Assembly: GCA_001804315.1 (NCBI GenBank)
Contig: MHFT01000028.1
Span: forward strand, 1-38,114
Reading direction: 5' to 3'
Source of the DNA: Omnitrophica bacterium RIFCSPLOWO2_12_FULL_50_11
GTDB lineage: Bacteria > Omnitrophota > Omnitrophia > Omnitrophales > Danuiimicrobiaceae
Length of the DNA stretch: 38,114 nucleotides
Positions within the stretch are counted from its first letter, which is position 1; each line of letters opens with the position of its first letter. The position numbers were made by a program, and so were the translations under genes. Of the stretch, positions 1 through 38,114 are shown in pieces. The notes under the pieces are model-generated. The model did no database searches. It saw nothing but the letters and a program-made list of their open reading frames with translations, and had not been told where the DNA came from.

Positions 1-1245
1 TGACTCGGAAGAACCTCCGCCGATCCTCTCCGTCAGAACTTCCGCTTCCTTTACCTTAAAAAATTTCTTGTATTTTCCAAGCTCTTTTTTCATCAAGAGC
101 TCAAAGCTCGCCTCCGCCGCTTCAAACTGATAACCTTCGTTTTCAAGTTGTGCCAGCTTCTGCAAGATCGCTCTTGCATGAGGAGCATCCTTCTGGAGCG
201 GAATATTGAGTTCTTTGGCTTTGAGCAGCACGTTTGATTTGCCGCTCAGTTCTGAAACTAAAAAACGCCGCCGGTTCCCAACCAACGCAGGGTTCATGTG
301 CTCATAGGTCTTCGCGTGCTTGAGCATCGCATTCACATGAACACCTCCTTTGTGGGCAAAGGCAGAACGTCCCGTAAAAGGTTGATTGTTCTCGATCGGC
401 ATGTTCGCCACTTCCGCCACATAATGTGAAATCTCGGTGAGCTTCCGGAGTTGATGCTTAGACAGGGCACAGAGGTTCATCTTCATTTGCAACACCGGAA
501 TCAAAGTCGTCAGATTCGCGTTGCCACAGCGTTCTCCATAACCGTTGAATGTGCCTTGGACCTGGACCGCACCGTGTTCAACCGCTGCAATGGAATTCGC
601 AACGCCCAAACCTCCGTCATTGTGGCAATGAATCCCAAGCGGTGCTGGCACAGATTTCCGTGCTCGCTTCACGCCTACTGCAATTTGACGAGGAAGAGAT
701 CCTCCGTTCGTGTCACACAAACAGATAAGATCCGCGCCCGCACGGGCAGCTTCACGAATGCATTGAATTGCATAACCAGGAGCGGCTTGAAAGCCATCAA
801 AAAAATGTTCCGCGTCGAAAATGACTTCGAGTTTTTTTGATTTTAAATACGCTACCGAATCCCGAATCATCTTGAGATTTTCAGCAAGCGACGTTCCAAA
901 TACTTTCCGAACGTGAAAATCCCAGCTCTTTCCGAAAATGGCCACCGTTTTCGTTCCCGCTTCTAGCAGCGCCTTGATATTAGGATCACTGGAAACCTTT
1001 GTATTTGCGCGGCGCGTCGCGCCAAACGCGACGATTCTGGCGCGTTTGACCTTGAGCTTTTTCACCTCTTTAAAGAAGGCAAGATCTTTAGGATTCGATC
1101 CCGGCCAGCCGCCTTCAACGTAATCGACTCCAAACTCGTCAAAACGCTTCGCCAGTGCCAGCTTATCCTGAAGCGACAGACTTATGCCTTCGCCTTGAGC
1201 TCCATCGCGCAGCGTGGTATCATAAATTTGAATTTTTTTCGTCAT
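1..1245 (-). CDS. cimA: (R)-citramalate synthase / 2-isopropylmalate synthase-like protein (CimA type), 3' end truncated by window edge
   Basis: Minus-strand frame open from ATG at 1245 to window edge (absent from ORF track). Reads MTKKIQIYDTTLRDGAQGEGISLSLQDKLALAKRFDEFGVDYVEGGWPGSNPKD..., with the DTTLRDGxQ motif of the DRE-TIM/HMGL-like family. ATG overlaps the lysC stop (ATGA). Confidence 0.88.
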   Translation of the reverse strand, partial: MTKKIQIYDTTLRDGAQGEGISLSLQDKLALAKRFDEFGVDYVEGGWPGSNPKDLAFFKEVKKLKVKRARIVAFGATRRANTKVSSDPNIKALLEAGTKTVAIFGKSWDFHVRKVFGTSLAENLKMIRDSVAYLKSKKLEVIFDAEHFFDGFQAAPGYAIQCIREAARAGADLICLCDTNGGSLPRQIAVGVKRARKSVPAPLGIHCHNDGGLGVANSIAAVEHGAVQVQGTFNGYGERCGNANLTTLIPVLQMKMNLCALSKHQLRKLTEISHYVAEVANMPIENNQPFTGRSAFAHKGGVHVNAMLKHAKTYEHMNPALVGNRRRFLVSELSGKSNVLLKAKELNIPLQKDAPHARAILQKLAQLENEGYQFEAAEASFELLMKKELGKYKKFFKVKEAEVLTERIGGGSSES

Positions 1246-2459
1246 TTTTTCCCCAATCCAAATGCTTGATGAATCGCACGGGCAGCCAGTTTGCCTTTCG
1301 TGCCGCGCACGACACAAGAAATCTTAATCTCAGAAGTAGAAATCATCTCGATATTAATCTTATTTTTGGCCAAGACACCAAACATCTTCGAAGCAACCCC
1401 GGAGTGAGACTTCATCCCAACGCCCACAATACTCACTTTCGCGATATCCTGGTCGCAGGAGATACTGCGTGCCCGTACGAGCCGTGCCGCTTTCTTCACC
1501 GAGTCCATCGCACGTTTCAAATCGCTTTTAAAGACGGTGAACGAAATGTCCGTCAAGTTTGTCTGCGTCTTATTTTGAATGATCATGTCGACATTAATAT
1601 CGTCATCGGCAAGCGTCTTAAAAATTTTCGCTGCCATCCCGGGCCTGTCCGGAACTTTGAAAATCGTGATTTTCGCTTCGTCCTGATTCAGTGCAATTCC
1701 GCTGACCACTACCTCTTCCATATTTGGTATCTCCTTCGAAATCCACGTACCGCATGCGTGATTTAAACTCGATCGAACCAGAATCGGGATGTTAAATTTT
1801 TTGCCTACTTCAATCGAACGTGCTTGCATCACTTGGGTGCCAAGTGAAGCGAGCTCCAAAATTTCATCGTAACTGATGCGACTCCGCTTCCGAGCTTGAG
1901 GGACAACCCTCGGATCCGCCGTGTATATTCCCCCCACATCCGTATAAATCTCGCACTGCTTGGCATGAAACGCCTTCGCAAGAGCGACTGCGGTTAAGTC
2001 AGAACCACCGCGGCCGAGTGTTGTGATTTCCTCAGTCACCGTCTTGCCTTGAAAGCCAGCGACCAGGACGATATTGCCGCCTCGGAGTGCCTGTCGAATG
2101 CGTTCCGTATTAATGTCCAGAATACGGGCCCGGGTATGACTTTGGTCCGTGATGATACCGACTTGCGGCCCAGTAAATGAAATGGCCTTCTCACCGAGTT
2201 CCTGAATGGCCATCGCCAAAATCGCTACGGAAGCTTGTTCGCCTGTTGCGAGAAGCATATCCATTTCTCGCTCGCTCGGTCGCTCCGCTACCTGGCCTGC
2301 AATCTTCAAAAATTGATCGGTCGTACGCCCGAGCGCAGAAATAACGACGACAAGGCGATTCCCTTTTCTTTTGGTCTGGACGACACGTTTGGCAACCTGT
2401 TTGATTCGCTCGGCATTTGCAACCGAACTTCCGCCATATTTTTGGACAATCAGTGGCAT
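1242..2459 (-). CDS. lysC: aspartate kinase with C-terminal ACT domains
   Basis: MPLIVQKYGGSSVANAERIK (KYGGSS motif), GRGGSDLTAVALA, ACT repeats. ORF track starts at 2516 but MPLIVQKYGG at 2459 is the better start. Confidence 0.95.
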   Translation of the reverse strand: MPLIVQKYGGSSVANAERIKQVAKRVVQTKRKGNRLVVVISALGRTTDQFLKIAGQVAERPSEREMDMLLATGEQASVAILAMAIQELGEKAISFTGPQVGIITDQSHTRARILDINTERIRQALRGGNIVLVAGFQGKTVTEEITTLGRGGSDLTAVALAKAFHAKQCEIYTDVGGIYTADPRVVPQARKRSRISYDEILELASLGTQVMQARSIEVGKKFNIPILVRSSLNHACGTWISKEIPNMEEVVVSGIALNQDEAKITIFKVPDRPGMAAKIFKTLADDDINVDMIIQNKTQTNLTDISFTVFKSDLKRAMDSVKKAARLVRARSISCDQDIAKVSIVGVGMKSHSGVASKMFGVLAKNKINIEMISTSEIKISCVVRGTKGKLAARAIHQAFGLGKK

Positions 2460-2470
2460 TGTGTGAACCG

Positions 2471-3682
2471 TCAACCCATCTCTTGCTCGCTCAAAAATGA
2501 ATCCATCAACTTCCAACCCTCTTTAAAACGAAGGCTGGATAGGCGCGCTGTCGCTTCGTTAATACACTCAATCTCATCGGGCACGATATTTTTTCCTGCA
2601 GCAACAAAGGGAACGGCTTCTTGCATTCGAGTTCTCAGATCACAGGAGGTCGTATGGAGCGGAGCGATCAAAACACGGCTATTCTTTTCTTTTTCATAAA
2701 AAGATTTCGCAGCTCCGAGAATGTGACGGTCCATGGATTCAAGCGCGATCACTTTTCGTGTCACATTTCCTTCACGTGCCGCGACGTCACACGCTCTCGT
2801 ATGAACGCAAACAAAATCCTTTTCCTCAAAAAGGTCGAGCATCGCTTGCGCTTCACCCCGGTAATCAAAATCCGGAGAGTTGTATTTCGCCGAAAGCTCC
2901 ATCACCGTTAACCCGATCAACCGTGAGAAACCTTTGACGAGATCAACCGTTGAAATGGACGCACCCGTCAAGCCGCCAAAACGCTCTGAAAATTTCGGAA
3001 GACGAGGCGTCCCTCCCTGCCCCCAAAGCCATACCATATTCGCCGGATTCTCGCCCAAATCTACTCGGACCTGGTTGATCTCATGATCTTTGAGCAGAAG
3101 TCTGGCATCGTACATGAGTTTCGTAATTAAATCTTCACCCGGTCCTTTCGGCAGCTGATCCTCAATTTTCTCTCCGACAATAGAACCAGGGGCTGCACAC
3201 GTGGCCGAAAGCGCCTCAAAACCCCGCGCATCCTTGATGACCGCAAGGTGCCGGTGCTCGTGGCCTGGGAAAAAACGGACAAAGTCGCTCGCCAGTTTTT
3301 TGTTGAGGAAATTCACGAGCGCCTTTGCTTCTTTCGTTGTGACTCGACCTGCTGTCGCATCGGCCAAAATACCGTCGAACTCCGTCACGAAATTCATTCG
3401 AAACGCAACTTCATTGTCTTCGAGCTTTATTTCCATATTCGCCGCTTCCAAAGGCCCTGGTCCTGCGAGATACCGCTTAGGCTCGTAGCCGAGCAGAGAC
3501 GAAATCGCAATATGAGAGGCAGGTTCCATCCGCTCGGGGACATTGCGCACCATGCCCACCTTGCCGGCTCGTGCAAAGTACGTCAGATTAGGAATCCGGC
3601 TTATCTCAAGCGGTGTCTTGCCACCCAACGCCGAAATCGGCCGATCCCCGATTCCATCTGGAATAACGAGAAGATACTTCAT
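2471..3682 (-). CDS. cofactor-independent phosphoglycerate mutase-like protein; putative functional homoserine kinase
   Basis: MKYLLVIPDGIGDRPISALGGKTPLEISRIPNLTYFARAG...: archaeal-type apgM alkaline-phosphatase-superfamily signature; lies between lysC and thrC. Confidence 0.85.
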   Translation of the reverse strand: MKYLLVIPDGIGDRPISALGGKTPLEISRIPNLTYFARAGKVGMVRNVPERMEPASHIAISSLLGYEPKRYLAGPGPLEAANMEIKLEDNEVAFRMNFVTEFDGILADATAGRVTTKEAKALVNFLNKKLASDFVRFFPGHEHRHLAVIKDARGFEALSATCAAPGSIVGEKIEDQLPKGPGEDLITKLMYDARLLLKDHEINQVRVDLGENPANMVWLWGQGGTPRLPKFSERFGGLTGASISTVDLVKGFSRLIGLTVMELSAKYNSPDFDYRGEAQAMLDLFEEKDFVCVHTRACDVAAREGNVTRKVIALESMDRHILGAAKSFYEKEKNSRVLIAPLHTTSCDLRTRMQEAVPFVAAGKNIVPDEIECINEATARLSSLRFKEGWKLMDSFLSEQEMG

Positions 3683-3700
3683 GAGTGAAGTCCCCCATTT

Positions 3701-3792
3701 AATTCGGAATTCGGAATGCGAAGTTCGGAATGGTCAAAATTCAAAGTACTCTGGGTTTTACCCTTCCGCATTCCGTACTCCACACCCCGAAT
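3701..3792. repeat. intergenic word-repeat pair in inverted orientation (TTCGGAAT/CGGAATGCG type)
   Basis: aattcggaattcggaatgcgaagttcggaatgg ... ccttccgcattccgtactccacaccccgaat. Confidence 0.6.
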
Positions 3793-3858
3793 GAACTTAC
3801 GCACGCTCGATTCCGGATTCGTGATCAGATACACACTCGGTATCCTGCTCCCGATTCG

Positions 3859-4941
3859 TTAGGCCTGCACCGCCCGAAGAACAGCATCTATGCGTGGCTC
3901 GACCGCTTCCATCGAATCCTCAAAACTCAAAGCAAATTCGGGATCTTTCAGTCCCGATCCTGTCAAGGTACACACAACGCTGCTCCCTTCTTCAAAGTAA
4001 CCTTTCCTCGCCCATTTAACAAATCCGGCCACTGCTGCAGCGGATGCTGGTTCTGCAAAAATTCCTTCCCGCTCCGCCAGGAACCGGTAGGCCCACGTAA
4101 TTTCACTGTCCGTCACACTATCGATCAGACCGCCTGATTCATCGCGCGCTTCGAGCGCACCTTTCCAACTTGCCGGATTTCCAATCCGGATGGCCGTGGC
4201 AATCGTTTCTGGCTGCTCCACAACCCGATTGAGCACAATCGGCGCCGCACCTGCCGCTTGAAAGCCGAGCATCCTGGGAAGGCGTTCCGATCGACCTGCT
4301 TCTTTGTACTTTTTGTAACCTCGCCAATAGGCAGTAATATTCCCTGCATTCCCAACCGGAATCACGTGATGATCGGGTGCATCGCCCAAATCGTCACAAA
4401 TTTCGAAGGCTGCCGTCATTTGTCCTTCGATCCGATACGGATTTACTGAATTGACAATTTTGATCGGGTGGGTAGACGTTATCTTTTTGACAAGCTCGAG
4501 CGCAACATCAAAATTTCCCTTTACGATGATTACTTTCGCACCATAGCGAAAAGCTTGCAGCAGTTTCCCCTTCGCAATTTTTCCTTCCGGAATCAAAACA
4601 TAACACTTCATCCCGCATCGCGAAGCAAACGCAGCAGCAGAAGCAGACGTATTCCCCGTTGAAGCACACATGACGGAGGTAGCGCCTTCTTCAAGCGCTT
4701 TCGAAACAGCCATCGTCATTCCGCGATCTTTAAAAGAACCGGTTGGATTGAGCCCCTCAAACTTGAAATAAATCCGTATGTTACTAAGACGAAGTTCTTT
4801 CGGAAGCGCTTCGGAAAGAATGAGCGGCGTATTGCCTTCGTTTAACGAGATAATCGGCGTCTCGTTCGAGACGGAAAGAAATTCTTGATACCGCTCAATG
4901 ACTCCGATCTTTTTAACTGGAACGTTCTTAAGTGGACTCAT
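3859..4941 (-). CDS. thrC: threonine synthase
   Basis: PLP fold-type II motif FEGLNPTGSFKDRGMTMAVSKALEEG; cluster context. Confidence 0.95.
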   Translation of the reverse strand: MSPLKNVPVKKIGVIERYQEFLSVSNETPIISLNEGNTPLILSEALPKELRLSNIRIYFKFEGLNPTGSFKDRGMTMAVSKALEEGATSVMCASTGNTSASAAAFASRCGMKCYVLIPEGKIAKGKLLQAFRYGAKVIIVKGNFDVALELVKKITSTHPIKIVNSVNPYRIEGQMTAAFEICDDLGDAPDHHVIPVGNAGNITAYWRGYKKYKEAGRSERLPRMLGFQAAGAAPIVLNRVVEQPETIATAIRIGNPASWKGALEARDESGGLIDSVTDSEITWAYRFLAEREGIFAEPASAAAVAGFVKWARKGYFEEGSSVVCTLTGSGLKDPEFALSFEDSMEAVEPRIDAVLRAVQA

Positions 4942-5042
4942 CCCCCACCAACTTTTATGAAAAATAATGGAACATATTTTCTCATTGGCTCCATCCGTTG
5001 ATCACCCGCCGTGGCGTCTCACTGACACAGTTGGTGGGGGAT
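4940..5042. repeat. 103-bp element, copy A, with 13-bp TIRs ATCCCCCACCAAC/GTTGGTGGGGGAT
   Basis: Lies between hom and thrC; homologous to 32438-32540. Confidence 0.85.
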
Positions 5043-6324
5043 CATCCTCAATCCGCAAAACCTGTGCTTTTCCGCGCGTCACGGTTAACTGGTTGATCCG
5101 GTGAATCGCACGCCTGAGGGCACGTTCGGATGCCCGATGGGTCAATAAGATGAGTGGGACGACACCGCCGATTCGCTGTTCCTTTTGAATCACATCACTG
5201 ATGCTCACTTGATGCCGTCCCAAGACGTGCGAAATTTTTGCCAAAACGCCTGGCTGATCCACAACGTGAAACCTCAGGTAATAGCGCGATGAGAGCAAAG
5301 CGACGTTTCGCACAGGCAAAGAACGAAAATCCATATGAAAGGGATGGTGGATCCCCCCCAATCTCATTCGCGCTAAATCGGCTAAATCACTTACGACCGC
5401 ACTGCCGGTCGGCAGACTCCCAGCACCTCTTCCATAAAGAAGGATCTCGCCGACCTCGTCCCCGCTCATTAAAACCGCATTGTAGGACCCGTTCACACTC
5501 GAGAGCACGTGAGACTTGGGCAGAAGCGTCGGCCGAACCTGCGCTTCCACTCCAGACGGTGTTTTCTTTGCGATGGCGAGCAGCTTAATCGCGTAACCAA
5601 ATTCTTCTGCAAACGAGATATCCTCGCTTCGAATTCTGGAAATACCGTCCACATAAATATCTCGAAAGCGGATCCATCCCCCAAATACCAAACTAGCCAA
5701 AATCGTTAACTTGTGTGCCGCATCGGTACCCTCAACATCCAAGGTAGGATCCGCCTCCGCATACCCTTTTTCACGCGCCAGTGCGAGCGCTTCTTTAAAA
5801 TCCAAATGGGACTTCGACATTTGAGTCAAGATGTAGTTTGAAGTCCCATTGATGATCGAACGAATGGACCGAATTCGGTTTGCAATTAGACCTTCTCGCA
5901 CCACTTTTATGACCGGAATCCCGCCGCCGACACTCGCCTCAAATAAAAGATGACGGCCTCGTTTCTGAGCTTCTCGAAATAACTGACGGCCGTGTTCAGC
6001 CAGAAGTGCCTTGTTCGCGGTCACGACGTCTTTGTTTGTGCGGAGCGCCTCGCGAATCAACTCCTTAGCAGGATTTATGCCGCCAATTAACTCGACGACA
6101 ACGTCCACGCTCGGATCTCGTACCACTTGGTGAGCATCCGCCGTGAGTTGGTGACGACTTGGGCGGACCCCACGTCTTTTTGCGGGATTCCGAACAGCAA
6201 TTTTGACAATCCGAAGTGAGGTACCACATTTTCGGGCAAGATCCGCTCGCTTCGATCGCAAAATTGAATAGACACCTTTCCCTACTTGGCCCAGCCCAAG
6301 AAGACCTATCTTCAATTGTTTCAT
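5002..6324 (-). CDS. hom: homoserine dehydrogenase with C-terminal ACT domain
   Basis: MKQLKIGLLGLGQVGKGVYSIL; GTSNYILTQM; C-terminal ACT LRFHVVDQPGVLAKISHVLG. Confidence 0.95.
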   Translation of the reverse strand: MKQLKIGLLGLGQVGKGVYSILRSKRADLARKCGTSLRIVKIAVRNPAKRRGVRPSRHQLTADAHQVVRDPSVDVVVELIGGINPAKELIREALRTNKDVVTANKALLAEHGRQLFREAQKRGRHLLFEASVGGGIPVIKVVREGLIANRIRSIRSIINGTSNYILTQMSKSHLDFKEALALAREKGYAEADPTLDVEGTDAAHKLTILASLVFGGWIRFRDIYVDGISRIRSEDISFAEEFGYAIKLLAIAKKTPSGVEAQVRPTLLPKSHVLSSVNGSYNAVLMSGDEVGEILLYGRGAGSLPTGSAVVSDLADLARMRLGGIHHPFHMDFRSLPVRNVALLSSRYYLRFHVVDQPGVLAKISHVLGRHQVSISDVIQKEQRIGGVVPLILLTHRASERALRRAIHRINQLTVTRGKAQVLRIEDDPPPTVSVRRHGG

Positions 6325-6390
6325 AGACTTAAATGCGTTCTACGAGCCGTAGTATATCTTAGGGGGTCAGAAAAAGCAACACATGCACAG

Positions 6391-6502
6391 CCAGAAATTC
6401 CCCAACTTCGCGTAGGGCACGTTTCCGCCAAGATTTGGTGGTGACCGAAACCTTGGGTAGGTTAATAAAACCTACGCTACGGGTAAAACTGCGGAATTCT
6501 GG
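6391..6502. repeat. intergenic imperfect palindromic repeat upstream of hom
   Basis: CCAGAAATTCC (6391-6401) vs GGAATTCTGG (6493-6502) outer arms; inner GTAGGTT-AATAA-AACCTAC (6457-6475). Confidence 0.6.
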
Positions 6503-6533
6503 TGCTATTTGATGCCGGTGGATAGATGCGGAT

Positions 6534-7004
6534 TTAAAGGGATTTCACTTGGGTTAGTACTTCTCCTGCGTGGCCTTCTACTTTTACGTTCGTAAAGATT
6601 TTCCTGATTTTCTGGTCTCGATCAATCAAAAATGTGGTACGCGCGATCCCCATAAAGGACCGCCCATATAGACTTTTCTTCTTGTAAACACCGTACCGCT
6701 TGGCCACACTTTTGTGCTGATCGGTGAGCAACGGAAAAGGAAGTTCGTATTTGTCGCTGAATTTCTTGTGAGAATTCAAATCGTCAAAACTGACGCCGAA
6801 GATCTCCGCACCTGCCGCACGGAACCCCCTAGACACGTCACGGAAACTGCATGCTTCTTTCGTGCAGCCCGGCGTGTCATCCTTCGGATAAAAATAAAGC
6901 ACCACATTTTTCTTGCCCTTGAAATCACTGAGTTTGACGTGCTTCCCGTCAGTCGCTGGAAGCGAAAAATCCGGTGCCTCTTGACCTTCTTTTAAGTCTG
7001 CCAT
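6534..7004 (-). CDS. bcp: thioredoxin-dependent peroxiredoxin, Bcp/PrxQ type
   Basis: [56 protein letters not shown]; start shifted downstream from ORF track. Confidence 0.92.
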
Positions 7005-7005
7005 C

Positions 7006-7968
7006 TTAGGATGCAAACTCTTCGCGCAATTCTTTCGTCGCCTCGACCATGACTTTAAGTTTACCTTTAGCCTCCTCAACCGTCCGCGTCTTTAGTCCAC
7101 AATCAGGGCTCACATAAATTTTATCCGCTTTGATGACCGTGGCCGCTTTGCGAATCCGCGATTTCACTTCATCTTTCGTTTCGATCCTGTGGTTGTGGAC
7201 ATCGACGACGCCCAAACCGATTTCCTTCGTAAACGGCGATGTTTTAAACAAACCGAGGAGACCAAACTCGCTGTTCGAAAGTTCAAGATCGATTTGATCG
7301 ACAGGAAGCTCGAGCATTTTAGGATAGATCCCTGCGAAATCTCCGTAACAGATATGAGTTAAGGTTTTCGCCTTCAACCCATCCGTCACAATTCCCATCG
7401 CTTCGATTGCCAAATCGATTTCATCCGGCCGTACCGAAACAGCGGGCTCGTCAATCTGGACATATTGCGCCCCTGCTTCTTCCAAGTCCCTGGCTTCTTC
7501 GTGAATGACATGAGCCAGTCGTAAACAAAAATCACGCCGAGAAGAATAAAACTCGTCAAACGACCAATCCATAATGGTGTAAGGACCCGTCAACATCCCC
7601 TTGACCGGTTTTTGGGTTAAACTTTGCGCATATTTAAACCATTCCACCGTGACCGGATTGGCGCGCTCAATTTCTCCCACCGCGATCGGTTTCCGGTAGT
7701 AACGATTTCCATAGGAGCGAACCAGACCGCTGATTTGGAATCCGCTAAAATGCTCAGCAAAATAAGTCACCATGTCTCCTCGATACATTTCGCCATCCAC
7801 CAGAACGTCGATCCCAATCTCATCTTGAAATCGGATCCACTCCTGCGTCGCTCTTTTCTCAAGCTCTTCCAGATCTTTCCTTGAAATCTGGTTCTCGGAA
7901 TATTGAGAACGTGCTTTGGCAAGATAGCCTGGTTTTGGAAAGCTGCCGACTGAAGTCGTTGGAAACAC
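7006..7968 (-). CDS. MetE C-terminal/core methionine synthase family protein (zinc ligands present)
   Basis: [19 protein letters not shown]...; LTHICYGDF (HxC) and late YVSPDCGL Cys match MetE zinc ligands. Confidence 0.85.
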
Positions 7969-8987
7969 TATGAAACACCCGCTCCCTTCAACTGCCTGGC
8001 AACGTGCACCAGAAGTTCCATTTTTTTATCCGCATTACTCCGGGGTAAAAACTCAAGACTATGATTGTGTGACAGCCAAACTTGATCCAACGCAATTTCG
8101 TCTCCGAGCCTTTGAACAAGTTCTACCACCTCAGATTCGGATTCCATTTTTGTGTTTCGCGCATCGATCACGCCGGCCATCAATTTCTTAGTCCATTTCG
8201 CTTCTTTGAGAACGTCCCAGTTCTTATGCCCTTTGATCAGCTCTATTCCAATACGCTCGACCGGAAGCTCGAGAATCTTCGGGTAAATCCCTTCGATCGA
8301 TCCGAAGTTAAAAAGAATTGTCTTCTCTGCCTTGGAACGTTCTGCCGTCACGATTTCATAAGCCTGAAAAAATAGTTTCAAATCCTGCTTGTGGCGCAAA
8401 AGACAAGGTTCATCGAACTGGATATGCAAGCAGCCGGCTTCTTCAAGCGCTTCTACCTCCCGATGGAGGATGTGGCATAAATCAAATAGAAGCTGCCGCT
8501 CTTCCCGGTAAAACCGGTTGCGCGACAACTTAGCGAATGTAAAAGGACCTGTCAGAACCGCCTTAACGGGTTTTGAGCCGTGCGCCGCAGCAAACCGGTA
8601 ATCATCTACCGTTAACGGTCTCAATGCTTCCAGACGCGACTCGATCATCGGCTCGCGGTAAAAGGTATTCGTATCAAAGTACCGGATCAGTCTGCCGAAG
8701 TCGAAGCCCGCAATTTTTCGCCCCAGATACGTGACCGCATCATCCCATCGAATCAAGCCATCCGTGACCATGTCAATACCAGCATCAACTTGACGCTGGA
8801 TCGCAATTTCTGTCACTTCGTTATACACGTGAGCCAAGTCTTCTTCCTCAAGATTTCCACGATCAAACTGATGGAGTGTCCGCCTCAGTTTTTGCTCATC
8901 CGTCGATGAGCCGATTTTGGGATATCCCCCGATGATGGTTGTCTCAATCCCCATAAATCCCTCGGAATCTTCTGCCCGCCCGATCAA
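7968..8987 (-). CDS. MetE-core family paralog lacking the zinc ligands
   Basis: Colinear with the neighbouring ORF (VLTGPFTFAKLSRN, HIQFDEP, GIYPKILELPVERIGIELI) but FNFG and HNHS replace HxC and the late Cys. Possible alternative start at MGIETTIIGGYPKIG. Confidence 0.82.
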   Translation of the reverse strand: MIGRAEDSEGFMGIETTIIGGYPKIGSSTDEQKLRRTLHQFDRGNLEEEDLAHVYNEVTEIAIQRQVDAGIDMVTDGLIRWDDAVTYLGRKIAGFDFGRLIRYFDTNTFYREPMIESRLEALRPLTVDDYRFAAAHGSKPVKAVLTGPFTFAKLSRNRFYREERQLLFDLCHILHREVEALEEAGCLHIQFDEPCLLRHKQDLKLFFQAYEIVTAERSKAEKTILFNFGSIEGIYPKILELPVERIGIELIKGHKNWDVLKEAKWTKKLMAGVIDARNTKMESESEVVELVQRLGDEIALDQVWLSHNHSLEFLPRSNADKKMELLVHVARQLKGAGVS

Positions 8988-8993
8988 GTGAGT

Positions 8994-9413
8994 TCACCCG
9001 AATTTACGCAAAAGTTCTTCCAAAAATCGATTTGTCGTCTCTTGTGCCTTTAAAATATTAGTGAGATCTTGCTGCATTTGCTTTCCGTGCGTTGCGCTGT
9101 ACAGGACTAAGTTACGTACATGCTCATAACTTTTTCCCGTCACCTTTGTAATTTTGATCGCCATACGATCTTGAGCCGCGCGGACCACTCGGCCATCCAT
9201 TTCTACATCAACTCTCTCAGTGCCGTACGCCAAGATCAAGGTCACATGGCATAGACTTCGAACGGGAAGTTGTTTCCTGCAAAGGACCAAAAAACCATTC
9301 ACGCTCAGATCCTTGACCTGCCCAGAAACCGTTTCGCCTTGACTGGACGAAACTCGAACATTGACGGGTACCGGAACTCGCGTGTAATTCCGCTTGTCTC
9401 CAACTCTTCTCAT
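8994..9413 (-). CDS. PilZ domain protein
   Basis: RNYTR (RxxxR) and DLSVNG (DxSxxG) motifs. Confidence 0.85.
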   Translation of the reverse strand: MRRVGDKRNYTRVPVPVNVRVSSSQGETVSGQVKDLSVNGFLVLCRKQLPVRSLCHVTLILAYGTERVDVEMDGRVVRAAQDRMAIKITKVTGKSYEHVRNLVLYSATHGKQMQQDLTNILKAQETTNRFLEELLRKFG

Positions 9414-9489
9414 GGCACCTCAAAGGTCATCCGTTAGAATCCATTCACGACGTCTTTGCCACATCAATATATCACTTGTAACGCCCCGA

Positions 9490-10551
9490 TTACATGAGAA
9501 AATGGTTGAACAAGTAACCGATCAGGAGGACTTGCGGGAGTGTCACTGCAATCAACCATAGCGCTGTTTTTTTCCCCAAATTCGACCAAAGAAGGCCGAT
9601 TTCGGTGTAGTCCGTCACCACCCCGCCCATAAGAAAGGCAAACGTGTTCCCAAAAGCGCCCGTTTGCCGGTAAAGTTCAAAAGCAAGCGGTGCCGTTCCT
9701 TCCGAACACACTTCGACAACCGCCGCGACTAACATCGTCATGATAAGGCCGGAAAACGTAGGACCGAGAAACCGGTCAAATACGGCCTGTGGAACAAAAG
9801 CAGAGGTGAGAGCAGCTAAAACCATGCCCAGCAAAATCCAAAAGAGAACCATCTCTGCGAGCTCATAAGCTCCCTTTGCAATTCCCTTCAGATCATTCGC
9901 GGCGCCTTCCAAGGTAAACCGATAATCACGGAACCTTCTAGCGAAATCGCGGCGTATGGAGTAATTGAAGTCTACCGAAACCGAAAAAGGGTTGCGTTCA
10001 ATCCAATCCTTTTGATCCAAAATTTGAAAGACGAAGCCCGTCACCACAGCCACGAACACGGCGGCTAAAATGATGAGAAGTCCTTTCCAACCGAAGAAAC
10101 CAATCAAGATGATAGTGACCGGCAGATTCGCCCAGGGACTTGCCAGAAGGAAACTGATAACAGCCGGACCGGAGGCGCCCTTTTTGTGAAGCGCCATGGC
10201 GAGCGCTAAAACGCCGTGGCTGCAAGCACTCGCCAAAAGACCGCAGCCTGCCGCATAAAAGACCGTTCTCTTTTGGGGCCGACCGAGATATTTGGAAATG
10301 TAGGCTTGGGGCACAAAGTGTTCAATGACGCCCCCTAAAAAGAAGCCTAACGCAAGTGCCCACCAAATGATGCGCACGTAACCAAAGAAGGTGTGTCGGA
10401 ATGGCTTCAGGGCATCCGCAAAATGAGAAGCGGTAAGAAGAATAACAATGAGGAGAGAAACCAAAAGCAGAGCGTTGCGATACCAAGGTCGCTTCTGAAC
10501 AGATCCTCGATGATCGCAATGGAGGTGCGAGTCGTGCTTGCAACGTTCCAA
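9490..10551 (-). CDS. permease, COG0701/ArsP-like (SO_0444-type) efflux family
   Basis: GCGLLASACSHGVLALAMALHKKGASGPAVISFLLASPWANLPVTIILIG; multiple TM segments. Track ORF extends to 10617 and overlaps the upstream peroxiredoxin; TTG at 10551 (MERCKHDSHLHCDH...) is a plausible start. Confidence 0.82.
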   Translation of the reverse strand: MERCKHDSHLHCDHRGSVQKRPWYRNALLLVSLLIVILLTASHFADALKPFRHTFFGYVRIIWWALALGFFLGGVIEHFVPQAYISKYLGRPQKRTVFYAAGCGLLASACSHGVLALAMALHKKGASGPAVISFLLASPWANLPVTIILIGFFGWKGLLIILAAVFVAVVTGFVFQILDQKDWIERNPFSVSVDFNYSIRRDFARRFRDYRFTLEGAANDLKGIAKGAYELAEMVLFWILLGMVLAALTSAFVPQAVFDRFLGPTFSGLIMTMLVAAVVEVCSEGTAPLAFELYRQTGAFGNTFAFLMGGVVTDYTEIGLLWSNLGKKTALWLIAVTLPQVLLIGYLFNHFLM

Positions 10552-10564
10552 TGTCGTGGGGCGA

Positions 10565-11089
10565 TTAAACCTTGATCGTTTCCTGCCCCGGCTGCCATTC
10601 GCATCCGGTGAGTTCACCTGTCTGGAGCGCTTGAAGCGTTCTTAGGGTTTCGTCCACACTGCGCCCGACAGGAAGATCATTGATCACCGCACTTCGCACA
10701 ATACTCTTAGGATCAATGATAAACGTCCCGCGAAGCGCGATCCCTTTCTCCGGAAGCAAAACGCCAAATGCTTCGGCAACATTGTGGTTCGTATCCCCTA
10801 CCATCGGAAACTTAACGGGACCCAGTCCGTGCTCCACCCAAGCTTTATGCGAGTAAACGCTATCGGTGCTGATCGAAACCACCTCCGCACCCAGTCTCCT
10901 AAAATCCTCGTAGCGCGAATTAAAACCCCGAATTTCAGTGGGACATACAAAGGTGAAGTCGAGGGGATAAAAAAATACAACGAGCCACTTCCCCCTATAT
11001 GAGGATAAGTCGATCGTGTCCACCTTGCCATTCGGCAGAAGTGCTTCTGCGCTGATACTAGGAATTTTATCCGAAACCCGAATACTCAT
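10565..11089 (-). CDS. peroxiredoxin, AhpC/TSA family
   Basis: VVFFYPLDFTFVCPTEIRGF peroxidatic Cys motif; C-terminal GCEWQPGQETIKV resolving Cys. Confidence 0.92.
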   Translation of the reverse strand: MSIRVSDKIPSISAEALLPNGKVDTIDLSSYRGKWLVVFFYPLDFTFVCPTEIRGFNSRYEDFRRLGAEVVSISTDSVYSHKAWVEHGLGPVKFPMVGDTNHNVAEAFGVLLPEKGIALRGTFIIDPKSIVRSAVINDLPVGRSVDETLRTLQALQTGELTGCEWQPGQETIKV

Positions 11090-11157
11090 TTTTCACGTCC
11101 TCCTTTATAGTTCTCTTATGATTCTTTTACGGTTCTTTTGCGTTTCCAGAAACTCGA

Positions 11158-11808
11158 TTAGGCTTGTCTTGATCGAGACATTCTCAGAAGACTGGCGAGA
11201 AAAATCATCGCTGCCAGGGCAACCAACCAAATCAATCCAAGATCAGGCCCAATGGAAACTTGTTGGACTAAACGTTCCGCAATGAAAAAAAACGGACTTT
11301 CTTCCGCTTTCGCCAATGCACTCGAAAATGCACTCCTAGCCAGACCGTCAAAATAAAGGATGCCCAACACGACGTAACTGGCGCAGACGGTCGTGAAACC
11401 TGAAGAAAAAATAAACGCCCCGCTCTTCTTCAAAAGCGCCAGAAATAATCCGACAACGAGCGCCAGATAAGCCAAGACCGCCGCAACCGGAACAAGGAAC
11501 CCTAATACTAAATTGGCCGCTTGCTTGCGCTCCGAAGCCGTGCCTTCCCCTTTGGGAGCGACTTCTTTCACGAAATCGATGAAATCAAAATCAGCCGTCA
11601 TTTTCTTTTCGCCCTGTTCCCCCGTACGGATGCCTTTTGGGATCGTTCGAACCATCTGCCGTACGCTCCAATTTTTCTTGCCGAACACCGGAACCGTCAC
11701 ACGGACAAACGGCAAAAAGTAGGTACTGAGTGCGCCAAGTAAGAAGACGTAAATCACGATCGTCCAAAAACGGTGCACTTTTTCATTAAACTTTGACGCG
11801 GTGGCCAT
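11158..11808 (-). CDS. hypothetical membrane protein
   Basis: 216-aa ORF with about four hydrophobic segments; no family recognised. Confidence 0.6.
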   Translation of the reverse strand: MATASKFNEKVHRFWTIVIYVFLLGALSTYFLPFVRVTVPVFGKKNWSVRQMVRTIPKGIRTGEQGEKKMTADFDFIDFVKEVAPKGEGTASERKQAANLVLGFLVPVAAVLAYLALVVGLFLALLKKSGAFIFSSGFTTVCASYVVLGILYFDGLARSAFSSALAKAEESPFFFIAERLVQQVSIGPDLGLIWLVALAAMIFLASLLRMSRSRQA

Positions 11809-12370
11809 GGGTTCTTAACTCCTTTTTGTTTGATGGTTGAGACGGAGTTTCTAAAGGTGGAGATACTAAACTAGAATAAGCCTCTTGATAAGCTTGAAGG
11901 GTTCGATCGTCGAAGAGAACGAAACGAACTAATTCAATCTCTGGATGTTGGTTTAAGTAATTTCTTGTCGTGTTGACCGCAATCGGTGCTGCTTTTTCCA
12001 CCGGATAACCGTAGACACCGGTACTGATAGAAGGAAAAGAAATAGATCTTATCCCATGTTTCGTGCAAAGTTTGAGACTGCTCCGATAAGCGTTGGCAAG
12101 CAATTCGGCATCCTTTGATTTGCCAGAATAAACAGGGCCTACCGCGTGAATGACATACTTCGCCTTTAACTTTCCCCCGCTTGTGATGACAGCGTTTCCG
12201 GTCGGGCAACCGCGATATTTTTTCTTAAGCTCCTTCATGATGTCAGGGCCGCCTTTGCGATGAACAGCACCGTCGACACCGCCGCCTCCAGCCAATCGGC
12301 TGTTGGCTGCGTTTCCGATGGCTTCTGTATCGGCTTCGGTAATATCCCCTTTAACAAATTCGATCTTCAC
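11786..12370 (-). CDS. macrodomain protein (ADP-ribose binding / O-acetyl-ADP-ribose deacetylase-like)
   Basis: VKGDITEADTEAIGNAANSRLAGGGGVDGAVHRKGGPDI; SISFPSISTGVYGYPVEKAA. Confidence 0.93.
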   Translation of the reverse strand: MKIEFVKGDITEADTEAIGNAANSRLAGGGGVDGAVHRKGGPDIMKELKKKYRGCPTGNAVITSGGKLKAKYVIHAVGPVYSGKSKDAELLANAYRSSLKLCTKHGIRSISFPSISTGVYGYPVEKAAPIAVNTTRNYLNQHPEIELVRFVLFDDRTLQAYQEAYSSLVSPPLETPSQPSNKKELRTHGHRVKV

Positions 12371-12381
12371 GCATGAATCCT

Positions 12382-12840
12382 TTATCGATAAAATTCGGCA
12401 AATTCTGCTGAATGTTCCTCAATCCACCGCTTGGCTGCTTCTTCTTCCGACACCGCATACCCTTTTACTTCCGAAAGCTTTTTTCTAAACTTGTCAATTT
12501 GATAAAGCTGCTCCGCCATCCGAATCTTAAAAAGCTCTGATGGATTTGAAAAACACATGCCCGTTTCGTAAAAACCAGTGGCCGGATCCAGCAACGAATG
12601 AACCACCGACGCTTTCAACGAGAAGACCTTCCCTTTCACAGGAAAGCTGAGCTCAAACTGCGTACCGGGCCGATAGGATTTAGGAGCCAAAAATAGGAGA
12701 CCGCCGTCTGAAAGATTTTTTGTCCGACTTCGTTCCTGTACGCTCGTAGAAACGCCTTCGGCTCCCTTCTCGGGAAGGATTTTCCGGTAATGGATTGGAA
12801 GTTCAATAAAGTGTCGAGCACTGAAACGCCGTTCTTTCAT
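12382..12840 (-). CDS. PilZ domain protein
   Basis: RRFSARHFIELPIHYRK (RxxxR) and NLSDGG (NxSxxG). Confidence 0.8.
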   Translation of the reverse strand: MKERRFSARHFIELPIHYRKILPEKGAEGVSTSVQERSRTKNLSDGGLLFLAPKSYRPGTQFELSFPVKGKVFSLKASVVHSLLDPATGFYETGMCFSNPSELFKIRMAEQLYQIDKFRKKLSEVKGYAVSEEEAAKRWIEEHSAEFAEFYR

Positions 12841-12868
12841 GCAGGAGATAATCTATCAGATGGGCACC

Positions 12869-13522
12869 TCATCCGTCAATTGTCCCGCAACGTCGGGGTG
12901 CCGTCAAGATCTCGTCGCTTTTCGTGATATGAACTCCTGCGCGCTTCATTTCTTCGATGGAACGGTCCACGTCACCCGGACGTAAATTCACACCGCGAGT
13001 CGCATCGACAATGACGTGGGTACGAAATCCCAGCCGGACCGCGTCTAATGCAGTGTACTTCACACAATAATCGGTCGCGAGCCCCACGACATAAACGCCC
13101 GCAATACCTTTTTTTATGAGAAAATCACCAAGTCCCGTTGCTTTTCTGTGCCCGTTGTCATAAAAACCACTGTAGCTGTCGATTTCAGGATCCGTTCCTT
13201 TCTGGAAAACGTGGTTGATCCGATCAGTTTTCAGCTCCGATACAAATTCAGCGCCGACTGTCCCCTGTACACAATGATCTGGCCAAAGCACTTGTTCTAA
13301 GCCATTCAAGATGGTCACCTCGCCCGGCTTTTTACGATGGTTGCTCGCAAAACTCTTGTGATTCTTCGGATGCCAATCTTGAGTGGCAATCACGAGATCA
13401 AACTTCGCCTGCAAACGATTCACCAAAGGGACAATCTTGTCTCCCTCTCTGACCGGCAGTGCACCACCAGGGCAAAAATCATTTTGCACATCCACGATCA
13501 TGAAACAATCGTTTTTCTTCAA
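12869..13522 (-). CDS. pncA: nicotinamidase
   Basis: MIVDVQNDFCPGGALPVREGDKIVPLVN; ATQDWHPKNHKSFASNH; VGLATDYCVKYTALDAVRLGF catalytic Cys. Confidence 0.94.
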   Translation of the reverse strand: MKKNDCFMIVDVQNDFCPGGALPVREGDKIVPLVNRLQAKFDLVIATQDWHPKNHKSFASNHRKKPGEVTILNGLEQVLWPDHCVQGTVGAEFVSELKTDRINHVFQKGTDPEIDSYSGFYDNGHRKATGLGDFLIKKGIAGVYVVGLATDYCVKYTALDAVRLGFRTHVIVDATRGVNLRPGDVDRSIEEMKRAGVHITKSDEILTAPRRCGTIDG

Positions 13523-13535
13523 CTTTGCCTCTTCC

Positions 13536-14816
13536 TCATGAAACCTTTTTCAGTCGCGACCAATTTTTCTTTATCCTCCCGACCTTGGCACAAGGACGGC
13601 CGTCGTACTCAACCACATCAGCAGTAATATCAATCCGATGGCGCAAAAGGCTCGATCCTACTCCATACACATCGACCGGAACTTTTCGGCGTTCGAAGGC
13701 ACGTATCTTTTTCTCATCAAATCCACCAGACACCACAATTTTGAGCTCGCGACACCCCCACCGGTCAAATTCACGTCTCGCCACCCGGACAAGTTCCGGA
13801 CAAACCCCAAAGGAATCCTTTTGACGAACCGAACGATCTCTTATACTGGCGCTCGTATCGAATCGCACGCCCCAAAGTTTTCCCCTACCGGGGCCGATCA
13901 AGTCCTTCGCATACTCACAAAAGAAACCCGGGTCCACAAGCCCTCGGATTGAAAACTTTTCTTGAAGAAGGCGTTCGAGCACACGGCGTGTCGTGCCAAC
14001 ACAGTCGTTGTCCCAGTCGACAAGCGCTATGCGATTCACACGTGGATCCGTATGACGATCGAAAGCAAGAAAAGCCCCCGCAGTATCTCCCGCGTAACAG
14101 CCAACCAGAAAATGTGGAATTGTTCCCAAGCTTTCAACCCCCCAATAATCCGCATTCGCATCGGTGGAGACACCGAACGCACCCGCTTTCAACGCGGCGT
14201 AACCGTCTGTTGCTTGAACCCAATAGTGGTCAAATCGCGCCGAGAAAAATAAAATCTGTTTCTCTTTGGCAGCCGCCACCACTTTGACAACTGCTGTGGC
14301 GGTCGCCGTAGGGCGTGCCATCGTTCCGAGCAAAGGCGTCTCCAAATGCGTGAACAGCCGCGGATCACCCACAATAGCGAGAATAGGTTCAAACGACCGA
14401 ACCTTCGCACCGTCTTCCAAGGCGCAGACCTTAAGCTGTTTCCAGCCAGACATCCACAAACGATTCAGCTGTTCACGAACCCGGGCGCGCTCTTTTCCCC
14501 AAGCCAGGATCCCGCGTTTGTTTTGTTTCGCGCTTGCATCCTGAAAATGCCACTGCGTTTCCCGAAGCTTGCGGTACAGCTCCTCGGTTTTTACTGGATC
14601 TCGATAACAACCCGCGCAAGTTTTTAAAATCGCAATAGCCTCGTCAAGACCGCATACCACGGCATCTTCGCGAGGGAAAAATTGATACCCGACCGTCACG
14701 TTCTTTTTGTCTCGGACGAGGACATCGCGCGTGCGAAGGAAATATCGGTCTGTGTAGTAACCCGTCCGAAGCTTGTCCGTTGGGATTTTAAATACTGAAG
14801 GTGAAAGCCGCTTCAT
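13536..14816 (-). CDS. pncB: nicotinate phosphoribosyltransferase family protein
   Basis: N-terminal LRTGYYTDRYFLRTRDVLV, VRFDTSASIRD, VVSGGFDEKKIRAFE; adjacent to pncA. Confidence 0.85.
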   Translation of the reverse strand: MKRLSPSVFKIPTDKLRTGYYTDRYFLRTRDVLVRDKKNVTVGYQFFPREDAVVCGLDEAIAILKTCAGCYRDPVKTEELYRKLRETQWHFQDASAKQNKRGILAWGKERARVREQLNRLWMSGWKQLKVCALEDGAKVRSFEPILAIVGDPRLFTHLETPLLGTMARPTATATAVVKVVAAAKEKQILFFSARFDHYWVQATDGYAALKAGAFGVSTDANADYWGVESLGTIPHFLVGCYAGDTAGAFLAFDRHTDPRVNRIALVDWDNDCVGTTRRVLERLLQEKFSIRGLVDPGFFCEYAKDLIGPGRGKLWGVRFDTSASIRDRSVRQKDSFGVCPELVRVARREFDRWGCRELKIVVSGGFDEKKIRAFERRKVPVDVYGVGSSLLRHRIDITADVVEYDGRPCAKVGRIKKNWSRLKKVS

Positions 14817-14827
14817 AGGAATCGATC

Positions 14828-15412
14828 TTAAGAAGGGCCAACTGCGCGTCCGCCGTGCTCATGTCCCGCGTGCTCACGAGTACTGTGCTCATGATCGCCA
14901 TGCTCGTGAGAAGAAGTTTCTTCAAGCATACTTTTCCGCCCTACCCCAACACCATTTAAAAAGACCAGCCGGCCGCCCAAGTCTGCACCTTGAATCAAAA
15001 TGAGACCGACCAACACAAGACCAATAAGAAAAAAAATCCGGCCTTTTGGTGGTATGTGTGTTTTTGAAAAGAGCACCCAAAGGCTGAGAATCAAGCTCAA
15101 ACCAAGCACAACGAAGCCAAAATATTGGTGCACCATCATGATGTCGTGGGTTCCGCCGCCGTGCGGCACCGTTTTTTCTGCTTGGAGCCCTGTCCAAACC
15201 GTAATCGCCGCGGCGAGCGTCCCAAAATAAAGAACCCATTTACCGGCTACAAAGAGCTCATCCTTCCTAAATATGCTGCCCAAGAAATAGAAAGCAACAG
15301 ACGTAAGGATAAGTGCAACCGGAAAATGAACAAACAGAGGATGAATGTTGATGACGTCTTCTAAACCCTTCAGTCCCCACTGTACATTCTGAACGTTCAT
15401 GGTACCAAACAT
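14828..15412 (-). CDS. DUF2231-like membrane protein with His-rich C-terminal tail
   Basis: INIHPLFVHFPVALILTSVAFYFLG; tail HEHGDHEHSTREHAGHEHGG. Confidence 0.72.
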   Translation of the reverse strand: MFGTMNVQNVQWGLKGLEDVINIHPLFVHFPVALILTSVAFYFLGSIFRKDELFVAGKWVLYFGTLAAAITVWTGLQAEKTVPHGGGTHDIMMVHQYFGFVVLGLSLILSLWVLFSKTHIPPKGRIFFLIGLVLVGLILIQGADLGGRLVFLNGVGVGRKSMLEETSSHEHGDHEHSTREHAGHEHGGRAVGPS

Positions 15413-15448
15413 ATTGATTCCCTCCTCGCATGGCGTACCTGTTTGTCG

Positions 15449-16231
15449 TCAAACGGCACGCTTTATTGGGTCACGACTTAAGTCTTGAAGCTGAGAGTGG
15501 ATTCGCTTGCCTTTCAAAGCCGCTAAGAGATATTTTAGAAATTCATTTCGAGAATCCGCACGAATGAGCTGGCCATGATAGGCGATCTTCATTTCACCGC
15601 GTTCCTCGGAAACAAAGAGAACCACTGCATCGGTCTTCTCAGTGATTCCAATGGCAGAGCGATGGCGAGTGCCAAATCCCATCGGAAGCGGATGATTTGT
15701 GGCCAGGGGCAAGATCGCCTTGACTCGTTTGATGCGACCATTGGTAACAACGATAGCGCCGTCATGTACGGGTGAACTGGTCGCAAAGAGAGCAACCAAA
15801 ATTTCCGATTTCACTTGCGCATCAAACGGAATCGAAGCACTCAGGTACGGTTCTAAATCAATCTTTTTCTGGATCACCACCAACGCACCAATCCGGCGGT
15901 TTGCTAAAAGTTCCATAGCGCGGAAGATCTCTCCTACGAAAGATGGCAAAAGATAGCCGTTATCATCACGCCCGCGAAAGAATTTTTTTCTGATCAGGAA
16001 AAGGATATCCCACAAAATATCGGCAACTAATAAAGCGCCTGTTCCGAAAACGATTGAAATCCCCAAGTACCGTATTATGTTTGACGTGACAACGTCGCTG
16101 GAGAGCCCAAACCCTGCCCAGACGCAAAACAGGACGATCAGGTATCGTGCCAACGCTGGCCAAATAGACATCCGCCACCTGCGCACGAGGAAGCCAACAG
16201 CGATGAACATTGCGAGAATGATGAACCACAC
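15449..16231 (-). CDS. dacA: diadenylate cyclase (c-di-AMP synthase, DisA_N domain)
   Basis: N-terminal TM helices; SPVHDGAIVVTNGRIKRVKAILPL and FGTRHRSAIGITEKTDAVVLFVSEE (DGA and RHR motifs). Confidence 0.92.
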   Translation of the reverse strand: MWFIILAMFIAVGFLVRRWRMSIWPALARYLIVLFCVWAGFGLSSDVVTSNIIRYLGISIVFGTGALLVADILWDILFLIRKKFFRGRDDNGYLLPSFVGEIFRAMELLANRRIGALVVIQKKIDLEPYLSASIPFDAQVKSEILVALFATSSPVHDGAIVVTNGRIKRVKAILPLATNHPLPMGFGTRHRSAIGITEKTDAVVLFVSEERGEMKIAYHGQLIRADSRNEFLKYLLAALKGKRIHSQLQDLSRDPIKRAV

Positions 16232-16290
16232 AGTCGTTTCTCCTTCCGCGTGCAGACCAATTGTTAATTTTTATATGAGCCCCTCGCGCG

Positions 16291-16407
16291 TCATCCTGAG
16301 CGGAGTAGCGCTCAGGGTAAACTCCGCGAAGGATCTCGCGAGATCCTTCGGGCCTTTCCGCCTCCGGCGGATCCGTCCCGTTTTCTGGCGGGCGGCCCTC
16401 AGGATGA
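16291..16407. repeat. intergenic palindromic repeat with TCATCCTGAG...CTCAGGATGA ends
   Basis: 10-bp perfect terminal inverted repeat; internal 24-bp perfect palindrome CGAAGGATCTCGCGAGATCCTTCG at 16327-16350. Confidence 0.75.
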
Positions 16408-16621
16408 GGGGTCGCAAAACACCACGACCCCTTATTTATATGCTAAAAGATTTTACACGTCAATGGCCGGCCAAAAAAGCTGGATCTGCTCAAGGCAAAC
16501 GTTGTATTTACCGATAAAATACTAACAACGACGGATGACGAGAACTTTTGAATTCAAAACATGCTTGAGTTTGCGGTCCTATCGTCTCTGCCCTGATTAT
16601 CTCTGTTGAGCGAGCCCCTCT

Positions 16622-17995
16622 ATGATCTCACGCTATATCATTCCATTTACCTCCCCATTCAAATCAAGTCTTCAGGTATCCTGGAAAGAAGGGATCGCTG
16701 CGTCCATCATGATTGGCATAACCGACTATTTCCTAATTCCTCTAGGTTTGCTTCTAGGAGCAACGATACAAGAAATAGGATTACTGGTCGCGATCCCTTT
16801 CTTATTCGGATCCATATCGCAACTCATGGCTGTTAGGATTGTATCTTTCTTAGGGAGCCGTTTACGCTTTCTCGTTCGAGGCGCTTACTCTCAAGCGGCA
16901 ATCCTTGTTCTCATTGCCATCCTACCCATTGTCTCATTTTCATATCGAGTCGCGTGTTTCATTTTTTTGATTGCGATCTTCCGTATCCTCGCGAATTTAA
17001 TCGGGACGGTGTGGGGAAGTCTGACGAGCGATTATCTCGCGCCAGAAGAAAGAGGAAAATATTTCGGATGGCGCGCTCAAATCACAGGAATAGCCGGTGT
17101 CGGTGCTATGATCTTTGGCGGTCTATTGCTCTATTTTTTTAAAGCGATCTCGCCACCCCTAGGCTTTTGCCTCCTCATGTTGGCCACTGCATGTTCCCGA
17201 TCGGTATCCGGTCATCTGATGGGCAAGATGTTTGATCTCCGGCTCGCCCACAGAGAAGGCGCAGATTTCACATTCTTCCGTTTCCTCGCGCGCTTTCGAG
17301 AAAGCAACTTTGTCCGGTTCGTCCTGTTCGTTGCCAGTATTACTTTTGCTACCCACCTAGCCGCACCCTACTTCAGTGTCTTCATGCTTCGCGATCTTAA
17401 TTTCAACTATCTCGTTTACATGACCATTCATCTCGTATCGGTTTTGGCAGGCCTCGTTGCCTTCCCGATCTGGGGAAGACACGCAGATCTCGTAGGAAAT
17501 GCAAAAGTCTTAAAGGCAACGAGCTTCTTAATTCCCGTCATCCCCTTCCTGTGGTGTTTTTCTCAGACCTTGGCATGGCTGATCGTTGTCGAGATTTTTT
17601 CTGGATTCGTCTGGAGTGGATTCAATCTTTGCTCAGCCAATTTTATCTACGATGCTGTAACCCCTGAGAAGCGGGTGCGGTGCTTGAGCTATTTTAGTTT
17701 GATTAATGGTATCGCTCTGTTCTTAGGAGCTGCGCTGGGAGGATTTCTGGCCGAACGGCTCCCGCAGTTCGGAGGTTACCAACTTCTGACATTATTCTCC
17801 CTTTCCGGATTCCTCAGGTTTTGTTCTCACTTTTTCCTCGCCAAAGGTTTTCGCGAAATTAGAGAAACCGCGCAGAAGATATCGAGTTTTGATCTCTTTT
17901 TCAGTGTCGTCGGCATCAGACCTATCTTAGGCTTGACTCGGGAATCCGGTTTATTATCCATCACCCGAAAAACCTCCTGGAAAAGACGCCCCTAA
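16622..17995 (+). CDS. MFS transporter
   Basis: 457 aa, about 12 hydrophobic segments, LAPEERGKYFGWRAQITGIAG loop. Confidence 0.85.
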   Translation: MISRYIIPFTSPFKSSLQVSWKEGIAASIMIGITDYFLIPLGLLLGATIQEIGLLVAIPFLFGSISQLMAVRIVSFLGSRLRFLVRGAYSQAAILVLIAILPIVSFSYRVACFIFLIAIFRILANLIGTVWGSLTSDYLAPEERGKYFGWRAQITGIAGVGAMIFGGLLLYFFKAISPPLGFCLLMLATACSRSVSGHLMGKMFDLRLAHREGADFTFFRFLARFRESNFVRFVLFVASITFATHLAAPYFSVFMLRDLNFNYLVYMTIHLVSVLAGLVAFPIWGRHADLVGNAKVLKATSFLIPVIPFLWCFSQTLAWLIVVEIFSGFVWSGFNLCSANFIYDAVTPEKRVRCLSYFSLINGIALFLGAALGGFLAERLPQFGGYQLLTLFSLSGFLRFCSHFFLAKGFREIRETAQKISSFDLFFSVVGIRPILGLTRESGLLSITRKTSWKRRP

Positions 17996-18090
17996 GGCGT
18001 CCGGACGGGTCACTTTCCACCAAAATGATCGATTCAGATGCTTGCCTTCAAAACACTGTTGTGATATCTTCATTTTAAGAGAAAAGTTTT

Positions 18091-18303
18091 ATGACCCATC
18101 GAAAACAAAATCTCATCGCAAAAGTGTACGGAAACCCCCGCTTTCGGGGACGGCGTGTCGTCATTATCCATGGAAAAGCCTTTCCCACTCCGAGTGGGAC
18201 CGCCGGCTTTAAGAAGCTCAAAACGCTCTTGGAGCGATATCCCAGTGAGATACCTACTATCGTTTATGTCCCGAAAGCTGAAACACTGATACTCTTTTTG
18301 TGA
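18091..18303 (+). CDS. DUF5678-like small protein
   Basis: 70 aa: FRGRRVVIIHGKAFPTPSGTAGFKKLKTLLERYPSEIPTIVYVPKAE; overlaps the next gene by GTGA. Confidence 0.65.
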   Translation: MTHRKQNLIAKVYGNPRFRGRRVVIIHGKAFPTPSGTAGFKKLKTLLERYPSEIPTIVYVPKAETLILFL

Positions 18304-18710
18304 CCTCTCGGCCGGTTCGGTTTCCTTACGAAGTCCGTTCCTCAACCCTGTTCGCCGCCATCCGACGTCCCATCGCTCGTGTAGAACTGTATTCCAAAAC
18401 CTTTCGGCAGTGGATTGCTTACACCATGGTGGTCGATACAGGAGCTGATTATTGCGTGCTCCCTGCATCAATCGCCTTGGATTTAGGAATCCAATTGCGT
18501 CACTCACGACGGTGGCAAGCCTCTGGAATCGGTGGGAGGCAAACTGTTCTTCTTCACCCAAAGATACGGATGCGTCTCGGTCCATGGCAGTTTGTAGTCC
18601 CTGCAGGTTTCGTCGAGCGAGAAAACTTGCCGCCGCTCTTGGGCCGTTACGGCTGCTTGGATCGTTTTGATGTCCGATTTCGCAATTTTGTAACCACATT
18701 TTTACGCTAA
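18300..18710 (+). CDS. retropepsin-like aspartic protease domain protein
   Basis: VVDTGADYCVLPASIALDLGI (DTGAD catalytic motif) and LLGRYGCLDRFDVRF; GTG start overlapping upstream stop. Confidence 0.8.
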   Translation: MTSRPVRFPYEVRSSTLFAAIRRPIARVELYSKTFRQWIAYTMVVDTGADYCVLPASIALDLGIQLRHSRRWQASGIGGRQTVLLHPKIRMRLGPWQFVVPAGFVERENLPPLLGRYGCLDRFDVRFRNFVTTFLR

Positions 18711-18842
18711 CGGATACCCCTTCATTAAAATGAACGCGAAGAAAATACAGGAAGAGATACAGGAAGAAAATGAATTGCGAGATGGCTGATTTTCTGGTTA
18801 AATACGGTCTTTATTACTCGTAGATTTTCTGTCATCTGAGCT

Positions 18843-19997
18843 ATGAACGTTGCCATTCCAAAAGAAATCGCTGAAAACGAACATCGCGTTGCCGCTACGC
18901 CAGAAACGGTAAAAAAAATGGTGGCGGCAGGTTTAAACGTCGTCGTTGAGAAAAATGCGGGAGAAGCCTGCGCGATATCAGATTCAGAATATACGGCGGC
19001 TGGCGCGACGATCGCAAGCGACCCAAAATCACTCCTACAAAATGCAGACATTGTCCTCAAAGTTCAAAGGCCGATAGAAAATAAGGTGCTTGCTTGTCAC
19101 GAGGTAGAATGGTTAAGAGAAGGTTCTACTTTGATTGCATTTCTTCAGCCGCTCCTCTATCCCGAATTGGTTGAACGGCTCATCGCTCGCAAGATTTCAG
19201 CTCTTTCGATGGACGCCATTCCACGCATCGCGCGTGCACAAAAACTGGACGCGCTTTCGTCGCAAGCGAACGTAGCCGGCTACAAGGCGGTACTTATGGC
19301 TGCCAGTTCGCTCGGCAAAATGATGCCGATGTTGATGACGGCCGCCGGAACCATCGCACCCGCCAAAGTGCTCGTGATCGGTGCCGGCGTTGCCGGCTTG
19401 CAAGCCATTGCGACAGCGAAACGCTTGGGTGCTGTTGTGGAAGCATTCGATACACGACCCGTCGTGAAGGATCAGGTCGAAAGTCTCGGCGCTAAGTTCG
19501 TAGAACTTGATACGAAAGAAGACACGGAAGACAAAGGCGGCTACGCCAAGGAGCTTTCGAAAGAATCACACGAAAAGGAACTTGCGCTGATCGCCCAACA
19601 TGCCAAAGCAGCAGACATTGTGATTACCACAGCTCAAATCCCAGGCAAGCCGTCGCCGGTACTCATTACCGAAGACACCGTTCGGCAGATGAAACCTGGG
19701 TCTGTGATTGTAGACCTTGCCGCTGAAGGAGGAGGAAACTGCATGCTGACCGAGGCAGGCCGCGAGCTTGTCAAGCACGGTGTCACGATCATTGGCCGCT
19801 TAAATGTCCCTAGTCTCATGCCCAATCAATCCAGTTCTCTGTACGCACGAAACATTATGAATTTACTGCTCGAGTTCTACAAGGACGGCAAAATCAATCT
19901 CGATCCTGAAAACGAAATCATCAAGGGAGCGCTCATCACACACGAAGGAAAAATCACCCAGCCCGATCTTGAAAAGGCTGTCGCTTCAAAAGGATGA
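18843..19997 (+). CDS. pntAA: NAD(P) transhydrogenase subunit alpha, part 1 (NAD-binding domain)
   Basis: MNVAIPKEIAENEHRVAATPETVKKMVAAGLNVVVE; SSLGKMMPMLMTAAGTIAPAKVLVIGAGVAGLQAIATAKRLGAVVEAFDTRP. Confidence 0.92.
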   Translation: MNVAIPKEIAENEHRVAATPETVKKMVAAGLNVVVEKNAGEACAISDSEYTAAGATIASDPKSLLQNADIVLKVQRPIENKVLACHEVEWLREGSTLIAFLQPLLYPELVERLIARKISALSMDAIPRIARAQKLDALSSQANVAGYKAVLMAASSLGKMMPMLMTAAGTIAPAKVLVIGAGVAGLQAIATAKRLGAVVEAFDTRPVVKDQVESLGAKFVELDTKEDTEDKGGYAKELSKESHEKELALIAQHAKAADIVITTAQIPGKPSPVLITEDTVRQMKPGSVIVDLAAEGGGNCMLTEAGRELVKHGVTIIGRLNVPSLMPNQSSSLYARNIMNLLLEFYKDGKINLDPENEIIKGALITHEGKITQPDLEKAVASKG

Positions 19998-20081
19998 ACT
20001 GCTTCGCCGAATTGGCTTTTATCCATCTCTACTCCACTGCGCCACTTCGATTGAAAGGCAAAAAGTTAAGCGGATACTGCT

Positions 20082-20471
20082 TTATTCTCCTCGGAATTGT
20101 TCCCAGAGGCGGTTGAATCGTGACGCATAAATGAGTTCGTAAAGGTGAATCTTCTCCGGGAAAAGTCTTCCGATGAGCGCCTTTAGTTTTTCCTGTTCGA
20201 TCTCAATATCTACCTTTTGATAATCCGTGTTGAGGATCAGAAATGTGATCTTGTCCGCAGCCCTTTGGATTTCAGACAAGTTTTCCTCCTCGAGTTCTAG
20301 CTCATAACTGGCGCAGATGTCTTTTAACTGACTCATCACTTCCTCATGTTTCATTCCAAGCCTGGTCCCACACGTGCAAACGATCTCTTGGCCAAACTCA
20401 AAAAGCGTTACATCATACTCGCTTGAACACTTCGGACAGCGGATTGCCATTAGATTACCGGAGAGAAGCAT
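20082..20471 (-). CDS. small zinc-ribbon/helical protein at the end of the pst operon
   Basis: IRCPKCSSEYDVTLFEFGQEIVCTCG (CPxC...CxCG) plus predicted helical C-terminus; TGATG overlap with upstream pstB stop. Confidence 0.75.
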   Translation of the reverse strand: MLLSGNLMAIRCPKCSSEYDVTLFEFGQEIVCTCGTRLGMKHEEVMSQLKDICASYELELEEENLSEIQRAADKITFLILNTDYQKVDIEIEQEKLKALIGRLFPEKIHLYELIYASRFNRLWEQFRGE

Positions 20472-21229
20472 CAGCCAAAACGGCCCGTAATGTAATCCTC
20501 GGTCTCCCTTTTCTTCGGTGTTGTAAATAACATTTTTGTTTCTCCAAATTCGATGAGCTTTCCAAGGTAAAGATAGGCGGCCCAGTCACTGACTCGTGCC
20601 GCTTGCTGCATATTGTGCGTCACAATGACAATCGTGTACCGGCACTTAAGCTCAAGCATTAACTTTTCTATTTTAGCGGTAGCAACAGGGTCAAGCGCCG
20701 AGCAGGGCTCATCCATTAAAAGAATTTCAGGTTCAACCGCAATGAGCCGTGCAATACAAAGCCTCTGCTGCTGTTCCCCTGAAAGCATCAAGGCAGAACC
20801 GGATAACCGATCTTTGAGCTCATCCCACAAACCGACCGCGCGAAGACTGCGCTCGACAATGTCTGGCAAAGCTTGTTTCGAGGCGAGGTGGTGAATCGCA
20901 GGACCATAGGCAATATTATCAAAAATGGAAATTGGAAAAGGGTTTGGCCGTTGAAACACCATACCTACTTTCTTTCTCAGCCTGATCAGGTCAACTGAGG
21001 AACCGTAAATATCTTCGCCGTCGATTTTCACGCTTCCTTCTATTCGCGCACCTTTGATCAAATCGTTCATCCGGTTCAAACATCGAAGGAGGGTTGACTT
21101 ACCGCACCCGGACGGACCGATGATGGCCGTAATTTCGCGCTCTCGAATCCGGAGCGTGACGTCTTGAAGCGCTTGAAAGGTACCGTAATAGAAATTCAAA
21201 CCGCGAATCTCGATCTTTCCCTCAACCAT
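20471..21229 (-). CDS. pstB: phosphate ABC transporter ATP-binding protein (copy 1)
   Basis: [68 protein letters not shown]; start [16 protein letters not shown]. Confidence 0.95.
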
Positions 21230-21974
21230 AACGACCCGAAACGTAACCTTCTGTCCGCTCGTCTTTAGGAATCGTAAAAACTTTTTCCGTCTCGTCGATC
21301 TCGACAAGCTCGCCCATCAAAAAGAACGCCACACGATCGCTCACACGCGCCGCTTGCTTCGTATTATTCGTCACCAAAACGAGTGTATACTGCTTGTTCA
21401 ACTCGCGCATTGCTTCTTCGATCTTCGCCGTCGAAATAGGATCCAGTCCCGAACAAGGTTCATCAAATAAGATCACCTCCGGCTCCGCCGCAAGCGTTCT
21501 TGCGATGCAAAGCCGCTGCTGCTGCCCGCCTGAAAGCTTCATCGCAGATTCGTGAAGTCGATCCTTTACCTCGTCCCATAAGAACGCGGCTTTCAAGCTC
21601 CTTTCAACGATTTCTGAAAGCCGCTTGCGGCTTCGAATGCCGTGGCGTCTTGGACCATAAGCCAAATTTTCAAAGACCGTAATTGGAAGCGGCGTCGGAA
21701 TCGCAAATACCATTCCGACGCTCTTTCTTAACTGCGGCACTTCCCAGTCCCGGTAAACATCTTTTCCGTCAATCCGTACGGAGCCTTCGTACGAGAATCC
21801 TGGACTGAAGTCGTTCATCCGATTGAGCGTTCGCAAAAAAGTTGTTTTTCCGCTGTTGGCCGGACCGATGATCCCTAAAATTTCATGATCATAAATCGTC
21901 AGGTTGACCTTTTTGAGCGCTAAAGCGCCGTCATAATAAGCGGAAAGGTCTTGGACCTGGATCTTTTCTACCAT
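21222..21974 (-). CDS. pstB: phosphate ABC transporter ATP-binding protein (copy 2, divergent Q- and H-loops)
   Basis: [68 protein letters not shown]. Confidence 0.93.
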
Positions 21975-22825
21975 TGTTTTTTGGTGCGGAAATAGCTGCG
22001 AATGACGATACCAACGATATTCATCAGCACCGCTAAAGCAACCAGCACGAGCGCCGTCCCGTACTGCAGCTCAAGTTTCACATTGGGTACCTGTGTCGAT
22101 AACACATAGAGATGATAAGGCAAGGCCATCGCCTGGTCAAAAACCGATTTCGGAAGTTTCGGCAGGTAAAAGGCAGCAACGGTAAAAAGGATGGGGGCTG
22201 TCTCCCCTGCGGCGCGGCTTAAACTTAAGATCGTGCCCGTTAAAATACCAGGCAGGGCATGGGGTAAAACCGCATGGCGGATCGTTTGCCATTTCGTGGC
22301 GCCGAGAGAATAGCTCACTTCGCGAAACGACTTGGGTACCGCTTGAAGTGCTTCTCGTGAGGCTGTGATGATGACCGGGAGAGACATCACCGCAAGGGTC
22401 AGAGATCCAGCCAAAATAGAAGCTCCAAAATTCAAAAACACGACAAAAAAACCCAAACCGAAAAGCCCGTATACAACGGAGGGAACGCCCGCTAAGTTAA
22501 CAATCGCTAGTTCAATCAATCGAGTGAGCCGGCCTCGTTTCGAATATTCCGATAAATAAATCGCGGAAAAAATACCGACCGGAAGCGCAAACACGACTGT
22601 CCCCACGACAAGACAAAAAGTGCCGAAAATTGCAGGAAAAATCCCGCCGGCTTTCATCCCCATTCGTGGCAGAGCGGTCAAAAATTCCCAGCTTAAAACA
22701 CTGGATCCGCGCACGACGATGATTCCGACCACCAAAATAACGGGCAGGACGACGACCAGCGTGGAAAGTAAAAGAAAAAAGAAAACGATCTTTTCCGTCC
22801 TTCTCGGATTCATCAGCTGATTCAT
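21968..22825 (-). CDS. pstA: phosphate ABC transporter permease PstA
   Basis: GIFPAIFGTFCLVVGTVVFALPVGIFSAIYLSEY; SYSLGATKWQTIRHAVLPHALPGILTGTILSLSRAAGETAPI. Confidence 0.95.
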   Translation of the reverse strand: MNQLMNPRRTEKIVFFFLLLSTLVVVLPVILVVGIIVVRGSSVLSWEFLTALPRMGMKAGGIFPAIFGTFCLVVGTVVFALPVGIFSAIYLSEYSKRGRLTRLIELAIVNLAGVPSVVYGLFGLGFFVVFLNFGASILAGSLTLAVMSLPVIITASREALQAVPKSFREVSYSLGATKWQTIRHAVLPHALPGILTGTILSLSRAAGETAPILFTVAAFYLPKLPKSVFDQAMALPYHLYVLSTQVPNVKLELQYGTALVLVALAVLMNIVGIVIRSYFRTKKQW

Positions 22826-23691
22826 CTCGCTTTCTTCCTATGGAGAAACCAATCCGCCAGAAAATTCACAGCAAAAGTGATCACAAAAAGAAGGATCGCA
22901 ACCGCAAACAGTGCGAAATAATGGTCACTGCCCTGCACGGTCTCGCCCATTTCAGCCGCAATCGTTGCGGTCATTGTTCGAACCGGTTGAAAAATGCTCT
23001 TTGGAATCACAGCAGCGTTTCCTGTAATCATCATCACCGCCATCGTTTCTCCGATCACCCTGCCAAAGCCTAACATGACAGCAGCGATAATACCGGATGC
23101 AGCGCTCGGAAGGATAATCCGTCGAATCGTTTGCCACTTGGTCGCGCCCATGGCGATTGAGCCTTCCCGGTAGGTTTTGGGAACTAAATTGAGCGCATCT
23201 TCCATGATGCTCACAATCGTCGGCATGGCCATAAACGCGAGCATCACGGAACCGGAGAACGCCGTCAGTCCCGTTGACAGCCCAAACATATTCTTCACGA
23301 GCGGCACCAACGTGACTAATCCAATGAAGCCAAGCACGATACTCGGAATTGCCGCTAACAATTCAACCCCCGCTTTGAGCACTTCCCGGAGCCATCCGGA
23401 CGCAATTTCGCCAATAAAAATAGCGCATGCGATTCCGAGGGGAACCGAGATGGCCGTCGCTCCCAACGTTACCCAGAGTGACCCTAAAATTAACGGCAGT
23501 GTCCCAAATTGAGGAGGTTCGGAAATCGGATACCAATGCTTCCCCAGGAGAAACTTGATCACGCTAAACTCCCGAAAAAGCATCAGTCCTTCTTTTAAAA
23601 GGAAAACGAAGATCAGGATTACAAAAATGATGGACGCCATACCGCTCGCGAAAACGAGGCCTTCGACAACCCGTTCGTAATATCTACGCAT
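22822..23691 (-). CDS. pstC: phosphate ABC transporter permease PstC
   Basis: LPLILGSLWVTLGATAISVPLGIACAIFIGE; AIPSIVLGFIGL; SIAMGATKWQTIRRIILPSAASGIIAAVMLGFGRVIGETMAV. Confidence 0.95.
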   Translation of the reverse strand: MRRYYERVVEGLVFASGMASIIFVILIFVFLLKEGLMLFREFSVIKFLLGKHWYPISEPPQFGTLPLILGSLWVTLGATAISVPLGIACAIFIGEIASGWLREVLKAGVELLAAIPSIVLGFIGLVTLVPLVKNMFGLSTGLTAFSGSVMLAFMAMPTIVSIMEDALNLVPKTYREGSIAMGATKWQTIRRIILPSAASGIIAAVMLGFGRVIGETMAVMMITGNAAVIPKSIFQPVRTMTATIAAEMGETVQGSDHYFALFAVAILLFVITFAVNFLADWFLHRKKAR

Positions 23692-23701
23692 GAGAAACCT
23701 C

Positions 23702-24222
23702 GAGAGAAAGTAGAGAGTAGAAAGTAGAGAGCAGAAAGTAGAAAGTAAAAAATACAGAGATTAAAAGTAGAGTAAGAATGCGCATTTGGACAAAACGGAA
23801 AAATAACGGTTCAGCCGTGACACGAAGCTTGTTCAACAAGCGGCGGCAGAGCATCTCATCCTCATGCACGGGGAGGGTACAATCGTGCGTCCAGGTGAGC
23901 TCAGATTTTACTCCGTTCTTTGAGGCAGGATAAGGACTTACAACCAATTTCCGGCGGCCGCCGGAAATTGGCTTGGGCAAAAGGCCGGGAAATCGATCCA
24001 CGCTTGCGTCCGCCCTCACCGTTCCGGAACTCCTTTACCCTTTCTCTTGCCGACTGCTTTTTGAAGAGTACCTGAATGCTCATAAGAGGCACGGTTACAG
24101 GGAAAACAGGAAACCAACAGGCTTGACTCGCCGTAACAGCGGTTTGATCGCACCCGCCTCGACTTCTATTTGTAGATCGCCCGACGAGTTTTCTCTCTCT
24201 ACTCTCTACTCTCTGCTGTTTG
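23702..24222. repeat. inverted pair of GA-rich word repeats (GTAGAGA/GTAGAAA) enclosing a non-coding-looking core
   Basis: Left gagagaaagtagagagtagaaagtagagagcagaaagtagaaag (23702-23745); right tctctctctactctctactctctgctg near 24192-24218. Confidence 0.6.
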
Positions 24223-25089
24223 CTCTTTCATCTTCGGAAGGGGGACGAAATCCATATCGAGCACAATGGATTGTCCTCGTTCGCTCAACACAAAGTCAAT
24301 GAACTCTTTCACGATTCCGTCTGGCGTCCCAGGAAGATAAAAAAGGAGCGGCCGCGCAAGCGGATACCTGCCATCGACCGCATGCTCAAGTGTTGGTTCG
24401 ACATAATCGCCGGCTTCTTCCCCAAAAATGCTGACCGCCTTTACCGTCGGTACTAAATAACCCATTCCGACATAACCAATAGCGGCGGGATTGTCGGCCA
24501 CTTCTTGTACGATCGCTTGGGAAGAAGGCATCATGAGCACGGTCGGCGCAAATTCCTCAGGCCCCTTACTGTTTCCCTTCCGCACGACTTCCTCGAGAAC
24601 GTAAACGTGCGTGCCCGAATTCCGCTCGCGCGAAAGGACCAGAATCGCTTGATCTCTCCCGCCTGCTCCTTTCCAATTGGTCAGGTGGGCGGTAAAAATG
24701 GCTGAGAGTTCGTCAATCGTCAGTTGAAACACAGGGTTTGCAGGATGAACGACAAAAGCAAGCGCATCGATTGCAGCCACAATTTCTTTTACCTCGCGTC
24801 CGTTTTGAGTCGCAAGCGTCAATTCCTTCTCGGAAATGTCGCGCGATGACTGCACAATATCGCAAGTCCCATTAATGAGCGCGGCAATGCCGGTTCCAGA
24901 TCCGCCTCCTGTGACGGCGATCAAGGCATCGGGATGTTCCTCCATAAAGGCTTCCGCCCAGGCCTGGCCCAAATTCACCATCGTGTCAGACCCTTTGATC
25001 TGAATAGAACCCCGGCTCTGCGCAAGTGCGGACGTACTTAAAGTAAGCGCCAGGATCAATCCCAAAAGCGTACAAAATTGTCTTCGCAC
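24199..25089 (-). CDS. pstS: phosphate-binding protein PstS
   Basis: Signal peptide VRRQFCTLLGLILALTLSTSALAQ; SIQIKGSDTMVNLGQAWAEAF; VTGGGSGTGIAALINGTCDI. GTG at 25089 preceded by AGGAGG. Confidence 0.94.
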   Translation of the reverse strand: MRRQFCTLLGLILALTLSTSALAQSRGSIQIKGSDTMVNLGQAWAEAFMEEHPDALIAVTGGGSGTGIAALINGTCDIVQSSRDISEKELTLATQNGREVKEIVAAIDALAFVVHPANPVFQLTIDELSAIFTAHLTNWKGAGGRDQAILVLSRERNSGTHVYVLEEVVRKGNSKGPEEFAPTVLMMPSSQAIVQEVADNPAAIGYVGMGYLVPTVKAVSIFGEEAGDYVEPTLEHAVDGRYPLARPLLFYLPGTPDGIVKEFIDFVLSERGQSIVLDMDFVPLPKMKEQTAESRE

Positions 25090-25167
25090 AAAATCCTCCT
25101 TTCTCGGCTGCAAAAGCCAGCCTACTCTATCAAAATAAAATGAAAACGCAAGCTGAGACGGGCAGTG

Positions 25168-25341
25168 GGGTGCAAGACCGTATCTGAGTAATTACCATTT
25201 GTTTCCTCTCCCCCCTTTTGGGGGGAGAGGATTAAGGTGAGGGGGGAAATGGAAGACGCCAAAATATCCACCCTCACCCTATCCCTCTCCCTCCAAAAAA
25301 GGAGGGAGAGGGGAAAAGACTACAGCTACGGTCTTGCACCC
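25168..25341. mobile_element. MITE-like element with 15-bp TIRs and 9-bp flanking direct repeat
   Basis: GGGTGCAAGACCGTA (25168-25182) / TACGGTCTTGCACCC (25327-25341), flanked by CGGGCAGTG at 25159-25167 and 25342-25350; internal hairpins 25205-25230 and 25283-25312. Confidence 0.75.
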
Positions 25342-25367
25342 CGGGCAGTGACCAACAGCGCTAACCC

Positions 25368-25547
25368 GCATTTCTCATCGCCAATGAGAAATGCCCTCGA
25401 AGAGGCTGTGGTGCAAATGGGCTTGTCCATTTGTACCACAGGGGTTGTCTTTTGCGCCCCGTTTTGAGAGGGGCGCAAAACTTTGGACGCAACTTCGTGC
25501 GTCCAAAGCGGTTTTCTCATCAATCCGCCAAATTGATGAGAAAACCG
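25368..25547. repeat. chain of five consecutive hairpins
   Basis: Stems at 25368-25394 (11 bp), 25406-25441 (15 bp, one G:U), 25450-25480 (11 bp), 25481-25508 (11 bp), 25509-25547 (16 bp). Confidence 0.85.
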
Positions 25548-25549
25548 GA

Positions 25550-27004
25550 CTAAAACTTCCATATCAAGTCGAGGAGAAACAAACGCGTTTCTTCGTCAAG
25601 CCTATTCGCGGATAGGATCCCCACAGCCCCGGAGTCGGCTGTGATGCTGTTTGTAAAGAATCCGGTCAGCCCAGCGGTCAACCTGTCCGTCACTGCATAC
25701 TGAGCAGAAAAGACACTGCCGCGCTTATTGGCAAAGCCGAAGTCGCTATCCACAAATTGACCGACGACAGCGTTCGGGTCAATGTAACGATATTCATAAC
25801 CTAATTCCCACGTTCCTTGTTCTTTCGCTTTGCCCAGCTTAAGACCAAGTGCCCAAGCTTTATCCAGTTCACCTCCAGCGGCTGTCAACGCTCCGTTACT
25901 CACGTTGGTCGCCCAATCGAAGAAGGCCCTGATCGGGTACTTTTTGGCAAACGGCGTCAGCTTGGCCTCGTTGTAGATCTCAACAACATCAAAGTCCTCT
26001 GCCGAGAATCCACCCGCCGTGTTCGTGACGATGGTCGATGGATTGCCATTCGCGACGCTCGTGCCGCCATCGGAGGTGAGATTCGTAAAATCGCTGTAGT
26101 TGTAGTAAGAGAAAACATTCTTTAACTCAACAGGCTCAGTCATTCCCACCTCGATGACTGACTTAGCGCCGAGCTGCCAAGCGAAAAGTTCGGCGTCGCC
26201 GCTCGCGCTCGCCTCTTCCAGAATCAGCTGGCCGGCAAGCCCGTAGACATCAAGATCGAAGTCAAGTGTATCAATCGGCTGGACTACAATTTTTTGATAA
26301 AATCCTTCTGGCATGACGTCGGGATCCCAAACGACCCGAGAGGATCCTTCCAGAAATGGATTTGCGAACTTACCACCTGTCATTTCAACTTTCTTAATCG
26401 GACCGACTTCTGCCCAACCCGGCTGATACGTTGCATAAACTTTCTCGATCGAAATTGGTTTGAAGGTGAAACTATCGTCAAAGGTCGTGTTGGTCGACCC
26501 CGCTTCGGTATTAGCTGCTTGGGAGGCTAAGCCAAAACCAGCGGTCATATGAGGATGGAATTTCTTTTCCCAACCGAACCGCAAACGATACCGGAATCGA
26601 TTTCGGTCATTGGCTTTGTCCGGACCATCCGTTCTGTCGGATGGTTCCCAGCGCAATCGGAGATCGCCTTTAAAATCAAGATCCTTAAGCCATTCGTCCG
26701 CTCCACCGATTTTTTCCTCCAAGCGTTCGTCAAACATGCTTTGGAATAGTCCTTCGCCCATTCCTGATTCAACCGGCGAAGCAACCGCTTTGACTTCAGG
26801 TTGCCGAGCCTCGAGCACCTTAATCTTTTGCGCTTGTTCGCTGATGATTGCTTGCATGTGCTCCATCTGTCTTTTGAGATCATCCACGACCGCAGAAAGA
26901 GCGGCGACATCGCTGACATCCGCCCGTAAGTGGACAGGCCAATGAGTCATCAAGCCCATTGTCGTCAAGATGAGTACGCATCCTCGAATCAAATTCAATT
27001 TCAT
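25550..27004 (-). CDS. putative outer-membrane porin with N-terminal coiled coil
   Basis: Signal peptide MKLNLIRGCVLILTTMGLMTHWPVHLRA; coiled coil LSAVVDDLKRQMEHMQAIISEQAQKIKVLEAR; beta-rich FKGDLRLRWEPSDRTDG...; C-terminal FLLDLIWKF with terminal Phe. Confidence 0.8.
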   Translation of the reverse strand: MKLNLIRGCVLILTTMGLMTHWPVHLRADVSDVAALSAVVDDLKRQMEHMQAIISEQAQKIKVLEARQPEVKAVASPVESGMGEGLFQSMFDERLEEKIGGADEWLKDLDFKGDLRLRWEPSDRTDGPDKANDRNRFRYRLRFGWEKKFHPHMTAGFGLASQAANTEAGSTNTTFDDSFTFKPISIEKVYATYQPGWAEVGPIKKVEMTGGKFANPFLEGSSRVVWDPDVMPEGFYQKIVVQPIDTLDFDLDVYGLAGQLILEEASASGDAELFAWQLGAKSVIEVGMTEPVELKNVFSYYNYSDFTNLTSDGGTSVANGNPSTIVTNTAGGFSAEDFDVVEIYNEAKLTPFAKKYPIRAFFDWATNVSNGALTAAGGELDKAWALGLKLGKAKEQGTWELGYEYRYIDPNAVVGQFVDSDFGFANKRGSVFSAQYAVTDRLTAGLTGFFTNSITADSGAVGILSANRLDEETRLFLLDLIWKF

Positions 27005-27127
27005 GATCAGCTCCTTTCTTTTTCTTGCCGCTGTGCTCTCTTTCAAATAATGACGCTCAATCAAAATCAAGGTGACGCAGGGCAAATGGAAAAAGCGGGT
27101 GAAGTAAACGAAATAGTAAAAGAAGCG

Positions 27128-27166
27128 TGTCAGGTTGATATGAAGAACATGTAAAATCTACGTAAA
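27128..27166 (-). promoter_or_regulatory. candidate Pho box upstream of porin/pst operon
   Basis: Minus strand TTTACG-N5-TTTACA-N5-TTCATA-N5-CTGACA: four repeats at 11-bp spacing, resembling Pho regulator direct repeats. Confidence 0.55.
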
Positions 27167-27220
27167 GAATGTGAGCACCCGGCACATGTTATGGCGGCGA
27201 CGACGGGAAGAGAAATGAGA

Positions 27221-28492
27221 TTAAGATGGGACGGTGCGGAGGGTAAACGAAAAGCGCGAACCTTTGCCCAAACAGCTTTCACAGGAGACGGCTCCCCCAT
27301 GAGCTTCGATAATATGTTTCACGATCGCAAGACCAAGGCCAGATCCACCCAGGTGACGCGATCTTGCTTGGTCCACCCGATAAAAACGTTCGAACACACG
27401 CAGGACAGCCGACTCTGGAATGCCGATTCCGGTATCGTCAAGGAAAACGGTTACGCAGCTGTCCGACACGGCCGCATCAATGGTGATCGTTCCATCATCT
27501 TGATTAAACTTGATCGCATTGTCGAGTAAATTGACGATGGCTTGCTTTAGTTTATCTTTGTGGGCTAGTACTTTTGGCAAGGCCTGACTCGACACTCGAT
27601 TGCCGACGCGGAGACGTTTCTGATGAATCAGCGGCTTGACGACATCAATCGACTCCTGAATGATGAACCCGACGTCGACAGGTTTGAGCTCTAGCGCTGC
27701 TTCGTGCGCTTCTAAGCACGAAAGTTCGAGCAGGCCGTCGATCAATCCGGCAAGTCTTGCTGCGTCTTCCTCCATGATCGCCAAAAAGCGTTGAGTTTCC
27801 TTCGCATCTTCAAGAGCTCCGCCACGGAGTGTTTCGATAAATCCTTTAAGCGACGTGATCGGCGTTTTGAGTTCGTGCGAAACGTTCGCAACAAATTCGC
27901 GCCTCAAATTTTCCAAGCGGCGGATCTCCGTCACATCCACAAACACCAGCAAACCCATCTTGTCCCCTGAAGTCCTCCGAATCCCAACTGCATTGACCTT
28001 GAGAAACTTTCGGACAGGAGTATGGAGATCTATTTCACCTGTCATTGACTTTGGATTCGCCAGCGCTCGGTCAACCAGATCATCCAAAGCAGCATTACTG
28101 AAGGTTTCTATGAGTGTTTTTCCAACGTTCCTATTTTCCGGCACCTGAAAGAGAGATTGCGCACTCGGGTTCATGAAAATAACGCGCTTATTTGCGTCGA
28201 CCGCGACAATGCCTTCTATCATATGGTCTAAAATGGCGCGTGCTTGAACTTTATCCTCTTCCAGCTCACGCATCCTTCTTTTCAAAAAAGAACCGAGTTC
28301 ATTTAAGGAGCGTGCGAGGCGTTCTAACTCGCCGCTTTTTTCAAACGAAAGCCTTTGGTCGTATTCTCCTTTGAGGAAAGATTGCACCGCCTTATCAAAT
28401 CCAAGAACTCTTCTTTTGCGAAAGCCGTATCGTAAACGGCCGATGCCAATACAAACAAGCAGACCCATCAGAAAACCAATGAATAGTTTCAT
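27221..28492 (-). CDS. phoR: phosphate regulon sensor histidine kinase PhoR
   Basis: HAMP/PAS-like region, FVANVSHELKTPITSLKGFIETL H-box, ATPase DNAIKFNQDDGTI and GGSGLGLAIVKHI; adjacent to phoB and pst. Confidence 0.92.
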   Translation of the reverse strand: MKLFIGFLMGLLVCIGIGRLRYGFRKRRVLGFDKAVQSFLKGEYDQRLSFEKSGELERLARSLNELGSFLKRRMRELEEDKVQARAILDHMIEGIVAVDANKRVIFMNPSAQSLFQVPENRNVGKTLIETFSNAALDDLVDRALANPKSMTGEIDLHTPVRKFLKVNAVGIRRTSGDKMGLLVFVDVTEIRRLENLRREFVANVSHELKTPITSLKGFIETLRGGALEDAKETQRFLAIMEEDAARLAGLIDGLLELSCLEAHEAALELKPVDVGFIIQESIDVVKPLIHQKRLRVGNRVSSQALPKVLAHKDKLKQAIVNLLDNAIKFNQDDGTITIDAAVSDSCVTVFLDDTGIGIPESAVLRVFERFYRVDQARSRHLGGSGLGLAIVKHIIEAHGGAVSCESCLGKGSRFSFTLRTVPS

Positions 28493-28498
28493 TTGTCT

Positions 28499-29191
28499 TC
28501 AGGCATCCAGATCAAACCGATAACCGGCATTTTTGACGGTGACGATCCGATGCCCTTCGGATTTGATCTTCTTCCGTAATTGCCCAATATGCATATCTAC
28601 CGTGCGTGTTTCAATATTGAACGATGGATCGTAGCCCCAGACTTGATCGAGCAGATGTTCCCGTGACAAAACTCTGCCGCGAGCTTGAATGAGTGTTCTT
28701 AGCAGTTCGTACTCTTTAGACGTTAGGTGAACGGGTTTCGACTTGACCCTTATCATGTATTTATCTAAATCAAGTTCAAGCGTGCCGCTTTTGAGCAAAG
28801 TGCCAAGCGGTTTTTCTTCGCGCCGCCTCAACACCGCTTTCACTCTAGCGATGAGCTCTTTAGGGCTAAACGGTTTGGTCACATAATCATCCGCTCCTAA
28901 CTCCAATCCTAAAACTTTGTCTATTTCTTCACCTTTCGCAGTCAGCATGATGATTGGAATGTGACACGTGTCTTCGTTATTTTTTAATATCTTGCATATT
29001 TCAAGCCCACCCAATTCAGGAAGCATTAAGTCTAAAATCAAAAGCGCGGGCTTTTCCCTGCGCGCTTTCTCAAGACCAAGATCTCCACTGGCTGCCGTAG
29101 AAACACGATATCCCTCTCGCTCGAGATTGTATTTCACCAACTCAAGAATATTCTTCTCATCCTCGATAATCAGGATTTTTTCCTGTGCCAT
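28499..29191 (-). CDS. phoB: phosphate regulon response regulator PhoB (OmpR family)
   Basis: MAQEKILIIEDEKNILELVKYNLEREGYRVSTA; LILDLMLPELGGLEICK; C-terminal winged helix. Track start at 29314 reads through the tRNA and is rejected. Confidence 0.94.
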   Translation of the reverse strand: MAQEKILIIEDEKNILELVKYNLEREGYRVSTAASGDLGLEKARREKPALLILDLMLPELGGLEICKILKNNEDTCHIPIIMLTAKGEEIDKVLGLELGADDYVTKPFSPKELIARVKAVLRRREEKPLGTLLKSGTLELDLDKYMIRVKSKPVHLTSKEYELLRTLIQARGRVLSREHLLDQVWGYDPSFNIETRTVDMHIGQLRKKIKSEGHRIVTVKNAGYRFDLDA

Positions 29192-29232
29192 ATGTCTGTG
29201 GTTAGGAATTCTATGGGTGGAGTGCTGCAGAA

Positions 29233-29306
29233 TCGGGACGGCGGGATTCGAACCCGCGACCCCACCCACCCCAAGGGTGTGCGCTACCGGGCTGCGCCAC
29301 GTCCCG
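29233..29306 (-). tRNA. tRNA-Pro (anticodon GGG), no encoded CCA
   Basis: Minus strand CGGGACGTGGCGCAGCCCGGTAGCGCACACCCTTGGGGTGGGTGGGGTCGCGGGTTCGAATCCCGCCGTCCCGA; full cloverleaf, anticodon loop TTGGGGT. Confidence 0.95.
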
Positions 29307-29310
29307 AAAG

Positions 29311-29433
29311 ACAATTCAAAATTAAAAATTCAAAATGTAAAATTTCGGAAGCACCTTCGGGGCTTTTTACAAATAAAAGCTCACGCAGTGAGCTACCAAA
29401 ATTTTTAATTTTGCATTTTTAATTTTTAATTGC
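29311..29433. repeat. inverted pair of AT-rich word repeats (AATTAAAAATTCAAAAT)
   Basis: acaattcaaaattaaaaattcaaaatgtaaaattt (29311-29345) vs aaaatttttaattttgcatttttaatttttaattgcc (29397-29433). Confidence 0.65.
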
Positions 29434-29435
29434 CT

Positions 29436-30446
29436 TTAATACTGCTTCATTTCCTCGTGGGCTTCGCGGCTCAAGAGATCTTCGAGGCACTGCCTCGGAT
29501 CTTTATCCTCAAAAAGCAACAAGTACGTCTCACGGATGATCGCACCGGTCACACCGTACTTCTCAACTAATTGATAGGCACTGCGCGTCGTTTCAACGCC
29601 CTCAGCCACCATTTCCATACTGGACAAAATGTCCTTTAGCTTTCGCCCTTGTCCCAGCTCGCGGCCCACACGTAAATTCCGCCCAAACTCGGAAATACAA
29701 GTGGTCACGAGATCACCGAGCCCCGCAAGGCCGAAAAACGTATTTGGATTTGCACCCATCCGGACACCGAGCTGAGTCATTTCAAGGAGACCCCGCGAGA
29801 GAAGTGCCGCTTTCGTGTTGGAACCCAAGCCGAGGCCGTCGCAAAGACCAGCACCAATCGCAATCACATTTTTAAGCGCACCGCAAAGCTCGATTCCCAC
29901 GACGTCATTTTGCACGTAAATTCTGAATCTTAAATCACGGAACGCTTCTTGGACCTGTTCTGAAAGCGCGGGTTTATCAGATCCGACGACCACGAGCGTA
30001 GGGATATTCCTCGCCACCTCCTCTGCATGGGAAGGTCCTGAAAGCACGACTAAATTGACACCGCCCAAGACGGAATGAATAATTTCCGACGGGCGGGCAA
30101 GCGTCTTCGCTTCAAGCCCTTTTGCGACACTGACGATGATTTTACCCGACAAATTGAATTCCTTAAGTTTAAACATAATATTTCTCAGATACTGCGAAGG
30201 AATGGCCACGACGATAAATTCAGCGAAGGAAACGGCTCGTTTTAAATCTGCGGTGATCGCCATAGAGTCTGGAATTTTGATGTTTGGCAGAAACTTCACG
30301 TTCTCTCTTTTTTTATCGAGGACCTCCGCATAATCTGAGAACGCGCTCCAAAGCAAGACGTCATTCCCCCTGCGCTCATTGACGAGGGCAAGAGCGGTTC
30401 CCCAACCGCCGTCTCCTAATACGGTCACTTTAAATTTTTTTGACAT
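29436..30446 (-). CDS. gpsA: glycerol-3-phosphate dehydrogenase [NAD(P)+]
   Basis: KVTVLGDGGWGTALALVNERRGNDVLLWS; VVLSGPSHAEEVARNIPT; CGALKNVIAIGAGLCDGLGLGSNTKAALLSRGL. Confidence 0.95.
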   Translation of the reverse strand: MSKKFKVTVLGDGGWGTALALVNERRGNDVLLWSAFSDYAEVLDKKRENVKFLPNIKIPDSMAITADLKRAVSFAEFIVVAIPSQYLRNIMFKLKEFNLSGKIIVSVAKGLEAKTLARPSEIIHSVLGGVNLVVLSGPSHAEEVARNIPTLVVVGSDKPALSEQVQEAFRDLRFRIYVQNDVVGIELCGALKNVIAIGAGLCDGLGLGSNTKAALLSRGLLEMTQLGVRMGANPNTFFGLAGLGDLVTTCISEFGRNLRVGRELGQGRKLKDILSSMEMVAEGVETTRSAYQLVEKYGVTGAIIRETYLLLFEDKDPRQCLEDLLSREAHEEMKQY

Positions 30447-30648
30447 AGACCTAGGTCCCTCGTCCCCTGTTCGTTGGAAAAAGTGCCCGACAAAAAATTG
30501 AAGATGTAGTCTAACATGTGCTCCAATTAAGGGTCAATCCCCAACAAACTCCATGTCAACGCCCAACCTGCGAAGAAACAACCAGCTCGAAAGTTGATCG
30601 CTATGATGCGCGATGGAAATCCCTCGGAACCTGAAAAAACCTGGCTCT

Positions 30649-31854
30649 TCATTCGATCGTCAGATTCTTAATGTCAACGGTACCCTTCGTGTTGAGAGGT
30701 CCAATCCGGGAATTTTCGAACACAAACACGACTTCTGAAATTGGGCTGGCTTTTTTGGCATTAAAGTCAAACGAATACAAACGCCATTCATCCGAAACCA
30801 GCTTGGCGGAAAACCCGCGTACGATCGACATTCCATCTTTCAGTTCCAGCCGGACCATGTCCGGCACCGGCTTTCCCAGCTGCGCCCGGAGCTCGAAGTT
30901 CATGCGCCGGGCTTTAGAAAGATCTAAGTCTCGCGTCTTAAAGTACAAACCCGAAAAAGAACCCTGCGGATAAACATCATAATCTGCACGCAAAACCACT
31001 TTTCCGTCTTCCCCATCGAAATATTCGCGATGTGCATATCCGCGATTTGGTGTGTAAAATACGCCCTCATCAAAAACATATTGGAACAAATTCCCCGCTT
31101 GTTTCCTCAGATCGTGCTGCTCTTTGACCTCCTTAGCCGTTGTCACAATCAAGTCACGAACCTCATTGACTGCACGCCACTCTTGGTACGTGACATGCCT
31201 CGGTTTGGGAAGGTCTTTGAGATCTGGAGATATTTCGATGATCCGCAGCGCGTCTAAGTCAATCACTTCTTTGAAAGCATTTGGGTAAACTTTGACAGCG
31301 CCATCTAGAACACTCACAAAAGACCCGGATTCCGGCTGATATGAAATGAGCAAAGAACTGTTTCGCGTGGATGCGCGAAACGCATCCGACTTGATTTCGA
31401 GACCTGTCTCCTCCAGCTCTTGGCCGGTCATCACAAGAAGAGAACCTTGAACCAGTTTCAGACGGAGCTTGCGGCCACTCCGCTGCGTCATGAATTTTAG
31501 TTCTGAAGACGGCTTTAAACGAAGATCGACAACGCGCGGAATTTTCAAATCCACGTCGGCACCTTCACCCGTTCTGATCCTATTTCCTATTTCTCGTGCC
31601 TTTCGCGTGAGTTGGTTCCAACTCTTTGTCTTGACTGAGTAAAACTCAACCTGACCTGAAAACCGCTCAATCTCATAAGAAACGGGTGCTGCTTCGAAAA
31701 GAGGGCCCGTCAGATACAAAATGAGCCCGACAGCCAAAACTAGCAACGGACCGAAAAAAAGTATCGCTGTGAGCCAAATACGCGGCCTTTCTAGTGCTAT
31801 GGGGCGTATCAGAGAATGTTTCTCCAAAGGTCTTTCAATACTGACTTGTCCCAT
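30649..31854 (-). CDS. membrane-anchored FecR-domain-like protein with C-terminal beta-sandwich-like region
   Basis: N-terminal TM WLTAILFFGPLLVLAVGLILYL; GNRIRTGEGADVDLKIPRVVDLRLKPSSELKF...LVQGSLLV resembles FecR domains. Confidence 0.62.
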   Translation of the reverse strand: MGQVSIERPLEKHSLIRPIALERPRIWLTAILFFGPLLVLAVGLILYLTGPLFEAAPVSYEIERFSGQVEFYSVKTKSWNQLTRKAREIGNRIRTGEGADVDLKIPRVVDLRLKPSSELKFMTQRSGRKLRLKLVQGSLLVMTGQELEETGLEIKSDAFRASTRNSSLLISYQPESGSFVSVLDGAVKVYPNAFKEVIDLDALRIIEISPDLKDLPKPRHVTYQEWRAVNEVRDLIVTTAKEVKEQHDLRKQAGNLFQYVFDEGVFYTPNRGYAHREYFDGEDGKVVLRADYDVYPQGSFSGLYFKTRDLDLSKARRMNFELRAQLGKPVPDMVRLELKDGMSIVRGFSAKLVSDEWRLYSFDFNAKKASPISEVVFVFENSRIGPLNTKGTVDIKNLTIE

Positions 31855-31873
31855 CTTATTTATCCTGCACTAC

Positions 31874-31899
31874 AAAAAGTCCCGTCTGTGAAGACGGGA
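31874..31899 (-). terminator. Rho-independent terminator or attenuator upstream of the FecR-like gene
   Basis: Minus strand TCCCGTCT-TCAC-AGACGGGA-C-TTTTT. Confidence 0.7.
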
Positions 31900-32025
31900 A
31901 TCAATGAGAACGGTTTTCTTGAAGAAGTCTTACCGAAAACCCCGCCTTTATTCCGCACCCATATGAGCGGGGTCTACACCCCCAGTACCGTCCCTAAGCC
32001 AAAGAGCGTACGTCCTTCACGTTGC

Positions 32026-32439
32026 TCAAAGTTCAAGACCGACAAGTTCTAGTTTGGACTTTAACTCTTCCGGAATTCGAAGCGGTTTGAAATCACGATT
32101 GCTGAATACATGAACCGTGTAGCCGGTGGCAATGGGTTTCGAACAACCCGCCTTCAAAACATGATATTCAAATCGGAGTGAGCTTTGCCGGATTTGGCTC
32201 ACCACAGTACGGATCGTGATGAGATCATCATAAGAACAGGGGGCGAGATACCGACAGTGCGCATCCGCCACGGGAAGTAAAATTCCTTGCTTTTCAAATT
32301 CAGCATAGGCGAAACCAATGGCTCGGAAGTACTCGGTCCGTGCCGCTTCGAACCATACGAAGTAGTTCGCATAATAAGTGACGCCCATACAGTCGGTCTC
32401 TCCGTAACGGACGCGTGTGCGATAATCAAAGTGCTTCAT
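32026..32439 (-). CDS. ybgC: acyl-CoA thioesterase, YbgC/4HBT family
   Basis: FDYRTRVRYGETDCMGVTYYANYFVWFEAARTEYFRAIG. Confidence 0.93.
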   Translation of the reverse strand: MKHFDYRTRVRYGETDCMGVTYYANYFVWFEAARTEYFRAIGFAYAEFEKQGILLPVADAHCRYLAPCSYDDLITIRTVVSQIRQSSLRFEYHVLKAGCSKPIATGYTVHVFSNRDFKPLRIPEELKSKLELVGLEL

Positions 32440-32540
32440 CCCCCACCAACGTTGATGAAAAATAACAGAAAATAGTTTGTCATCTGCTCAATCCGTAGAT
32501 CAACTGCCGTGGAGTTCCACCGACACAGTTGGTGGGGGAT
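32438..32540. repeat. 103-bp element, copy B, with 13-bp TIRs ATCCCCCACCAAC/GTTGGTGGGGGAT
   Basis: Same length and TIRs as 4940-5042; about 80% identical by eye. Confidence 0.85.
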
Positions 32541-32581
32541 CATCCCTCACCACTTTGAAATGTATCTCCTGCAATTTTGCT

Positions 32582-32868
32582 TCATGGGGTAGGGGACTTG
32601 GTATCGGAAAGCTTTTGGGGAGAACGGTCAGACGCTTTTTCTGAAGACTTCGGCTTTTTCTCAGCCTCGGCTTTCTTGCGGTAGGACTCCGAGCGGTAAT
32701 CGGTCTGGTAAAAGCCTGTGCCCTTAAACAAGATTCCAGCGCCAGAGCCGATCAGTCGACGCACCTTGCCCTTACACGCAGGGCAAGTTTTGATCGGTCT
32801 GGCCGTCATCGGCTGAAACCGCTCGAATTGGTAGAAACAGACTTCACATTCGTACTCGTACGTGGGCA

Positions 32869-32869
<1 letters not shown>
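32582..32869 (-). CDS. FmdB family zinc-ribbon protein
   Basis: MPTYEYECEVCFYQFERFQPMTARPIKTCPACKGKVRRLIGSGAGILFKGTGFYQTDYRS. Confidence 0.92.
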
Positions 32870-34611
<1,742 letters not shown>

Positions 34612-34618
<7 letters not shown>

Positions 34619-35640
34619 TGCTCCAGTGCTTCTCCAAATCGGCGAGAAACGTAATCCACCAGTGAAACGATCTGCTCATACGGCATCCGTTTCGGACCCA
34701 ACACACCCAGCCCCCCGACCGTCCGATTGTGCATTTGATAAGGAGCGGCCACAAGGGAACAATCCTGCATTTCCTCATAATCGTGCTCCAACCCGATCAG
34801 CACTTGAATGCCCTTCTGTTCGAGGGTGCGTTGGAGCAGCTCTACCAGCACCTCACGCTCTTCTAAGGCTTGAAACAGACGATGAGATTTCTCCAAATTT
34901 TGAAACTCGGGCTGTCCCAAAACGTGATGCGATCCTTCTAAAGAAAGCCTTCGCAGCGGAAACGCAGCACAACCTTCACAAACGATCGTGCGCGCCAATC
35001 CGTAAAGCGATCGCAAGTGATCCGTGACACGTTTTATTTTTTCGTCTAAATGCGAACGAATTTGATCCAAAAACATCCCTCGCAGTTCATCATTGAGGAG
35101 CTGCGCAACGCGAGTTAATTCTGCCTCTGGAATTTCTTCCTTCACTTCAATGGCACAATTTTCAACGAAACCATTCCCTGCCACCCAGACGACAAGCAAA
35201 AGGCGCTTTCCCAGCTTTGTCAATTCGATCCGGTTCAAGACGAGAGACTGAAAATTGGGAAATGCAACACAAGCGGCTTGAACCGATAGTTCCGAAAGCA
35301 TTCTTGACGTCCGCTCTACCAAGCATTCAATCCGATCTCCTCGGTTTCGGTACTCACGCGCCACCAACGTGCTGACGTGCGGCGCCACTTTCGTTTCTGA
35401 CATCAGATGGTCGACATAGTAACGATATCCCTGGTCCGATGGTACCCGGCCAGCCGATGGATGAGGTTGTGTCACGTACTCAAGGTCCTCAAGCTCATGC
35501 ATTACATTTCGAATCGTCGCCGATGATAACCCTTGACCAAAGCGCTCGGCAATCGTTTCAGAACCAACGGGTTTCCCCGTTTTGATATGAGTGCCGACAA
35601 CCATTCCCAATACTTTCTCGTGCCGTCTCGTAAGGGTCAT
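34612..35640 (-). CDS. hrcA: heat-inducible transcriptional repressor HrcA
   Basis: N-terminal wHTH VGSETIAERFGQGLSSATIRNVMHELEDLEYVTQPHPSAGRVPSDQGYRYYVD. Confidence 0.96.
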
Positions 35641-35679
35641 CTTTTAAGTCCGCTTAAACACTAGAGTTGTGAACACAGT

Positions 35680-35706
35680 TTAGCACTCTAAAACCAAGAG
35701 TGCTAA
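35680..35706. promoter_or_regulatory. CIRCE element (HrcA operator)
   Basis: TTAGCACTC-N9-GAGTGCTAA, exact consensus, 40 bp upstream of hrcA start. Confidence 0.97.
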
Positions 35707-35753
35707 TGCAGGATGATATCATATGACCTCAATCATTTCAACCCAGGGCGATC

Positions 35754-35809
35754 ATCCCCCACCACTTTAAGGTTCGTCCCAAGTGACATTCCTTAAAGTG
35801 GTGGGGGAT
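35754..35809. repeat. 56-bp element, copy C, with 19-bp perfect inverted repeat
   Basis: ATCCCCCACCACTTTAAGG / CCTTAAAGTGGTGGGGGAT. Confidence 0.88.
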
Positions 35810-37242
35810 CAAGAAGTATGGGACGGGAGATGAGAAGTTGCCCCCAGCAACTGCTGAAGCTCGCGCTTTTTCCGGCGGAAAAGATCGAGCTCATCGGGGG
35901 AAATTTTAAACGCTTGAGATGCGCCGGCAGGTTCCCAAATAAGCTCCAGGCGGTCGTAGTCTGTAAATCGGTAACTCCGTATCACAAGCACAAATTCACG
36001 AAGCGCCGCTTCTAAAACATAGAGTACGTCTTCGTCACCGATCACACGTTCCATGGTCATCGGTGCCGTCTGCATTGATTTTGTCACAAAATTAAAGTAA
36101 AGTTCAAAACGAGGTTCCTCCCCAAGGGCAGCGGCTTCTTTTCCTGCTCCACGAAAAATAAATTGGAGCCGAGCCAGATTAATCGTGAGGCGCACACGCT
36201 CATCGACAGTGAGCAATCCTTGCACCCGCCGATTCAGCTGTAATGCTAAGAATTCCCCAAGAAAGATCTCTTCTACAGCAAACCGTTCCGACCAAGCATC
36301 GATATTTTGATACAGGGCAAGCTCCCTTGGAAATGACACTGGTCTCAATTGATTCATTTCATCCAGATAGTGAAATGGAATAACATGCACGATTTTATAT
36401 TCTGTCACAGCGGGTTGAACGATAAAGATGTATTCAAATTCGGTGCCAGAGGAATAAGGAATCAGGGAAGGCGGCGTCCCAGGCTTACGTTCAAATGTCT
36501 CACGCACCTTTGCGTAGACAAGCGCCTGCAGGTTGTCAAACGGATGGCTCCTTATCGCAACAAGTTCCACGCGCGCACTCTGTTTGTGCTTCAAAGCGGT
36601 AAGAAAGTCGTAAAAAAATCCCGACACGGTTTCCGGACTTGGGGGAACGGAGAAATAACGCTGCCCGAGTTCGCCGGCGTCCATGGTGCCAATGTTAGAG
36701 AACAAGTCACGGACCGGTTTTTCCCAAAGGATGGGGCGGTTCAGTTTCAGTTCATGAATCACACGCTTCCGGTATTCCGACCGTGGGATATCCCAAAGCC
36801 TGACACGTCTGACATCCGGAATGTAGCCTTTCAGCACAAGCTCAAGTCCCGTGCCCTCGACATCTGAAGCCCTCAGCTCGTAAAAATCAATGGGCCTATC
36901 TGTACTCAGCATCACTCGAGAAATGGCAAACAAAACATCCTCGAGCTGATTCATCGCCTCCGGATCCGGCTCAAAAAGTGATTCGAGATTCTCCACCTGT
37001 CCGGAAACAACCAAGTGCCGAACGTCCATCGTAAATAATTTCTTGAGGGGAAGAAACACACCGATCGTTCTCCCGACGATTTTGACATCGACATGTTCAA
37101 TCCCATACTCCTTACGGCAAATCTCCTGGATCGAACTTGCGATTTTTTCGTCGGGATAAGTGACAGCTTGACAACCAGCAAGAAGGGTCAAGAGAAGAGT
37201 GAAGAAAGAATTCTGAATCACCTTTAATATCGATGTGCACAT
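35809..37242 (-). CDS. hypothetical lipoprotein
   Basis: 477 aa; signal peptide with lipobox LTLLAGC; no recognised domain. Confidence 0.7.
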   Translation of the reverse strand: MCTSILKVIQNSFFTLLLTLLAGCQAVTYPDEKIASSIQEICRKEYGIEHVDVKIVGRTIGVFLPLKKLFTMDVRHLVVSGQVENLESLFEPDPEAMNQLEDVLFAISRVMLSTDRPIDFYELRASDVEGTGLELVLKGYIPDVRRVRLWDIPRSEYRKRVIHELKLNRPILWEKPVRDLFSNIGTMDAGELGQRYFSVPPSPETVSGFFYDFLTALKHKQSARVELVAIRSHPFDNLQALVYAKVRETFERKPGTPPSLIPYSSGTEFEYIFIVQPAVTEYKIVHVIPFHYLDEMNQLRPVSFPRELALYQNIDAWSERFAVEEIFLGEFLALQLNRRVQGLLTVDERVRLTINLARLQFIFRGAGKEAAALGEEPRFELYFNFVTKSMQTAPMTMERVIGDEDVLYVLEAALREFVLVIRSYRFTDYDRLELIWEPAGASQAFKISPDELDLFRRKKRELQQLLGATSHLPSHTS

Positions 37243-37289
37243 AGGTACAAAAAAATAGCGGAGCAGATTGCTCCGCTGTCGTCCTGCGC

Positions 37290-37365
37290 TAATCCCCCAC
37301 CACTTTTAATTTTGGTGGTTGGAACAGTTTACGTGACGCATCCATTCAAAAGTGGTGGGGGATTA
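37290..37365. repeat. 76-bp element, copy D, with 18-bp perfect inverted repeat
   Basis: TAATCCCCCACCACTTTT / AAAAGTGGTGGGGGATTA. Confidence 0.88.
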
Positions 37366-37378
37366 AACCCTGATGAGG

Positions 37379-38114
37379 TTATCCTGCTGCCGCTTGCTGC
37401 GGCCCGCCGGCAGCTTCAGAGCTGGGTTTCTGAGGCGGCTCATTCTTGGGTGCAAAGGCCCTTGGATTGGCTTTTCCGTATTCGGCAAAGATCTCTTCGA
37501 TCTCGTCAAACTCAAGCTCTTCACGCACGAGCAGCTCATGAGCAAAGCGGTCAAGGATCTTCCTTTCTTTGGTTAAGAGTTCCTCGACCTCGCGAATGCA
37601 CTCTCGGAGGATCCGATTTGTGTCGTCATTGAGCTGCGTCTTCACGGTCTCCGAAAGTTCATTCTCAGGAACGGCTGTATAATCCCCAACATACCCAGAA
37701 GGACCCATCCCCAATTCCCATACCATAAAGTGTGCGATCCGCATCGCCTTGGAAAAATCAGCCGAAACACCGCTCGTCGTGACGCCTTTTTTCAGCTTCT
37801 CCGCCACGTAACCCGCCAAGGCACACTTAATATCAGCGAGCAGCTTTTCCCGGTCATGAGAAAAATATTCCTCGCGCGGCTGATGATGCACCACGCCTAA
37901 CGTCAATTTCCTGGGAATGATCGATGCCTTAAATACGTCATCGATCGGGTGGAGGAAATAAATCGTCAGCAGATGACCTGCTTCGTGGAAGGCGGTCATT
38001 TCTTTTTCTGACTCCTGCATCTTCCTTCTATTTTTGACGCCAAGTTCAATCCGCTCAATCGCCTCGGTAATCTCCTTGTACGAGACGACATCCTTGCCGT
38101 CCCGTGTCGCTAGA
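37379..38114 (-). CDS. ftsH: ATP-dependent zinc metalloprotease FtsH, C-terminal part (5' end outside window)
   Basis: Open frame continues to window edge (LATRDGKDVVSYKEITEAIERIELGVKNRRK...); HEAGH zinc site; SIIPRKLTLGVVHHQPRE; TSGVSADFSKAMRIAHFMV. Confidence 0.9.
   Translation of the reverse strand, partial: LATRDGKDVVSYKEITEAIERIELGVKNRRKMQESEKEMTAFHEAGHLLTIYFLHPIDDVFKASIIPRKLTLGVVHHQPREEYFSHDREKLLADIKCALAGYVAEKLKKGVTTSGVSADFSKAMRIAHFMVWELGMGPSGYVGDYTAVPENELSETVKTQLNDDTNRILRECIREVEELLTKERKILDRFAHELLVREELEFDEIEEIFAEYGKANPRAFAPKNEPPQKPSSEAAGGPQQAAAG

Follow-up and report, generated by a model that had tools for sequence, protein, structure and literature searches.

The window analysed here is a stretch of 38,114 nucleotides from the genome of Omnitrophica bacterium RIFCSPLOWO2_12_FULL_50_11, and it carries a Pho-type gene cluster on the minus strand. 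Transcription proceeds from a PhoR/PnpS-like sensor kinase gene (27221..28492; 391.2 bits against the PnpS model, which has a cut-off of 400, and 298.3 bits against the PhoR model) through a putative porin gene (25550..27085; Porin_5, PF16930), lying between the kinase and the pst genes, to the gene of the phosphate-binding protein PstS (24199..25113; TIGR02136, 226.5 bits, cut-off 206.6). The permease genes pstC (22822..23691; TIGR02138, 300.1 bits, cut-off 196.45) and pstA (21968..22825; TIGR00974, 288.7 bits, cut-off 193.45) come next, and two pstB-like genes follow, copy 2 (C2; 21222..21974, 250 aa) and then copy 1 (C1; 20471..21229, 252 aa). Both copies thus lie together with pstS, pstC and pstA, as is expected of a PstB. 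Upstream of the kinase gene, a phoB-like open reading frame extended to a TTG codon (28499-29314, minus strand) overlaps a tRNA-Pro gene (29232-29307, minus strand), and its true start is probably internal (MAQEKILIIEDE). Directly after C1 stands a frame of 129 codons (20082-20471, minus strand) with an N-terminal CPKC...CTCG zinc-ribbon-like pattern and with no match in Pfam, NCBIfam or PHROGs. The PhoU gene of this genome is located outside the pst operon (G000:C97:12456-13016), whereas in most relatives phoU follows the pstB pair.

With 389.3 bits for C1 and 343.7 bits for C2, both proteins exceed the cut-off of the NCBIfam PstB model TIGR00972 (343.2 bits), and therefore automatic annotation names both of them plain PstB. 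Their ATPase motifs differ from each other. In C1, Walker A, the Q-loop (Gln93, codon CAA at 20951..20953), Walker B and the H-loop (His205, codon CAC at 20615..20617) are intact, and the signature (20771..20785) is acidic and reads LSGEQ, with Glu152 encoded by GAA at 20774-20776. In C2, the signature LSGGQ is intact (21522..21536; Gly149-Gly150 confirmed by codon), the Q-loop Gln is replaced by Ala91 (GCG at 21702..21704), the H-loop His by Asn203 (AAT at 21366..21368), and Walker A reads GPANSGKT (21840..21866), in which Asn40 (AAC) stands for the former second glycine. Since the Walker A Lys and the Asp-Glu of Walker B are still present in the C2 of the window, binding of ATP is expected. 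Neither subunit holds the full set of motifs of a classical homodimeric PstB, and C1 and C2 are therefore PstB paralogues and not classical PstB proteins. Re-reading of the frames, the motifs and each of these codons singly bore out the coordinates, the strand and all motifs of an initial annotation, which had been made from the sequence alone and had drawn attention to the complementary losses.

An ATP bound by an ABC dimer lies sandwiched between the Walker A, Walker B, Q-loop and H-loop elements of one subunit and the signature of its partner (PMC3434365). Because every site pairs elements of both subunits, all deviations would fall into a single site of a C1-C2 dimer, while both sites of either homodimer would be defective. 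The division into one consensus and one degenerate site, proposed by the initial annotation, thus holds given a head-to-tail heterodimer. The degenerate site had been described as off consensus at three positions; these three are correct, and the altered Walker A of C2 (Asn40) has to be added to them.

The distribution of the pair was followed by a census and by a pattern scan. C1 and C2 are the only PstB-level genes of the window genome, in which the next-best ABC ATPase reaches 166 bits against the PstB model. The pair is present in 25 of 58 related genomes, although in one of them the contig ends within C1, ahead of its signature. The remaining PstB-level genes of the census are 32 unpaired genes (27 fetched for typing and five from an earlier set), all of them canonical, with Gln, His and the Gly at signature position 4 kept in 32/32. 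Two states only were therefore seen, a canonical gene alone or C2 followed by C1, and the census contains no lone C1 or C2. For 15 of the 25 pair-bearing genomes, which are incomplete assemblies, the search at E<=1e-50 turned up no PstB besides the pair. Outside the census, the H-loop of C2 was used as a fingerprint (V/I-T-N-N-x-K-Q-A-A-R as degenerate DNA), which selects for the H-loop Asn and leaves the Q-loop and the signature of the partner free of selection. The fingerprint matches 26/26 C2 loci and 0/5 canonical loci. Of 384 genomes sampled from the phylum, 137 contain it, and the reversed pattern, used as a control, has no match. In a collection of all species it identified at least 114 stretches. 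Among the matches listed are Omnitrophota, Planctomycetota, Acidobacteriota, Aminicenantes, WOR-3/Stahlbacteria, Elusimicrobia, Margulisbacteria (WOR-1, Saganbacteria), Desantisbacteria, Edwardsbacteria, Spirochaetia, Melioribacter, Kiritimatiellaeota/Lentisphaerae, Hydrogenedens, a Gottesmanbacterium and Ozemobacteraceae, together with the complete genome of Sorangium cellulosum So0157-2 (Myxococcota). A match in Paenibacillus forsythiae (L104) was taken as a chance match and rejected, as no PstB-like frame is present in the locus. By record titles, which can be wrong for metagenome-assembled genomes (MAGs), the distinct complete pairs span more than ten phyla, and the taxonomic breadth of the asymmetric pair is clearly wide even so. 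In several genomes a canonical pstB lies within about 12 kb of the asymmetric pair, on the same contig in four loci (L106, L113, L119, L141) and also in G017:C28, G020:C20 and G036:C23, as if two pst operons were neighbours.

The motif losses of the two copies segregate together. When proteins of near-full coverage were typed by their motif columns in an alignment, 165 C2, 151 C1 and 44 canonical proteins were obtained, and none was of mixed type. At least 115 distinct complete pairs were recovered after removal of duplicates, and the complementary pattern is present in 115/115. In these pairs the C2 Q-loop residue is Ala in 110, Ser in three, Thr in one and Asp in one, the H-loop residue of C2 is always Asn, and position 4 of the C1 signature is Glu in 104, Asp in nine, Tyr in two and never Gly. 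C1 retains Walker A, Gln and His across the pairs, and position 4 of the C2 Walker A is mostly Asn and at times Gly or a basic residue. Lys43, Asp171 and Glu172 of C2 are invariant in 44 diverse members, and so is SGGQ. Thus in every pair the deviations of both subunits share the same composite site, given the standard head-to-tail dimer of nucleotide-binding domains (NBDs), and an altered signature of C1 faces the degenerate site. The co-segregation that the initial annotation had proposed as a test on tandem pairs was found without a single mixed pair, and the random or absent substitutions that would have spoken against it did not appear. Recurrence on this scale rules out chance or isolated substitutions. 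Position 4 of the C2 Walker A is basic in eight pairs, from Aminicenantes, WOR-3, Gottesmanbacteria and Ozemobacteria loci (e.g., L035, L117, L073, L174), and the C1 of all eight has LTGE, LTDE or LSAD and never LSLE. A charge pairing across the degenerate site, between this residue and the C1 signature, is possible, and it is confounded by phylogeny.

C1 follows C2 at every C2 locus with enough downstream sequence, once two apparent exceptions are resolved. At one of these (L138) the C1 partner is found some 960 nt further downstream. In a Spirochaetaceae MAG (L061, 4814-7366, plus strand), a long open frame loses its homology to C1 beyond Walker B, and the break is a frameshift, an assembly error or a fusion. 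Among the matches listed, pstA is directly upstream of C2 in 93/93 loci with room for it and phoU is downstream of the pair in 64/73, giving the conserved order pstA-copy2-copy1-(phoU). The 8-nt overlap of C1 and C2, which had been called consistent with coupled translation, is real in the window; the gap between the two genes varies (median 10 nt over 115 pairs, more than 200 nt in four), which rules out coupling by the overlap as a general feature.

In a tree of 122 proteins, a single branch sets all C2 proteins apart (SH-aLRT 100) and a second one all C1 proteins (96); canonical PstB lies between the two groups. Both branches persist when the motif columns are left out (99 for C2 and 89 for C1), and from these quick trees each type most likely arose once. 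C1 and C2 are under strong purifying selection, the median dN/dS being 0.049 for C2 (27 comparisons) and 0.064 for C1 (12 comparisons). The distance matrices of the two are correlated (r = 0.77; highest value in permutations 0.18), mostly because of joint inheritance, so that this value alone is no proof of contact. AlphaFold2 monomer models show intact ABC folds with a pLDDT of 96.3 for C2 and 93.7 for C1. The solved structures nearest to C2 are those of Escherichia coli PstB in 9k3s and 9k3x (9k3x: TM 0.95, rmsd 1.2), and direct alignment shows that Q, H and LSGGQ are canonical in E. coli PstB.

We consider it very likely that C1 and C2 are the two unlike ATPase subunits of one PstSCAB phosphate importer, with a predicted obligate heterodimer beneath the PstC/PstA permease pair and with one consensus and one degenerate ATP site. 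The complete site, made of Walker A, Walker B, Q and H of C1 and the LSGGQ of C2, would hydrolyze ATP and power import. The degenerate site, made of the altered Walker A, Q-loop and H-loop of C2 and the acidic LSxE signature of C1, would bind ATP through the retained Lys43, Asp171 and Glu172 and hydrolyze it slowly or not at all, its role being structural or regulatory. Since PstC and PstA are unlike, the ATPase pair could sit in a fixed orientation. The motif pattern and its strict pairing, the conservation, the operon context and the selection are observed directly; that the subunits heterodimerize, that the second site has lost turnover and what this site does are what we infer. From established ABC structures, the side chain at signature position 4 is expected beside the gamma-phosphate, and an acidic residue there is presumably the same kind of change as G551D in CFTR. 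This mutation causes a severe gating defect (PMC3434365). In human ABC proteins, every degenerate site faces a changed signature in the partner domain, and a change in the H-loop often accompanies it (PMC7756269). Changes in degenerate sites affect the signature most often and the catalytic Glu of Walker B next (PMC7756269); a change of this Glu, frequent in exporters and not universal, is absent from C2. As MRP1 with Asn at the H-loop of its consensus site also keeps transport activity (PMC7756269), the second site may retain slow turnover.

The strongest competitor accepts the heterodimer and supposes that both sites hydrolyze ATP, the substitutions retuning kinetics or the coupling to the unlike permeases. 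C2 keeps its Walker B Glu, and PstC and PstA are themselves different proteins. However, four motifs of one composite site deviate together, one of them by an acidic side chain expected near the gamma-phosphate, and we regard hydrolysis at both sites with mere retuning as rather improbable. C1 and C2 might also form separate homodimers, as two alternative Pst complexes for different conditions. Some genomes do have several pst operons, and an Enterococcus faecalis pstB1 mutant is rescued by an excess of PstB2 alone (PMC12096839). This arrangement has little chance of being correct, as either homodimer would have both sites defective, with two LSxE signatures or with two sites lacking Gln and His, and as the types are adjacent behind a single pstA and neither was seen alone in the census. 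Either of two mutations of E. coli PstB, Q160K in the signature or E179Q in Walker B, is enough to abolish transport (PMC5775613), which makes it improbable that a homodimer carrying two charged signatures functions. Equally slight is the prospect that C2 stands outside the transport motor as a regulatory ATPase-like protein linking Pst to PhoU/PhoR signaling. The frequent position of phoU after the pair fits such a role, and the conformation of E. coli PstB has been proposed to drive PhoR signaling (PMC5775613). Against this, C2 has lost neither the Walker A Lys nor Walker B and its SGGQ is invariant, and C1, which has no canonical signature, needs a partner to supply one. That one or both copies are duplicates decaying under relaxed constraint, for which motif losses in both copies might speak, is next to impossible given intact frames, a dN/dS of 0.05-0.06 and identical substitutions across phyla, and the pseudogenization that could have undone the original proposal is likewise ruled out.

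The pair predicted to work as a C1-C2 heterodimer can be set beside several known systems. The E. coli PstSCAB (PDB 9k3s, 9k3x, 9k3y) belongs to the same family by sequence and fold and shares the partners pstS, pstC and pstA, but its two ATPase subunits are identical copies of a canonical PstB and both of its sites are complete, where the pair described here has unlike subunits with complementary losses. In Firmicutes such as E. faecalis, two pstB genes are likewise adjacent in a pst-phoU operon, and their products PstB1 and PstB2 are about 60% identical and functionally not equivalent (PMC12096839). In the E. faecalis pair, which has been studied genetically, the Walker A, signature and H-loop of both proteins are identical to those of canonical PstB (PMC12096839), unlike C1 and C2, which rules out that the pair described here is of the Firmicute type. 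Bacillus subtilis PstBA and PstBB have been modeled as a mixed complex, with degeneracy not mentioned (PMC11466899). The heterodimers TM287/288, BmrCD and TAP1/TAP2 likewise have one deviant composite site with the facing signature altered; these are exporters, and typically their Walker B Glu is changed (PMC7756269), whereas C1/C2 belong to an importer in which this Glu is kept and the Q-loop, the H-loop and the Walker A glycine are changed instead. RbsA and NupO are importers that also have one predicted dead site, but they are of other families, have their NBDs fused into a single polypeptide, and lack the Walker A Lys or residues of Walker B (PMC11466899). The initial annotation had not known complementary motif loss as a described feature of Pst, and no paper describing it was found in the literature searched, where coverage of subscription journals and bioRxiv was thin. 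The best reading is that this PstB pair would work like a degenerate-site heterodimer, an arrangement known from drug exporters and not found described for phosphate uptake.

As the textbook case of high-affinity phosphate import, Pst is portrayed with a homodimer of PstB. The pairs reported here point to a widespread and apparently ancient version of it, apparently used by many uncultured bacteria, in which the two ATPases differ from each other and one site is predicted to be silent. This version has been overlooked because annotation calls both genes PstB. What degenerate ATP sites do is a long-debated question, and small separate soluble subunits make the role of such a site testable by residue swaps in each subunit. 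As a more speculative extension, which we consider possible but not likely, the silent site might be a built-in sensor. ATP bound at the degenerate site would prevent the PstB pair from opening fully, which would limit the cost to a single ATP per phosphate. The state of the site would be read by PhoU and the PhoR-like kinase as a report on phosphate supply. If one ATP is used per cycle, phosphate uptake would be cheaper than assumed in energy-limited uncultured phyla, and if the sensor reading is also true, such bacteria would use a cheaper, self-reporting Pst.
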